Source: an uncultured Oscillospiraceae bacterium (GTDB lineage Bacteria; Bacillota; Clostridia; Oscillospirales; Oscillospiraceae). From it: a DNA stretch of 64,000 nt. Shown one piece after another: positions 1 to 64,000 of this stretch; the first letter of the stretch is position 1; each line of letters starts with the position of its first letter. Both the position numbers and the translations under genes were made by a program. The notes beneath the pieces were generated by a model. That model ran no database searches and had not been told where the DNA came from. It saw only the letters and a list, made by a program, of their open reading frames with translations. The stretch is taken from contig CANQIO010000003.1 in assembly GCA_947624065.1 (NCBI GenBank), positions 27,623 through 91,622 on the forward strand, given 5' to 3'.

Positions 1-1229
1 GCCAGCTCCAGGATGGCCCCCCGCTTGCGCTCCCACGGGGCATAGACCCGGTCCGCCTTGTTCCAGACCGGGTCCCGGCTCAAGAGAAAGAAGCCGCCGC
101 CATATGTCCCGTTCAGCGCCCGCACCGCGCTGCGCGCCGCCTCCAGCCGGGAGGCCGCCGCCGGGGGATACTCCGTCCCGTCCGGCAGATCGGCCAGCAG
201 CGCGAACAGCAGCTGGTCCCCGCAGTCCCGGTTGGCCAGCTTGTATTCCTCCATGCGCCGCACCAGCCGGGGGCCGGTCTCATCGTCGGTCAGCAGCGCC
301 GATATGGCGCACACCGTCCGCCCCTCCGGCCCCACGCCGTCCTTCAGCTCCAGGCGCATCAGCCGCCGGGGCCGCACCAGGCGCAGCAGCGCCGAGTCCA
401 GGCCCACCCGCACCATCTCCGACAGGGGCAGCACCGCCAGCAGGCCCGTCCAGACGCTGTGCGCCGCCGCCCCGGCCAGCACCGCCAGCGCCGCCGGCAA
501 AAACACCCGCGCGGCGATATACCCCGCGCCCGTGCGCCGGGTCTGGGGGAACAGGGCGTCGTGCACTCCCTCGTCCATGGCCAGCCGGGCCATCTCCAGC
601 GCGGGGATGCCCCGCTTTTTCGCCAGGCGCTGGACCCGCTCCCGATAGCCGGCGCGGCTGCGCTCATCCATGGCCGGGTATACCGGGTCCTGCCGCAGCA
701 GCTCGTCCACCGGGTCCGAGCTCTCCAGCACGTCGGTCAGATCCATATCCGCCATGGCCCGCAGCCCGCCGAACAGCTCCGCCGCCCGGGCCTCGTCCAC
801 CCCCGGCTCCGCCAGCGCCGCCACCAGCGCCGCCCGCAGGGCCGCGCCGATGAGCGCCGCCTCGTTCTCCTGCAGCGGCCTGGCCTTTCGGGCGCCGGAA
901 AAGAACGCCCGGATGCGCTCCTCCGTCACCGGGCCCGCGTCCGTCAGCGCCCGGCACAGCGCCGTCAGCATCGGGCCGCCCGGCCCCCGGCGCATGCTCC
1001 CAGCGGCCCGCAGGGCCGCCAGCGCCAGCAGTGTCTCCCGCCGGGCCAGATATTCGTTGTCGGCAAACCACGCCGGCTGCATGGGGTCCCGGGCCTTCTC
1101 CGCCACCGCGTCCATGGCGCGGGCCAGCCGCCGGGCGGCTCGGCGGCCGGAGATATGTCCTTTGATGGGGATGCTCCTGGCCGCTTCGTCGCCCCATCCG
1201 GCCAGGCGTTCAGTGCTTATCTTTTCCAT
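1..1229 (-). CDS. Cyclic beta-1,2-glucan synthase-like protein (GT84, NdvB-like), N-terminal part; runs off the left edge
   Basis: Minus-frame translation from ATG at 1229 (MEKISTERLAGWGDEAARSIPIKG...) is open to the window edge; contains NdvB-like stretches DPVYPAMDERSRAGYRERVQRLAKKRGIPALEMARLAMDEG and ...LLTDDETGPRLVRRMEEYKLANRDCGDQLLFALLADLPDG. Missing from the ORF track because it has no stop inside the window. Confidence 0.7.
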   Translation of the reverse strand, partial: MEKISTERLAGWGDEAARSIPIKGHISGRRAARRLARAMDAVAEKARDPMQPAWFADNEYLARRETLLALAALRAAGSMRRGPGGPMLTALCRALTDAGPVTEERIRAFFSGARKARPLQENEAALIGAALRAALVAALAEPGVDEARAAELFGGLRAMADMDLTDVLESSDPVDELLRQDPVYPAMDERSRAGYRERVQRLAKKRGIPALEMARLAMDEGVHDALFPQTRRTGAGYIAARVFLPAALAVLAGAAAHSVWTGLLAVLPLSEMVRVGLDSALLRLVRPRRLMRLELKDGVGPEGRTVCAISALLTDDETGPRLVRRMEEYKLANRDCGDQLLFALLADLPDGTEYPPAAASRLEAARSAVRALNGTYGGGFFLLSRDPVWNKADRVYAPWERKRGAILEL

Positions 1230-1254
1230 ACCGGGGATTTTTCCCGCCCGGACA

Positions 1255-1290
1255 AAAAATATACCGTCCCGGCAGGACCGGGACGGTATA
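1255..1290 (-). terminator. Intrinsic terminator at the end of the secreted-paralog array
   Basis: Minus strand TATACCGTCCCGGtcctgCCGGGACGGTATATTTTTTG: perfect stem plus T-run, downstream of the CDS ending at 1323. Confidence 0.8.
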
Positions 1291-1322
1291 GAAAGCTTAA
1301 AGGGCAGACGCCCGCCCGCTTA

Positions 1323-2543
1323 TCACGTGTGGCCGGTGCCGCCGCACCAGCGGCAGCGGCCGGTGCCGTTGCAGTCGGAGCAGATCTTGTCGTTCCGGCC
1401 GGTGACGTAATCGTATGTATAGCCCCAGCCGCCGCAATTGTCGCATTTGCCGGAGCCGTCGCACATGCTGCAGGGAGGGCTGTAATCGGTGCCGCCGCCG
1501 GAAAGGTCCAGATCCCCGCCGGAGGAGGCGCCGCCGCTCAGATCCGTCACATCCCCGTCCCACCGGTCGCCGTCGTCCACAAGGGTGAACTCATTGGCAT
1601 AGCAGACCGTCATGCCGCAGGCGCCCCGGACAAAGTCCTCGCTGTACGCCACCACCACGGCACAGGGTCCGTGATCAGAGGGATAATCGACGGTCCCTGT
1701 GGAGGCGCTGCCGGTATAGTCGAAAAAGCTGCTATAGAATATCTGACCGGTGTACTTGGTGAAATCAGCCTCCCCGCTGTCCGCTTCCTTCAGCTGGAAC
1801 CGGCTGTCTTCCGCCAGAAGCTGCACATACGCCTCTATGGCGGGCAGAGCCTCCAGATCCATGTAGTAGGACACCAGGTGCCCCCCATAAGCGTCCATAT
1901 CCTCGCCCCGGGCGAGCTGACCGTCGAACCAGGCGTCCGGACTGGGCAGATAGGTGCTGTATGCGTCATAGGTCACGTTTCCGCCGCCCGCCGACGGGGC
2001 CGACGGGTCGGAGACGGTCCCCTCATCCGGGAGCTGGACGTCGACCAGATCGTCCGGGTCCACCTTTATGGGGAAGCCATCGCCCCAGGCCAGGGCCACC
2101 ACCAAAATGTCCTCTTCCAGCCACAGCTGATGCACCGCGAAGTCGCAGTATTCGCCGCTGCACATAGCGGTGATGGAGTCCACATCCTTCCGGCCCAGGT
2201 ACCGGTACCGCGACTCTCGGTCCGTGTCGTTGTAGTTGCCGGAGAAGCCGCTGTCGAAATCCTCCTTGCCGACCCGGAGCACATCGCCGCACATGTCCAG
2301 CCGGCGGGTATAGGCATCGAACAAATCCACGCCGACCTGTGGGTCCGTGTAGAAATACAGCAGCAGGCCGGTGGCGTTCTCGTTGTCATAGATATCCCAG
2401 ATCACCAGTTCCGAACCGTCCGGCCAATCCTCGAACCACTCCAGCGGCTCGAACAGATGGTCGTTGTCCATGCCGGCCATGGCCGTTCCGCCCAGGCCCA
2501 GGCACAGCGCCAGGGCAAGAAGCAGCGCGATCAGTTTTTTCAT
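1323..2543 (-). CDS. Secreted protein, two repeats of a local paralog domain plus a C-terminal DnaJ-like CxxCxGxG cysteine module
   Basis: Signal peptide MKKLIALLLALALCLGLGGTAMA; LPSPDAWF...VDDGDRW domain; C-term CSMCDGSGKCDNCGGWGY...CSDCNGTGRCRWCGGTG. Confidence 0.8.
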   Translation of the reverse strand: MKKLIALLLALALCLGLGGTAMAGMDNDHLFEPLEWFEDWPDGSELVIWDIYDNENATGLLLYFYTDPQVGVDLFDAYTRRLDMCGDVLRVGKEDFDSGFSGNYNDTDRESRYRYLGRKDVDSITAMCSGEYCDFAVHQLWLEEDILVVALAWGDGFPIKVDPDDLVDVQLPDEGTVSDPSAPSAGGGNVTYDAYSTYLPSPDAWFDGQLARGEDMDAYGGHLVSYYMDLEALPAIEAYVQLLAEDSRFQLKEADSGEADFTKYTGQIFYSSFFDYTGSASTGTVDYPSDHGPCAVVVAYSEDFVRGACGMTVCYANEFTLVDDGDRWDGDVTDLSGGASSGGDLDLSGGGTDYSPPCSMCDGSGKCDNCGGWGYTYDYVTGRNDKICSDCNGTGRCRWCGGTGHT

Positions 2544-2675
2544 GTGGTACCTCCCTTTTTTATAATCGCGTCCCGATCAGCCGCGGACGCGCGTTTGCTC
2601 TGTGTGCTTCCCTGTTCCCGCCCCGGGCCGTGGACCAACGGACCGACGGACCGGGGCGCTGTATGCGCCAATGGC

Positions 2676-3746
2676 TCACTGCCCCGCCCCCAAGCCGGCC
2701 AGCTTTTCCAGCGCCTCCTTGGCAGATCTGGCAGACGAAGGGGTCGGGTTCGGCGTCGGCGCCGGCTTCTGTGTAGGGGCCGGGGTCGGTGCCAGGGTCG
2801 GTGTGACCGGCACGGCGGTGGGCTCCGGCGTGGAAGCCGCCCCCGCGAATCGGTCGCCGTGATCCACCAGCGCCAGCTGCCGGCAATAGGTCACGTCCAT
2901 AGACTCCGGCCGGGAGACGCCGTCCTCCCCCCGCCCGTAATACATCGTGACGGACACCGCCAGTGTCTGGCCGTCCTTCTCGATCAGGTCCCCGATCAGC
3001 GGCCGGCCCGTATAGGCAAAATCGTATTTGACGGTAGCGTAGTCCCCCGTTTCCTCCGCCTGTTCCAGCAGCGTGAAGGGGCCGTTCTGCAGCAGCGCCA
3101 GGTAGCCCTCGAAGGCGGCGGCGCCCTCCCCGGAGATATCATAGAGGTTCATCAGATACATGCCGTTGGGGCCGTGTATGGCCTGCTTCTGGTACCCGAA
3201 CCAGGCGTCCGGGCTGGGGAGCCCATCCACATCCTGGGGCAGGGCGTCCCCCATGCGGATGCCGTCGCCCATGACGATCACAAGCTCGAAGGCCCGCTCG
3301 CCGGTCCACCAAATGTGCACGCCCACATTGCACATCATGCCGCTCGCGCAGATCACGCCGCCCACGGTCCCGCCGCCGGTATATTGGTAATAGAGGATCT
3401 GGTGGTCGTGGGCAAAGCCGCTCTGCTGATCCTCTTCGCCGATGCATGCCAGCTCCGGGGTCTTGTTCAGCTCTGCAATGTACCCCAGGGCAACGGACAG
3501 GGCGGCGTCGGGGAGGAGCAGGTTTTCAAAGCTGACCGTCACCTGCCGTCCGCTGGTATTGCCAAAGGCCGACGCATCCTCCCGCTTTACGGAGGCGGCC
3601 GCGTCCGCGAGCCACTCATACAGGGACAGGTATCCCTCCAGACTGGGCAGCTCCAGCACCGCGTCCTCCCCGTCGTCCGCCAGGGCGGGCACGCTTATCC
3701 CCAGGCACAGCGCCAGGGCCAGGAGCACAGCAAGCAGCTTTTTCAT
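2676..3746 (-). CDS. Secreted paralog of the same family with a Pro/Thr-rich C-terminal tail
   Basis: ATG at 3746 (MKKLLAVLLALALCLGISVPALA); LPSPDAWF and VDHGDRF motifs; tail TPEPTAVPVTPTLAPTPAPTQKPAPTPNPTPSS. Track ORF extends further upstream; the signal peptide marks the start. Confidence 0.8.
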   Translation of the reverse strand: MKKLLAVLLALALCLGISVPALADDGEDAVLELPSLEGYLSLYEWLADAAASVKREDASAFGNTSGRQVTVSFENLLLPDAALSVALGYIAELNKTPELACIGEEDQQSGFAHDHQILYYQYTGGGTVGGVICASGMMCNVGVHIWWTGERAFELVIVMGDGIRMGDALPQDVDGLPSPDAWFGYQKQAIHGPNGMYLMNLYDISGEGAAAFEGYLALLQNGPFTLLEQAEETGDYATVKYDFAYTGRPLIGDLIEKDGQTLAVSVTMYYGRGEDGVSRPESMDVTYCRQLALVDHGDRFAGAASTPEPTAVPVTPTLAPTPAPTQKPAPTPNPTPSSARSAKEALEKLAGLGAGQ

Positions 3747-3771
3747 GTCGCGCCTCCTGTTCACGCGCGGC

Positions 3772-5028
3772 TCAGCCGGGCACGTATACATATTCCTGCT
3801 GGGTGATGGTCCCCAGGCCGTTGCAGGCGGAGCAGAATATCCTGCAGGGCACCGCCTCGCCGTACAGCCGGTAGACGCCCGTACCGTTGCACACCGGGCA
3901 CCGGCCGCCCACACAGGAGGGGCAGTCCTTCTCCACCGTCCGCCACTCCCAGTGGCCGCCGGAGGACGAAGTCCCCGGGGAAGAGCCCCCGTCAAAGCCG
4001 GAAGAGCCCCCGCTGCCGGAGCTGGAAGAACTGCCGCCTTGGTCGGAGTTATCGCCGGACCGGTCCGTCACATCCCGGCCCCACCGGTCGCCGTCGTCCA
4101 CAAAGGTGAAGCCGCTGGCATAGCAGACCGTCATGCTGCAGGTGTCCTGGTCAAAGTCCTCGCTGTACACCACCACCACGGCGCAGTCCGGCACGCGCTC
4201 GTTGTAATCGACGGTCCCTGTGGAGGCGCCGCCAGTATAGCGGAAATAGCTGCTGTAGTACTTCTGGCCGGCGTGCTTGGTGAAATCATCCTCCGAACTG
4301 TCGGCCAGCTCCAGCTGGAACCGGCGGTCCTCAAGCAGCTTCACATACGCCTCTGCGGCGGGCAGGTCCTCCAGATCCATCCTGTAGGACACCAGGCGCC
4401 CCCCGTAGGCCTCCGTATCCTCGCCCCGGACGAGCTGATCATCGAACCAGGCGTCCGGGCTGGGCAGATAGGTGCTGTTCGCGTCATAGGTCACGCTGCC
4501 GCTGCCCCCGCCCGTGGTCCCGGCGTCCCCGGGCAGATAGTCCAGCGCGTCCATGTCCACGCGCATGGGGAACCCGTCGCCCCAGGTCACCACCACGGCG
4601 AGGAAGTCCTCGCCCACCCACAGGCTGTCGAGGAAGAACTCGCACTGCTTCCCGCCCAGCAGGCTGGTCACCGTGCCCACATCCTTCGTGCCCACATAGG
4701 TATAGCAGACCTCCTGGTCATAGTCGCCGTAGTCGCTGTCATACGTCTGCCGGGAGTCCTCCCGCAGCTCGCCGTTTTCCTGCAGCCGGTCGGCATATGC
4801 CGTGAACAGCTGCAGTCCGGCCTCCGGCTGGGAGGAAAAGTGCAGGATCAGGCCGGTGCTGTTCTCATCGCCGGCATAGTCCCAGTAGGCCAGCTCATAG
4901 GCGTCCGCCCAGTCCCCGAACCAGGCCTGGGGCTCATAGAGATCGTCGTCATCGGTGCTGGCCAGCGCCGCGCCGCTCAGCCCCAGGCACATCGCCAGGG
5001 CCAGCAGGAGAGAGATCCATCTCTTCAC
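3772..5028 (-). CDS. Secreted paralog with DnaJ-like cysteine module at the C-terminus
   Basis: Closely parallels the 1323..2543 product (YLPSPDAWFDDQLVRGEDTEAYGGRLVSYRMDLE...); C-term CPSCVGGRCPVCNGTG...CSACNGLGT. Start may be GTG 5028 (SD AAAGGAG) or GTG 5046. Confidence 0.8.
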   Translation of the reverse strand: MKRWISLLLALAMCLGLSGAALASTDDDDLYEPQAWFGDWADAYELAYWDYAGDENSTGLILHFSSQPEAGLQLFTAYADRLQENGELREDSRQTYDSDYGDYDQEVCYTYVGTKDVGTVTSLLGGKQCEFFLDSLWVGEDFLAVVVTWGDGFPMRVDMDALDYLPGDAGTTGGGSGSVTYDANSTYLPSPDAWFDDQLVRGEDTEAYGGRLVSYRMDLEDLPAAEAYVKLLEDRRFQLELADSSEDDFTKHAGQKYYSSYFRYTGGASTGTVDYNERVPDCAVVVVYSEDFDQDTCSMTVCYASGFTFVDDGDRWGRDVTDRSGDNSDQGGSSSSSGSGGSSGFDGGSSPGTSSSGGHWEWRTVEKDCPSCVGGRCPVCNGTGVYRLYGEAVPCRIFCSACNGLGTITQQEYVYVPG

Positions 5029-5042
5029 TGTACGCGCTCCTT

Positions 5043-5705
5043 TCACTGTCCGCCGTCCGCCTTCCCGGCGACCTTTTCGGCCAGCATGTCATAGATGTCC
5101 GAGATGTTGGGCAGGCCGCCCTCCTTCTGGTCCGGGAGGCCGTCAGAGGGCTCCCAATCCTCCGTGAAGCGGATGCCCTTGGCGCAGAACACGTTGATGT
5201 CCGCCGTGTCCTCGTACACATTGATCTGGACGCCCACTGCGGAGCCGCCGCCCACAGGCGCCATGCCCCCCGGTATCAGGCTGACGTCGGCGTCGCCCAC
5301 GTAATCAAAGACCGCCGCAAAGCCCTTGACGTCCGGCTCATAGCGCAGCTCGCCGCAGTGCTCCGCCGGCACGTCATCATAGCTCTCCCCCTCCAGCACC
5401 AGCGCCAGGCAGGCGGTCAGCTCCAGGTCGAAGGGGCCCTCCTCCAGCAGCGTCATATAGTCCAGGGCCTTGTCGATATCCTCCAGGGCGACGGTGGCGA
5501 CCTCCCAGGAGAAGGGGTCGATCTCCAGGCCCTCAAGGTCATAGTCGGACGAGTCGTTGACGCCCTGCTCATAGTCCTCGTACTCTTCCAGATATACATC
5601 CAGACGGGGCACGACCGCCCCGTCGGCCTCCCCCTCCGCCAGGGCAGGCGCGCCCAGACCCAGGCACATCGTCAGGGCCAGGAGCATACAAACCACTCTT
5701 TTCAT
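5043..5705 (-). CDS. Secreted short paralog
   Basis: MKRVVCMLLALTMCLGLGAPALA signal peptide; YMTLLEEGPFDLEL motif shared with neighbours; stop abuts the next gene. Confidence 0.75.
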   Translation of the reverse strand: MKRVVCMLLALTMCLGLGAPALAEGEADGAVVPRLDVYLEEYEDYEQGVNDSSDYDLEGLEIDPFSWEVATVALEDIDKALDYMTLLEEGPFDLELTACLALVLEGESYDDVPAEHCGELRYEPDVKGFAAVFDYVGDADVSLIPGGMAPVGGGSAVGVQINVYEDTADINVFCAKGIRFTEDWEPSDGLPDQKEGGLPNISDIYDMLAEKVAGKADGGQ

Positions 5706-5733
5706 CCCTATCTCCTTTCAAACGCCGTCTGTC

Positions 5734-6996
5734 TTATCCCGTGATCTCGATGATGAAATAATAGGTCGGGGCGGCAAAGCCGTAGGTGTCATTGCCGGTG
5801 AGGATATCTGTGGTGTCATAGGAGTGGTCATAGACCACCGACACCACCACCCGGCCGGGCGCCCGGGCAGTGACGGTGGCGGAGGCGCTGATCTCCCCCT
5901 CCAGGGACACCAGGTCCGCCCCCTCGTCCACGGCCCAGCGGAACTGCTCCGTATTGGCGCCGAACCTGCGGGGGCAGTCCAGCCGCAGGCTCTCTCCCAC
6001 GCGCATGGTATAGTCCGCGTCTCCGGTCCGGGGCCCCTTTCCGCCCATGGGACCCGACTTATACTCCCTCAAGTCCACAAGACCGGTGACGGAGCTGCGG
6101 TCGCCGGTGTCCACCACGGTCAGGTCCTCTGAGTACTGGATGATCACGTCGCACCATCCATAGCTGGGCCAGTCGTTGATCTGCAGGAGCACCGCGCCGG
6201 ACACGTCGTCCCTGACGTCGGGGACATAGTCCTCTACCGGCGCCACGTCCTGGCCGGGGCAGTCGAAAAAGTAATAATGGGTGCTGTCGCCGTTGCTCCA
6301 TTCCTGGCCTACGGTATCCGCCAGCGTCAGACCAAAGCCGCCGTTTTCCAGCAGGTCCACATACTCGTAGGCCGCCGCCGCATGGGCCGGATCGAATCCA
6401 AAAACGGCCTTCGTCCCGTTTTCGATGCTCTCGTCCTCGTGGGTGACTTCCTCATTAAAGAAGGCCCAGGCGTCCGGGATGACCGGTCCGGAGACCGCGG
6501 GCTCCTGCGGCGTGGGCTCCTGCAGGGCGGGCATGGTATAGGTCACGGCGGGATCGTACCGCTGGCCGCTGTCCTCAAAGACCACGGCATCGGGGACCAG
6601 CAGCTCGATGAGATAGTCGTCCAATTTGTTCTTGCTGTAGACGATCAGCAGCGCCAGAGGCCGTCCCAGCTCGTCGGGCTTGCCCAGAGAGAGCGTCTCG
6701 CTGCCCGTGTAGTAGAGATAGTGGGCGGTGCCCGACGCACCGTCTTCCCACCGCGAAAACTCCACAGGATAGTTCTCCGTCAGCAGCGTCATATACCCAT
6801 AGAGGGTGTTGATCCCCTCGTCGGTGACGATGTACGACACGCCGAATTCGTTCTGGGTGAGCAGCTCCCCCGCGCTCCCCAGCCAGCTGCCCAGGTCGGG
6901 CAGCACCAGCACCGCGTCCTCCCCGTTCGCCAGGGCCGTCGCGCCCAGACCCAGGCACAGCGCCAGGGCCAAAAGCAGAGCAAGCAGTTTTTTCAT
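5734..6996 (-). CDS. Secreted paralog with C-terminal Ig-like (Big-type) region
   Basis: ATG 6996 after SD GGAGAGGTG; signal peptide MKKLLALLLALALCLGLGATALA; YVDLLENGGFGLTLAD...YSEDLTVVDTGDR; C-term MRVGESLRLDCPRRFGANTEQFRWAVDEGADLVSLEGEISASATVTARAPGRVVVSV resembles bacterial Ig-like domains. Confidence 0.75.
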   Translation of the reverse strand: MKKLLALLLALALCLGLGATALANGEDAVLVLPDLGSWLGSAGELLTQNEFGVSYIVTDEGINTLYGYMTLLTENYPVEFSRWEDGASGTAHYLYYTGSETLSLGKPDELGRPLALLIVYSKNKLDDYLIELLVPDAVVFEDSGQRYDPAVTYTMPALQEPTPQEPAVSGPVIPDAWAFFNEEVTHEDESIENGTKAVFGFDPAHAAAAYEYVDLLENGGFGLTLADTVGQEWSNGDSTHYYFFDCPGQDVAPVEDYVPDVRDDVSGAVLLQINDWPSYGWCDVIIQYSEDLTVVDTGDRSSVTGLVDLREYKSGPMGGKGPRTGDADYTMRVGESLRLDCPRRFGANTEQFRWAVDEGADLVSLEGEISASATVTARAPGRVVVSVVYDHSYDTTDILTGNDTYGFAAPTYYFIIEITG

Positions 6997-7037
6997 AAAA
7001 GGCACCTCTCCTTCGCCGTCATTTCCTCGATATCACT

Positions 7038-7066
7038 ATTATAGGCAGCAGGAAAATTGCTGTCAA
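7038..7066 (-). promoter_or_regulatory. Consensus sigma-70/SigA promoter TTGACA-N17-TATAAT for the secreted-paralog array
   Basis: Minus strand TTGACA (7066-7061), 17 nt, TATAAT (7043-7038), just upstream of the CDS starting at 6996. Confidence 0.85.
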
Positions 7067-7128
7067 TCCCTTGGGGCATCCGCAATTTGCAGACTTTTTG
7101 CGCTCCCTTCTTCTGTCAAGAAAACCAC

Positions 7129-7157
7129 TTGACACCCGCCGGGAATTGGTGTATGAT
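7129..7157 (+). promoter_or_regulatory. SigA promoter TTGACA-N17-TATGAT for ylxM-ffh
   Basis: TTGACA 7129-7134, 17-nt spacer, TATGAT 7152-7157; upstream of ylxM at 7203. Confidence 0.8.
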
Positions 7158-7202
7158 ACACAGGCTGTAAAGCAAAGTCCTTGACAGAGGGAGGCGGCGC
7201 GG

Positions 7203-7535
7203 ATGGATGCGACACCCCTGGACCGGTCCCTGCTGCTGGACTTTTACGGCGAGCTCCTGACGGAAAAGCAGCGCGAGGTATGCGAGCTGCACTGGAACGA
7301 GGACCTGTCCCTGGCGGAGATCGCCGAGCAGGTGGGCCTCAGCCGCCAGGGGGTGTGGGACTGCCTGCGCCGGGCGGAGGCGGCCCTGCGGGGATTTGAG
7401 GCAAAGACCGGTCTGATCCGGCGGTTCCTGGAGCGGCGCAGCGAGATCGCCGCGATCCGCGGGGAACTGGCGGAGTTGCTGCCGGAGGGCGAAGGTCGCC
7501 GGGACATCCTGGCGCGGCTGGAGGGCCTGATGTGA
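7203..7535 (+). CDS. ylxM: YlxM/p13-like HTH protein, SRP operon
   Basis: LTEKQREVCELHWNEDLSLAEIAEQVGLSRQGVWDCLRRAE, directly upstream of ffh. Confidence 0.9.
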   Translation: MDATPLDRSLLLDFYGELLTEKQREVCELHWNEDLSLAEIAEQVGLSRQGVWDCLRRAEAALRGFEAKTGLIRRFLERRSEIAAIRGELAELLPEGEGRRDILARLEGLM

Positions 7536-7536
7536 T

Positions 7537-8877
7537 ATGGCATTCGAGAGTCTTTCGGAAAAACTGAACGGCATCTTCAAGAAGCTCCGGGGCAAGGGCC
7601 GCCTCAGCCAGGCGGACATCAAAGACGCCATGCGCCAGGTGCGGATGGTGCTGCTGGAAGCGGACGTGAGCTACAAGGTCGTGAAGGACTTCGTCAAGAC
7701 CGTCTCCGAGAAAGCCGCCGGCCAGGAGATCCTGGAGAGCCTGAACCCCGCCCAGATGGTCATCAAGATCGTCAACGAGGAGATGACCGCCCTCATGGGC
7801 GGCCAGGCCGCGCGGCTGAACTACTCCTCCAAGGTGCCCAGCGTGGTGATGGTGGTGGGCCTGCAGGGCGCGGGCAAGACCACCAACACGGCAAAGCTGG
7901 CCGCCTTCATGAAAAAGCAGCAGAACAAGCGGCCGCTGCTGGCCGCCTGCGACGTATACCGCCCCGCGGCCATCCAGCAGCTGGAGACCGTGGGCGCCCA
8001 GGTGGGCATCCCCGTGTTCCAGATGGGCCAGGCCGACCCGGTGGAGATCGCCAAGGCCGCCGTGGAGCACGCCCGCAAGCACGGCAACGACCTGGTGTTC
8101 CTGGACACCGCCGGCCGGCTGCATGTGGACGAGGCGCTGATGGACGAGCTCAAGCGCATCAAGGCCGCCCTGGACCCGGCGGAGATCCTTCTCACGGTGG
8201 ACGCCATGACCGGCCAGGACGCGGTGAACGCGGCCACGGCCTTTGACGAGGCCCTGGGCATCACCGGCGTGATGCTCACCAAGCTGGACGGCGACGCCAG
8301 AGGCGGCGCGGCCCTGTCCGTCCGGGCCGTCACCGGCAAGCCCATCAAGTTCGCCGGCACCGGCGAGAAGCTGGACGCCATCGAGGTGTTCCACCCCGAC
8401 CGGATGGCCAGCCGCATCCTGGGCATGGGCGACGTGCTCACCCTCATCGAGAAGGCCGAGCAGGCCGTGGACCAGAAGAAGGCCGCGGAGATGGCGGAGA
8501 AGCTGATGAAAAATCGCTTCACCCTCCAGGACTACCTGGAGCAGCTCCGCTCCATGAAGGACATGGGCTCCATGGAGGACATCCTGGGCATGATGCCCGG
8601 CGTGGACGCCAAGGCCCTGAAGGGCGCCAAGATCGACCCCAAGGCCATGGCCCGCACCGAGGCCATCATCCTGTCCATGACGCCGAAGGAGCGGGAGAAC
8701 CCCTCCATCCTGAACGCCAGCCGGAAAAAGCGCATCGCCGCCGGGGCGGGCACCAGCGTGGTGGAGATCAACCGCCTTTTGAAGGGCTTCGACGCCATGA
8801 ACGCCATGATGAAGCAGATGTCCGGCTCCCGGAAGGGCCGCCGGATGGCCAAGCGCATGGGCATGCTGGGCATGTAA
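7537..8877 (+). CDS. ffh: Signal recognition particle protein Ffh
   Basis: MVVGLQGAGKTTNTAKLA, DTAGRLHVDE, TKLDGDARGGAALS, C-terminal Met-rich M domain. Confidence 0.98.
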   Translation: MAFESLSEKLNGIFKKLRGKGRLSQADIKDAMRQVRMVLLEADVSYKVVKDFVKTVSEKAAGQEILESLNPAQMVIKIVNEEMTALMGGQAARLNYSSKVPSVVMVVGLQGAGKTTNTAKLAAFMKKQQNKRPLLAACDVYRPAAIQQLETVGAQVGIPVFQMGQADPVEIAKAAVEHARKHGNDLVFLDTAGRLHVDEALMDELKRIKAALDPAEILLTVDAMTGQDAVNAATAFDEALGITGVMLTKLDGDARGGAALSVRAVTGKPIKFAGTGEKLDAIEVFHPDRMASRILGMGDVLTLIEKAEQAVDQKKAAEMAEKLMKNRFTLQDYLEQLRSMKDMGSMEDILGMMPGVDAKALKGAKIDPKAMARTEAIILSMTPKERENPSILNASRKKRIAAGAGTSVVEINRLLKGFDAMNAMMKQMSGSRKGRRMAKRMGMLGM

Positions 8878-8946
8878 AAGCGATCTCAAACTTCCTTTTG
8901 GATTTGCAGATAAAAAACAAACAACATTTTTTGGAGGAACAAGAAA

Positions 8947-9258
8947 ATGGTCAAGATCCGTCTCAAGAGACAGGGCGCCAAGAAGGCCCCCTATTACCGC
9001 GTCGTGGTGGCCGACAGCCGCTCCCCCCGCGATGGCCGCAACATCGAGGAGCTGGGCACCTATGACCCCATGGCCAAGCCCGCCGTCATCGACATCGACC
9101 TGGAGCGCGCCAAGTACTGGATCGGCTGCGGCGCCCAGCCCACCGATACCGTCCGCGGCCTGCTGAAGCTGGCCGAGGCCAAGAAGCCCGCCGAGGCCCC
9201 CAAAGCCGAGGCTCCCGCTGCCGCCGAAGAGCCCGCCGAGGCCCCTGCCGCGGAGTAA
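8947..9258 (+). CDS. rpsP: 30S ribosomal protein S16 with Ala/Glu/Pro-rich tail
   Basis: [41 protein letters not shown]. Confidence 0.97.
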
Positions 9259-9267
9259 CAGCGTCCC

Positions 9268-9498
9268 ATGAAGGAACTTCTGACCTATATCATCCAGAGC
9301 CTTGTGGACAACCCTGATAAGGTCACCGTGGACGAGCACGCTGAGGGCGGCACCACCGTATACGAGGTGCGCGTGGCCGACGGGGACATGGGCAAGGTCA
9401 TCGGCCGCCAGGGCCGCATCGTGCGCCAGATCCGGGTGCTGATGAAGACCGTGGCCCAGCGTCAGGGCAAGAAGATCTCCGTAGAGATACTGGATTGA
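9268..9498 (+). CDS. khpA: KH-domain RNA-binding protein (YlqC/KhpA)
   Basis: 76 aa, MGKVIGRQGRIVRQIRVLMK KH motif; rpsP-rimM context. Confidence 0.93.
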   Translation: MKELLTYIIQSLVDNPDKVTVDEHAEGGTTVYEVRVADGDMGKVIGRQGRIVRQIRVLMKTVAQRQGKKISVEILD

Positions 9499-9980
9499 AA
9501 AAGCGATATTTAGAGGCGGGGCAGATCGTGAACACCCACGGCGTCCGGGGCGAGGTGCGCATCCAGCCCTGGGCGGACGAGGCGGCGTTTCTGACCCGCT
9601 TCCGCCGGTTTTATCTGGACGGCGCCCCCGTTAAAGTCCGCTCCTGCCGGGTGCATAAGGAAATGTGCGTCGTCTCGCTGGAGGGCGTGGACGACGTCAA
9701 CGCCGCCATGGCCCTGAAGGGCAAGGTGATCTTCATCGACCGGGAGGACGCCCGTCTGCCCGCCGGAACGGTGTTCCTGCAGGACATCATCGGCGCGAAG
9801 GTGGTGGACGAGTCCGGCGCGGAGCTGGGCATCCTGGAGGACGTGATGAGCGAGCCCGCCGCCAGCGTACTGGTGATCCGCGGCCAGCGGGAGATCCTGG
9901 TCCCGGATGTGCCCGCTTTCGTGCTGAAAAAAGACGCGGACGCCGGTGTCGTCACCGTGCGCCTCATCGACGGGATGTGA
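9495..9980 (+). CDS. rimM: Ribosome maturation factor RimM
   Basis: GQIVNTHGVRGEVRIQPWADE...LQDIIGAKVVDE...ILVPDVPAFV; TTG start overlapping the khpA stop. Confidence 0.95.
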   Translation: MKKRYLEAGQIVNTHGVRGEVRIQPWADEAAFLTRFRRFYLDGAPVKVRSCRVHKEMCVVSLEGVDDVNAAMALKGKVIFIDREDARLPAGTVFLQDIIGAKVVDESGAELGILEDVMSEPAASVLVIRGQREILVPDVPAFVLKKDADAGVVTVRLIDGM

Positions 9981-11092
9981 ACGCCTTGTCATCGCTGAGT
10001 ATCCTCATCAAACCGGCCTCCGGCAGCTGCAATATGCGCTGCCGGTATTGCTTTTACGCCGACGAGACGAGAAAGCGCGCCGAGGCCGGACATGGGGCCA
10101 TGTCCCTGGCCACCGCGGAGAACCTGGTGCGCCGGGCCATGGAGAGCGCCGAGGGCGGCTGCGCGTTCTGCTTCCAGGGCGGAGAGCCCACCCTGCGGGG
10201 CCTGGACTTCTTCCGGGATTTTGTGGCGCTGGCGCGCAGATATGACGCCGGCCGGGCGAGGGCGAGCTTTTCCATCCAGACGAACGGTCTGCTCCTGGAC
10301 GATCAGTGGGCGGCGTTCTTGAAGGAGAACCGCTTCCTGGTGGGCCTTTCCATGGACGGGGACCGGCAGACCCACGATCTGAACCGGGTGGACGCCGACG
10401 GGAACGGCACCTTCTCCCGGGTGCTGCGGGCGGCCCGGCTCCTGGGAAAATATGCCGTGCCCTTCAACATCCTGACCGTGGTGAACGCGCGGGTGGCCCG
10501 GAGCGCGGACAGCATATACAGCTTCTACAAGAAAAACGGCCTGCTCTACCAGCAGTACATCCCCTGCCTGGACCCGATCTTCGAGCGGCGGGGCGGCAGC
10601 AGCTGGTCCCTGACGCCGGAGGCCTACGGCCGGTTTTTGATCCGGCTGTTCGACCGGTGGTATGCCGACCGGATGCGGGGCGAGCCGGTGTATATCCACT
10701 ATTTCGAGAGCCTGGCCGGCATGCTGCAGGGGGTCCCTCCCGCCAGCTGCGGGATGATGGGCGTGTGCTCGGTGCAGACGGTGGTGGAGGCGGACGGGAG
10801 CGTATATCCCTGCGACTTTTACGCGCTGGACGAGTACCGGCTGGGCAACGTGAACGCCGACAGCTTCGACGAGCTGCACCAAAAGCGCCTGCCCTTCCTG
10901 GAGCAGTCCCGGCAGGGCCTGGAAAAATGCGTCTCCTGCCGCCACGGGCCCCTCTGCCGCGGGGGCTGCCGCCGGGACCGCCAGGGGCCGGACGGGATCG
11001 GAGAGAACTATTTCTGCCCCGCCTATATGGCGTTTTTCGACCACGCGGTGCCGAAGCTCCAGGCGCTGCTGCGCTCCCGGGGCCGGATATAA
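9977..11092 (+). CDS. Radical SAM/SPASM protein, anaerobic sulfatase-maturase-like
   Basis: CNMRCRYCFY motif, GGEPTLRG, SPASM-type C-term CSVQTVVEADGSVYPCDFY...CVSCRHGPLCRGGC. Probable GTG start at 9977 overlapping the rimM stop. Confidence 0.85.
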   Translation: MNALSSLSILIKPASGSCNMRCRYCFYADETRKRAEAGHGAMSLATAENLVRRAMESAEGGCAFCFQGGEPTLRGLDFFRDFVALARRYDAGRARASFSIQTNGLLLDDQWAAFLKENRFLVGLSMDGDRQTHDLNRVDADGNGTFSRVLRAARLLGKYAVPFNILTVVNARVARSADSIYSFYKKNGLLYQQYIPCLDPIFERRGGSSWSLTPEAYGRFLIRLFDRWYADRMRGEPVYIHYFESLAGMLQGVPPASCGMMGVCSVQTVVEADGSVYPCDFYALDEYRLGNVNADSFDELHQKRLPFLEQSRQGLEKCVSCRHGPLCRGGCRRDRQGPDGIGENYFCPAYMAFFDHAVPKLQALLRSRGRI

Positions 11093-11140
11093 AAGCCGCG
11101 ATAAACCGCTCCATGCCGGAGCCCTGCCCGCGGACAGCTA

Positions 11141-11180
11141 AAAAGGATCGAAGCTTCTGATGAAGTCTCGATCCTTTTCT
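11141..11180 (+). terminator. Intrinsic terminator
   Basis: AAAAGGATCGAagcttctgatgaagtcTCGATCCTTTTctgtttt. Confidence 0.8.
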
Positions 11181-11227
11181 GTTTTGCGCCGGGCTTCCGG
11201 CCTCAGTCCGTCTCTTCCCGCCGGCGC

Positions 11228-12148
11228 TCAGTCAAAGAGCAGCACGCGGAAGGAGCCGTCGGCGTAGACGGTCTCGCCCCGGTTGAAGGAGCCGTCGAAC
11301 TCTCCCTCGATGGCGGTGCCGCCGTCGGCCTCATACATGTCGTTGATCTTGATCCGCAGATGGTCCTCGTCGCTCTCCATCTGGTGCGCTTGGGAAAGAT
11401 TGTGCTGTACCAGGAAGCCCTCTTCGTTGGTATAGAACGTCACGCCGTCTATCAGATCGTGCCGCGTCACATAGAACTCGTCTCCGGCCTGGGCATAGCT
11501 GGGGAACGAGATGCCGAAAAGGGTGATCTCCGCGCGGCTGAAATAGTAGCCGATGGAGAAAGAGTGGGACGTGCCGATGGGGCGGCTGGTCTCCTCGCAG
11601 GACGCCTCTTTGGACGACCAGGTCCCCTCCAGCGTGCGGCCGTTGCGGGTAAAGCGGATATAGTATCCCTCCGGCAGAGGCTCGCCGAAGGTCATGCCGT
11701 TCTGCACCAGCAGCAGCAAGGAGCCGTCAAAGTCCGGCACCAGCAGGGCGTACGTCCCGTCCGTCCAGGTATAGGACCAGCCGTCTATACCGTCCACCGG
11801 CGTCTGCTCGGCGGTAAAGCCGTTGTCCTCCATCCGCTGGGTATAGGCGCTGACGAAGCTGTCCGCATCCGCCGGCATGTCGTAGACATAGGCCGTGCAG
11901 ATGTAATTGGCGGAGAACTGATAGTCCTCCTGGAGCACCGTTCCCTCCGTGCCCAGCAGCTCGGCGGGATCGACCACCACGCCGGGATCGCCCGTCCCCT
12001 GTTCCTCATCCGACCGCAGGCCGCTCAGACCGCCGCCGATCAGACCGCCCAGGCCGCCGCCTTCTCCCTCCGCCGCCCAGGCGGAAGTGGTGGGAAGGAC
12101 CAGCGCAAAGACCAGCAAAAGCACCAAGACCCTTTTTGCGTTTTTCAT
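11228..12148 (-). CDS. Secreted protein of unknown function
   Basis: Signal peptide MKNAKRVLVLLLVFALVLPTTSAWAA; segment FVSAYTQRMEDNGF resembles LFDAYTRRLDMCG of the 1.3-7 kb array. Confidence 0.7.
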   Translation of the reverse strand: MKNAKRVLVLLLVFALVLPTTSAWAAEGEGGGLGGLIGGGLSGLRSDEEQGTGDPGVVVDPAELLGTEGTVLQEDYQFSANYICTAYVYDMPADADSFVSAYTQRMEDNGFTAEQTPVDGIDGWSYTWTDGTYALLVPDFDGSLLLLVQNGMTFGEPLPEGYYIRFTRNGRTLEGTWSSKEASCEETSRPIGTSHSFSIGYYFSRAEITLFGISFPSYAQAGDEFYVTRHDLIDGVTFYTNEEGFLVQHNLSQAHQMESDEDHLRIKINDMYEADGGTAIEGEFDGSFNRGETVYADGSFRVLLFD

Positions 12149-12302
12149 ATCGTATACCTCCCTTGTCTCGCAGCGCGTCCGGGGCCGGACATGGACCGCG
12201 TCTCTCGCTGCGGCATCGCACCTGTTGTGCCCAATATATCACGAACCGCACGATGAATCAATACCGGAAGGCCGGTCCGCGCGGGACCTGCTGATCACCG
12301 CG

Positions 12303-12334
12303 CAAAAAAGAAGCCTCCGGACCAGCCGGAGGCT
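12303..12334 (-). terminator. Intrinsic terminator downstream of the NlpC/P60-like CDS
   Basis: Minus strand AGCCTCCGGctggtCCGGAGGCTTCTTTTTTG. Confidence 0.8.
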
Positions 12335-12367
12335 CTGTTCGTCTCGAATCGCCGCGCCTGCCGCCGG

Positions 12368-13294
12368 TCAGCCGTCATAGCGGACATAGGGGCACTGGAG
12401 CCAGCCTGTCCAGGGGCGGTCGGCCACCTTCGTTTTCACCACGCCGCCGGCATGGGAGATCGCCTCGATGGCATAGCCGTCACCGATGTAGACGCCGATG
12501 TGCCCCGCCGTGGAGTACACCAGCAGGCCCGGCACGTCCGGCATGGTGTCCATATCGCCTTTGACCACGGCGGCGTTCCACATGCCGTCCGTCCCGGTGT
12601 CCGGCATGTCGCCGGAGCCATACTCGATGCCGCCGGTGGACGGGTCATACCAGCCGTAGCTCTTGATCAGGCCGACGCAGTCCGCCACTCTCCGGCCCAT
12701 CCACTTCTCCCGGATGACGGCCTCATACTCGCCCAGCGCGTCCGGGTACTGGGCCAGCTTGCCGGCCAGCAGGTCCTCCGTCAGCACGTAGCCGAAGGTC
12801 CCCCACACATAGCCCCACTGGTTCTCCCAGGCCATCTTCGCCCATTCCGCCAGATCGTGGCTGTTTTTCGTGGAGGGATCGGTAAAGCCGCTGGTGTCCA
12901 GCTCCGTGGAGGTCCCCGTGCCGTATTCCACCACCACGAACTGCCCCTCTTTCCACTCCAGCCACTGGGACCCCTCCGGCAGCTCGGAGCCGGGCGCGGC
13001 GGGCGTCTCGGTCGCTTCGGGGGTGGGCGGCACGCTCTCCGCCGGTACGGTCACCACTGCGGCCGGAGGCGCCTCCGGCTCGTTCTCCGCGCTGGCAGGC
13101 AGGGGCGCCGCCCGTCCCTTTCGGAGGCAAAAGAGCAATATCACTGTCCCGGCGCACAGCAGCGCCGCCACCATGGCCGCCGGCCACGTACGCCGTCTCC
13201 GCCGCGGGGCGGGGCGGCGGGACCGGTCCATGGTCCGCCAGTATCCCGCGTCCGCTCCGCGCCGGGTATCCTCCCGCTCGTTCATAGGTCTCAT
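12368..13294 (-). CDS. Membrane-anchored NlpC/P60-like cysteine hydrolase
   Basis: TM near N-term, Pro-rich linker, VADCVGLIKSYGW ... GHIGVYIGDGYAIEA catalytic-type motifs; ATG 13294 after AAGGAG. Confidence 0.75.
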   Translation of the reverse strand: MRPMNEREDTRRGADAGYWRTMDRSRRPAPRRRRRTWPAAMVAALLCAGTVILLFCLRKGRAAPLPASAENEPEAPPAAVVTVPAESVPPTPEATETPAAPGSELPEGSQWLEWKEGQFVVVEYGTGTSTELDTSGFTDPSTKNSHDLAEWAKMAWENQWGYVWGTFGYVLTEDLLAGKLAQYPDALGEYEAVIREKWMGRRVADCVGLIKSYGWYDPSTGGIEYGSGDMPDTGTDGMWNAAVVKGDMDTMPDVPGLLVYSTAGHIGVYIGDGYAIEAISHAGGVVKTKVADRPWTGWLQCPYVRYDG

Positions 13295-13295
13295 G

Positions 13296-14024
13296 TCATT
13301 TCTCCTTACAGATGTATTCGCCCTCACGGGCCTCCCGGATCAGGATGAACGGCGTCAGCTGGCGGTCCTGGCCCGCGGGGTTGTCCGCGATCAGCTCCAG
13401 GAGCCGCCCGTCAGGCCAGTCCCGGAGCTGTCCGCCCTTGCCCAGCAGCTCCGCTGTCAGGTCATTGGCGTCCACGATCATCATCACAACGCCCGTTTTT
13501 TCATAGACTTCGTCGCAGACCCTGTCCGGCTCGCTGGGGATGCGGATGCCCATGTGGGCGTATTCCGGGATATCCCGGCCGTAAAAACCGTCCAGCCCCC
13601 GCACCTCGCCGTCCAGCATATCATAAAACGTGCCATGAACCCCGCGCAGTTTGTCGAACCCGGCGCAGACGGCCGCCCGCAGCACAGCCGGCAGGCCGCA
13701 GTGGTTGATGGCGAACTGCATCTTCACCGGCAGGCCCATCCCCGGCCCCGCCGGGGTCTGATGGACGAAGCGGGCAAGGAGCCTGGCCCAGAAGCCGGGC
13801 CGGACCTGGTCCTCCGTGACGATCCGCCCCTGGCACAGGGCGATGACCTTTTCGCTGGCGGAGAGGATGTCGCCCGGCCGCCAGAGCGGCAGGACGTATT
13901 TTTCGACCAGGTCGAGATAGCTCTCGCCGACTTGCACGAAATGGGTCTTGATGGCATGGCGGGCATAGGTCCTGCCGCCCGCACGGATGGTGACGGACTT
14001 CCCCTCATTGGCATAAAAATCCAT
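13296..14024 (-). CDS. F420-0:gamma-glutamyl ligase (CofE)-like protein
   Basis: KTHFVQVGESYLDLVEKYVLPLWRPGDILSASEKVIALCQGR, CofE-like N-terminal motif; family assignment by recall. Confidence 0.6.
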   Translation of the reverse strand: MDFYANEGKSVTIRAGGRTYARHAIKTHFVQVGESYLDLVEKYVLPLWRPGDILSASEKVIALCQGRIVTEDQVRPGFWARLLARFVHQTPAGPGMGLPVKMQFAINHCGLPAVLRAAVCAGFDKLRGVHGTFYDMLDGEVRGLDGFYGRDIPEYAHMGIRIPSEPDRVCDEVYEKTGVVMMIVDANDLTAELLGKGGQLRDWPDGRLLELIADNPAGQDRQLTPFILIREAREGEYICKEK

Positions 14025-14107
14025 GTTCAGTTTTCTCCTATGGGATATGGAAATCGTTGCGGTCTTGGGGCCCCGGTCACAGCAAGCACATGCACTTTGT
14101 AAATCGA

Positions 14108-14136
14108 ATTATAGTATAACTAAAATTATTTGTCAA
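14108..14136 (-). promoter_or_regulatory. Consensus promoter TTGACA-N17-TATAAT for the CofE-like gene
   Basis: Minus strand TTGACA (14136-14131), 17 nt, TATAAT (14113-14108). Confidence 0.8.
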
Positions 14137-14236
14137 TCTTTTGTTATTTATATGGTATTTTTGTAACTTTCTTAAGGTTTACCACCAATTAAACTATAAT
14201 GCGGACATACTTATGGTCAGGTGGGGTTCAGATCAT

Positions 14237-14599
14237 ATGACAACCTTTGGCGAACTGTTGGCGGAGCTGCGCAAAGACCGCGGCATGACCCAGAAGCAGC
14301 TGGCGGAACATCTGCATGTGTCGGTGGGGACCGTGTCCAACTACGAGAACGGCGCGCATCTGCCCGACCTGGAAAAGCTGGTGGAGCTGGCGGACCATTT
14401 CGGCGTCACCACGGACTATCTGCTGGGCCGGACCCCCTACAACATCTCCCCGGCGGCCTTCCATGCCGCTGTCCTCAACGGCAGGCCCGCCTATGAGGTC
14501 ATCGCGCTGCTGCGGTCGCTGACGGAGGAGCAGCAGCAGGCCCTGGACGTGGTCCTGGAGGACATGCGCTTCCGCTCGGAGATCCTGCGCCGGTCGTGA
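14237..14599 (+). CDS. XRE-family transcriptional regulator
   Basis: LLAELRKDRGMTQKQLAEHLHVSVGTVSNYENGAHLPDLEKLVELADHFGVTTDYLLGR. Confidence 0.9.
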   Translation: MTTFGELLAELRKDRGMTQKQLAEHLHVSVGTVSNYENGAHLPDLEKLVELADHFGVTTDYLLGRTPYNISPAAFHAAVLNGRPAYEVIALLRSLTEEQQQALDVVLEDMRFRSEILRRS

Positions 14600-14701
14600 G
14601 CCCGCGGGCAAAAACCGGCGCGGCAGACGCGCGGCCCGGTGGATTTTTCCGCCGGGCCGTGCTATACTTGTCCACGATACTGCGTATATGAGGATACGAC
14701 C

Positions 14702-15967
14702 ATGCGGATCGACATTCTGACACTTTTTCCCGAGGCGGTGCAGCCCATGATGGACGCCTCCATCCTGGGCCGGGCGGCCAAAAAGGGGCTCATCGAAATC
14801 AACTGCGTCCAGATCCGGGACTTCACTGAGAACAAGCAGCAGCAGGTGGACGACTACCCCTACGGCGGCGGCTGGGGCTGCGTGATGATGGCCCAGCCGC
14901 TGAAATCCTGCCTGGACTGGGTGACCGCCCAGGCCGGCCCTCGCAGACGCCGGGTCATCTACATGTCCCCCCAGGGGGCCCGGTTCGACCAGGGCCACGC
15001 GAAGCGGCTGGTCACGGAGTACGACCACCTGGTGCTGGTCTGCGGCCACTATGAGGGCGTGGACGAGCGGTTCATCGAGGCCTGCTGCGACGAGGAGCTG
15101 AGCATCGGCGACTTCGTGCTCACCGGCGGGGAGATCCCGGCCATGGCCATCGCGGACAGCGTGTGCCGGATGGTGCCGGGGGTGCTGTCCGACCCGGCCT
15201 GCTACATGGGCGAGAGCCATTGGGACGGGCTGCTGGAATACCCCCAGTACACCCGGCCGGAGACCTGGGAGGGTCTGACCGTGCCGGAGGTGCTGCGGGA
15301 GGGAAAGCATAGGGAGATCGAGGCCTGGCGGCGGGAGCAGCAGCTGCGGCGCACCATGGAGCGGCGGCCGGACATGTTCGCGGCCTTCCAGCCCCAGACC
15401 TCGGAGGACGAGCTGACCGTGCTGCGCCTGACCGGGCGGGAGCCCCTCGCCTACGACTGCCGCCTGGCGGAGCCGGCGGACATGGACCAGCTTTTGGCCA
15501 TCACCGCCGAGGCCAGCGCCTATCTGCGCGCCCAGGGCGTGGACCAGTGGCAGGACGGCTTCCCCAACGCCGACACCTTCCGCCGGGACATGGCCGAGGG
15601 CGGCTGCTGGCTGTTCACCCACGACGGCGAGCCCGCCGGGGTGGTCAGTCTCTATCTGACGCCGGACCCGGATTACGCCGCCATCGACGGCGCCTGGCTC
15701 ACCGACGGCGCGCCCTACGCCACCATCCACCGCACGGCGGTGAAGGACGCCTACCGGGGCCGGGGCCTGGCCATGGAGATGATGCAGCTGTGCGAGGACC
15801 TGGCCCTGGGCCGGGGCTTCGGCAGCGTCCGCATCGACACCCACGAGGACAACAAGGCCATGCAGGGGCTGCTGCGAAAGCGGGGCTATACCCTGTGCGG
15901 GACCGTATACCTGCACCACGGCCCGGAGCGCTCCCTCAAGCGCCTGGCCTATGAAAAGGTGTTTTGA
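14702..15967 (+). CDS. trmD: tRNA (guanine-N1)-methyltransferase TrmD fused to a C-terminal GNAT acetyltransferase domain
   Basis: N-term MRIDILTLFPE...YPYGGG...GHYEGVDERF...GGEIPAMAIADSVCRMVPGVL; C-term LAEPADMDQLLAI...IHRTAVKDAYRGRGLAMEMMQLCEDLA GNAT motif in one uninterrupted ORF. Confidence 0.93.
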   Translation: MRIDILTLFPEAVQPMMDASILGRAAKKGLIEINCVQIRDFTENKQQQVDDYPYGGGWGCVMMAQPLKSCLDWVTAQAGPRRRRVIYMSPQGARFDQGHAKRLVTEYDHLVLVCGHYEGVDERFIEACCDEELSIGDFVLTGGEIPAMAIADSVCRMVPGVLSDPACYMGESHWDGLLEYPQYTRPETWEGLTVPEVLREGKHREIEAWRREQQLRRTMERRPDMFAAFQPQTSEDELTVLRLTGREPLAYDCRLAEPADMDQLLAITAEASAYLRAQGVDQWQDGFPNADTFRRDMAEGGCWLFTHDGEPAGVVSLYLTPDPDYAAIDGAWLTDGAPYATIHRTAVKDAYRGRGLAMEMMQLCEDLALGRGFGSVRIDTHEDNKAMQGLLRKRGYTLCGTVYLHHGPERSLKRLAYEKVF

Positions 15968-15998
15968 TCCTTTGTTTTTGGCAGAAAAGGAGTTCGTT

Positions 15999-16736
15999 AT
16001 GCTGAACGTATCGCATGTGACGAAAAAATACGGCAAGGTGACGGCCTGCGACGATGTGAGCTTCCATCTGGACCCCGGGAGCGTCACCGTGCTGCTGGGG
16101 CCCAACGGCGCGGGCAAGAGCACCATCATGAAAGCCATCGTGGGCTTTCTGCGCTATGAAGGGGACATCACCGTGGGCGGCCACCCCAACAAGACCACCG
16201 ACGCCCGGCGGCTGCTGGGCTACATCCCGGAGATGCCGTCGCTGTATCCCAACCTGACCGTGTCGGAGCACATGGAATTTTTGGCCCGTGCCTACCGGCT
16301 GACGGACTATAAGGACCGGATCGAGGCGCTCTTTGAGCGGTTCGAGCTGACCGACAAAAGGAAAAAGTTCGGCGACGAGCTGTCCAAGGGCATGCAGCAG
16401 AAGCTGAACATCTGCCTGGGGCTGCTGCCGGAGCCGGCGATGCTGCTGCTGGACGAGCCCATGATCGGCCTGGACCCCCACGCCATCAAGCAGCTGAAAG
16501 CCATGCTGGAGGACATGCGCGCCCAGGGACGGACCATGCTGGTCAGCACCCACATCATCGACAGCGTGGACATGCTGTGGGACCGGGCGCTGATCATGCA
16601 GGCAGGCCGCATCCGGGCCAACGTGACCCGCCAGGAGCTGGACGGCGCCGGCCGGACCCTGGAGGAGCTGTTCTTCGACGTGACCGAGGGCGTGAGCCAG
16701 TCCGACATGGCCCACCCCGGAGGGGAGGACGCATGA
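15999..16736 (+). CDS. ABC transporter ATP-binding protein
   Basis: LGPNGAGKSTIMKAI Walker A, LSKGMQQKLNI signature, LLLDEPMIGLD Walker B. Confidence 0.95.
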   Translation: MLNVSHVTKKYGKVTACDDVSFHLDPGSVTVLLGPNGAGKSTIMKAIVGFLRYEGDITVGGHPNKTTDARRLLGYIPEMPSLYPNLTVSEHMEFLARAYRLTDYKDRIEALFERFELTDKRKKFGDELSKGMQQKLNICLGLLPEPAMLLLDEPMIGLDPHAIKQLKAMLEDMRAQGRTMLVSTHIIDSVDMLWDRALIMQAGRIRANVTRQELDGAGRTLEELFFDVTEGVSQSDMAHPGGEDA

Positions 16737-19402
16737 GGCTGTTCGGCTACTATGCCTTGCACACCTTCAAAAACCAGCTGAAAAAGCTGTTCAAGACCTG
16801 GGTGCTGGTATTTTTGCTGGTGTGCGCGCTGCTGGGCGGGTTCATCGGCTTTTTCGCCGCCTCCCTGTCCGACGACGGGCCGGAGGACGCCCCTTACGGG
16901 GAAGAGTTCGCGGAGGCGCTGCCCCCGGAGGAAGAGGACGTTTCCCTCGCCCTTGGCGCGGACACGGCCCAGCTCGGGGAGCTGATCGCGGGCGTGCTGG
17001 TCCTGGGGCTGTTCCTCTTCATGGCCATGGGCGCGGACAAGAACGGCAGCCGCATCTTTCTGCCTGCGGACGTGAACATCCTGTTCCCCTCCCCCATGCG
17101 GCCCCAGGCGGTGCTGCTGTTCCGGCTGGCCACCCAGCTGGGCGTGTCGCTGCTGGCAGGGTTCTATCTGCTGATGCAGCTGCCCAACCTGGTGGACAAC
17201 CTGGGGATGAGTGTGTGGAGCGCGCTGACGCTGGTGGCGGCCTTCTGCGCCGCCGTGCTGACAGGCACGCTGATCCGGGTGCTGCTGTACATCCTGGCGG
17301 CCACCTATCCCGCCGTGAAGCGGGCGCTGCGCCCGGCGGTGTACGCGATCCTCGTCCTGCTGGCCGGGGGCTTTCTGGCCGCCCGGACGGGAGGGCGGGA
17401 CCTGCTGCAGGCCGCTCTCCGCTTCTTCAACGCGCCTCTGACCCGCCATATCCCCTTCTGGGGCTGGCTGAAGGCCGCCTGCGGCTGCGCCATCGCGGGC
17501 CGGCTGGGGGCCAGCGCCGTCTATATGGCCGTGACGCTCCTGGGCGGGGCGGCGCTGGTGCTGGTCATCTGGCGCATCCGGGCAGATTTCTATGAGGACG
17601 CCATGGCCAAGAGCGAGGAGACCGCCGAGCTGCTGGCCAGAGCCCAGTCGGAAAAGGGCGCCGGCATGGCGGTCCGGCGGAAAAAGGACCGGAGCGGCCG
17701 GCTCCGCCGGGACGGCATGCGCCACGGCGCGGGGGCCAACGTGTTCTTTTTCAAGGCCATGTATAACCGCTTCCGCTTCGCCCATCTGGGCTTTCTCACC
17801 AAGACCCTGGAGTTCTATCTGGCGGCGGCGCTGGCGGTGGGGCTGCTCCTGCGCCGGACCGGGACGGCCTCCGCCGGGGGCATCGTCTCGCTGGTGCTGG
17901 GAGGGCTGGTGTTCTTCCGGGCCCTGGGCAACAGCCTGGAGCAGGACGCCGGCATGGACAGCTTTCTTCTCATCCCGGAGAGCACCTGGGCCAAGCTCTT
18001 CTGGTCCCTGATGGGCGTCACTGCCAACTGCCTGCTGGACGTGCTGCCGGCACTGCTGGTGGGGGCGCTGGCGGCGGGGGCCAGCGTGGCCGGCACGCTG
18101 GCATGGGCCCCGCTAATCGTGGCCGTGGACTTTTACGCCACCACTGTGGGGGCTTTCATCGGCTTCTCCGTGCCCGTCAACGCGGGCAGGACCATCAAGC
18201 AGATCGTCCAAGTCATGTTCGTCTACTTTGGCCTGCTGCCGGACATCGTCATCATCGCCGTGGGCGCGGCGCGGGGCGCCATGTTCCCGGCGTCCGTCCT
18301 GGCGGCGGGGGTGAACGGGGCGCTGGGACTGGCGTTCTTCGCCCTGACGCCCCTGTTTCTGGACCCCCGCAGCCGCCCCGCTCCCATCCGGGCGGGCGCC
18401 TATACCGCGCCTTCGAGCGGCTATGCAGTTCCCGCCGCGGCCTCCCCCGCCCCGGCGGAGACCGCCGCGCCTGTCCCGGCGCCGGATCTGCCCGCCGCAA
18501 GACGGCTGTTCTCCCGGATCGGGTTCAGCGCGTTCACCATCCTGGCGCTGGGGACGGCGCTCCAGGCCGGCGCGGCGGTGCTGGCCCTCGTCCGCTGGCC
18601 CGGCCAGGACCAGCCTGGTTGGGTGATGTGGCTGGTTACGTTCCTGCCCCTGTATGCCGTCGCCATCCCCGTGGGGCTGGCGATCCTGCGCCGGGCCCCC
18701 GCCGCACCGCCGGAAAAGCGGGGCGTCACCGCCGGCCAGGCGGTCACGGCCCTGCTGGTCAGCCTGTTCATGATGTACGCCGGCAACCTGGCCGGGACTC
18801 TGATCACCGCGGCGCTCCAGGCCCTGCTGGGCGCGGAGGCCGCCAATCCCATCCTGGCCTACGCCACAGACGGCAGCGTGGTATCCAAGATCGCGGTGAT
18901 GGTGATTGCCGCCCCGCTCATCGAGGAATACCTTTTCCGCAAGACCCTCATCGACCGGATGCGCCCCTATGGGGAGAAGCTGGCGGTCATCACCTCGGCG
19001 GCGGTGTTCGGGCTGTTCCACGGGAATCTGGGGCAGCTTTTTTACGCGGCGGCCCTGGGGCTGGTGTTCGGGTATGCCTATCTGCGGACCGGCCGGCTCC
19101 GGTACAGCGTGGCGCTGCATATGCTCATCAATTTTCTGGGCAGCGTGGCGGCCCCGGCCATCCTGGAGGCCGCTGGGCCCGACGGGACTGGCCTGGCCTT
19201 GGCGGCATACAGCTACGGCATGATGGCTCTGGCCCTGGCGGGGCTGGTTCTGCTGTGCGTCCGGGGGCGGGACATCCGCTTCGCCCCGGCGGAGTGGGAG
19301 CTGCCCCGGGGCAGCCGGTTCCGGACCGTGTGGCTGAATCCGGGGATGCTGCTGTTTTTCGCCCTGTGCCTGGTATCCATCGCGCTGACCTTCGTGGTTT
19401 GA
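16733..19402 (+). CDS. ABC exporter permease fused to a C-terminal CPBP intramembrane metalloprotease domain
   Basis: Start ATG 16733 overlaps the ATPase stop; multi-TM; C-term EEYLFRKTLIDRM...AAVFGLFHGNLGQ...SVALHMLINFLGS (CPBP motifs). Confidence 0.88.
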   Translation: MRLFGYYALHTFKNQLKKLFKTWVLVFLLVCALLGGFIGFFAASLSDDGPEDAPYGEEFAEALPPEEEDVSLALGADTAQLGELIAGVLVLGLFLFMAMGADKNGSRIFLPADVNILFPSPMRPQAVLLFRLATQLGVSLLAGFYLLMQLPNLVDNLGMSVWSALTLVAAFCAAVLTGTLIRVLLYILAATYPAVKRALRPAVYAILVLLAGGFLAARTGGRDLLQAALRFFNAPLTRHIPFWGWLKAACGCAIAGRLGASAVYMAVTLLGGAALVLVIWRIRADFYEDAMAKSEETAELLARAQSEKGAGMAVRRKKDRSGRLRRDGMRHGAGANVFFFKAMYNRFRFAHLGFLTKTLEFYLAAALAVGLLLRRTGTASAGGIVSLVLGGLVFFRALGNSLEQDAGMDSFLLIPESTWAKLFWSLMGVTANCLLDVLPALLVGALAAGASVAGTLAWAPLIVAVDFYATTVGAFIGFSVPVNAGRTIKQIVQVMFVYFGLLPDIVIIAVGAARGAMFPASVLAAGVNGALGLAFFALTPLFLDPRSRPAPIRAGAYTAPSSGYAVPAAASPAPAETAAPVPAPDLPAARRLFSRIGFSAFTILALGTALQAGAAVLALVRWPGQDQPGWVMWLVTFLPLYAVAIPVGLAILRRAPAAPPEKRGVTAGQAVTALLVSLFMMYAGNLAGTLITAALQALLGAEAANPILAYATDGSVVSKIAVMVIAAPLIEEYLFRKTLIDRMRPYGEKLAVITSAAVFGLFHGNLGQLFYAAALGLVFGYAYLRTGRLRYSVALHMLINFLGSVAAPAILEAAGPDGTGLALAAYSYGMMALALAGLVLLCVRGRDIRFAPAEWELPRGSRFRTVWLNPGMLLFFALCLVSIALTFVV

Positions 19403-19409
19403 AAAAATA

Positions 19410-19445
19410 GAGAATGGCCCGGGACCGAGGTCCCGGGCCATTTCA
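19410..19445. terminator. Bidirectional intrinsic terminator
   Basis: AATGGCCCGGGACcgagGTCCCGGGCCATT between convergent genes. Confidence 0.85.
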
Positions 19446-19452
19446 TTTATCC

Positions 19453-20469
19453 TTATCTCGTCCGAAAACGGTACACCGTCTCGGTGTGGAGCGGCTGTCC
19501 CGCCCGGAGCACCGGGGAGGGGAAGCCCCAGCAGTTCATGCCGTTGGGAAAAAGCTGTGTCTCCAGGCACACCGCCCCCCGCGGCCCCATGACCGCGCCG
19601 CCCTTGCCGGGCCGGTCGGACAGGCCGTTGGCGGTATAGACCTGCATCCCCGGCAGGTCCGTCTCCGTCTCCATGATGAGCCTCTCCCCGGTGAGCACCG
19701 CCGCCCGCCGGCCGCAGAGCACGTAGTTGTGGTCGTAGCCGCCGGCCAGGCGCAGCTGCCCGCAGTCCGCGCCGATGTCCCGGCCGATGGGCTTGGGCTC
19801 CCGGAAATCGAAGGGCGTGCCCGCCACGTCCAGGAGCCGCCCCGTGGGCAGGCAGCCGCCGTCGTTCTCGCAAAAGCGCTCGGCGAACACCTGCAGCGTG
19901 TGGTCCAGCACGGAGCCCGCGCCGTTCAGATTGAAGTATGTGTGGTTGGTCAGGTTCACCAGGGTGTCCCGGTCGCTCACCGCGTCATAGGCGATGCGCA
20001 GCGCATCGTCCTCCGTGAGGGAGAACGTGACCGACACCTGCAGCGCGCCGGGATATCCCTCCTCTCCATCCGGGGACAGCCGGGAGCATACCAGCGCGTC
20101 CCCCCGCGGCTCCGCGCGCCAGAGATACCGGTCGAACCCCCGGACGCCGCCGTGGAGATGGTTCTCTCCGTTGTTTTTCGCCAAAACATATTCCGTCCCG
20201 TTCAGGGAGAAACGGGCCCCGCCGATGCGGTTGCCCACCCGGCCGATGGTGGCGCCCAAGTGGCCGTCGCCGGCCTCGTATTCGGCCACGGTGTCGTAGC
20301 CCAGGGCCACGTCGACGGCGCCGCCGGTCCCGTCGGGGACCTCCAGCGCCTGGATGGTGGCGCCGTAGTCCAGCACGGTGACGGCCATGCCCCGGCCGTT
20401 CTCCAGCCGCCAGGCCGTGACGGCCTCACCGGCCGCCGTGCGACCGAAGGGGAAGTTGGAAACTGCCAT
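19453..20469 (-). CDS. galM: Aldose 1-epimerase (galactose mutarotase)
   Basis: GATIQALEVPD, GNRIGGARFSLNG, NNGENHLHGGVRGFD, NLTNHTYFNLNG. Confidence 0.95.
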   Translation of the reverse strand: MAVSNFPFGRTAAGEAVTAWRLENGRGMAVTVLDYGATIQALEVPDGTGGAVDVALGYDTVAEYEAGDGHLGATIGRVGNRIGGARFSLNGTEYVLAKNNGENHLHGGVRGFDRYLWRAEPRGDALVCSRLSPDGEEGYPGALQVSVTFSLTEDDALRIAYDAVSDRDTLVNLTNHTYFNLNGAGSVLDHTLQVFAERFCENDGGCLPTGRLLDVAGTPFDFREPKPIGRDIGADCGQLRLAGGYDHNYVLCGRRAAVLTGERLIMETETDLPGMQVYTANGLSDRPGKGGAVMGPRGAVCLETQLFPNGMNCWGFPSPVLRAGQPLHTETVYRFRTR

Positions 20470-20498
20470 GGTTGAAGCCTCCTTCTCGCGATTTATCC

Positions 20499-20540
20499 TA
20501 TCATAGCATGTTGCGCAAAACCGTGCAACATGCTATGATA
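20499..20540. promoter_or_regulatory. Perfect 16-bp inverted repeat carrying overlapping divergent promoters (galM / fRMsr)
   Basis: TATCATAGCATGTTGC-gcaaaaccgt-GCAACATGCTATGATA; each arm holds a TATGAT -10 with a TTGCRC -35 at 17-nt spacing on its own strand. Confidence 0.75.
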
Positions 20541-20571
20541 ATGGCTGCAGCAATATGGACGGAGGGGACAA

Positions 20572-21042
20572 ATGAGCTATATCGAAGTGGAATATCCCAA
20601 GGACAAGACGGCGTTCTATGCCCTGCTGCGGGAGCAGCTGGCGCTGTACCTGGCCGACGAGACGGACCGGACAGCCCGGCTGGCCAACGCCTCCGCCGTC
20701 ATCGCCCAGGCGTTCCCGGACGCCAACTGGGTGGGCTTTTATCTGGTGGACGGGGACACTCTGGCGGTGGGGCCGTTCCAGGGCAAGCCCGCCGTCAGCC
20801 GCATCGGCTTCGGCAAGGGGGTGTGCGGCACGGCCTGGGCCCAGCGGAAAGCCCAGGTGGTGGAGGAAGTATCCTGCTTTGCCGGGCACATCGCCTGCGA
20901 CTGCAACACCCACTCCGAGATCGTGATCCCCCTGTGGGACGGGGATCGGATATGGGGCGTGCTGGACATGGACAGCGTCCTGCCGGGCCATTTTACCGAG
21001 GCCGACCGCGCGGGACTGGAGGAGGCCGTCCGGCTGCTGTAA
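20572..21042 (+). CDS. msrC: GAF-domain free-methionine-(R)-sulfoxide reductase
   Basis: NWVGFYLVDGDTLAVGPFQGKPA...GKGVCGTAW...HIACDCNTHSEIVIPLW. Confidence 0.88.
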   Translation: MSYIEVEYPKDKTAFYALLREQLALYLADETDRTARLANASAVIAQAFPDANWVGFYLVDGDTLAVGPFQGKPAVSRIGFGKGVCGTAWAQRKAQVVEEVSCFAGHIACDCNTHSEIVIPLWDGDRIWGVLDMDSVLPGHFTEADRAGLEEAVRLL

Positions 21043-21053
21043 AACATGAGAAG

Positions 21054-21078
21054 GGCGCGGAGCGTACGCTCCGCGCCC
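21054..21078. terminator. Bidirectional hairpin terminator
   Basis: GGGCGCGGAGCgtacGCTCCGCGCCC between convergent genes. Confidence 0.7.
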
Positions 21079-21083
21079 GAGCT

Positions 21084-22867
<1,784 letters not shown>

Positions 22868-22871
<4 letters not shown>

Positions 22872-23170
22872 AGATAGCTCTCCGCCTGATCCGCGATCTG
22901 CCGCAGCTGGGCCGCCAGCTGCCGGATGTTCTCCGGGGCCAGCCTGGCCCCGGCCTCGTCGCCGGTGCGCCCCAGCAAAAAGTCCGCCGTCACGCCGTAG
23001 TAATCACAGGCCCGGCATACAAAGGCCAGTCCCGGCTCCCGTGCGCCGTTCTCATAGTGGCTCAAAAGCGCCTGGCTGATCAGCAGGTCCGCCGCCGCTT
23101 TCCGCTGGCTGACCCCTTTTTCCCGCCGCAGCCGGCTCAGATTCGCGCAGAATTGCCGCTCGTTCATCAC
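22868..23170 (-). CDS. XRE-family regulator translationally coupled to lepA
   Basis: [38 protein letters not shown]; 4-nt overlap with lepA. Confidence 0.88.
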
Positions 23171-23343
23171 GCTGCCTCGTTTCCCAATTGATAACTTTTT
23201 GTATTATACACGTCCGGGCAAAATTTGTAAACACAAACTTGAAAATTCCCCCTATGCGTGCTATCATAGTTTTACTGTGATGCGAGCCGGCCTGTGTGGC
23301 TCGCGCTTTATTATGATTTCAGATCAAGAGAGGAGAAAGCGAC

Positions 23344-24327
23344 ATGTTCCAGAAGCTCATCGATTCCCTGCGGGCCCGTCCCCGCAAAATCGTCTTCACC
23401 GAAGGCAACGACCCCCGCATCCTGGAGGCGGCTGCCCGCCTGCTGTCCGGCACGTTTTTGACCCCCATCCTGATGGGCAACGAGCTGGAGATCCTCACCG
23501 CCGCCCAGAAGGCCGGCTTCAACATCCGCGGCGCCACGATCATCGACCCCAAGACCTACCATGACACCGAGGCCATGGTCCAGAAGATGGTGGAGCTGCG
23601 CCACGGCAAGATGACCGAGGAGCAGTGCCGGGAGGCCCTGCAGCACCGCAACTACTTCGGCACCATGCTGGTGGCCATGGGCCACGCCGACGCCCTGCTG
23701 GGCGGCGCGACTTATTCCACCGCCGACACGGTCCGTCCCGCCCTGCAGCTGATCAAGACCAAGCCGGGCAACAAGATCGTCTCCTCCTGCTTCATCATGG
23801 TCAAGCCCTCCCCCACCGGTGACAACACCGTCCTGGCCATGGGCGACTGCGCCATCAACATCCACCCCTCCGAGGACGACCTGGTGGAGATCGCCACCGA
23901 GACCATCAAGTGCGGCCGCCTGTTCGGCATCGACCCGAAGGTCGCCTTCCTCAGCTACTCCACCTTCGGCTCCGGCAAGGGCGACGACGTGGACAAGATG
24001 AGCCATGCCGCCGAGCGGGTGAAGGCCATCATGCCCAGCGTTCCCATCACCGGCGAGATCCAGTTCGACGCCGCCGTGAGCCCCCGTGTGGCCCACACCA
24101 AGTGCCCGGACGACCGGGTGGCCGGCTATGCCAACGTGTTCATCTTCCCGGACATCAACGCCGGCAACATCGGCTACAAGATCGCCCAGCGGCTGGGCGG
24201 CTTCGACGCCTACGGCCCCATCCTGTGCGGCCTGAACGCCCCCATCAACGACCTGAGCCGTGGCTGCAACGCCGAGGAGGTCTACTCCATGGCCATCATC
24301 ACCGCCGCCCAGGCCAACATGGTCTGA
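23344..24327 (+). CDS. pta: Phosphate acetyltransferase
   Basis: VFTEGNDPRILEAA...GGATYSTADTVRPALQLI...VAFLSYSTFGSGKG...GPILCGLNAPINDLSRGC. Confidence 0.95.
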   Translation: MFQKLIDSLRARPRKIVFTEGNDPRILEAAARLLSGTFLTPILMGNELEILTAAQKAGFNIRGATIIDPKTYHDTEAMVQKMVELRHGKMTEEQCREALQHRNYFGTMLVAMGHADALLGGATYSTADTVRPALQLIKTKPGNKIVSSCFIMVKPSPTGDNTVLAMGDCAINIHPSEDDLVEIATETIKCGRLFGIDPKVAFLSYSTFGSGKGDDVDKMSHAAERVKAIMPSVPITGEIQFDAAVSPRVAHTKCPDDRVAGYANVFIFPDINAGNIGYKIAQRLGGFDAYGPILCGLNAPINDLSRGCNAEEVYSMAIITAAQANMV

Positions 24328-24341
24328 ACAAAAACATACGC

Positions 24342-24364
24342 GGGCGCGTCCAAAGGACGCGCCC
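24342..24364 (+). terminator. Intrinsic terminator after pta
   Basis: GGGCGCGTCCaaaGGACGCGCCCATTTTC. Confidence 0.75.
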
Positions 24365-24457
24365 ATTTTCTATGAAAACGCTCCCCTGTCCAAACGGGCA
24401 GGGGAGCTACACTGCCTGCGGCCGGGATGACCTCGGCCGCGGTCAGGTGGGGGGCGT

Positions 24458-27400
24458 TTACCCGCGGACGACCTCGAACCAGATCTGGTCCACGTCCTCC
24501 GGCAGGTTTTCCACGGAGAAGTAATGCAGCTCGTTGTTCTCCACCTTGCCCACGCTGGCATAGGGGCTCAGGCTCTTCAGCTTATAGCCGTACTTCAGGT
24601 TGAAGAAGTTCTCCGCCATGTGGTAGGAGGCAAGGCTGCCGCTGTCGTCCAGGAACACGAACCGGGAAGCCCCGTCGCCCGTGCGGCTGCCGCCCAGCGG
24701 GTCGGTGATGGTGGCCTTCAGCACCCGGGGCGCGTCCCTGCCGGAGACCATGGACATCTCCACGTCCTCGCCGGGGACTAGCTCCAGGGTGTAGTACAGT
24801 CCGCAGTGGATGTTATCGCCGTCGGGGCTCAGACCGTAGCCGCCGTCGTAGCCGGGACACCGGATGCCGTAGCCGAACTGCACATACACGAACACGGTCA
24901 GGGACACGTCCTGCTCATAGGCGCTGACTTCCACGGAGCGGAGCCCTTCGGGGACGACGTCGTGGATGATCACCTTGCCGCCGCCGCGCAGAGTGTGGGT
25001 GTAGGTACTGCCGTCGATGACGGGGTCGTATGCCTCGTGATAGAATGCGCCGCTGTACTCATGGAGGAACTCTCCCGTCTGGCGGCCGCAGTGGTCGCAC
25101 CAGGCATCCAGGGCCGGGCCGGAGGAGAAGTCCGCCACCTGCGGGGAATCGGGCTTGGTCTTGGTCAGGCTGGCGGTGGGCACATAGCCGGTGTGGTCCC
25201 AGCCGGTGAAGCCGTCCCAGTCGTATTCGTGGTACACCACCGGGGTCCAGCCGTTCTCGTCGGGGCCCAGGCGGGACACCTCATAGGCGTTGCCGATGGT
25301 GTAGACCACGTCGTATCCCATCCCCGGACCAGAGCGCATGCGGGTCCCCCACTCATGGCACCACAGGATGTCCTCGCCGGAGCGGTCCAGATCCCAGAAG
25401 GTCTCGGACCACTGCTGCATGAACTTGTCGTGATCGGTGCCGTTGTCATAGACGCCCGGGTCGACGTCCGTCCGCTTGGGCGCGATGAGCCTGGGATTAT
25501 CCAGGTTCCGGGCGGCGTGGGTCACGTTCTGGCTCACGGCCTGTTCCTGGAAAGCGGCGGCGGTCTGGGTCTGCACGTTCTCCGTCTGCACGCTCTCGGG
25601 CTGCTCGGTCTGCGGCTGTTTGGCCGGGTCCGTGGGATACACGCCCACCAGCTCCTGATACCGCAGCAGCATGGCGCATACCTCCGCGCGGGTGGCCGAG
25701 CTGCCGGGCCGGACGAAGCCGTTGCCGTCGCCGGTGAGAATGCCGTAATCCAGGGCCCACTCCATGGCCGTCGTGGCATAGGCGCTGACCGCGCCGCCGT
25801 CGCTGTAACCGGCCAGATGGCCGCCGGTGAAAGCGGTGGGCTGGCCCGCCATGCGGTACAGGATCACCGCCAGCTGTTCTCTTGTGACGGGGTCATCGGG
25901 CGCGAAGCTGGAGGCGGACACGCCGTTCACCGCGCCCACATAGGCGCCCCAGGCCACCGCGTCCCTGTAATATGTGTCCGAAACATCTGCAAAGCTGCTG
26001 CCCCCGCCCACGCTGGGGGAGCCGGCCTGTCGGTAGATCATGGTCACGGTCTGGGCTCTGGTGGCGGCAAGGTCGGGGCTGAAAATGCCGTCGCCGGTAC
26101 CGGAGACGATCCCGGAGGCATAGGCCCGCTCGACCAGGGGCTTATACCAGCTGCTGTCGGGCACGTCCCGGAAGATGCCGGTGGCCGCCATGCCCTGGGA
26201 GATCACCGTCATGACCAGGCCCTGGGAGTCCAAGGGAACGTCCACCGTCACCAGCAGCAAGCCGTTCTCCTGTTCCTGGGCAGAGCGCACGCTGCCGCCG
26301 GACAGGACGTTGACGGTGCAGTCCTTTTGCACCTCCAGCTCCACCTGCGCGGGCCCCGCGGCGGGGCACTCGGACGCCAGGCGCAGCCCGGAGAACAGTC
26401 CCTGGGCGGACGCCTCGTCCAGATTGGCGATGGACAGGGGGATGGCCGCGGGCAGCGTGGTCTCCGCGGGGACCACCTCCACGGTCACGGTGCCGCTGGC
26501 GGGCAGCTGCACGCCAAAGCTGTGGCTCCAGAACTCCAGGCCCGTGGTCCGCCAGCCGGTCAGGCCGCCGCCGGCGTCATAGCTCTCCTGCTGCTCCCGC
26601 ACGGCCAGGGTCTCGCCGGTATCGCTGCCGCCGCTGACCCGGATGGCGTAGCCGGGAGCCAGCTCCACGGCCAGCGCCGAGCCCGCCTGCATGGACACCT
26701 CGCTGGGGATGCCGTCGGTGGGGACGGTCTCGCCGTCATAATAGAGCCCATCCCGGCGCACGGTGCAGGCCCGGCCGTTCACGTCCACGCCCTGGATGCT
26801 CTTCACGGCCTCCACGGCCCCGGAGACGGCCAGCACCGGGCCTCCCGCCGCCGCCTGGGTCACCGGTTCATAGCTCTCGCCCGGGCGCACCGCCGCGATC
26901 ACGAACCTTTCCGCGCCCAGGTCCACATGGAGCACATAGCTGGTGGAACCGGCCGGCACGAAGGCCGCGCCGGGACCGGCGGGAGCGCTTGTTTCGGCGA
27001 TATAGCCGCCTTCCAGCACCTGGATCTCGTACCCAGGGCCGGTCCAGACTTCAAACGTGCCGCCGGAGATCGCCGTATCGGCCGCAGCCCAGGCGTACTG
27101 CCCGTCGCCAGTGCTGCCGCCGCCCACGATGACGCCGCCGTCCCAGTCCTCGTTGTAGAACGTGAAAGGTATCTGCGTCGGGGCAGTGCTGCCGGCGGCC
27201 GCCGCCGTGATGGTCACGGTCCCGCTGGCCGGGGCCTGCACGGCCACCCGCCGGAAGGAGATGAGCTCACCCGCCCCCGTGGGGAAAGAATGGAACTCGT
27301 TTTCGCTCACAGCGCCGTTGTCCACTGTGATGTCATAGGCAGTGTTCATATATACCGCCAGCTCCGTGCCCGGCGCAACGGTGAACTGGAGGGGAAAGCC

Positions 27401-27847
27401 CGACTGGCTCACCCACACGACGCCCTCCGGGGCGTTGTAGCTGATGCCGTTCCCATCCACCGTATAGCAGCGGGTGTTGTCCGGGGACAGATATGTGATG
27501 TTCTCGATCTGATCCACCGACCCGGCCAGCGTCACCGTCACGCCCTGCTCTGCCGCGGCGGGCATGGGCTCTTCAGGGACCGTCTCCGTCTCGGCCTGGG
27601 CGGTGATGTCATCGGCCGGCACGTCGATCGTCTCGGTCCCGCTGTCCGGCAGCAGGATGTCCATGGGGGGCTCCTCCGCCGGAGTCGGCTCCGCGAGCGC
27701 TTCCTCCGCCGGGGGCAGCTCCGCGGGCAGGACCTCCTCCGTCTCGGCCTGGGGCGGGGCCTCTTCCCCCTCCGCCGCCAGGGCGGGGATGGGGGCCGCC
27801 AGCGCCAGCAGCAGCGCCAAAATGATACTCATGCTCTTTTTCAACAT
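24458..27847 (-). CDS. Large S-layer-homology (SLH) secreted protein with SH3b-like segment
   Basis: Signal peptide MLKKSMSIILALLLALAAPIPALAA; SLH repeats FRDVPDSSWYKPLVERAYASGIVSGTGDGIFSPDLAATRAQTVTMIYR etc.; RMRSGPGMGYDVVYTI SH3b-like. Confidence 0.88.
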   Translation of the reverse strand: MLKKSMSIILALLLALAAPIPALAAEGEEAPPQAETEEVLPAELPPAEEALAEPTPAEEPPMDILLPDSGTETIDVPADDITAQAETETVPEEPMPAAAEQGVTVTLAGSVDQIENITYLSPDNTRCYTVDGNGISYNAPEGVVWVSQSGFPLQFTVAPGTELAVYMNTAYDITVDNGAVSENEFHSFPTGAGELISFRRVAVQAPASGTVTITAAAAGSTAPTQIPFTFYNEDWDGGVIVGGGSTGDGQYAWAAADTAISGGTFEVWTGPGYEIQVLEGGYIAETSAPAGPGAAFVPAGSTSYVLHVDLGAERFVIAAVRPGESYEPVTQAAAGGPVLAVSGAVEAVKSIQGVDVNGRACTVRRDGLYYDGETVPTDGIPSEVSMQAGSALAVELAPGYAIRVSGGSDTGETLAVREQQESYDAGGGLTGWRTTGLEFWSHSFGVQLPASGTVTVEVVPAETTLPAAIPLSIANLDEASAQGLFSGLRLASECPAAGPAQVELEVQKDCTVNVLSGGSVRSAQEQENGLLLVTVDVPLDSQGLVMTVISQGMAATGIFRDVPDSSWYKPLVERAYASGIVSGTGDGIFSPDLAATRAQTVTMIYRQAGSPSVGGGSSFADVSDTYYRDAVAWGAYVGAVNGVSASSFAPDDPVTREQLAVILYRMAGQPTAFTGGHLAGYSDGGAVSAYATTAMEWALDYGILTGDGNGFVRPGSSATRAEVCAMLLRYQELVGVYPTDPAKQPQTEQPESVQTENVQTQTAAAFQEQAVSQNVTHAARNLDNPRLIAPKRTDVDPGVYDNGTDHDKFMQQWSETFWDLDRSGEDILWCHEWGTRMRSGPGMGYDVVYTIGNAYEVSRLGPDENGWTPVVYHEYDWDGFTGWDHTGYVPTASLTKTKPDSPQVADFSSGPALDAWCDHCGRQTGEFLHEYSGAFYHEAYDPVIDGSTYTHTLRGGGKVIIHDVVPEGLRSVEVSAYEQDVSLTVFVYVQFGYGIRCPGYDGGYGLSPDGDNIHCGLYYTLELVPGEDVEMSMVSGRDAPRVLKATITDPLGGSRTGDGASRFVFLDDSGSLASYHMAENFFNLKYGYKLKSLSPYASVGKVENNELHYFSVENLPEDVDQIWFEVVRG

Positions 27848-27866
27848 CGTCGATCCCTCCTTCATG

Positions 27867-28187
27867 TCATCGGATCAGTCTGATCAGTTCCCGCAGCAGG
27901 CCCTTGGGCAGCAGCATCGCCGCGCCCATCAGCGCCGTCGCCGCCGCGGCCTTTCCCGGCCGGCGGCGCAAAAGCGGCGGCAGGGCCCCGCAGGATACGC
28001 TCTTTGTCCGGCGGATGGCCAGCTGACACCGGTTCTCCGCCTCCTTGGGCACGGCGGCGTCCGGGTCGGCCTGCAGGGCCTCGTTCTCCCGCTCCAGCCT
28101 CCTGCCCTCTTCCCGGGCAAGCTCCCGAAGGAGCTCCCCCAGAAGAGCTTCCTCACGGGCTTCCCGCGTCATGTCACGATTCGTCAT
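27867..28187 (-). CDS. Small protein with C-terminal hydrophobic segment, between ECF sigma and SLH genes; possible sigma-linked regulator
   Basis: MTNRDMTREAREEALLGELLRELAREEGRR...AAAATALMGAAMLLPKGLLRELIRLIR; overlaps the sigma gene end. Confidence 0.6.
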   Translation of the reverse strand: MTNRDMTREAREEALLGELLRELAREEGRRLERENEALQADPDAAVPKEAENRCQLAIRRTKSVSCGALPPLLRRRPGKAAAATALMGAAMLLPKGLLRELIRLIR

Positions 28188-28740
28188 CAAATTCACGTTC
28201 CTTCTTCATCTCCCGCAGCGCCCGACGGCGCGCCCGCGTCAACTTCATCCTCACGCTTCCGGGCTTACACCCCACCAACGCGGCCAGCTCCTGATCCTCC
28301 ATGCCCAGTATGTATTTGCCGGTGAGCAAGGTCTGGTCGTCCGGCGACAGCAGCTCCCATACGCGGCGCAGCGCCGCCAGCTGTTCCTCCCGGACCATCA
28401 GCTCGTCGAGGGACGGCCCGTCGCAGACGGCGTCGCCGTCCTCGGGCATGTCCACCCGGTGCCGTTGGACCACGCTCAGGTGCTTCACATGGTTGATCGC
28501 CGTGTTCCTGACTATAATGACAACCATGGCCGGCAAAACGCAACGCTCCACCTTCAAAAGGGCGTCCGCGTGCTCCACCAGCTTCACCAGTGCGTCCTGC
28601 ACGATCTCTTCGGCCTCATGGATGTTGTCCGTATATTTTCCCGCGGTGGAGAACATCAGCCGGTCGTACCGTTGGTACAGCTCCGAGACGAGCTCCTGCC
28701 CGGTTGGGGGGTCTTGTGGTAAAGAGATAGTCGGCAGCAT
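28174..28740 (-). CDS. RNA polymerase sigma factor, sigma-70 (ECF-like)
   Basis: YQRYDRLMFSTAGKYTDNIHEAEEIVQDALVKL (region 2) and LSPDDQTLLTGKYILGMEDQELAALVGCKPGSVRMKLTRARRRALREM (region 4). Confidence 0.88.
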   Translation of the reverse strand: MLPTISLPQDPPTGQELVSELYQRYDRLMFSTAGKYTDNIHEAEEIVQDALVKLVEHADALLKVERCVLPAMVVIIVRNTAINHVKHLSVVQRHRVDMPEDGDAVCDGPSLDELMVREEQLAALRRVWELLSPDDQTLLTGKYILGMEDQELAALVGCKPGSVRMKLTRARRRALREMKKEREFDDES

Positions 28741-28923
28741 AAATTGCCTCCTTATTTTGGCTCTTCACTACTATTAAACAGCCACGCCCCGGATTTGCAA
28801 CACTGTTTTGTAATTTTTGAGAAATTTTTTGTAACTATCCAAACAAAAAGAAACGAACCTGCCCCCGCGATCCCTTTGCATTTTCATCGGACCTATGGCA
28901 TAATGGAGTAAAGAGGTGACGTC

Positions 28924-29370
28924 ATGGAGCGGGAGGACTATATGCGCCTGGCGCTGGCCGAGGCCCGCAAGGCGCTGGGCACCGGCGACGTGCCGGTGGG
29001 CTGCGTGGTCGCGGACCGGGACGGCCGGATCATCGGCGCGGGCCGCAACCGCCGGGAGGAGCTGAAAAACGCCGTCCGGCACGCGGAGATCGAGGCCATC
29101 GAGGCCGCCTGCGCGGCGGTCGGCTCCTGGCGGCTGGACGGCTGCGCGCTGTATGTGACGCTGGAGCCCTGCCCCATGTGCGCCGGGGCCATCGTCAATG
29201 CCCGCATCCCCACGGTGGTATACGGGGCCAAGGAGCCCCGGTCCGGCTCCTGCGGCAGCGTGCTGAACCTCTTCGAGGAACGCTACGGCCACCGGCCCGC
29301 CATCTATGGCGGCGTGCTGGCCGACGAGTGCGCCGGGCTGCTGCGGGAATTTTTCGACGCGCTGCGCTGA
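28924..29370 (+). CDS. tadA: tRNA-specific adenosine deaminase
   Basis: HAEIEAIEAAC...LYVTLEPCPMCAGAIVNARIPTVVYGA. Confidence 0.95.
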   Translation: MEREDYMRLALAEARKALGTGDVPVGCVVADRDGRIIGAGRNRREELKNAVRHAEIEAIEAACAAVGSWRLDGCALYVTLEPCPMCAGAIVNARIPTVVYGAKEPRSGSCGSVLNLFEERYGHRPAIYGGVLADECAGLLREFFDALR

Positions 29371-29460
29371 GACGGAATTTACACTTCGGACACATCCCGG
29401 CGAAAAACTGTTCATGATTTGCGGGTATAGTAGCCCCATCGAGAAACGGAGGACGAGCCT

Positions 29461-31071
29461 ATGCTTTGGAAGAGACTTCTTTGCGCCGCGCTCTGCGCCG
29501 CGATGGCCCTGACCTGCGGCGTCCCCGCCATGGCCGCCGACGGCGCCGTGGACGTGGTGCTGAGCGACGAGGGCGTCACCGTGGACGGCGAGATCGCCGG
29601 CACGGACCCGGCCGCCGCGGTCTATACCGCCCACGACATCGTGTATTATGAGGCCGGCCACGACTTCACCTACGGCGAGGGGACGGCTGCGGACGAACAC
29701 ACCGCCGACGAGGCCCAGGCGCACACCGTCGTGCACATCACCCAGCCGGGCACATACCGCCTCACCGGCACCCTCTCCCCCGGCCAGATCGCCGTGGACC
29801 TGGGCAAGGACGCGAAAAAAGACCCCGCGGCCGTGGTGACCCTGATCCTGGACGGGGTGGACATCACCTGCACGGTGGCCCCCGCGGTGATCTTCTACAA
29901 CGTCTATGAATGCGACGCGGAGGGGGAATCCGGCTCCGCGCCGGACCTGTCCGCCGCCGGGGCAGTGGTGGTCCTGGCCGACAGCAGCGAGAACCATGTG
30001 GACGGTTCCTATGTGGCCCGCATCTATAAGTCCGTCACCCTCAACGAGGCCGGCACCGCCGTCACCGACAGCAAGAAGCTGCACAAATACGACGGCGCGT
30101 TTTATTCCAAGATGAGCATGCGCATCGAGGGCGGCCCCGAGGATACCGGCGTGCTGGACATCACCGCCGAGAACGAGGGTCTGGACACCGAGATGCACCT
30201 GGCCATCAACGGCGGCACCGTCAACATCCGCTCCGGCAACGACGGCATCAACGTCAACGAGGACGACGTCTCCGTGGTCGCCGTCAACGGCGGCGCCGTG
30301 CACATCACTGTCACCGGCGAGACCGGCGAGGGCGACGGCATCGACTCCAACGGCTGGCTGGTCCTCAACGGCGGCCTGGTCACCACCGCAGCCTGCTCCA
30401 CCAGCGCCGACTCCGGCCTGGACTCCGCCAAGGGCATCCTTCTCAACGGCGGCACCGTCATCGCCACCGGGAACATGCTGGACCCCATCACGGCCGGGGA
30501 GCAGTGCTGCGCCGTGTTCTCCTTTGCCGGCCGTCAGTCCGGCGGTACCCGCTATTCCCTCACCGGCGAGACCGGCGGAGAGGTCATGGGCCTGACCGCG
30601 GAGAACGACTTCACCTACCTGGTCATGTCCGGCCCGGCTCTGACAGCCGGGGAGAGCTACTGCCTCTATGCCGGACAGGCCCAGCTCCAGGGCGCCGCCG
30701 GCGCGGCCGGCATGGGCCCCGGGATGCGCGGAGGCCATGGCCCCCGGACGCCGGAGGACGGCGCGCAGCCTCCCGAGATGCCCGAGGGCGAGCCGCCCGC
30801 GGATGATCCTCTGGGCCTGCCCGGCGGCTTCGGTCCCCAGATGTCGGAGGACGGCGCGCAGCCCCCCGAGATGCCCGAGGACCCGCTGGATATGCCGAGC
30901 GGTGAGCAGCCCCCGGAGGCCCCCCAGGGCGAGATGCCGGGCGGCGCCGGACGGGGCGGCTTTGGGCCCTGGGGGCAGACCGCCGGCGAGATGACTACCC
31001 AGTTCACTCTGGCCGCCGGCATGAACTCCTTCAGCGGCGTCGCCGCGGTGACCGAGGATGCCGGGGCATAG
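29461..31071 (+). CDS. Secreted carbohydrate-binding protein (Cthe_2159-like beta-helix) with Pro/Gly-rich repeats
   Basis: Signal peptide; EGLDTEMHLAINGGTVNIRSGNDGINVNEDDVSVVAVNGGAVHITVTGETGEGDGIDSNG; C-term repeats EDGAQPPEMPE. Confidence 0.75.
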   Translation: MLWKRLLCAALCAAMALTCGVPAMAADGAVDVVLSDEGVTVDGEIAGTDPAAAVYTAHDIVYYEAGHDFTYGEGTAADEHTADEAQAHTVVHITQPGTYRLTGTLSPGQIAVDLGKDAKKDPAAVVTLILDGVDITCTVAPAVIFYNVYECDAEGESGSAPDLSAAGAVVVLADSSENHVDGSYVARIYKSVTLNEAGTAVTDSKKLHKYDGAFYSKMSMRIEGGPEDTGVLDITAENEGLDTEMHLAINGGTVNIRSGNDGINVNEDDVSVVAVNGGAVHITVTGETGEGDGIDSNGWLVLNGGLVTTAACSTSADSGLDSAKGILLNGGTVIATGNMLDPITAGEQCCAVFSFAGRQSGGTRYSLTGETGGEVMGLTAENDFTYLVMSGPALTAGESYCLYAGQAQLQGAAGAAGMGPGMRGGHGPRTPEDGAQPPEMPEGEPPADDPLGLPGGFGPQMSEDGAQPPEMPEDPLDMPSGEQPPEAPQGEMPGGAGRGGFGPWGQTAGEMTTQFTLAAGMNSFSGVAAVTEDAGA

Positions 31072-31222
31072 ATCTCTATATAAACATCACGCGCCTCCAA
31101 TGACGCCGGTACTTTTGCTCCGCAAAAGTCATAGCCGCGCCTTGCGCGGGGCGTCAGATCTCATTCGAGGTGGGCTCCGCCCCCTCGAGCTCCCCCAGAG
31201 CCTGCCTCTTTGCAAACAAAAT

Positions 31223-31249
31223 CGCGCCTCCCCGGTTCGGGGAGGCGCG
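31223..31249. terminator. Intrinsic terminator between convergent genes
   Basis: CGCGCCTCCCCggttcGGGGAGGCGCGTTCTTTCTT. Confidence 0.75.
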
Positions 31250-31288
31250 TTCTTTCTTATTATTATGTTATTGTGATCGTGTTTTCCG

Positions 31289-32539
31289 TCAGATCTTCTC
31301 GATGGGCAGCCCCTGGAGATACCGGCGGAGCATGTCGAAGGCGTGGTTGGCGGCCAGGGCCCGGACCCGCTCCCGGCGGGTGCCCAGGCGCAACTGCCGG
31401 ACCCACACATGGTCGGCGTCCGCCAGGCCCACGAACACGGTGCCCACAGGATGGACCCCATCCCCGTCCGGGCCGGCCAGGCCCGTGGCGGATACGGCCA
31501 GGTCCGCGTTGGCGGCCAGCCGCGCGCCCTTGGCCATGGCCGCGGCAGTCTCATAGGACACCGCGCCCTTGGTCTCGATCATCTCTCGGTCGATGGACAG
31601 CATGCCGGCCTTCACCTCGTTGCAGTAGGTGACCGCGCCGCCCTTATAGACCGCCGACGCCCCCGGCAGAGCGGTGAAGCGCGCGCCGATGAGCCCGCCG
31701 GTGAGGCTCTCCGCCGTGGCGAAAGTGAGTCCTTTTTCCTTCAAAAGCCCCAGGCACAGTGCCTCCAGGCTGTCCACGTCCACGCCGTAGACCGCGTCTC
31801 CCAGCTCCTCCTTCACCATCTGCACCACCGGCGCGCACAGCGCCTCGGCCTCTTCCTCGGCGGGGGCCTTGGCGGTGACCCGCAGCATCACCTCGCCCAC
31901 CTTGGCATAGGTGGCCAGGGTGGGGTTCTGCATCCGCTCCATCCGTTCCCGCAGGCGGTCCTCCACGGCGCTCTCGCCGATGCCGAACACCCGGATCTGG
32001 TGGGAGAAGATGGTCTCGCCGGAAAGACTTTTTATGTACGGCACCGCGCAGTGCCGGAACATGGGGATGCACTCGTTGGGCGGGCCGGGCAGCATGATCA
32101 CGCGCACCACTCCCTCCTCAAAGGCGCAGCCGGGGGCGGTGCCCCAGTCGTTGTGGAACACCGTGCATCGCTCGGGGAGCCATGCCTGCTGGAGGTTGTT
32201 CTGAGTAAACTGGATGGAGGTGTTCTTGGCGAACCAGGCTTTCAGGAATTCCCCTTCCTCGGGGTGATACTCCATCTTCCGGCCGAAGCACTCCGCCAGC
32301 ACGTTTTTTGTCAGATCGTCATAGGTGGGCCCCAGCCCGCCGGTGGTGATGATGAGATCGGCCCGCTTTTTGGCGATGGCCACCGCCTCGGCCAGCCGGC
32401 CGGGGTTGTCTCCCACCACAGTGTGCCAGAACACGTTCACCCCCAGCCCCGCCAGCATGTCGCTCAGGTCCGCGGCGTTGGTGTTGACGGTGTTGCCCAG
32501 CAGCAGCTCCGTGCCCACGCAAAGGATCTCGCAGTTCAT
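31289..32539 (-). CDS. cinA: CinA-family competence/damage-inducible protein
   Basis: MNCEILCVGTELLLGNTVNTNAADLSDMLAGLGVNVFWHTVVGDN...TTGGLGPTYDDLTK...AESLTGGLIGARFT. Confidence 0.95.
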   Translation of the reverse strand: MNCEILCVGTELLLGNTVNTNAADLSDMLAGLGVNVFWHTVVGDNPGRLAEAVAIAKKRADLIITTGGLGPTYDDLTKNVLAECFGRKMEYHPEEGEFLKAWFAKNTSIQFTQNNLQQAWLPERCTVFHNDWGTAPGCAFEEGVVRVIMLPGPPNECIPMFRHCAVPYIKSLSGETIFSHQIRVFGIGESAVEDRLRERMERMQNPTLATYAKVGEVMLRVTAKAPAEEEAEALCAPVVQMVKEELGDAVYGVDVDSLEALCLGLLKEKGLTFATAESLTGGLIGARFTALPGASAVYKGGAVTYCNEVKAGMLSIDREMIETKGAVSYETAAAMAKGARLAANADLAVSATGLAGPDGDGVHPVGTVFVGLADADHVWVRQLRLGTRRERVRALAANHAFDMLRRYLQGLPIEKI

Positions 32540-32795
32540 AATGTATCTCCTTTCAAGCGCTCGGTGAAGGCGCTTCCTGCGTCGACAACGGCCCTCGAGA
32601 ACCGTTTCGCTCCGCTCAACAATGTTCGTTCGAGGGACGCTGCCTCCTTGGAACGCCGGCACGCGCTCTCACCCAGCGTCGGGTTGGCGAGGAACGGCAG
32701 CAGACGATGCCGAAGGGGGAACAATGACGGAAGAATATCGTCGGTTCCGACGGAGGCATCGGATGTGCCGCGATGAGCCGACATGCCGCTGTCTC

Positions 32796-34037
32796 TCAAA
32801 ACGCAAAATTGCCGTTCACGAACACCGGCACTTCCTTCCCGTCGTGGGTGGTGCCCACGATGGAGAGGTCCGCCGTGCCCACCATGAAGTCCACATGGTT
32901 GATGGACTGGTTGAGGCCCGCGGCCTTCTGCTGCTCCTCCGTCATGTCCGCCCCACCCTTGACGCAGGTGGGATAGGCGGAGCCAAAGGCCAGGTGGCAG
33001 GAGGCGTTCTCGTCGAACAGGGTGTTGTAGAACAAAATGCCTTTATTCCGAATGGGGCTGTCGAAGGGCACCAGCGCCGCCTCCCCCAGATAGTGGGAGC
33101 CCTCATCCAGGTCGATGGACCGGCGCAGGATGTCCTCTCCCTCGGCCGCATGCACGTCCACGATGCGCCCGGCCTGTAAGTCCAGGTAGAAACCCTTCAC
33201 CAGATTGCCGTCCAAAGACATGGGCAGGGCCCCGTACACCCGGCCGTCCACCCCGTCCCATCTTGGGGCGGTGAAGATCTCCTCCGTGGGCATGTTGGGC
33301 ACGAACTCGACGCCCGCGTCGCTCTTTTCGCTGCCGCCGGCCCAGACGTGGTTTTCGGGAAGCTGCACGGTCAGGTCTGTGCCCAAGCTGTTGGTGTAGT
33401 GCAGGGATTTGAAGTTATAAGCGTTCAGCATCTGACACCGGCGGGCGGTGGCGGCGATATGCTCCCGCCAGCGCTCCACGGCTTTTCCGTCCCCGGTGAT
33501 GCGGCAGACGGAAAAGATGGCGTCCCACAGCGCGTCCATGGCCTCGGCCTCTGGCAGGTCCGGAAACACCTTCTTCGCCCAGGCGGGCACCGGGTGCGCG
33601 CCGCAGGACCACTGGAATTGATTGGCGCACAGGGCGTCGGAATACTCCCGAAAGGCGTCTCCAGCCGCTCGGCGGTAGGCCTGCATCCGGGCAGGGTCCA
33701 CGCCCTTGAGCAGCTCGGGGTCAGAGCCAAGGATGGAGAGGTCCACCGCGCCCTGTTCCAGATACCAGTCTATCCGGGCTTTCCCATAAGCAGGGTATTC
33801 CGCAAAGACGTCCTCGTCCGCCCGGAGAAATTTCTGCCGAAAGACGAAGTCGTCGTCCCACTCCATGACCACCTCCCGTGCGCCCCGGTCATAGCAGGCC
33901 TCCACACACATCCGGGCCAGGGGCGCGCAGGACACCTCGGACCGCAGGCGCACCGTCTGCCCGGCCTGCACATTCGCCCCGATCTCCACCAGCAGGTGGG
34001 CGTATTCGTTCAGCTTCGCGTCAAAATTCTCGATCAT
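32796..34037 (-). CDS. M29-family aminopeptidase
   Basis: NSLGTDLTVQLPENHVWAGGSEKSDAGVEFVPNMPTEEIFTAPRWDGVDGRVYG...EGSHYLGEAALVPFDSPI. Confidence 0.9.
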   Translation of the reverse strand: MIENFDAKLNEYAHLLVEIGANVQAGQTVRLRSEVSCAPLARMCVEACYDRGAREVVMEWDDDFVFRQKFLRADEDVFAEYPAYGKARIDWYLEQGAVDLSILGSDPELLKGVDPARMQAYRRAAGDAFREYSDALCANQFQWSCGAHPVPAWAKKVFPDLPEAEAMDALWDAIFSVCRITGDGKAVERWREHIAATARRCQMLNAYNFKSLHYTNSLGTDLTVQLPENHVWAGGSEKSDAGVEFVPNMPTEEIFTAPRWDGVDGRVYGALPMSLDGNLVKGFYLDLQAGRIVDVHAAEGEDILRRSIDLDEGSHYLGEAALVPFDSPIRNKGILFYNTLFDENASCHLAFGSAYPTCVKGGADMTEEQQKAAGLNQSINHVDFMVGTADLSIVGTTHDGKEVPVFVNGNFAF

Positions 34038-34041
34038 TTTC

Positions 34042-35214
34042 TCAGTATCCTATCTTCACAAATTCGATCCCGGCCACCGCCTCGGCCACCAGGGCGTCCA
34101 CGTCCAGGGCGGCCTCCGCTTCCCGGACCTTCTTGATCTTCGGGTGGGTGCAGGGATGCCGGGGGGTGAACACGGTGCAGCAGTCCTCATAGGGCAGGAT
34201 GGAGGTCTGGAAGGTGCCGATGCGCCCGGCGATGGCGATGACCTCCTTCTTGTCCATGCCCACTAGGGGCCGCAGCACCGGCCGGTCGGCGCAGTCCTCC
34301 GTGGCGGCCATGGCCTCCATGGTCTGGCTGGCCACCTGGCCCAGGCTCTCTCCGGTGACGATGGCCCCGCAGCCGTTGTCTGCCGCGATAGCGCAGGCGA
34401 TGCGCATCATCATCCGGCGCATGATGAGGGTGAAGTAGTCCTCCGGGCACTTGTCCCGGATCTCCTCCTGGATGTGGGTGAAGGGGACCACCTGCACATT
34501 CATCCGCCCGCACCAGGGCACCAAGAGCCTCGCCAGGTCCAGCACCTTCTGCTTGGCCAGCTCGGAGGTGTAGGGGAAGGAGAAAAAGTGCACCGGGATC
34601 AGCCGCAGGCCCCGCTTAGCCATCATCCAGGTGGACACGGGGCTGTCGATGCCGCCGGAGAGCAGCGTCACCGCCGACCCGGCGGTGCCCACGGGCAGGC
34701 CGCCGGCGGCCTCGATGGGCGCGCCGTGGATGTAGGCCGCCCGGTCCCGCACCTCCAGGTGCACGGTGAATTCCGGGTGGTGCATGTCCGCCTCCAGGTC
34801 CGGGAACGCCTCGTTCAGCTCCCCGCCCACATACTGGCTCAGCTGCACGCTGGTCATGGGGAAGCTCTTGTCCCCCCGCTTGGACTCCACCTTGAAGGAG
34901 CGGGCGGCGGTGAGCTCATCATGGAGGTATTCCTTGGCCTTGGCGAAAATGGCCTCCGGGGTCTTTTCGCAGGCGGCGGCGCGGGTCATGGTCATGATGC
35001 CGAACACCTGGCCCAGGGCCTCGAAGGCGCCGTCCACGTCGCAGTCCTCGCTCTGGGGCTCCACGTAGATGATGGACTGGTTGGCGGTCACGGTGAAGGG
35101 GCCGAAGCGCTTCAGGCGCCGACGGATGTTGCTGGTGAGCTTCTGTTCAAAGGAGCGCTTGTTCAGGCCCTTCAGGACCACCTCGCCCTCCTTGAGAAGG
35201 ATCATATCGGTCAT
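34042..35214 (-). CDS. thiI: tRNA 4-thiouridine synthase ThiI
   Basis: MILLKEGEVVLKGLNKRSFEQKL...LLSGGIDSPVSTWMMAKRG. Confidence 0.95.
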   Translation of the reverse strand: MTDMILLKEGEVVLKGLNKRSFEQKLTSNIRRRLKRFGPFTVTANQSIIYVEPQSEDCDVDGAFEALGQVFGIMTMTRAAACEKTPEAIFAKAKEYLHDELTAARSFKVESKRGDKSFPMTSVQLSQYVGGELNEAFPDLEADMHHPEFTVHLEVRDRAAYIHGAPIEAAGGLPVGTAGSAVTLLSGGIDSPVSTWMMAKRGLRLIPVHFFSFPYTSELAKQKVLDLARLLVPWCGRMNVQVVPFTHIQEEIRDKCPEDYFTLIMRRMMMRIACAIAADNGCGAIVTGESLGQVASQTMEAMAATEDCADRPVLRPLVGMDKKEVIAIAGRIGTFQTSILPYEDCCTVFTPRHPCTHPKIKKVREAEAALDVDALVAEAVAGIEFVKIGY

Positions 35215-35222
35215 AGTTTCTC

Positions 35223-36731
35223 TCACTTGATCTGAAATGTTCGATATTGTATCGCCTCGGCCAGGTGCATGGGGCGGATGGTGTCGCTGCCGTCCAGATC
35301 CGCGATGGTCCGGGCCACCCGGAGGATGCGGTCATAGCTGCGGGCGGTGAGGCCCAGGGCCTCATAAGCGCCCTTCATGAGGGCCGAGCCCTCGTTGTCC
35401 AGGGCGCAGAAGCGCTCCATGGCCGCGGGGCCCATCCGGGCGTTCTCCTCGATGCCCAGGCCGGCGAACCGGCCCCGCTGGATGGCGCGGGCCGCGTCCA
35501 CGCGGGCCTTGATGGCGGCGGAGCTCTCCCCGCCGGGGCGGGCCTCCAGCTCCTCATACTCCAGGGCCGGGACCTCCACCATGATGTCGATCCGGTCCAG
35601 AAGCGGGCCGGAGATCTTGCCCTGGTATTCCGCCACGGACCGGGGCGAGCACCGGCAGCGGCCGGAGGGGTGGCCGTACCAGCCGCAGCGGCAGGGGTTC
35701 ATGGCGCACACCAGCATGAACCGACTGGGATAGGTGACCGAACCGCCGGCGCGGGAGACGGTGACCTCCCCTTCCTCCAGGGGCTGGCGCAGCAGATCGA
35801 TCACGTCCCGGTGGAACTCCGGCAGCTCGTCCAAGAACAGCACCCCGTTGTGGGCCAGGCTCATCTCCCCCGGCTTCAGGTCCGCCCCGCCGGACAGGGC
35901 CTGGCGGGAGGCGGTCTGGTTGGGAGCACGGAAGGGCCGGCGGACGACAACAGGGCTCTCCGCCGTGGTCAGCCCCGCCACGGACCAGATGGCCGTGGTG
36001 TGCAGCGCCTCCGCCCGGCTCATGTCCGGCAGGATGCCCGGCAGACGCTTGGCCAGCATGCTCTTGCCCGCTCCCGGAGGGCCCACCATGAGCACATTGT
36101 GCCCGCCGGCGGCGGCCACCTCCAGGGCCCGTTTCACATTCTCCTGGCCCTTCACCTCGGCAAAATCCGGGACCGGCGCGCTGTCCGCGTCGATGACGCC
36201 CGGGTGGGCGGGCGCGATCTGCGCCTCCCCGGCCAAATGGGCGGCCAGCTGGCGGACGTTCTCCACCGGATAGACCTCCAGGTCCTGGGCAAAGGCCGCC
36301 TCGGCGGCGTTGTCCCGCGGCACGAACAGACGCCGGGCGCCCGCGGCCTCCGCCGCCAGCGCCATGGGCAGGGCCCCGGAAACGGGCCGGAGCTGCCCCG
36401 TCAGGGACAGCTCGCCGAAAAACATGTCGCCCGGCTGGGACGGCTTTACCTGCCCCGTGGCCGTGAGGATGCCCAGCAGCACCGGCAGGTCATAGACCGT
36501 GCCGGCCTTTTTCGTGTCCGCCGGGGCCAGATTCACCGTGATGCGGCTCACCGGGAAATCCCAGCCGTTGTGCTTGATGGCGGCCCGGACCCGGTCGGCG
36601 GCCTCCTTCACGGCGGTGTCGGGCAGGCCTACCATGTCCAGCCGGGGCAGGCCGGAGGATATGGACACCTCCAGTTCCACCTCGTAGCCCCCTATTCCTT
36701 TGATGCCAAGGGAACGGATGCGCGCGTACAT
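35223..36731 (-). CDS. comM: YifB/ComM Mg-chelatase-like ATPase
   Basis: VRAAIKHNGWDFPVSRITVNLAPAD...VGPPGAGKSMLAKRLPGILP...NPCRCGWYGHPSGRC. Confidence 0.95.
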   Translation of the reverse strand: MYARIRSLGIKGIGGYEVELEVSISSGLPRLDMVGLPDTAVKEAADRVRAAIKHNGWDFPVSRITVNLAPADTKKAGTVYDLPVLLGILTATGQVKPSQPGDMFFGELSLTGQLRPVSGALPMALAAEAAGARRLFVPRDNAAEAAFAQDLEVYPVENVRQLAAHLAGEAQIAPAHPGVIDADSAPVPDFAEVKGQENVKRALEVAAAGGHNVLMVGPPGAGKSMLAKRLPGILPDMSRAEALHTTAIWSVAGLTTAESPVVVRRPFRAPNQTASRQALSGGADLKPGEMSLAHNGVLFLDELPEFHRDVIDLLRQPLEEGEVTVSRAGGSVTYPSRFMLVCAMNPCRCGWYGHPSGRCRCSPRSVAEYQGKISGPLLDRIDIMVEVPALEYEELEARPGGESSAAIKARVDAARAIQRGRFAGLGIEENARMGPAAMERFCALDNEGSALMKGAYEALGLTARSYDRILRVARTIADLDGSDTIRPMHLAEAIQYRTFQIK

Positions 36732-36760
36732 GGTCCGGGCCTCCTTACTTTCGTTTACTG

Positions 36761-36846
36761 GGGCGGCCTCATCCGGATAGGGCCCCTCCCGCTAAAGTTC
36801 GCGATGCTCACCAATCGCGTGCGGGGCCCTGCCGTCCTCGCCGCCC
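36761..36846. repeat. Intergenic structured repeat, copy A
   Basis: 86 nt; shares gctaaagttcgcgatgctcacc[a/g]atcgcgtgcgggg[c/t]cctg with copy B; nested inverted repeats GGGCGG/CCGCCC, AGGGCCCC/GGGGCCCT, CGCGAT/ATCGCG. Confidence 0.8.
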
Positions 36847-36862
36847 GTCGGATGGGCAGGTT

Positions 36863-38638
36863 TTATTCCTCCACTCCGACGATCGCGATGTGCAATTCGT
36901 CCAGCTGCTTCTGCTCCACGGGGGAGGGCGCGCCCATCATCACATCCTGGGCGTTCTTGTTCATGGGGAAGGGGATGATCTCCCGGATGGACGCCTCGCC
37001 CGCCAGCAGCATCACCATCCGGTCCACGCCCGGCGCGATGCCCGCGTGAGGGGGCGCGCCATAGCAGAAGGCGTTGTACATGGCCGGGAACTTGGCCTTC
37101 ACGTCGGCCTCGCCCAGGCCCACCATCTCGAAGGCCTTGACCATGATGTCGGGGTCGTGGTTGCGCACCGCGCCGGAGCTCAGCTCCACGCCGTTGCAAA
37201 CCAGGTCGTACTGGTAGGCGTAGATATCCAGCGGGTCCACCTCGCCCTTTTCGGCCTTTTCCAGGATCTCCAGGCCGCCGTTGGGCATGGAGAAGGGGTT
37301 GTGGCAGAACTCCAGCTGGCCGGACTCCTCGCCGATCTCGAACATGGGGAAGTCCACGATCCAGCAGAACTCATACCGGGCCTCGTCCATGTGGCCGGGC
37401 ACGGCCGCGCCCAGCATCTTCAGCGCCACGCCGGCGGTCTTGCGGGCGGCGTCCTTCGCGCCGGCGGCGATCAGACCCAGGCTGCCGGGGACCAGGCCCA
37501 GGTCCCTGAGGGCCTGCTCATGGCCGGCGAGGAACTTGGCCACACCGCCCACCAGGGCGCCGGACTCGTCCATGCGCACCCAGTAGGGCTTCTGGCCGGC
37601 CTGCACCGCCACATCGTCGCAGAGCTTATCGATCTGCTTTCTCGTCAGCTCGGAGCCGGAGCAGGGCACGAGCTTCACCATGGCCGCCTCCTGGAAGGGG
37701 GCGAACTCGGTCCCGTGGGCCAGCTCGGTCATGTCCTTCACGGTCAGGTCGATGCGCAGATCCGGCTTGTCGGTGCCGTAGGTCTCCATGGCGTCGTTGT
37801 AGCGGATGCGCCGGAAGGGGGGCTTGGAGGCGATGTCATAGGTGCCGTACTTGGCGAAAATGGGCGGCAGCACGTCCTCGATGACGGCGAACACGTCCTC
37901 TTGGCCGGCGAAGGCCATCTCCATATCCAGCTGATAGAACTCGCCGGGGGAGCGGTCGCCCCGGGCGTCCTCGTCCCGGAAGCAGGGGGCGATCTGGAAA
38001 TACCGGTCGAAGCCGGAGGTCATGAGAAGCTGCTTGAACTGCTGGGGAGCCTGGGGCAGGGCATAGAACTTGCCGGGATGCTTGCGGGCCGGCACCAGGT
38101 AATCCCGGGCGCCCTCCGGGCTGGAGGCCGTCAGGATGGGGGTGGTGATCTCCAAAAAGTCATGGGCCAGCATGGCGCTGCGCAGCGCTGCCACCACGTT
38201 GCAGCGCAGGATGATGTTCCGCTTCACCGCTGGGTTGCGCAGGTCCAGATACCGGTACTTGAGACGGATGGCCTCGTCGGCCTCCCGGCTGCGGTTGACC
38301 TCAAAGGGCAGCTCGTTATAGTGGCAGCGGCCCAGCACCTCCACCTTTTCCGGGACGATCTCGATCTCGCCGGTGGGGAGCTTGGGATTCTTGCTGTCCC
38401 GCTCCCGGACGGTGCCGGACACGGAGACGGTGCTCTCCTTGGTGATGGCCCGGAAGGCCTTCACCATCTCCTCGGTCTCGGCCACCACCTGGGTGGTGCC
38501 GTAAAAGTCCCGGATCACCGCGAAAGCCAGCGTGGAGCCCACCTCGCGGACGTTCTCCAGCCAGCCGACGATCTTCACCTGCTGGCCGACATGCTCCATC
38601 CGGAGCTCATTGCAGGTATGGGTGCGCATCTGTGTCAT
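36863..38638 (-). CDS. aspS: Aspartyl-tRNA synthetase
   Basis: RTHTCNELRMEHVGQQVKIVGWLENVREVGSTLAFAVIRDFYG ... full class II core with GAD insertion. Confidence 0.97.
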   Translation of the reverse strand: MTQMRTHTCNELRMEHVGQQVKIVGWLENVREVGSTLAFAVIRDFYGTTQVVAETEEMVKAFRAITKESTVSVSGTVRERDSKNPKLPTGEIEIVPEKVEVLGRCHYNELPFEVNRSREADEAIRLKYRYLDLRNPAVKRNIILRCNVVAALRSAMLAHDFLEITTPILTASSPEGARDYLVPARKHPGKFYALPQAPQQFKQLLMTSGFDRYFQIAPCFRDEDARGDRSPGEFYQLDMEMAFAGQEDVFAVIEDVLPPIFAKYGTYDIASKPPFRRIRYNDAMETYGTDKPDLRIDLTVKDMTELAHGTEFAPFQEAAMVKLVPCSGSELTRKQIDKLCDDVAVQAGQKPYWVRMDESGALVGGVAKFLAGHEQALRDLGLVPGSLGLIAAGAKDAARKTAGVALKMLGAAVPGHMDEARYEFCWIVDFPMFEIGEESGQLEFCHNPFSMPNGGLEILEKAEKGEVDPLDIYAYQYDLVCNGVELSSGAVRNHDPDIMVKAFEMVGLGEADVKAKFPAMYNAFCYGAPPHAGIAPGVDRMVMLLAGEASIREIIPFPMNKNAQDVMMGAPSPVEQKQLDELHIAIVGVEE

Positions 38639-39975
38639 GGTTGCTTCTCCTTCACCGGTCTGACCGGCTTGTTCAGATTCTCTTGGATGATGGCGGCGGC
38701 CTCCTCCGGGGAGACGGTCACCTGGCCGCCCGCCCGCAGGTCCTTCAGCCCCACGGTCCGGCTGGCCTGCTCGTCCCCGCCCACCACCACGGCGTAGGGG
38801 ACGGCCAGTTTATCGGCATAGGCGAATTTCGCCTTGGCTTTTTTCTTCTCCGTATATACCTGGGTGCGGACACCGGCGTCCCGCAGCGCGGTGGCGCACT
38901 GGACGGCATAGTCCATCTCGTCCCCCAGGGGGATCACCAGCGCGTCGCAGGGGGCGGTGGGCAGCTGTTCATTGAGCAGCCCCTGCTCCTGCAGGATGTA
39001 GAACAGCCGCGTCACACCGATGGACAGGCCCACGCCGGGCAGTTTTTTGTCCGTGTAGTACCCGGCCAGGTCGTCGTACCGGCCGCCGGAGCAGACGCTC
39101 CCCACCTCCGGGTAGTCCAGCAGCTGGGTCTCATACACCATGCCGGTGTAATAGTCCAGCCCACGGGCGATGGTCAGGTCCACCCGCCATTTGTCGTCCG
39201 GCACGCCCAGTCCCGGCAGCAGACCGGTGACCGCGCGCAGCTCCGCCACGCCGGCGTCCAGGGTCTCGTTCCGCCCGGCCAGGCCCTCCAGGGTCCCCAT
39301 GGGGTCGCCGGAGGCCAGCACGTCCAAAAGCGCCTGCGCCTTTTCCGCCGTCATGCCCAGCTCGGTCAGGATGGCGGCCACCTTCTCCCGGCCGATCTTC
39401 TCCAGCTTGTCCACCGCGCCCATGACGGCCATGGGGTCCTCCACGCCGTACAGGGCGAACAGGCCGTTGAGGATCTTGCGGTCGTTCAAGCGGATGCAGA
39501 ACCGCTCGATCCCCAGCCGGTGCAGGGCCTGGCAGATGACGGCGGGCATCTCCGCGTCGTTGGCGATGTCCAGGGTCCCGTCGCCGATCACGTCGATGTC
39601 GGCCTGATAAAACTCCCGGAACCGGCCCCGCTGGGCCCGCTCCCCCCGGTAGACCTTGCCGATCTGGTACCGGCGGAAGGGGAAGGCCAGCTGACCGTAG
39701 TTCATGGCCACGTACTTGGCCAGGGGCACCGTCAGATCAAAGCGCAGCGCAAGATCGCTGTCGCCCTTGGAAAAGCGGTATATCTGCTTTTCCGTCTCGC
39801 CGCCGCCCTTGGCCAGCAGCACCTGGGCCGACTCGATGGCCGGCGTGTCGATATTGGTGAAGCCATAGAGCTCATAGGTCCGGCGCAGCACGTCCATGAC
39901 GGCGTCCATCTGGGCCTGGGGTCCGGGCAGCAGCTCCATAAAGCCGGACAAAGTCCGGGGCTTGATCCTCTCCAT
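38635..39975 (-). CDS. hisS: Histidyl-tRNA synthetase
   Basis: RFDLTVPLAKYVAMN...FRRYQIGKVYRGERAQRGRFREFYQADIDVIG...CSGGRYDDLAGYY. Confidence 0.97.
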   Translation of the reverse strand: MERIKPRTLSGFMELLPGPQAQMDAVMDVLRRTYELYGFTNIDTPAIESAQVLLAKGGGETEKQIYRFSKGDSDLALRFDLTVPLAKYVAMNYGQLAFPFRRYQIGKVYRGERAQRGRFREFYQADIDVIGDGTLDIANDAEMPAVICQALHRLGIERFCIRLNDRKILNGLFALYGVEDPMAVMGAVDKLEKIGREKVAAILTELGMTAEKAQALLDVLASGDPMGTLEGLAGRNETLDAGVAELRAVTGLLPGLGVPDDKWRVDLTIARGLDYYTGMVYETQLLDYPEVGSVCSGGRYDDLAGYYTDKKLPGVGLSIGVTRLFYILQEQGLLNEQLPTAPCDALVIPLGDEMDYAVQCATALRDAGVRTQVYTEKKKAKAKFAYADKLAVPYAVVVGGDEQASRTVGLKDLRAGGQVTVSPEEAAAIIQENLNKPVRPVKEKQP

Positions 39976-40020
39976 GGATAGTTTTCCTCGCTTCTTCGGG
40001 CGGCCGCGGCCGCCGGGTAT

Positions 40021-40425
40021 TCAGGACTTCTTGGGGTTGACGATGTCGCGCCAGGCGAAGTCGCCCCGGCGCAGGCCCTGGATGAGCACCTCCGCCGTGG
40101 CCATGTTGGAGGCGAAGGGGATGTTGTGGTTGGCGCAAAGCAGGGCGATCTCATTGACCGGGCCGAACAGCTCCGGGTGATAGGGGTCGGCGAAGAACAG
40201 CACCAGGTCGATCTCGTTGTAGGCGATGCGGGCACCGATCTGCTGCACGCCGCCCTGGGTGGCGTTCATATACAGATGGATGGGCAGGCCCGTGGCCTCA
40301 CTGACCAGCTTTCCGGTGGTGTTGGTGGCTACGATGGTGTGCTCGGCCAGGATACCGCAGTAGGCGATGCAGAACTGCACCATCAGTTCCTTCTTCCCGT
40401 CATGTGCCATCAATGCGATGTTCAT
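40021..40425 (-). CDS. mgsA: Methylglyoxal synthase
   Basis: MNIALMAHDGKKELMVQFC...ATNTTGKLVSEATGLPIHLYMNATQGGVQQIGARIAYNEIDLVLFFADP. Confidence 0.95.
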   Translation of the reverse strand: MNIALMAHDGKKELMVQFCIAYCGILAEHTIVATNTTGKLVSEATGLPIHLYMNATQGGVQQIGARIAYNEIDLVLFFADPYHPELFGPVNEIALLCANHNIPFASNMATAEVLIQGLRRGDFAWRDIVNPKKS

Positions 40426-40482
40426 TTGTTACCTCCTGTCGTGGTACGTATATGGTCTCGCCGCAAACGCGGCGCGTGTTCC

Positions 40483-42573
40483 TTACTGCAAAAGGGTCAG
40501 CTCGTTCTCGGTGTTCACGGTGCTCTGTTTGAAGTCGAAATAGTACTGCAGCAGCTCCCGGGCCATATAGCCCAGGTTAGCGCCGCGGGCACCGTTCTCG
40601 ATGGCCACAGCCACGGCGATCTCCGGGTCCTCATAGGGCGCGTAGCAGATGAAGAACGCGTCGTTGGTGGCGGTACCGGTCTCGGTGGTGCCGGTCTTGG
40701 CGGCGACTTCATAGGGGAAGCCGAAGAACTCCAGCCGGGCGGTACCGCTGGTGACGGCGCCGCGCATGCCCTGATGGATCAGGTCCCAGGCGAACTGGGG
40801 CGCTTCCACCTGGTTGATCGCCTCCGGCTCCCGCTCATAGACGCTCTCGGAATAGTCGTAGCTGGAGGCGGACTTGAGCATGGAGCAGCTCCAGGTGGTG
40901 CCGCTGCTGGCCAGGCCCGCGCAGTACCGGGCCAGCTGGATGGGCGTAACGCCCGTGAGGCCCTGGCCGATGGACGCCAGCAGGGTGTCCGCCGCGAACC
41001 AGGAGGCCTGCCGGTCGGTGCCGTAGCGCTCTTTCTTATACTCCGGGGAGGACACGCGGCCCTTCTCCTCATAGAGCTCCACGCCTGTGGGCTCGCCCAG
41101 GCCCATGAGGGCGGCGTATTTGTCGATGTTCTTGATGGTGATCGTGTCGCCCACGCTGAAGAAGAAGTAGTTGCAGCTGACGGTCAGCGCCCGGTCCACG
41201 GTGAGGGTGCCATGGCTGGCGGTACAGCCGGGGGCGTAGCCGGCGTCGATGTATTTGTCGAAACGGCCGGTACAGGTGATCTCCGTCTCCCCGTCGATGA
41301 ACCCCTCCGCCAGGGCCGCCAGGGCCATCACCGGCTTCCAGGTGGAGCCAGGGGAGTACAGGCCCTGGAGCGCCCGGTTCAGCATAGGCCGGTTCGGGTC
41401 CTCGTTCAGCGCCGTGTAGTCGTCCAAAAAGGTCTCCAGGTTATAGGTGGGATAGCTGGCCATGGCCATGGGCTCGCCGTTTTTTACGTTGATGGCCACG
41501 ATGGCCCCGCCGGTGATCAGCTGCCGGATCTTGTCCAGATCGCCGGTGGCCCGGGCGATGGCGTTGGTGCGCTCGGTCTCGGAGTTGGCGCTCTCGATGT
41601 AGCTGGCCAGGGCCGACTCCGCCGCGCCCTGCAGCTCGATGTCAATGGTCAGATAGATATTGTTCCCCGGCTGGGGCGGTTTCGTATACACGGTGCTGGT
41701 GACGACGCCGTCCTTGGTGCGGGTGATCTCGGCCGTACCGTCCACCCCGTGCAGGAAGCTCTCAAAGGCCGCCTCCGCGCCGGCCTTGCCGATGGTGGCG
41801 TCCAGGGGATAGCCCAGCTCCACATATTTCTCCGTCTCCGCGTCGTTCATCAGGCCGGTATAGCCCAAAATGTGGGGCGCATAGGAGGTGTTGTACTCGC
41901 GGATATAGCCCACCTGCACGTCGAAGCCTGGCAGGTCCGACTCCATCAGGGAGGTGATGGTGTTGATGTTCACGTCCTGGGCGAAGATATAGTCGGAGGT
42001 GTTGATGTTGTAGCGGCTGTTGATGGCATAGCGGATGCTGGCGATGACGCGCATCTCCTCGGCGGAGTAGTTGCCGTCGATCTTGTAGCGGGTGCGCATC
42101 GTGGCCATGACCTCCACGGCGGAGGCGTCCTGCTTTAAGCCGTTGGCCTTCAGCCAGGCGTTCAGCACCAGCCGCTGGGTGGCGGACATGCTGGTGAACT
42201 CCCAGGGGGTGTTCTTGGTGATGGGCAGATCGTCGTTGTAGCTGTCGCCGTTGGCCTCGATGATGCGGCACATCTCCAGGATGTCGGCGTTGATCACGTC
42301 GTTGTCCAGCCCGGAATAGAACAGCTCGTTCTCGTCGATGAGAAGGTTATTGCAGTTGCGGTTGGACACCAGCAGACGCCCATACCGGTCCATCATGTTG
42401 CCACGGGCGGCGATGACCGTCTCGGTGGAAGTGATGGAGTTGATGGAGTTTTCGTAATTTTCGTTGCCTTCCACGATCTGCAGCTTATACAGCGTCACGA
42501 AGAAGGTGGTCAGGACGGCCGCCATGATCAGGGCCATAAATAACAGCCGTCCCGGGCTTATCAGCTTTTTCAT
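40483..42573 (-). CDS. mrdA: Penicillin-binding protein 2-type transpeptidase
   Basis: ARGNMMDRYGRLLVSN...SPGSTWKPVMALAALAEG...AKTGTTETGTATNDAFFICYAPYEDPEIAVAVAIENG. Confidence 0.92.
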   Translation of the reverse strand: MKKLISPGRLLFMALIMAAVLTTFFVTLYKLQIVEGNENYENSINSITSTETVIAARGNMMDRYGRLLVSNRNCNNLLIDENELFYSGLDNDVINADILEMCRIIEANGDSYNDDLPITKNTPWEFTSMSATQRLVLNAWLKANGLKQDASAVEVMATMRTRYKIDGNYSAEEMRVIASIRYAINSRYNINTSDYIFAQDVNINTITSLMESDLPGFDVQVGYIREYNTSYAPHILGYTGLMNDAETEKYVELGYPLDATIGKAGAEAAFESFLHGVDGTAEITRTKDGVVTSTVYTKPPQPGNNIYLTIDIELQGAAESALASYIESANSETERTNAIARATGDLDKIRQLITGGAIVAINVKNGEPMAMASYPTYNLETFLDDYTALNEDPNRPMLNRALQGLYSPGSTWKPVMALAALAEGFIDGETEITCTGRFDKYIDAGYAPGCTASHGTLTVDRALTVSCNYFFFSVGDTITIKNIDKYAALMGLGEPTGVELYEEKGRVSSPEYKKERYGTDRQASWFAADTLLASIGQGLTGVTPIQLARYCAGLASSGTTWSCSMLKSASSYDYSESVYEREPEAINQVEAPQFAWDLIHQGMRGAVTSGTARLEFFGFPYEVAAKTGTTETGTATNDAFFICYAPYEDPEIAVAVAIENGARGANLGYMARELLQYYFDFKQSTVNTENELTLLQ

Positions 42574-42637
42574 GCGTCTGGCCTCATGTAGATCCGCGCC
42601 TGCCAGGGCGCGAAGGGTGCTGGTTTACGATCGGTCT

Positions 42638-43183
42638 TCACCGGCCCATGGGCCGGGCGGCGATGGCCTTGCAGGGGAAATAGATGGGCACAGCCCAGAC
42701 CAGGCTGTATACCGTCTGGAGCAGGCCGGTCCGCCACAGGGGCCAAGTCCCGCCCATCAAATGCCGGAAAGCGCGGGCGTCCTCCTCCAGCAGGAACAGG
42801 AACCGGGACATCTGGCCCAGCGCTGCCACGCTCAGAGCCAGCGCCGCCAGGAACAGGTAGGACACGAAGCCCTTGTGGAGCATATATTTGCCCAGCGCGC
42901 CGGCAAAGAAGCCCGCCGCCGAGAGCAGGATCGTGAACAGCACCAGATGGTCGGCGGAGGCCATGTCGGTGAAATACCCCGCCGCCAGGCCCAGCATGCC
43001 GCCCCACATCCCGTCCTCGAAAAGGCCCACCGCCACCACCATCGCCGGGATCAGCAGCGGCCGCACGCCGAAAATAGGGATCCGGGCGGCGATATGGTTC
43101 TGTACCAGCAATATGCCCGCCAGCAGCAGCCCATAGACGATGGCCCGCCGCAGCTTGCTCAGGTCGATCAGGTCTAGCAGCAT
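42638..43183 (-). CDS. mreD: Rod shape-determining protein MreD
   Basis: ATG 43183, MLLDLIDLSKLRRAIVYGLLLAGILLVQNHIAARIPIFGVRPLLIPAMVVAVGLFEDGMWGGMLGLAAGYFTD; between mreC and mrdA. Confidence 0.88.
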   Translation of the reverse strand: MLLDLIDLSKLRRAIVYGLLLAGILLVQNHIAARIPIFGVRPLLIPAMVVAVGLFEDGMWGGMLGLAAGYFTDMASADHLVLFTILLSAAGFFAGALGKYMLHKGFVSYLFLAALALSVAALGQMSRFLFLLEEDARAFRHLMGGTWPLWRTGLLQTVYSLVWAVPIYFPCKAIAARPMGR

Positions 43184-43188
43184 GGCTC

Positions 43189-44037
43189 TTACTCCTGGAT
43201 GGTGAAGTCTGTGATGATGAACACCTGGGTCAGGCTGCTCAGATCGCAGGCGGGCTCCACCACGCCGTAGATGGTCTGGCCGTTGCCCTCGCTCAGCACG
43301 TTGCTGATGTATCCGATGATGAGCCCCTGGGGGATGGAGCCGCGGCCGGAGGTGAGCACTGCCTCTCCCTCCACCAGCTGGGCGTTCTCGGACAGGTAGG
43401 TCAGCCGCAGCTGGTTCTCCTGCATCAGGGAAAAGTCGCCCACGCACATGCCCACGGCGCCGGCCTCGCCCACCAGCGCGCCCACGTCGATGCCGGAGTC
43501 GATGACCGTACGCACGGTGCACCAGCTGTCGCCCTCCTCGATGACCTGGCCCACCAACGCGCCGTACTCGGTGATGACGCAGTCGCCCACATCGATGGGG
43601 TTGGAGGCGTTGGCCGAGCCCTTGGAGATGCGGAACGTGCTCTCCCAGTTGGAGCTGGACCACTCGGTGATCTTGGCAGACTCCAGAACATAGTCCGTGT
43701 GCTTCTCGGCAAAACCCAGCAGATCCCGCAGCCGCACGTTTTCGTCCCGCAGTTCGGCGGCCTCGATGGCCGCCTGCTGGGCCTGGGCCAGCTGGGCCCG
43801 GAGGGAGTTGTTCTCCGCCAGCAGCTGGTCATACTGGTAGATATAGCCGTAGATGCCCTCGATCCACTCCACGGCGGAGGAGGCGGCCTGGCCCACAGGG
43901 CTGGTCAGCGCGCCGGTCATATTGGACAGCAGCCCCGCCCGGCCGTTCAGCAGCGCGGCGGCCAGCGCCACGATCAGCACCACGGCAATGACGGCCAGGG
44001 CTACCCGCAGGCCGTATTTTTTGATGTATTCCTTCAA
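43189..44037 (-). CDS. mreC: Rod shape-determining protein MreC
   Basis: Coiled coil NSLRAQLAQAQQAAIEAAELRDENVRLRDLLGF...VISRKGSANASNPIDVGDCVITEYGALVGQVIE-type MreC fold. Confidence 0.92.
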   Translation of the reverse strand: MKEYIKKYGLRVALAVIAVVLIVALAAALLNGRAGLLSNMTGALTSPVGQAASSAVEWIEGIYGYIYQYDQLLAENNSLRAQLAQAQQAAIEAAELRDENVRLRDLLGFAEKHTDYVLESAKITEWSSSNWESTFRISKGSANASNPIDVGDCVITEYGALVGQVIEEGDSWCTVRTVIDSGIDVGALVGEAGAVGMCVGDFSLMQENQLRLTYLSENAQLVEGEAVLTSGRGSIPQGLIIGYISNVLSEGNGQTIYGVVEPACDLSSLTQVFIITDFTIQE

Positions 44038-44621
44038 TGCAGCTTGACTCCCACCTCAGAAAGCATCTGGCCCAAAAGGCACAGCGGCAGACCCACCACG
44101 TTATAGTAATCGCCCTCGATGCGCTCCACGAAAAGACCGGCCCGGCCCTGATAGCCGTAGGCCCCGGCCTTGTCCATGGGCTCGCCGGTGGCCACATAGG
44201 CGTCGATCTCCGCGTCAGTCATCTCCCGGAAGAACACCCGTGTCATCTCCATATTGGTGCGGCTGTAGGAACTGACAGTCGGATACACGCCGTACCGCAC
44301 CAGGCTCACGCCGGTATACACCCGGTGCTCCCGGCCGGACAGCAGCCGCAGCATCCGGGCCGCGTCCGCCTCGTCATGGGGCTTGCCCAGGATCTCGCCG
44401 TCGATCTCCACCACCGTGTCCGCGCCGATCACCAGTGCGTCGGGGTGGGCCTTGGCCACCTGCAGGGCCTTTTGCAGGGACAGAAACCACACCGTCCGGC
44501 CCGCGTCCGCCGCGTCGGGCGGCTCCTCCGGTCCCGGCGCGGGGATCACCGAAAACGGCAGTCCCAGATAGCCCAGCAGCTCCCGCCGGCGGGGCGAGGC
44601 CGAGGCGAGGATCAGCTCCAT
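44034..44621 (-). CDS. maf: Maf-family nucleotide pyrophosphatase
   Basis: LILASASPRRRELLGYLGLPFSVIP...VIGADTVVEIDGEILGKPHDEADAARMLRLLSGREHRVYTGVSLV. Confidence 0.96.
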   Translation of the reverse strand: MELILASASPRRRELLGYLGLPFSVIPAPGPEEPPDAADAGRTVWFLSLQKALQVAKAHPDALVIGADTVVEIDGEILGKPHDEADAARMLRLLSGREHRVYTGVSLVRYGVYPTVSSYSRTNMEMTRVFFREMTDAEIDAYVATGEPMDKAGAYGYQGRAGLFVERIEGDYYNVVGLPLCLLGQMLSEVGVKLH

Positions 44622-46708
44622 AGCGCTCCCTTCACATATGCCCCGCGGCTGGCGTTGATGGGCACATAGTCGTTTTGTTCCTTATATCGCTCCGTCACCA
44701 GCACGCACTCCCGGGGGCTCTCGGCGGTGAACAGCAGCCGCAGGCCCCACAGGCCCGCCTTCGTATACAGCTCCGGGTGGTCGGCCAGGAAGATCTTCCG
44801 GCCGTCATAGACCGTGTTCCGGCAGCCGAATTCCTTCTCCACCGGATACACGCCCCCGAACCCGTCGCCCATGCTGGTGGGCGTGGAGCAGGAGCAGCGC
44901 CCGGCGCTGTTGCGGATCAGGCACTGGTCGGTGACCATCACCGGCAGCCGGCCGTAGACGATCATCTCCGCCGGGGCGGACTTGGGCATGTCCGCGATCT
45001 GGCGGGCGGTGAGCTCGCAGGACACGGTCACGGACCGGAACCCCGCCCGGCCCAGCCGGTCCAGGGTCCAGGCGTTGGCCACGTTCAGGGCGAAATCCCC
45101 CCGGACGGCCATGCCCTCCTGGCGGGCGGCGGGCAGCAGTCCCATGCTCCCGGCCACCACCTGGACGATGCCCCTGGCCTTCAGCGTGGCCAGAAGCTCC
45201 CGCAGCACCGGCCCCTCCGCCTCCGACACCACCGGCGGCAGCACCGCCGCGATCTGGGTCCCTCTGGAGAGGAAGTGCTCGATCCCCTTGGCCCCCGCGG
45301 CCAGCAGCTCCGCCGGCACATACAGCAGGTCGGGCTCCGTGGCGGCCAGCTCCGCCGTCAGCTGGGTCTCGCTGGTGATCTGGATGATCAGCTTCGGCGG
45401 TCCGGAGCTCTCCCGCGGCTCCGGCGGGGCGGGGCGCTCCCCCTCCGTCACCGGCGCGGGGTCGTGGCTCTTGTCGGCCAGCTGGGCCAGCAGCTCCCGC
45501 CGGGCCTCCTCCACCGCCTCGTCGGGGTAATCCAGATCCGGCCCGATGGCGCAGTTCACCCCCTGGCAGTTATAGGGCGTGCCGCCGGTCCGGTACATGA
45601 TCTCCCGGACCCGGCCCTCGGAGATGCCCTGCCGGCCCAGGTCGATGGGCTCGAAGCCCTTATACACCGCCCGGCGGCCCATGCCGTCCTCGGCGGCGAA
45701 GAGCGCGGGCTTTCCCTGTTCCAATACGGCATAAAAGGTCACCGGCACCCGGCGCAGCTCGCCGTTCATATAGCCCCGGCGCACCTCGCTGTAAAACCGG
45801 GACGGGATCTTTTCCTCCGCCGGCACCCGGGCGAACATGTCCGGGCCGGCCTCGCCGTTCAGATAGCCGTCGGAAAGGCCCACAGCCCCAAAGGCATGCT
45901 GCAGATAATTCCGCTCCTCCGGGGAGGGCAGCACCCGCTCCCGGATGGCTCTGGCATACAGCCGCGTGGCGTAGGCCACATACTCCGGCCGGCGGCTACG
46001 GCCCTCGATGACCGCGGCGGCCACACCGCAGCCCTCCAGACCCTCCAGATGGTCCACGAGGCACACGTCCGCCATGGACAGCGGGTGCTCGTCCATCCGC
46101 CCGCCCAGGGAGAACCGCCCCCGGCAGGGCTCATGGCACCGGAGACAGCTGTCGCTGGTATGCTCATGGGCCAGGGCGCCTATGTAACAGCGGCCGCCGT
46201 GGGCCGCGCACACCGGCCCGTGCACGCACACCGCCACGGGGATGGGCGACGCCTTCGCGATGGCGGCCACCTGCTCGCCGCTGAGCTCCGGGGCCAGCGT
46301 CACCATCCCCAGGCCCATGGCCGCCGCGGCCGTTACGCCCTCCAGGCTGCTGATGCCCAGGCGGATATCCCCCAGCAGAGGCATGTCCGGCAGCACCTGC
46401 CGCAGCAGGAAGATGAGCCCCGTGTCCCGCACCAGCAGGGCGCTGGCTCCCTCCCGGGCCGCGAACAGCGCCAGCTCCACGGCTTTGTCGATATCGCCGT
46501 CGGGATACAGCGCGTTCAGCGCCACCGCCGCCCGGCAATTTCGGGCGCGGCAATACCGCAGGCTCTGGGCCAGCGTATCCCGGTCCAGCGTCCGCTCACC
46601 CTTTCCGGGCGCCGTCAGGCGCACGCCGATATATACCATGTCCGCCCCGCTCTGGACCGCGGCGATGACCGCCTCCATGGACCCAGCGGGCACAAGAAGC
46701 TGCAGCAT
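44612..46708 (-). CDS. U32-family peptidase
   Basis: MLQLLVPAGSMEAVIAAVQSGADMVYIG...CVHGPVCAAHGGRCYIGA...SDSCLRCHEPCRGRFSL. Confidence 0.9.
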   Translation of the reverse strand: MLQLLVPAGSMEAVIAAVQSGADMVYIGVRLTAPGKGERTLDRDTLAQSLRYCRARNCRAAVALNALYPDGDIDKAVELALFAAREGASALLVRDTGLIFLLRQVLPDMPLLGDIRLGISSLEGVTAAAAMGLGMVTLAPELSGEQVAAIAKASPIPVAVCVHGPVCAAHGGRCYIGALAHEHTSDSCLRCHEPCRGRFSLGGRMDEHPLSMADVCLVDHLEGLEGCGVAAAVIEGRSRRPEYVAYATRLYARAIRERVLPSPEERNYLQHAFGAVGLSDGYLNGEAGPDMFARVPAEEKIPSRFYSEVRRGYMNGELRRVPVTFYAVLEQGKPALFAAEDGMGRRAVYKGFEPIDLGRQGISEGRVREIMYRTGGTPYNCQGVNCAIGPDLDYPDEAVEEARRELLAQLADKSHDPAPVTEGERPAPPEPRESSGPPKLIIQITSETQLTAELAATEPDLLYVPAELLAAGAKGIEHFLSRGTQIAAVLPPVVSEAEGPVLRELLATLKARGIVQVVAGSMGLLPAARQEGMAVRGDFALNVANAWTLDRLGRAGFRSVTVSCELTARQIADMPKSAPAEMIVYGRLPVMVTDQCLIRNSAGRCSCSTPTSMGDGFGGVYPVEKEFGCRNTVYDGRKIFLADHPELYTKAGLWGLRLLFTAESPRECVLVTERYKEQNDYVPINASRGAYVKGALWS

Positions 46709-46839
46709 AGTCTCCCCCCGGCGGCCCGCTCCCGCGGCGTCCGCCGGCCATAGAACTTGAATATGATTCTCTTTATTATAAACAATGCGAGGCAGTAAAA
46801 CAAGAGAAAATCCCAATTTCCTGCCAGCTTTACAAAAAC

Positions 46840-47685
46840 TTAAAATTTCGCCTTTTCCAGGCCCTCCAGCACCGCCGCCGGCACGCAGAGCCCCCCGTCG
46901 ATGCCGGAGCCCAGCTGGATATGGGGCTTACGGGCGCCGTGAAAATCGCTGCCGCCGGACACCGCCAGCCCCAGCCGCTCCGCCGCGGCCAGGAGCATGG
47001 CCTGGTCCTGGGGCGAGTGCTCGGAATAATAGGCCTCCAGGGCCCGGCAGCCGGCGTCCATTCCCGCCCGCAGGTAATCCTCCAGGGCCTGGCCACGCCA
47101 GCCGTACTGGAGCGGGTGGGCCATCACCGCCACGCCGCCGGCGCCCCGGATCGCGGCGGCCGCCTGGTCCAGGGGCATCCAGGGCCGGGGGCGGTAATAC
47201 CGCTGTCCGGACCGGAACCAGTGGTCCATGGCCCCCTTGGCCGTGGCCACATAGCCGTGGCCGGCCAGCCATGCGGCGATGTGGGGCCGGCCCAGCACCG
47301 CGCCGGGGTTCTCCGCCTGGACCGCCTCCGCCGTGATGGGGATGCCGTCCGCCGCCAGGGCCTCGATCACCCGGCGGTTGCGCTCGTCCCGGCCGCGGGC
47401 GGCCCAGGCCGCCGCCTCCAGGATGGAGGGCGCCTCCGGATCGAGCAGCAGCCCCAGGATGTGCACCTCCCGCCCGGCGTGCTCTGCCGCCAGCTCGATG
47501 CCGGGGATGACGCGCACGCCCAGCTCTTTCCCGGCGGCCATGGCCTCCGGCAGGCCCGCCAGGGTGTCATGGTCGGTGACGGCGACGGCCGCCAGGCCCA
47601 GCTCTCCAGCCAGCGCCACCGTCTGCCGGGGCGTCAGCGTCCCGTCCGACGCCGCGGTGTGTACGTGCAGATCTACTCTCTCCAT
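46840..47685 (-). CDS. PHP-domain metal-dependent phosphoesterase
   Basis: VDLHVHTAASDGTLTPRQTVALAGELGLAAVAVTDHDTLAGL...GGSDFHGARKPHIQLG. Confidence 0.93.
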   Translation of the reverse strand: MERVDLHVHTAASDGTLTPRQTVALAGELGLAAVAVTDHDTLAGLPEAMAAGKELGVRVIPGIELAAEHAGREVHILGLLLDPEAPSILEAAAWAARGRDERNRRVIEALAADGIPITAEAVQAENPGAVLGRPHIAAWLAGHGYVATAKGAMDHWFRSGQRYYRPRPWMPLDQAAAAIRGAGGVAVMAHPLQYGWRGQALEDYLRAGMDAGCRALEAYYSEHSPQDQAMLLAAAERLGLAVSGGSDFHGARKPHIQLGSGIDGGLCVPAAVLEGLEKAKF

Positions 47686-47743
47686 TTTCCCGTCCTCCTT
47701 TTCAGACGACCATTATACCACCGGCCGGCCGCATAAGCAAAGC

Positions 47744-47795
47744 TTGTAACTTCCCGCCGGGAATGCTATAATAGCAGCAAATTGCTGCTATTATA
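47744..47795 (+). promoter_or_regulatory. Promoter TTGTAA-N17-TATAAT whose -10 lies inside a 29-bp palindrome
   Basis: TATAATAGCAGCAA-a-TTGCTGCTATTATA at 47767-47795, upstream of dnaD. Confidence 0.75.
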
Positions 47796-47893
47796 CCTCA
47801 AAAATACCGGCCGCGCTCCCGGCTATCGCCGGAACCGCGCGACATGGTAAAGAGCAGCAAATTTGCTATCATACCAAAGACAAGGACCGCACC

Positions 47894-48823
47894 ATGGACG
47901 ACGCCAAGCTGAAACTGAACAGCCCCCGCCTTCTGGCCGTGCCCCAGCAGGCGGCGGACCGCCTTTTGGAGGCCGGGGATGGGGAGTGCGCGCTGCTGTA
48001 CCTGTACCTGGTGAAAAACGGCGGCGTCCTGGACACGGAGCGGGCCGCCAAAGAGATGCGCCTCGCCCCCCGCGCCATCCAGATCACCGCCCTGCGCCTG
48101 GAGCGGCTGGGGCTTCTCTCCGCCGGGGAGCGGGAGCCGCTGCCCAGCCGGGAGCTGCCGGAATACCGGGCGGCCGACCTGGTCCGCCGGAGCCAGGCGG
48201 ACCCCGCTTTCCAGGCCCTGGTGGAGGAGACCCAGCGCATCCTGGGCCGGGTGCTCAGCTCGTCCGATCTGAAAAAGCTCTTCGGCATCTATGACGATCT
48301 CTCCCTGCCCGCGGAGGTGATCATGCTGCTCATCCACCACTGCAAGGAGGAGTATGAGGAACGCTACGGCGCGGCGCGTCATCTGGGCTTCGCGGTGATC
48401 GAAAAGGAGGCCTACAGCTGGTTCGACCGGGAGATCATGACCTATGAGCAGGCGGAGAGCTGGCTGGCGGAGCTGGCCCGCCGCAAGGGGCTCATCTATG
48501 AGATCCAGCGGGCCATCGGCATCCGGGGCCGGGAGCTCACCGCCTCGGAGCGGCGGTATATCGACGGCTGGATCGAGCTGGGCTTCGGCCCGGAGGAGCT
48601 GGCCATCGCCGCGGACCGGACCGTCACCAACACCGGGAGCCTGAAATGGAAATATATGGATTCCATCGTCCGCTCCTGGCACAGCAAGGGCCTGCACACC
48701 GTCCAGGCCATCGAGCAGGGGGACCGCAAGCCCGCACGGGACGCCGCCCCCGCCTCCTCCGCCCCGGACGCCGGGGAGCTGGAGCGGATGAAGAAGCTGC
48801 GTGAACGGATGAAAAACCGCTGA
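47894..48823 (+). CDS. dnaD: DnaD-domain replication protein
   Basis: ALLYLYLVKNGGVLDTERAAKEMRLAPRAIQITALRLERLGLL...LTASERRYIDGWIELGFGPEELAIAADRTVTNTGSLKWKYMDSIVRSW. Confidence 0.88.
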   Translation: MDDAKLKLNSPRLLAVPQQAADRLLEAGDGECALLYLYLVKNGGVLDTERAAKEMRLAPRAIQITALRLERLGLLSAGEREPLPSRELPEYRAADLVRRSQADPAFQALVEETQRILGRVLSSSDLKKLFGIYDDLSLPAEVIMLLIHHCKEEYEERYGAARHLGFAVIEKEAYSWFDREIMTYEQAESWLAELARRKGLIYEIQRAIGIRGRELTASERRYIDGWIELGFGPEELAIAADRTVTNTGSLKWKYMDSIVRSWHSKGLHTVQAIEQGDRKPARDAAPASSAPDAGELERMKKLRERMKNR

Positions 48824-48835
48824 GAGGACATCGCC

Positions 48836-49825
48836 ATGGACGGAAGGCTGCTGGCCCAGGCCAGAGAGGAAAAAGAGGATATCCGCCGCCGGGCGGTGCA
48901 GACCGACCGGCAGCGCCATGAGCAGGCGTACGCACGGGTACCGGAGCTGCGCCGGCTGGACGAGCAGATCGCGGCGCTGGTGCCCCAGGCGGCCGCCTCC
49001 GCGCTGGGCGGGGGCCGTCCGCTGGACCAGCTGCGGCGGGAGAGCCTGGACCTGCAGGCCCGCCGGGCGGAGCTGCTGGTGGAGAACGGCTGGCCCTTCG
49101 ACTGGCTGGACGGAGCGTGGGACTGCCCCAAGTGCCGGGACACCGGCTATGTGGAGGGGCGGATGTGCCCCTGCCTGAAAAAGCTCTATGACAAGGCCCA
49201 GGCCAGGGATCTGTCCGCACTTTTGAAGCTGGGCAGCGAGAGCTTCGGCACCTTCGATCTGGGGCTCTATGACGACCGGCCCGACCCGGCGTCCGGGGTG
49301 GCGCCCCGGGCGCAGATGGAGACGGTGTTCGGCATCTGCTACGACTATGCCCTGGACTTCGGCCGCCGGCGGGAGAACTATCTCTTCCGGGGCGGCACGG
49401 GACTGGGCAAGACGTTCCTGTCCGCCTGCATCGCCCGGGAGGTGGCCCGCCAGGGCTTCTCCGTGGTGTACGAGACCGCCGTGGCGGCGCTGGAGGCATT
49501 CGAGAGCCAGCGGTTTTCACGGGACGAGGAAGCCGCCGCCCAGGCTGACGGCCAGGTCCGGCGGATGTGTGAGTGCGACCTTCTCATCCTGGACGATCTG
49601 GGCACCGAGATGGTGACGGAATTTTCCCGCAGCGCCCTCTATACCCTCATCAACAGCCGGCTGCTGGGCCGGAAAAAGACCGTCATCAGCACCAACCTCA
49701 CCGCCGCCCAGACGGCCAAGCGCTACACCCCCCAGATCGTGTCCCGGCTGGAGGGGGAGTTCCAGGTGCTGTCCTTCGCCGGCAGCGACATCCGGGCGCT
49801 GAAAAAGGAGCGGGGCCTGGATTGA
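48836..49825 (+). CDS. dnaC: DnaC/DnaI-like helicase loader ATPase
   Basis: CPKCRDTGYVEGRMCPCLKK Zn motif; FRGGTGLGKTFLSACIAREV Walker A; LLILDDLGTE Walker B. Confidence 0.92.
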   Translation: MDGRLLAQAREEKEDIRRRAVQTDRQRHEQAYARVPELRRLDEQIAALVPQAAASALGGGRPLDQLRRESLDLQARRAELLVENGWPFDWLDGAWDCPKCRDTGYVEGRMCPCLKKLYDKAQARDLSALLKLGSESFGTFDLGLYDDRPDPASGVAPRAQMETVFGICYDYALDFGRRRENYLFRGGTGLGKTFLSACIAREVARQGFSVVYETAVAALEAFESQRFSRDEEAAAQADGQVRRMCECDLLILDDLGTEMVTEFSRSALYTLINSRLLGRKKTVISTNLTAAQTAKRYTPQIVSRLEGEFQVLSFAGSDIRALKKERGLD

Positions 49826-49850
49826 CAGCGCCACTGGGGCGCTGTATAAT
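49822..49850 (+). promoter_or_regulatory. Consensus promoter TTGACA-N17-TATAAT for the MFS gene leader
   Basis: TTGACA 49822-49827 overlaps the dnaC stop; TATAAT 49845-49850. Confidence 0.88.
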
Positions 49851-49874
49851 GCGAGAGCATGAGGTAATTTTATC

Positions 49875-49892
49875 ATGGCATTGCTGGCGTAG
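49875..49892 (+). CDS. Leader peptide MALLA* (candidate)
   Basis: ATGGCATTGCTGGCGTAG preceded by GAGGT, immediately followed by a large hairpin. Confidence 0.5.
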   Translation: MALLA

Positions 49893-49973
49893 AAAACAAA
49901 ATGACCCACGATGAAAAGGCAAGCCGTGGCTTGCCGATTTGTCGTGGGGATCTTTATGCCCATTTTGTTTTTT
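49893..49973 (+). promoter_or_regulatory. Nested hairpin / candidate transcription attenuator upstream of the MFS gene
   Basis: AAAACAAAATG/CATTTTGTTTT, CCCACGA/TCGTGGG, GGCAAGCC/GGCTTGCC nested in order, ending in a T-run. Confidence 0.7.
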
Positions 49974-49989
49974 ACGAGGTCAGTTTACC

Positions 49990-51141
49990 ATGAAAATAAA
50001 ACGGAATATCGTCCTTCTTTACGCCATCGCCTTTCTCCAGGGCATGGTGTTCTACGCCCCTGTGGCCTCCCTGTACCGGCAGGTCCGGGGCCTGAGTCTG
50101 GGCCAGATCGCCCTCGTCGAGAGCATATCCTTCGTCATATCCCTGGCCATGGAGCTGCCCTGGGGCATCGCGGCCGACCGGATCGGTTACAAAAAGACCA
50201 TGATCGCCGGCTGCGGCATATTCGCCCTTTCCAAGCTGGTGTTCTGGCGGGCGGACAGTTTTATGGACTTTTTCTGGGAGCGGGTGCTCCTCAGCGCCGC
50301 CATCGCCGCCCTGTCCGGGGTGGACGAGAGCATCCTGTACTTAAGCTGCCCCGACAGCGAGAGCCAGAAGGTCTTCGGCCGCTGGGGCGCCTTCTCCACG
50401 GCGGGGCTGCTGGCCTCCTCCGGGGCCTTCGCCCTCTGGATGGCGGAGGACTACGCCCTGGCCGCCCTGGCGACCCTCATCGCCTATGGCCTGGCGGCGG
50501 TGCTGACGCTGCTGCTCACGGAGGTCCGTCCGCCGGAAAAGGAGCGCCGGGAGCCGGTGCGCGCCTTTTTCCGGCTGCTGGGCGGCACCCTGCGCCAGAG
50601 GCGGTTTCTGCTGCTGGTGGTCTGCTGGGCCCTGTACGGGGTGGTCCTGAGCACGGTGTGCACCTGGCTGAACCAGAACCAATACCTGCGCTGCGGCATG
50701 TCCGGCCAGGCTATGGGCTGGGTGTACATCGCCGTGTCGGTGGTGTCCCTGTCCGGGGCGTTTTCCCAGCGGTTCACCGACAAGGCGGGCCGGGCCCGCT
50801 CGGCCCTGGGGGCGATAGCCATGGCGGGGCTGGCCTGCCTCACCCTGACGCTGACCCGCTCGGCGGCCCTCTCCGTGGGGTGCATCCTGTTCATGGAGGG
50901 CAGCTATGCCATCGTCGGCCCCCTGGCCAGCCAGGTCTGGAACCGGCAGGTGACCGGCGCCGACCGGGCCACCCAGCTGAGCATCTACGCAGTGCTGGAC
51001 GAGGCCGTCTCCGCCGGGGGCACCCTGATCCTGGGCCGGGCGGCGGACGTGTCCCTGGACACGGCGTTTTTGCTGAGCGCCGGGATCTGTCTTATTTGCG
51101 CGGCTGCCATCACCGCCTTCTGCCGCCGGTTTTTCCAGTAA
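49990..51141 (+). CDS. Major facilitator superfamily transporter
   Basis: 12-TM-like; LYAIAFLQGMVFYAPVASLYRQVRGLSLGQIALVESISFVISLAMELPWGIAADRIGYKKTMI. Confidence 0.9.
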   Translation: MKIKRNIVLLYAIAFLQGMVFYAPVASLYRQVRGLSLGQIALVESISFVISLAMELPWGIAADRIGYKKTMIAGCGIFALSKLVFWRADSFMDFFWERVLLSAAIAALSGVDESILYLSCPDSESQKVFGRWGAFSTAGLLASSGAFALWMAEDYALAALATLIAYGLAAVLTLLLTEVRPPEKERREPVRAFFRLLGGTLRQRRFLLLVVCWALYGVVLSTVCTWLNQNQYLRCGMSGQAMGWVYIAVSVVSLSGAFSQRFTDKAGRARSALGAIAMAGLACLTLTLTRSAALSVGCILFMEGSYAIVGPLASQVWNRQVTGADRATQLSIYAVLDEAVSAGGTLILGRAADVSLDTAFLLSAGICLICAAAITAFCRRFFQ

Positions 51142-51173
51142 GTGGCCGCGCTGGAGACGCGATCGGACAAACG

Positions 51174-51206
51174 AGAGGACGCGGAGGTTTCCGCGTCCTC
51201 ACTGTT
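51174..51206 (+). terminator. Intrinsic terminator after the MFS gene
   Basis: GAGGACGCGGAggttTCCGCGTCCTCactgttttt. Confidence 0.85.
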
Positions 51207-51441
51207 TTTCCAGTTCCTCTTCCAGCTTCGCGATGACTACGCTCTTCTTCACGTCCAGCGCCGTGCAGATCCTGTAGAACGTCTCCAGCGTCGGCTTTCG
51301 CTCGCCGCGCTCGATGGCGCTCAGATGGCTGCGCCCGATGTCGGCCAGCCCGCTCAGGACCTCCTGTGATATGCCGCTGCGCTGACGAAAATAAGCAATG
51401 ACTCTTCCGACCGCCACAGGGTCGAGCGTAGGAATATACAT
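51199..51441 (-). CDS. XRE-family small regulator
   Basis: VGRVIAYFRQRSGISQEVLSGLADIGRSHLSAIERGERKPTLETFYRICTAL; ATG 51441 after AGAGGTGG. Confidence 0.88.
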   Translation of the reverse strand: MYIPTLDPVAVGRVIAYFRQRSGISQEVLSGLADIGRSHLSAIERGERKPTLETFYRICTALDVKKSVVIAKLEEELEKQ

Positions 51442-51460
51442 AGTTCCACCTCTATGCATA

Positions 51461-51540
51461 TTCTATGGGGTGCGGCACCCGCCATTGAACACATATGTTG
51501 ACAAATGAATACATATGTGTTAGAATGACGCCCCATAGAA
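51461..51540. promoter_or_regulatory. Nested palindromic operator region with promoter TTGACA-N17-TAGAAT
   Basis: TTCTATGGGG/CCCCATAGAA and AACACATATGT/ACATATGTGTT; TTGACA 51498-51503, TAGAAT 51521-51526 on +. Confidence 0.75.
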
Positions 51541-51547
51541 AACATAC

Positions 51548-51583
51548 GTCCCCGGGAGGGCCTTGCCCTTCCGGGGACTTTTT
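51548..51583 (+). terminator. Hairpin terminator ending a short plus-strand unit and/or the ABC-F gene
   Basis: GTCCCCGGgaGGGccttgCCCttCCGGGGACTTTTT. Confidence 0.7.
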
Positions 51584-53049
51584 CACAGCGCCACCGTCTT
51601 GGTGGCGATCTTCTCGCAGAAGGCCCGGTCATGCTCTGCGAACAGGATGGTGGGCTTTGTCCGCAGCAGGAGCTGCTCGATCTGCATGCGGCTGATCAGG
51701 TCGATGTAGTTGAGCGGCTCGTCCCATACCAGCAGGTGGGCCTTTTCACACAGGCTCCGGGCGATGAGGACCTTTTTCCTCTGTCCGGCGGAGAAATCCG
51801 CCATGTCCTTCTCAAACTGGCTCCGTTCAAAGTCCAGCTTGCGCAATATGGCCAGGAAGAGGCTCACATCGATGCCGTACCGCTCGGCGTACCCGGTCAG
51901 GGTCCCCGCCAGGTCGGAGGTGTCCTGGGCCACATAGGAGATGGCCAGACCGCTGCCGGCCTCAAATATCCCCGTATGGGGGATGTCCTCTCCGCAGATC
52001 AGTTTCAAGATGCTGCTCTTGCCCGCGCCGTTGGCCCCCAGCAGCGCCAGCCGGTCGCCCCGCTCCACCGTGAAGGACACCGGCGCGCACACAGGCCCCG
52101 CGCCGTAGTCCACAGCCAGCTCGTGCAGCCGCAGCAGCCGGGGGCTGTGATAGGCCAGGGGCGCCAGCTTCAGGTCCTCCGCCGTGTCGATGTTCCTGAG
52201 AAGCTTCGACTTCTCGTCAATAGCCCGCTGCTGCCGGGTCTCGATGGCCTTGGACCGTTTCATCATCCGGGCGGCTTTGTGCCCGATGGCGCCCCGGTCA
52301 CAGGGGCCGTTGCCGATCTTGGTGGCCTCGACCCGGTCGGACCAGTCGGCCTTTTCCCGGGCGGTCTCCCGCAGACGCTTGATCTCCTTTTTCAGCCGGG
52401 CGTTCTGTTCAGTCTCGAGCTGGTCCTGGTTCTGCTTATTGGCCCACCAGGTGGAAAAGTCGCCCCGGCAGACCTGGATGCCCGCCCGGTTGATGGCGAG
52501 GATATGGTCCACGCACCCGTCCAGAAAGGCCCGGTCGTGGCTGACCAGGATGAAGCCCTTCTTGCGGGCCAGATACCGGCTCACCAGCTCCCTGCCCCGC
52601 ATGTCCAGATGGTTGGTGGGCTCGTCGATGAGCAAAAAGGCGTTCTCCCGCAAAAACAGCGCCGCCAGCAGCGTCTTGGTGCGCTCGCCGTTGGACAGGG
52701 TGGAGAAGGGCCGGTACAGCACCCCCTCGTCCACCGCCAGCTTTCCCAGCTCCCGCTCAAGCTCCCATTCCGGCGCGTCGGGGCACACGGCCGCCAGCAC
52801 GTCGGCGGTGTCCGCGGCCATGTCCGCCACCGGATAGGGGAAGTACTCAAACTCCACCGACGCGGTGATGGTCCCCTGGTACTTATGCTCCCCCATGAGC
52901 AGTTTCAAAAACGTGGTCTTGCCCCGGCCGTTGCGGCCGGTGAAGCCCAGACGCCAGTCCGTGTCGATCTGAAAACTGGCGTGGTCAAAAATGGTGTCAT
53001 AGCCGTCGCCATAGGCGAAGGTCAGATCAGAGACGTCGATCAATGACAT
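51583..53049 (-). CDS. ABC-F ribosomal-protection-type ATPase, Lsa-like
   Basis: MSLIDVSDLTFAYGDGYDTIFDHASFQIDTDWRLGFTGRNGRGKTTFLKLL; two ABC domains, LSNGERTKTLLA, no TMs. Confidence 0.88.
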   Translation of the reverse strand: MSLIDVSDLTFAYGDGYDTIFDHASFQIDTDWRLGFTGRNGRGKTTFLKLLMGEHKYQGTITASVEFEYFPYPVADMAADTADVLAAVCPDAPEWELERELGKLAVDEGVLYRPFSTLSNGERTKTLLAALFLRENAFLLIDEPTNHLDMRGRELVSRYLARKKGFILVSHDRAFLDGCVDHILAINRAGIQVCRGDFSTWWANKQNQDQLETEQNARLKKEIKRLRETAREKADWSDRVEATKIGNGPCDRGAIGHKAARMMKRSKAIETRQQRAIDEKSKLLRNIDTAEDLKLAPLAYHSPRLLRLHELAVDYGAGPVCAPVSFTVERGDRLALLGANGAGKSSILKLICGEDIPHTGIFEAGSGLAISYVAQDTSDLAGTLTGYAERYGIDVSLFLAILRKLDFERSQFEKDMADFSAGQRKKVLIARSLCEKAHLLVWDEPLNYIDLISRMQIEQLLLRTKPTILFAEHDRAFCEKIATKTVAL

Positions 53050-53051
53050 GT

Positions 53052-53219
53052 CATGCCCTCCTTAAAAATCAGAATCGGCCGCGGGAGAACGCTCCCACAG
53101 CCGACGGAGGGCATGGTCACACCATGCCATATGTCAGTTGAAAAAGATGCCGCTCCCCCCGAGGCCGGCATGACAACAAGGCGGCACGCGCCGCCGGGCA
53201 ACCTTTGCCCCGTCATGCC
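53052..53219 (-). promoter_or_regulatory. Multi-hairpin leader of the ABC-F gene with SD-sequestering and terminator-like stems
   Basis: Repeated complementary arms GGCATGAC/GTCATGCC/GGCATGGT/ACCATGCCCTCC and RBS GGAGGGCATGAC on the minus strand; hairpin TCGGCTGTGGGAG/CTCCCGCGGCCGA followed by ATTTTT. Confidence 0.7.
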
Positions 53220-53226
53220 AAAGCTG

Positions 53227-53247
53227 TCAGCAGGAAGCAGAGATCAT
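53227..53247 (-). CDS. Leader peptide MISASC* (candidate)
   Basis: GAGGTGagaagATGATCTCTGCTTCCTGCTGA at the start of the ABC-F leader. Confidence 0.5.
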   Translation of the reverse strand: MISASC

Positions 53248-53392
53248 CTTCTCACCTCAAATCGTATTGGATGGGAACAATATACCACAATGGGCGAAAA
53301 AGTACAAGCCAAAGCAAAATATTTGCGAAATTTATATAAATCGCTTGACAAAGTTCATATACCGGTGTAACATTATCATCGAGGTGAGAGAT

Positions 53393-54043
53393 ATGAAAAA
53401 GACCCTGTACAGCCTGATGCTCTCGGACGATGTGGTCCGGGCGGTGGACGCCCTGGCCCACCGGATGGGCACCAACCGCTCGGCGCTGGTCAACCAGATC
53501 CTGGCCGAGTACACGGATATGGTGACGCCGGAGCGGCAGGTCCAGGACATCTTCCGGCAGATCGGGGAGATCCTGGGCACGGACCAGGACCTGGTGCCCT
53601 TCGTGGCCCCCAACGCCATGAGCATGAGCATGAAGTCCAGCCTCCAGTACCGCTACCGGCCCACGGTGAAATACTCCGTGGAGCTGTACCGGGACCGGGA
53701 GGGGACCCTGGGGGAGCTGAGCGTGGTGTTCCGCACTCAGTCCCAGGAACTGCTGGACGCCATGGGACAGTTCTTCCGGCTCTGGAAAGAGGTGGAGGAC
53801 GAGCTGGTGGCGCCCTATCACCCCGCGCCGGTGGAGTACGCCCTGTATCCCGGCCGGTTCACCCGTACCCTGGATCTGCCCGGCCGGCGGGATTACTCCA
53901 GCGCCGATATCGCCGGGGCCATCAGTGCCTATGTGCGGCTGTTCGACCGGCTGATGAAGGGAGTGCTGGCCGGGAGCCTGTCCGCCCGGGATGTGGAGGC
54001 AGAGTATATCCGCTGGCTCCGGGAGGGCAATACGATCCTCTAA
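53393..54043 (+). CDS. Ribbon-helix-helix/CopG-like N-terminal domain protein, unknown function
   Basis: MKKTLYSLMLSDDVVRAVDALAHRMGTNRSALVNQILAEYTDM; promoter TTGACA 53345 -N17- TAACAT. Confidence 0.7.
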   Translation: MKKTLYSLMLSDDVVRAVDALAHRMGTNRSALVNQILAEYTDMVTPERQVQDIFRQIGEILGTDQDLVPFVAPNAMSMSMKSSLQYRYRPTVKYSVELYRDREGTLGELSVVFRTQSQELLDAMGQFFRLWKEVEDELVAPYHPAPVEYALYPGRFTRTLDLPGRRDYSSADIAGAISAYVRLFDRLMKGVLAGSLSARDVEAEYIRWLREGNTIL

Positions 54044-54070
54044 AACCGTCCTTGCATGTGGCGAGGCAAA

Positions 54071-54156
54071 GGGCGGCCTCGCCCGACAGGACCCCTCCCG
54101 CTAAAGTTCGCGATGCTCACCGATCGCGTGCGGGGTCCTGTCGGTCCTCGCCGCCC
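54071..54156. repeat. Intergenic structured repeat, copy B
   Basis: 86 nt; CCGACAGGACCCC/GGGGTCCTGTCGG, CGCGAT/ATCGCG, GGGCGG/CCGCCC. Confidence 0.8.
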
Positions 54157-54221
54157 ATCAGATGAGACCGCCGGTGCACAGCCGGGAAAGCATTTCATAT
54201 CATATAAGGAAGTGACCTGTT

Positions 54222-56816
<2,595 letters not shown>

Positions 56817-56828
56817 AAAGAAAAAATG

Positions 56829-56862
56829 CCCGGAGCGATTGCTCCGGGCTTGCTTTTTCCCA
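56829..56862 (+). terminator. Intrinsic terminator after clpB
   Basis: GCCCGGAGCgattGCTCCGGGCttgcttttt. Confidence 0.85.
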
Positions 56863-56998
56863 GGTTTATGATATGATATCCGCGAATGTTTCTCTCGAAA
56901 CAAAAGCGTCCGTTTTCCGGGACTGCCCGAGGCTTTTCCCGGAAATCTCCGCAAATCGGGCAAACAAATTCTCATATACATAAAGGAGCGATACGGAT

Positions 56999-57979
56999 AT
57001 GGGCAATCCCATCAAACGGATCGGCGTTCTCACCAGCGGCGGCGACGCCCCCGGCATGAACGCGGCAGTTCGGGCCGTGGTTCGCACGGCTCTGGGCCGG
57101 GGACTGGAATGCGTGGGCATCCGCCGGGGCTGGAACGGCCTGGTGAACGGGGACTTCTTCCCCATGACCTCCTCCTCCGTCAGCCATATTCTGGCCAGCG
57201 GCGGCACCATCCTCTATACGGCCCGCAGCAAGGAATTCATGACCGACGAGGGCCAGGACAGGGCCGTGGCCACCTGCAAGATGCTGGGCATCGACGCGGT
57301 GGTGGCCATCGGCGGCGACGGCACCTTCCGGGGCGCGCGGGATCTGTCCCGCCGGGGCGTGAAGGTGGTGGGCATCCCCGCCACCATCGACAACGACGTG
57401 GGCTGCACCAACTATACCATCGGCTTCGACACCGCCTGCAACACCGCCGTACAGTGCATCGACAAGCTGCGGGACACCATGCAGAGCCATGAGCGCTGCT
57501 CTGTGGTGGAGGTCATGGGCCGCCACGCCGGCTATCTGGCGCTGTACGTGGGTATCTCCGTGGGCGCCACCGCGGTGCTCATCCCCGAGGTGGAGGTGGA
57601 CTTCCAGCGGGACGTGGCCGAGCAGATCCGCCAGTCCCGGCTCCTGGGCAACACCCACTTCATGATCGTGGTGGCCGAGGGCGCCGGCAGCGCCATGGAC
57701 ATCGGCAAGCGCATCCACGAAGAGCTGGGCATCGATCCCCGCGTCACCATCCTGGGCCACATCCAGCGGGGCGGCTCCCCCACCGCCCGGGACCGGGAGA
57801 CTGCCACCCGCATGGGCTACGCCGCCGTGCAGGCCCTGGTGGACGGCGCCGACAGCTCCATCATCACCGCCCATGACGGGCACCTGGTGACCATCCCCAT
57901 CGAGGAGGCCCTGCAGCAGACCAAGCACCTGCAAATGGAGCGCTACGACGTGCTGGAGGCGCTCCACGCCCATCAATAG
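56999..57979 (+). CDS. pfkA: 6-phosphofructokinase
   Basis: RIGVLTSGGDAPGMNAAVRAVVR...IGGDGTFRGA...GIPATIDND...VVEVMGRHAGYLALY. Confidence 0.97.
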   Translation: MGNPIKRIGVLTSGGDAPGMNAAVRAVVRTALGRGLECVGIRRGWNGLVNGDFFPMTSSSVSHILASGGTILYTARSKEFMTDEGQDRAVATCKMLGIDAVVAIGGDGTFRGARDLSRRGVKVVGIPATIDNDVGCTNYTIGFDTACNTAVQCIDKLRDTMQSHERCSVVEVMGRHAGYLALYVGISVGATAVLIPEVEVDFQRDVAEQIRQSRLLGNTHFMIVVAEGAGSAMDIGKRIHEELGIDPRVTILGHIQRGGSPTARDRETATRMGYAAVQALVDGADSSIITAHDGHLVTIPIEEALQQTKHLQMERYDVLEALHAHQ

Positions 57980-57996
57980 CACGCCTAAAAACGCAG

Positions 57997-58032
57997 CCCG
58001 CCCGGAGCAGAGCTCCGGGCGGGCGTTTTTTT
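57997..58032 (+). terminator. Intrinsic terminator after pfkA
   Basis: GCCCGCCCGGAGCagaGCTCCGGGCGGGCgttttttt. Confidence 0.88.
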
Positions 58033-59143
58033 ACCATGAGATCACGAAGGACTCGTGTCCCTCCGGCATCAGGCCCATGATCGGGACGAACCGCACATTC
58101 GCGTCGCCGCCGTTCATGGCCTCTGTCGCCAGCTCCAGGTCCCCGGCCAGCAGGTCCGGGCTGGTGGGACAGTACAGCCTGGCGAACAGCCGCCAGAAGA
58201 TATCCAGGTCCTGGCCGGTCTGGGCCCCCTGGCCGCTCCGGAGGCTGGCCGCGTTCAGCCGGGCGGAGACCGCCGTGCCGGTGTCCTGCAGCGCCTCCGC
58301 CACCCGCTTGCCCAGCTGGCACACGGCCACCACCGGGTCCGCCTGGGTCCGCAGCGTCACGGTATAGGTGAAGCCTGCCTCCGAGACGGGGTGGTAAAAG
58401 TCCGCCAGGATGATCTCGTCAAAGCCCATGGCGGCCAGCTCCCTGGCCATGTCGGTCACATAGGCCCGCACGGTCCGGTTATAGGGGTCCATCCAAGACG
58501 CGCCGTTCTCATCCCGATAGGCGTAGCCCCCCGATTGGAGCACCACGGACGGGTTCCGGGCGCACAGCAGATTGTCGGTGAAGCAGCTGATCTGGGCGGC
58601 CACGGTCTTGCCCGCCTCATGGAGGGTGGTGATGGTCCCGGACAGGTCCGTGATACCGCTGGTCCCGTAGGAGACGGCGGTGGCGCAGCTGGACGGCCAG
58701 GCCAGCTGCCCGGACGGGTCCTTCACCTGCAGGATGGCGCCGCTGTAGAAATTCCCCTCGGTCACGCTGGCCACAGCCTCCGCCAGCGCCTGGGGGTTCG
58801 TCACGTCGCCCTGGGCGATGAACCGGTCCTGCACGGGCTTAAGGTCCTCCCAGCCGCCCATGTCCACGTCCTCGAAATCCGGGTCCTCCCAGATGACCTC
58901 CACCGTCAGCGGCTCAAAGGTCGGCGTCGGGGCGGGCTGCCCCTGCTCCTCCGCGGGGGCCTCCTCCCTGCCGAAGGGCAGCTCGAGCCGGACGCCGGAG
59001 GCGTCATAGACGATGTACTGCTGCAGGAAATAGAACAGCCCTATGGCGCCCACCACCAGGAAGGCCAGCACGAACAGCAATATGCTCAGAGGCGAGCGGA
59101 ATTTCCGGTGGCCTCTGTATATGTCCTTGGGACGGTACGGCAT
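58031..59143 (-). CDS. Membrane-anchored putative glycoside hydrolase (DUF4015-like)
   Basis: N-term TM (SILLFVLAFLVVGAIGLFYFL); WMDPYNRTVRAYVTDMARELAAMGFDEIILADFYHPV. Confidence 0.75.
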   Translation of the reverse strand: MPYRPKDIYRGHRKFRSPLSILLFVLAFLVVGAIGLFYFLQQYIVYDASGVRLELPFGREEAPAEEQGQPAPTPTFEPLTVEVIWEDPDFEDVDMGGWEDLKPVQDRFIAQGDVTNPQALAEAVASVTEGNFYSGAILQVKDPSGQLAWPSSCATAVSYGTSGITDLSGTITTLHEAGKTVAAQISCFTDNLLCARNPSVVLQSGGYAYRDENGASWMDPYNRTVRAYVTDMARELAAMGFDEIILADFYHPVSEAGFTYTVTLRTQADPVVAVCQLGKRVAEALQDTGTAVSARLNAASLRSGQGAQTGQDLDIFWRLFARLYCPTSPDLLAGDLELATEAMNGGDANVRFVPIMGLMPEGHESFVISW

Positions 59144-59577
59144 TATCCCTCCAGATCCCTGATCATCGCGATGCGCCGGCTGTGGCTCTCCCCGTTGGAG
59201 AAGCCGGTATCCAGATAGGTGTCCACGATCTTTTTGGCCAGCTCCGTGCCCAGCACCCGTCCGCCCAGGCACAGCACGTTGGCGTCGTTGTGCTGGCGGC
59301 TCATCTCGGCGCTGTAGCAGTCCCCGCACAGGGCCGCGCGGATGCCGGGGATCTTGTTGGCGGCGATGGACATGCCGATGCCCGTGCCGCAGCAGAGGAT
59401 GCCCCGCTCATACTGCCCGGCCGCCACAGCGCGGCACAGCTTCTCCGCATAGGCGGGATAGTCCACCCGCTCGCCGCCGCAGCCCAGGTCCTCCGCCGGG
59501 ATGCCCCGTTCGGCCAGGTGCTCCAAAATGGTCTGTTTGAGGGCGTAGCCCCCGTGATCCGATGCGATCGCGATCAT
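59143..59577 (-). CDS. rpiB: Ribose 5-phosphate isomerase B
   Basis: MIAIASDHGGYALKQTILEHL...GILCCGTGIGMSIAANKIPGIRAALC. Confidence 0.96.
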   Translation of the reverse strand: MIAIASDHGGYALKQTILEHLAERGIPAEDLGCGGERVDYPAYAEKLCRAVAAGQYERGILCCGTGIGMSIAANKIPGIRAALCGDCYSAEMSRQHNDANVLCLGGRVLGTELAKKIVDTYLDTGFSNGESHSRRIAMIRDLEG

Positions 59578-59596
59578 GATCGGTGATCCTCCTTTT

Positions 59597-60412
59597 TTAC
59601 AGTGGCATGAACTGCGGCTTGCGCTTGGTGAACAGCGCCACATACCGAAAGCCGCACTCCCGCAGGATCTGCTGTCCCTGGGCCAGGCCCTTGGCGGCGT
59701 CCCGGGGCCGGTGGGCGTCGGAGCCCACGGTGACGATCTCGCCGCCCAGGCTCCTGTACAGCCGCAGGATCTCCTCCGACGGAAAGGGTCCGCAGCCGTC
59801 CCGGATGCCGGAGCAGTTGATCTCGATGCCCCGGCCATTCTGGATCAGGGTCCGCAGAAGGTGCTCGATCCGGTCGCCGTGGCGGGCCAGCGAGAGCCCC
59901 GCGTCCACGCCCTGGGCCATGGCGTACCGGCGCACATAGCCGATGTGGGCCATCACGTCGAAGTAATCCATCTCCGCCACCTGCTGCAGGTCCCGCAGAT
60001 AGATGTCCCACAGCTTCTCGCAGAACGCCGGCGTATAGGTCAGTTCGTGGTAGTCGCCGTACTCCCTCGTGATATGGTAGGAGCCCAGGATGAAGTCGAG
60101 CCAGGGCGGGCTGGACAGTTCCTCCTTCAGCTCCGGGTGGAAGATGAGCTCCGCCAGCTCCATCCCCATGCGCACGGTCATATCCTTGGGGACCCGGTCA
60201 AGGTTCGCCTCATAGGCCTCCAGCTCCCGCCGGGCCACGTCCCGGCACGGTGGATACAGCTCCAGGGTTCGCCAGTCCACCGTGTCGCAGTGGTCCGTGA
60301 AGCACAGCCACCGCACCCCGGCGGCATAGGCGGCCTGCACCATGTCCAGATAGGACGCGGCGCTGTCCTGGGAGATATCGGTATGGCAGTGTTGATCCGT
60401 CAAAAAGGCCAT
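59597..60412 (-). CDS. Histidinol-phosphatase-type PHP phosphoesterase
   Basis: LTDQHCHTDISQDSAASYLDMVQAAYAAGVRWLCFTDHCDT...VTVGSDAHRPRDAAKGL. Confidence 0.85.
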   Translation of the reverse strand: MAFLTDQHCHTDISQDSAASYLDMVQAAYAAGVRWLCFTDHCDTVDWRTLELYPPCRDVARRELEAYEANLDRVPKDMTVRMGMELAELIFHPELKEELSSPPWLDFILGSYHITREYGDYHELTYTPAFCEKLWDIYLRDLQQVAEMDYFDVMAHIGYVRRYAMAQGVDAGLSLARHGDRIEHLLRTLIQNGRGIEINCSGIRDGCGPFPSEEILRLYRSLGGEIVTVGSDAHRPRDAAKGLAQGQQILRECGFRYVALFTKRKPQFMPL

Positions 60413-62310
60413 GTGTCTGCAAACCATTTCAGGAACAGCTTACTGTACGTCTCGCTCCGGGGCACGCCCGCCAGCACCGGATAAAAGACGACGAACAGCG
60501 CCACCGTCAGCACGGTAAAGCTCCCCAGCGCCGCGCCCCACCGGGCGTCCCGGCGGCGCAGATCGGCGAAGATGTAGCTGATGGCCAGCACCAGGAACAC
60601 CAGGCAGGGGAAGTAGTGATAGGACCAGGTCAGGCGGGTGACCAGCACCCAGGGCAGCAGGTTGGCCAGATATCCGATGAGGATGAACGCCGCCCGCTCA
60701 TCCCGCTCCCGCACGGCCAGCCAGCCCATGCCCGCCATGGCCAGCAGGCCGCCCCAGGCCACCAGGGGGTTGTTGAAGGCGCCAAAGGAGACTGTGACCC
60801 CCGCGCTGGGATAGGCGAGATAATACAAAATGGGCCGCACGTCGAACAGCCACTGATACCACTTGGAGGAATAGGGATGGGTCGCCACCAGGTCGGAGTG
60901 GTAGTCCCACATATACTTCTGGTTGTCCAGAACGATCTTCAAATACCCGGGCTTGAACAGCCGGAAGGGCCCGTCCACCCCCTGGCTGGGGGCATAGGAC
61001 CAATAGCTGACGTAGTAGATGAGGCAGGGCACCGCCACGAAAAACAGCACGCACCAGCCCACATTGCGCCAGAAAGCCCCCAGGGGTTTTTTCCAGTCCC
61101 CCGCCTTCCCGGCCCGCAGGAACGTCACCGTCCAGTGGACCAGCCAGATCACGCCCAGGCCCGCCCCGGCATAGATGCCCGTCCACTTGCTGGCCGCGCC
61201 CAGTCCGAAGCTCGCCCCGGCCAGGCCCAGCCACAGCAGCTTCCTTCGGCTGCGTTCCGCCGGCTCGGTGAGCCACAGGTACATGAACAGATACATCGCC
61301 AGGATAAAGAACACCACATATGTGTCGATGGTGGCGATGCGGGTCTGCACGAAGTGCATGAAATCGAAGGCGAACACCGTGCTGCCGGCCGCGGCCACGG
61401 CCAGGTACCCGAACATCCTCTTCAGCAGCAGGTACAGCAGCGGCAGCATCAGCACCCCTAGGAGCGTGCCCATGAACCGCCAGCCGAAGGGCGTCATGCC
61501 GAACAGCCGGATGCCCAGGGAAAGGATGGCCTTGCCCAGGGGCGGATGGGTGATCTCATAGGGCCAGATGTTCTCGATCATCTCCAGCGCCGTGCGCGCG
61601 TGGTAGATCTCGTCGAAATAGGTGCCGTTTTTGAAAGAATAGGCCGCCGGGATGGTATCCTGCTCGTCAAAGAGCATCTCGCACCCGGACGCCACGATCA
61701 GGTCCTCCGGGGAGAGGAGCGCGCCGTCCTCGCCATAGATCGCCACCTCTCCCAGATACTGCTCCGCGCCGGAGACGATGCGGATATACCGCACCGGGCC
61801 CCGGTCGGCGTTGAGGACGGCGTCGTTCCACCGGAACAGCTGGGTATACCGCTGGGTCATGCCCGAGGTGCCGTCATCCTGGAGCTGGTCGGTCCAGGTC
61901 TCGTTGTCCATGGAGAACTGCAGCTGGTAATCCGCCGTGCACAGCCCGGACCAGTACCGGACCCCGGTGATCATCTGGGGCTGGCGCAGCTCTATGAGGG
62001 CGTAGGTATTGCTCTTGGCATAGTGCAGATAGGTCTGGGGCGCCTTGGTGGAACCCAGGCCGAAAAACGCGACCACGGCGTACACGCCGGTGATGACGGC
62101 CAGCACGGCCCAGTCCTTTCGTTCCATGAGCTTCCGCCGGGGCGGGGCGTCCGCGCTCTTCCCGCCGCCCCCGGCCAGCCGGGCCGTCCGCTCGGCAAGA
62201 GCCGCGGCGTCAGGGACCGCCTGCCGGCGGATCGTCACCCAGCGGTATGTCCAGATCAGCGCGAACAGCGCCACCGCCAGGGGAAAAATGATCGTTAGGT
62301 ACCAAAGCAT
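60400..62310 (-). CDS. GT39/PMT-type membrane glycosyltransferase with discoidin-like extracytoplasmic insert
   Basis: YFDEIYHARTALEMIENIWPYEITHPPLGKAILSLGIRLFGMTPFGWRFMGTLLG; insert YALIELRQPQMITGVRYWSGLCTADYQLQFSMDNETWTD...YIRIVSGAEQYLGEVAIYGEDG. Confidence 0.85.
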   Translation of the reverse strand: MLWYLTIIFPLAVALFALIWTYRWVTIRRQAVPDAAALAERTARLAGGGGKSADAPPRRKLMERKDWAVLAVITGVYAVVAFFGLGSTKAPQTYLHYAKSNTYALIELRQPQMITGVRYWSGLCTADYQLQFSMDNETWTDQLQDDGTSGMTQRYTQLFRWNDAVLNADRGPVRYIRIVSGAEQYLGEVAIYGEDGALLSPEDLIVASGCEMLFDEQDTIPAAYSFKNGTYFDEIYHARTALEMIENIWPYEITHPPLGKAILSLGIRLFGMTPFGWRFMGTLLGVLMLPLLYLLLKRMFGYLAVAAAGSTVFAFDFMHFVQTRIATIDTYVVFFILAMYLFMYLWLTEPAERSRRKLLWLGLAGASFGLGAASKWTGIYAGAGLGVIWLVHWTVTFLRAGKAGDWKKPLGAFWRNVGWCVLFFVAVPCLIYYVSYWSYAPSQGVDGPFRLFKPGYLKIVLDNQKYMWDYHSDLVATHPYSSKWYQWLFDVRPILYYLAYPSAGVTVSFGAFNNPLVAWGGLLAMAGMGWLAVRERDERAAFILIGYLANLLPWVLVTRLTWSYHYFPCLVFLVLAISYIFADLRRRDARWGAALGSFTVLTVALFVVFYPVLAGVPRSETYSKLFLKWFADTWPF

Positions 62311-62371
62311 AGGGGCTCTCCTTCTGGGGAGGTATGGTCAAATAGACGTACATAGGGATTATACACCAAAA

Positions 62372-62395
62372 GAGGGAGCACCGCAACGCTCCCTC
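62372..62395 (-). terminator. Intrinsic terminator after dnaJ
   Basis: Minus strand GAGGGAGCgttgcggtGCTCCCTCTTTTGG. Confidence 0.75.
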
Positions 62396-62422
62396 TTCGG
62401 AATTTATTAAGAATTCAGCGCC

Positions 62423-63547
62423 TCAAAACCGTCTCTTTTTCTTGGTGGTCTTTTCCCCGGACAGCTCCGCCAGCTCCTGGAGCAGCTCCTTCTGCCGGTG
62501 CGACAGGTTCTTGGGCGTCTGCAGGTCCACCGTCACGAACTCGTCACCACGGATGCCGGTACGTACGTTGGGCACGCCCTTGCCCCGAATGCGGAACACG
62601 GACCCGGTCTGGGTGCCCTCCGGGATGTTCAGGCTCACCGGCCCGTCGATGGTGGGCGCCTCGATCTCCGTGCCCAGCGCCGCCTGCACGAAGCTGAGGC
62701 TGACGGAGGTATACAGGTTCGAGCCCTCCCGCTGGTACGTGCTGCTGGGCCGCACCGCGATCAGCACCAGCAGATCGCCCGCCGGGCCGCCGTTGGCGCC
62801 GGCGTTGCCCTGGCCCCGCAGGGACACGGTCTCCCCGTCGTCGATGCCCGCGGGGATGCTCACGTTCAGCTTCCGCTGGGAGCGGATGCTGCCGGCGCCC
62901 CGGCACTTGGAGCAGGGGGAGTGGATGATCCTTCCCTGGCCGCCGCACTTGGGGCAGGGGCCGGAGGACTGCATCACCCCGAAGGGGGTCCGCTGCTGGC
63001 GCATCACCGTGCCGGAGCCCCGGCAGTCGGGGCATATCTCCGGGGTGGTGCCGGGGGCGCAGCCGGTGCCCTTGCAGTCGGGGCACTGGTCCACCCGGGT
63101 GACGCTGATGTCCTTTTTGCAGCCGGCGACCGCCTCTTCAAAGGAGATGGTCAGCCGCACCCGCAGGCTCTCGCCCCGCCGGGGCGCGTTGCGGTTCTGC
63201 TGGCGGGCGCCGCCAAAGCCGCCGAATCCGCCAAAGCCGCCGAAGATATCCCCGAAGATATCGCCCAGGTCGCCGAACCCCTCGAACCCGCCGGCGCCCG
63301 CGCCGGCCGCGAAGTTGGGGTCCACGCCGGCGAAGCCATACTGGTCATACTTGGCCCGTTTGTCCGGATCGGACAGCACCGCGTAGGCCTCGTTGGCCTC
63401 CTTGAAGCGGGCCTCCGCCTCCTTGTCGCCTGGGTGCAGGTCCGGATGGTTGGCCTTGGCGGCCTTCCGGTAGGCCTTTTTTATCTCATCCTCGCTGGCG
63501 TCTTTTTTTACGCCCAGCACCTCATAATAATCCCGTTTATCTGCCAT
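62423..63547 (-). CDS. dnaJ: Chaperone DnaJ
   Basis: J domain [34 protein letters not shown]; four CxxCxGxG motifs. Confidence 0.97.
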
Positions 63548-63610
63548 GCGATCTCACTACCTTTTGATGGGCGGGGCATGTTCTGCCCCGCCCCCGCGAT
63601 GATTGGTCTC

Positions 63611-64000
63611 TCACTTATTGTCCGGGTCGACCTCGGTATAGTCCGCGTCGTAATAGGTCTGGCCGCCGTCGGCCTGACCGCCGCCCATGTCGGGGCCGGG
63701 GCCGGGGCCGGCGTTGGGCGCGCCCTGGTTGGGGGCGGCCTGCTGATACAGCTTCTCGGAGACCTTGTAGAAGGCCTGGGTCAGCTGCTCGGTCGCGGTC
63801 TTGATCATGCCGGTGTCGGAGCCGGACAGGGCCGTTTTCAGATCCGCCAGCTTCTGCTCCACCTCCGCCTTGTCGCCCGCGTCCAGCTTGTCGCCCATCT
63901 CCTGGAGGGTCTTTTCGGTCTGGTAGACCATCTGGTCGCCGGCGTTGCGCACGTCCACCTCTTCCTTGCGCTTGGCGTCCTCGGCGGCATACTGCTCGGC
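63611..64000 (-). CDS. dnaK: Chaperone DnaK, C-terminal part; runs off the right edge
   Basis: DVRNAGDQMVYQTEKTLQEMGDKL...LTQAFYKVSEKLYQQA plus Gly/Pro-rich tail; upstream of dnaJ. Confidence 0.92.
   Translation of the reverse strand, partial: AEQYAAEDAKRKEEVDVRNAGDQMVYQTEKTLQEMGDKLDAGDKAEVEQKLADLKTALSGSDTGMIKTATEQLTQAFYKVSEKLYQQAAPNQGAPNAGPGPGPDMGGGQADGGQTYYDADYTEVDPDNK

Follow-up and report, generated by a model that had tools for sequence, protein, structure and literature searches.

The gene for an MFS transporter (383 amino acids; 49990–51141 on the + strand, with its ATG at 49990), located in the 64,000-nucleotide stretch of DNA analyzed here (the window), is preceded by a short leader that is probably a ribosome-sensing translational attenuator with transcription termination as an optional component. 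This reading is based on the layout of the leader, its conservation, its covariation and the predicted masking of the ribosome-binding site of the MFS gene. We infer, in addition, that the leader ORF is translated, that ribosomes stall on it, that stalling induces the gene and that the protein exports a ribosome-targeting drug.

The region upstream of the MFS gene contains a sigma-A type promoter on the + strand, in which TTGACA (49822–49827) and TATAAT (49845–49850) match the consensus at 12 of 12 positions and are separated by a 17-nt spacer. The promoter overlaps the stop codon of a dnaC-like gene, has equivalents in congeners and was the only promoter-like site found in a scan of 49700–50100. 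Transcription is expected to start near 49857, a few bases 5′ of the Shine-Dalgarno (SD) sequence of the leader ORF (GAGGT, 49861–49865, +), which is kept throughout the genus; the inferred start thus leaves scant room for additional upstream RNA elements. The leader ORF itself (49875–49892, +; ATGGCATTGCTGGCGTAG) consists of the five codons ATG, GCA, TTG, CTG and GCG, encoding MALLA, followed by TAG. It is followed by nested stems and the MFS gene. Re-reading of the sequence showed that the initial annotation had placed the promoter, the leader SD, the MALLA ORF, the stems and the MFS gene at the correct coordinates.

The predicted fold of 49862–50000 had a free energy of −57.1 kcal/mol, as compared with −31.5 ± 3.9 kcal/mol for shuffled sequences (z = −6.6), and none of the 200 shuffles was as good. 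In this fold, leader codons 4 and 5, the stop codon and the A-rich arm that follows it (49883–49903, +) form the 5′ arm of an outer helix, whose 3′ arm (49961–49984, +) runs through the SD of the MFS gene (GAGGT, 49976–49980, +), which lies partly in a 3-nt bulge. The beginning of the leader ORF (TCATGG, 49873–49878) pairs with the start region of the MFS gene (CCATGA, 49988–49993, +), where a two-sided change from GC to AU was seen in the genus. It had been proposed that AAAACAAAATG (49893–49903), directly after the leader stop codon, pairs with CATTTTGTTTT (49961–49971) to form an outer stem closed by a T-run. While this pairing is real, the end of the helix had been misplaced, as the fold runs on through the MFS SD to the start codon; the U-run actually lies inside the outer 3′ arm and is not preceded by a GC-rich stem. 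The pairing of leader bases with the SD and start regions of the MFS gene argues that the MFS ribosome-binding site is masked by the leader ORF itself.

We evaluated this masking by the energetic cost of opening the ribosome-binding site, which was chosen over the mean unpaired probability of the SD, a poor measure. In an equilibrium model that treats the ribosome as a hard block, the opening cost in the window was 14.6 kcal/mol without a ribosome, 5.5 kcal/mol with a ribosome at the leader stop and 2.5 kcal/mol with a ribosome at the leader start. The corresponding medians for the genus were 13.6, 4.9 and 2.7 kcal/mol, respectively. Shuffling of the upstream part lowered the cost in the window to 5.7 ± 2.3 kcal/mol, and none of 100 shuffles reached the observed 14.6 kcal/mol, although the masking structure tested had been derived from the same sequences. 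Two congeners (L004 and L015) had a mask that was not clearly above their shuffles in this test. The model predicts that a ribosome stalled on the leader would free the MFS SD.

The proposed mechanism is as follows. Transcription would begin just 5′ of the leader SD. Under normal translation, the five-codon leader would be finished fast and the ribosome would depart, whereupon the leader ORF and the A-rich arm would pair with the stretch that contains the SD and the start codon of the MFS gene, thereby hiding the site. If a drug that targets the ribosome, or some other translation stress, held a ribosome back on the leader, that ribosome would occupy the masking strand, so that the MFS ribosome-binding site would open and the exporter would be made. 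In most congeners, the inner hairpin and its U-run may add premature transcription termination.

The layout of the leader is more than chance. Of the 34 other genomes in the genus, 14 carried an ortholog of the MFS protein, with identities of 60–93%; the public members of this genus are uncultured Oscillospiraceae from ‘Lapin’ metagenomes, presumably of rabbit gut origin. All 15 leaders (the window and the 14 orthologs) had an SD-preceded ORF of exactly five codons, encoding MALLA (five leaders), MKLLS (three), MVLSA, MVSLF, MKSLS, MKLSA, MAFRS, MAFNS or MVIRS. A covariance model (R1), built on ten leaders and scanned over 35 genomes of the genus, identified one leader per genome in all 15 genomes with the MFS gene and none in the 20 genomes without it; the remaining matches scored low and were the same sites on the opposite strand. 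In these 35 genomes, R1 was not found before any gene other than the MFS gene. In an alignment of the 15 leaders, which was fitted to the tested structure (and hence favors pairing) and consists of related sequences, 95.8% of the cells were paired and 12 pairs had changed on both sides, as compared with 6.0 after shuffling (0/500); slid control structures paired at just 35–52%. The covarying pairs include leader bases opposite the MFS SD and start codon regions, and the two-sided changes are visible by eye. The initial annotation had made its proposal dependent on conservation of the leader ORF and stems in relatives, and such conservation was evident in the 15 leaders, in the covariance model and in the covariation of the stems.

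Variation of the leader peptide within the clade of the window counts against the attenuator reading. As the amino acids vary and the length is fixed, a general stall, of the kind that tetracycline causes at the toiL start codon (PMC12121999), fits this clade better than a peptide-specific one. An alternative would be an attenuator that responds to the scarcity of an amino acid or to the binding of a metabolite, with the MFS protein exporting or importing that compound. The two Leu codons of MALLA and MKLLS could be read in this way, as could the Pro-containing leader ends found in most of the family (see below), and the MFS substrate could be such a molecule. We nevertheless consider it improbable, as the leaders do not contain the single-codon runs typical of such attenuators and the neighboring gene encodes a ribosome-protection protein; the amino-acid form was rejected on the grounds that the genus leaders have no residue in common.

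We then turn to the question of termination. In the initial annotation, the outer stem was a U-run-proximal terminator that a ribosome at the leader stop would prevent from forming. This stem is A/U-rich, with only two G/C in the 11 positions of its 5′ arm, it was not called as a terminator, and its pairing with the SD is family-wide; we therefore discarded it as a terminator. The broader proposal of ribosome-mediated attenuation, with a leader stop codon that abuts the outer arm, has strong comparative support, but covering that arm would free the SD rather than block termination. The terminator-like element is the inner hairpin (49905–49948, +) with a U-run: in a terminator scan, 13 of the 15 genus leaders showed this hairpin with a U-run (mostly TTTTTGCGCCC) after it. 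The element has decayed in the window copy, in which the same scan called no intrinsic terminator, the U-run site reads GATCTTTATG and 12 nt are missing in the alignment. Within the inner hairpin of the window, a promoter/terminator scan flagged the apical sub-hairpin alone, weakly. Transcription termination is thus an optional, extra layer that is weak or lost in the window copy.

The inner hairpins with U-runs in these 13 leaders, as well as the precedents of vmlR (PMC9226507) and mef(E) (PMC4335068), could also be taken to mean that control is mainly by transcription attenuation, in which a stalled ribosome prevents a leader terminator formed by the outer or the inner stem. This seems unlikely to us. 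The window copy has no terminator call, and among 59 family leaders the scan found terminator-like elements in just 27. The outer stem is rich in A/U, and the single and consensus folds inspected contained no antiterminator alternative. Moreover, a ribosome at the leader stop, with the usual footprint, extends no further than the base of the inner hairpin.

To look beyond the genus, we built a profile of this MFS family, which retrieved 80 loci from named genomes, mostly of Lachnospiraceae and Oscillospiraceae but also of Lutispora, Desulfosporosinus and one Collinsella, and the leader layout was present at almost all of them. Among the 61 homologs outside the genus with sufficient upstream sequence, 54 had an SD-preceded ORF (4–14 codons) with a penultimate Pro codon; shuffled sequences gave a mean of 0.56 and a maximum of 3. 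Examples of such Pro-X-stop leaders are MNRPI, MNCPI, MHRPI, MKSPT, MPLSIFSSYDPT and MNNHSISNLNNPT, each followed directly by a stop codon. The final residue in the 55 distinct leaders was Ile (29), Thr (19), Ser (3) or another (4), and their ends used each of the four Pro codons, six Ile/Thr codons and each of the three stop codons. This variety of codons behind one Pro-X-stop signature suggests that the peptide or its termination is under selection. The leader could also be conceived of as a constitutive structured 5′ UTR, limiting or stabilizing the mRNA and containing a short ORF of no regulatory role, in so far as very stable hairpins can act in this manner, but this is very improbable in the face of both the Pro codon kept at a fixed place in 54 of 61 SD-preceded family ORFs and the SD, start, stop and five-codon length kept in 15 of 15 genus leaders while the codons change.

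The Pro codon is also part of the masking helix. In all 48 anchored Clostridia leaders its CC lies opposite the GG of the SD, and the fixed-register pairing between leader and SD was 73.5% Clostridia-wide, as compared with 34–51% for slid registers, with flanking pairs covarying. The peptide and RNA-pairing constraints are not fully separable at the sequence level. In ten longer leaders (12–13 codons), the modeled opening cost was 13.4 without a ribosome, 9.2 with a block at the leader start and 4.3 with a block at the leader stop. Only a ribosome near the stop codon thus opens the site of these leaders in the model, and stalling at the leader end would fit.

In more distant relatives (for example, L154–L156), too, a stem that masks the SD follows a short ORF. 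A homolog on a Paraclostridium bifermentans plasmid (L032:1440–1505) has the leader MHLQD-stop and a single hairpin, GCCCCTATTAGTT/AACTAGGGGGC, that holds the SD and is without a terminator. When the Pro-Ile-stop DNA pattern was searched for in 391 genomes of the class and in 397 genomes from another family, the matches were near the control level and none lay beside a homolog of this MFS; the pattern is insensitive, and other gene contexts are neither shown nor excluded by it.

The penultimate Pro codon is absent from the window leader and its clade. In a maximum-likelihood tree, the Pro-less leaders were clustered, requiring 5 changes as compared with a shuffled mean of 18.9, and the genus of the window together with two further loci (L069 and L070) formed one supported clade within the Pro-X-stop relatives. 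This nested position indicates that the clade lost the Pro motif and retained the masking stem. An actinobacterial locus, that of Collinsella sp. AK_207A (L127), carries the MFS gene with an MNHPI-stop leader and was nested among Clostridia in the tree, which suggests horizontal transfer of the gene and its leader together.

The Pro-X-stop end elsewhere in the family suggests sensing that is more specific than in the window clade. We tentatively raise the possibility, which we hold to be less likely than not to be correct, that the Pro-(Ile/Thr)-stop end constitutes a new arrest motif, where a particular drug or metabolite would block termination or the last peptide bond, and that these leaders control a Clostridia-wide, unnamed family of exporters of that compound; the window clade would then have exchanged the specific motif for a more general sensor of translation stress.

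The MFS protein matched no named resistance family. Its best score against the named antibiotic-efflux MFS families of NCBIfam (Tet, Mef and others) was 25.7 bits, as compared with a cut-off of 430, and 13 members of the family scored no better. TetA(P)/Tet(40), a first guess at its identity, gained no support, and a sequence search returned no relatives with solved structures. At the curated threshold, neither the window nor any of 15 related loci matched an Rfam family, and a permissive scan gave eukaryotic chance matches only. A second MFS family (about 28% identity), present in the genus and the order (L020, L021 and L022), is preceded, some 230 bases upstream of the match, by a leader ORF of about 32 codons that ends in GITAPIFRP, GITAPIFRS or GITAPFFSL before the stop codon; in the two congeners, this ORF is followed by a terminator-like hairpin (GGTCTTTTTTGCGCCC).

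The neighboring gene (51583–53049 on the − strand) encodes an Lsa-type ABC-F ribosomal protection protein, which scored 704 bits against the Lsa model (cut-off 750) and above the general ABC-F resistance cut-off. In the genus, such a gene lies near the MFS gene at six or more loci. The ABC-F gene has a conserved leader of its own (53049–53300, −), with a uORF encoding MISASC at 53247–53227 (MINASC or MINTSC in congeners) and nested hairpins in which the anti-SD GCCCTCC lies opposite the SD GGAGGGC; the uORF differs from the published LsaA uORF, MAGN (PMC10201436). The presence of an Lsa-type ABC-F gene with its own leader supports the notion of an antibiotic-response locus, and its adjacency makes drug induction of the MFS gene, as we infer it, more likely.

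The class of mechanism is already known. In ermC and cat-86, a drug-stalled ribosome on a leader ORF opens an SD-hiding stem, and in cat-86 one stem overlaps the leader end; these systems differ from the MFS leader in having longer leaders, known arrest peptides and other target genes. The closest tested case is cplR of Clostridioides difficile (uORF MRI), which shares with the MFS leader a very short uORF, a stem-masked SD of a resistance gene and a U-run terminator, and in which translational and transcriptional attenuation coexist, the translational layer being sufficient for repression (PMC10201436). Its target is an ABC-F gene, however, and its terminator stem itself masks the SD (PMC10201436), whereas in the MFS leader it is the leader ORF that masks, and the terminator-like hairpin is a distinct, internal element. 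The vmlR leader of Bacillus subtilis (uORF MIN), which is induced by ribosome stalling, likewise has a tiny uORF in a stem, an intrinsic terminator and a separate SD-masking element, but it uses an antiterminator and an anti-antiterminator over about 219 nt (PMC9226507), neither of which was seen in the MFS leader. At Escherichia coli topAI, a ribosome stalled on the toiL uORF frees a masked ribosome-binding site in response to several drug classes, with tetracycline acting at the uORF start codon; this system differs in its toxin-antitoxin target, Rho-dependent termination and unrelated sequence (PMC12121999). Finally, mef(E)/mel (MTASMRLR) also places a leader peptide and an attenuator before an MFS efflux gene, but it works by transcription attenuation, its leader is 327 nt long and its arrest peptide is specific to macrolides (PMC4335068), and its MFS protein and that of the window belong to different families by NCBIfam. 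In the open-access literature, we found no description of the present leaders, their MFS target or the Pro-X-stop signature.

If the proposed attenuator is correct, inducible control by ribosome sensing, which is known chiefly from erm, cat, ABC-F and mef genes, would extend to an unnamed exporter family that is widespread in gut Lachnospiraceae and Oscillospiraceae, among them isolates such as Hungatella hathewayi, Blautia hansenii and Lacrimispora. A sensing ORF that is itself the anti-SD strand would be a simple design to test, and the conserved Pro-X-stop end would provide a direct handle on the sensed signal. The finding suggests that commensals may carry silent, inducible resistance that is unnamed in gene catalogues.
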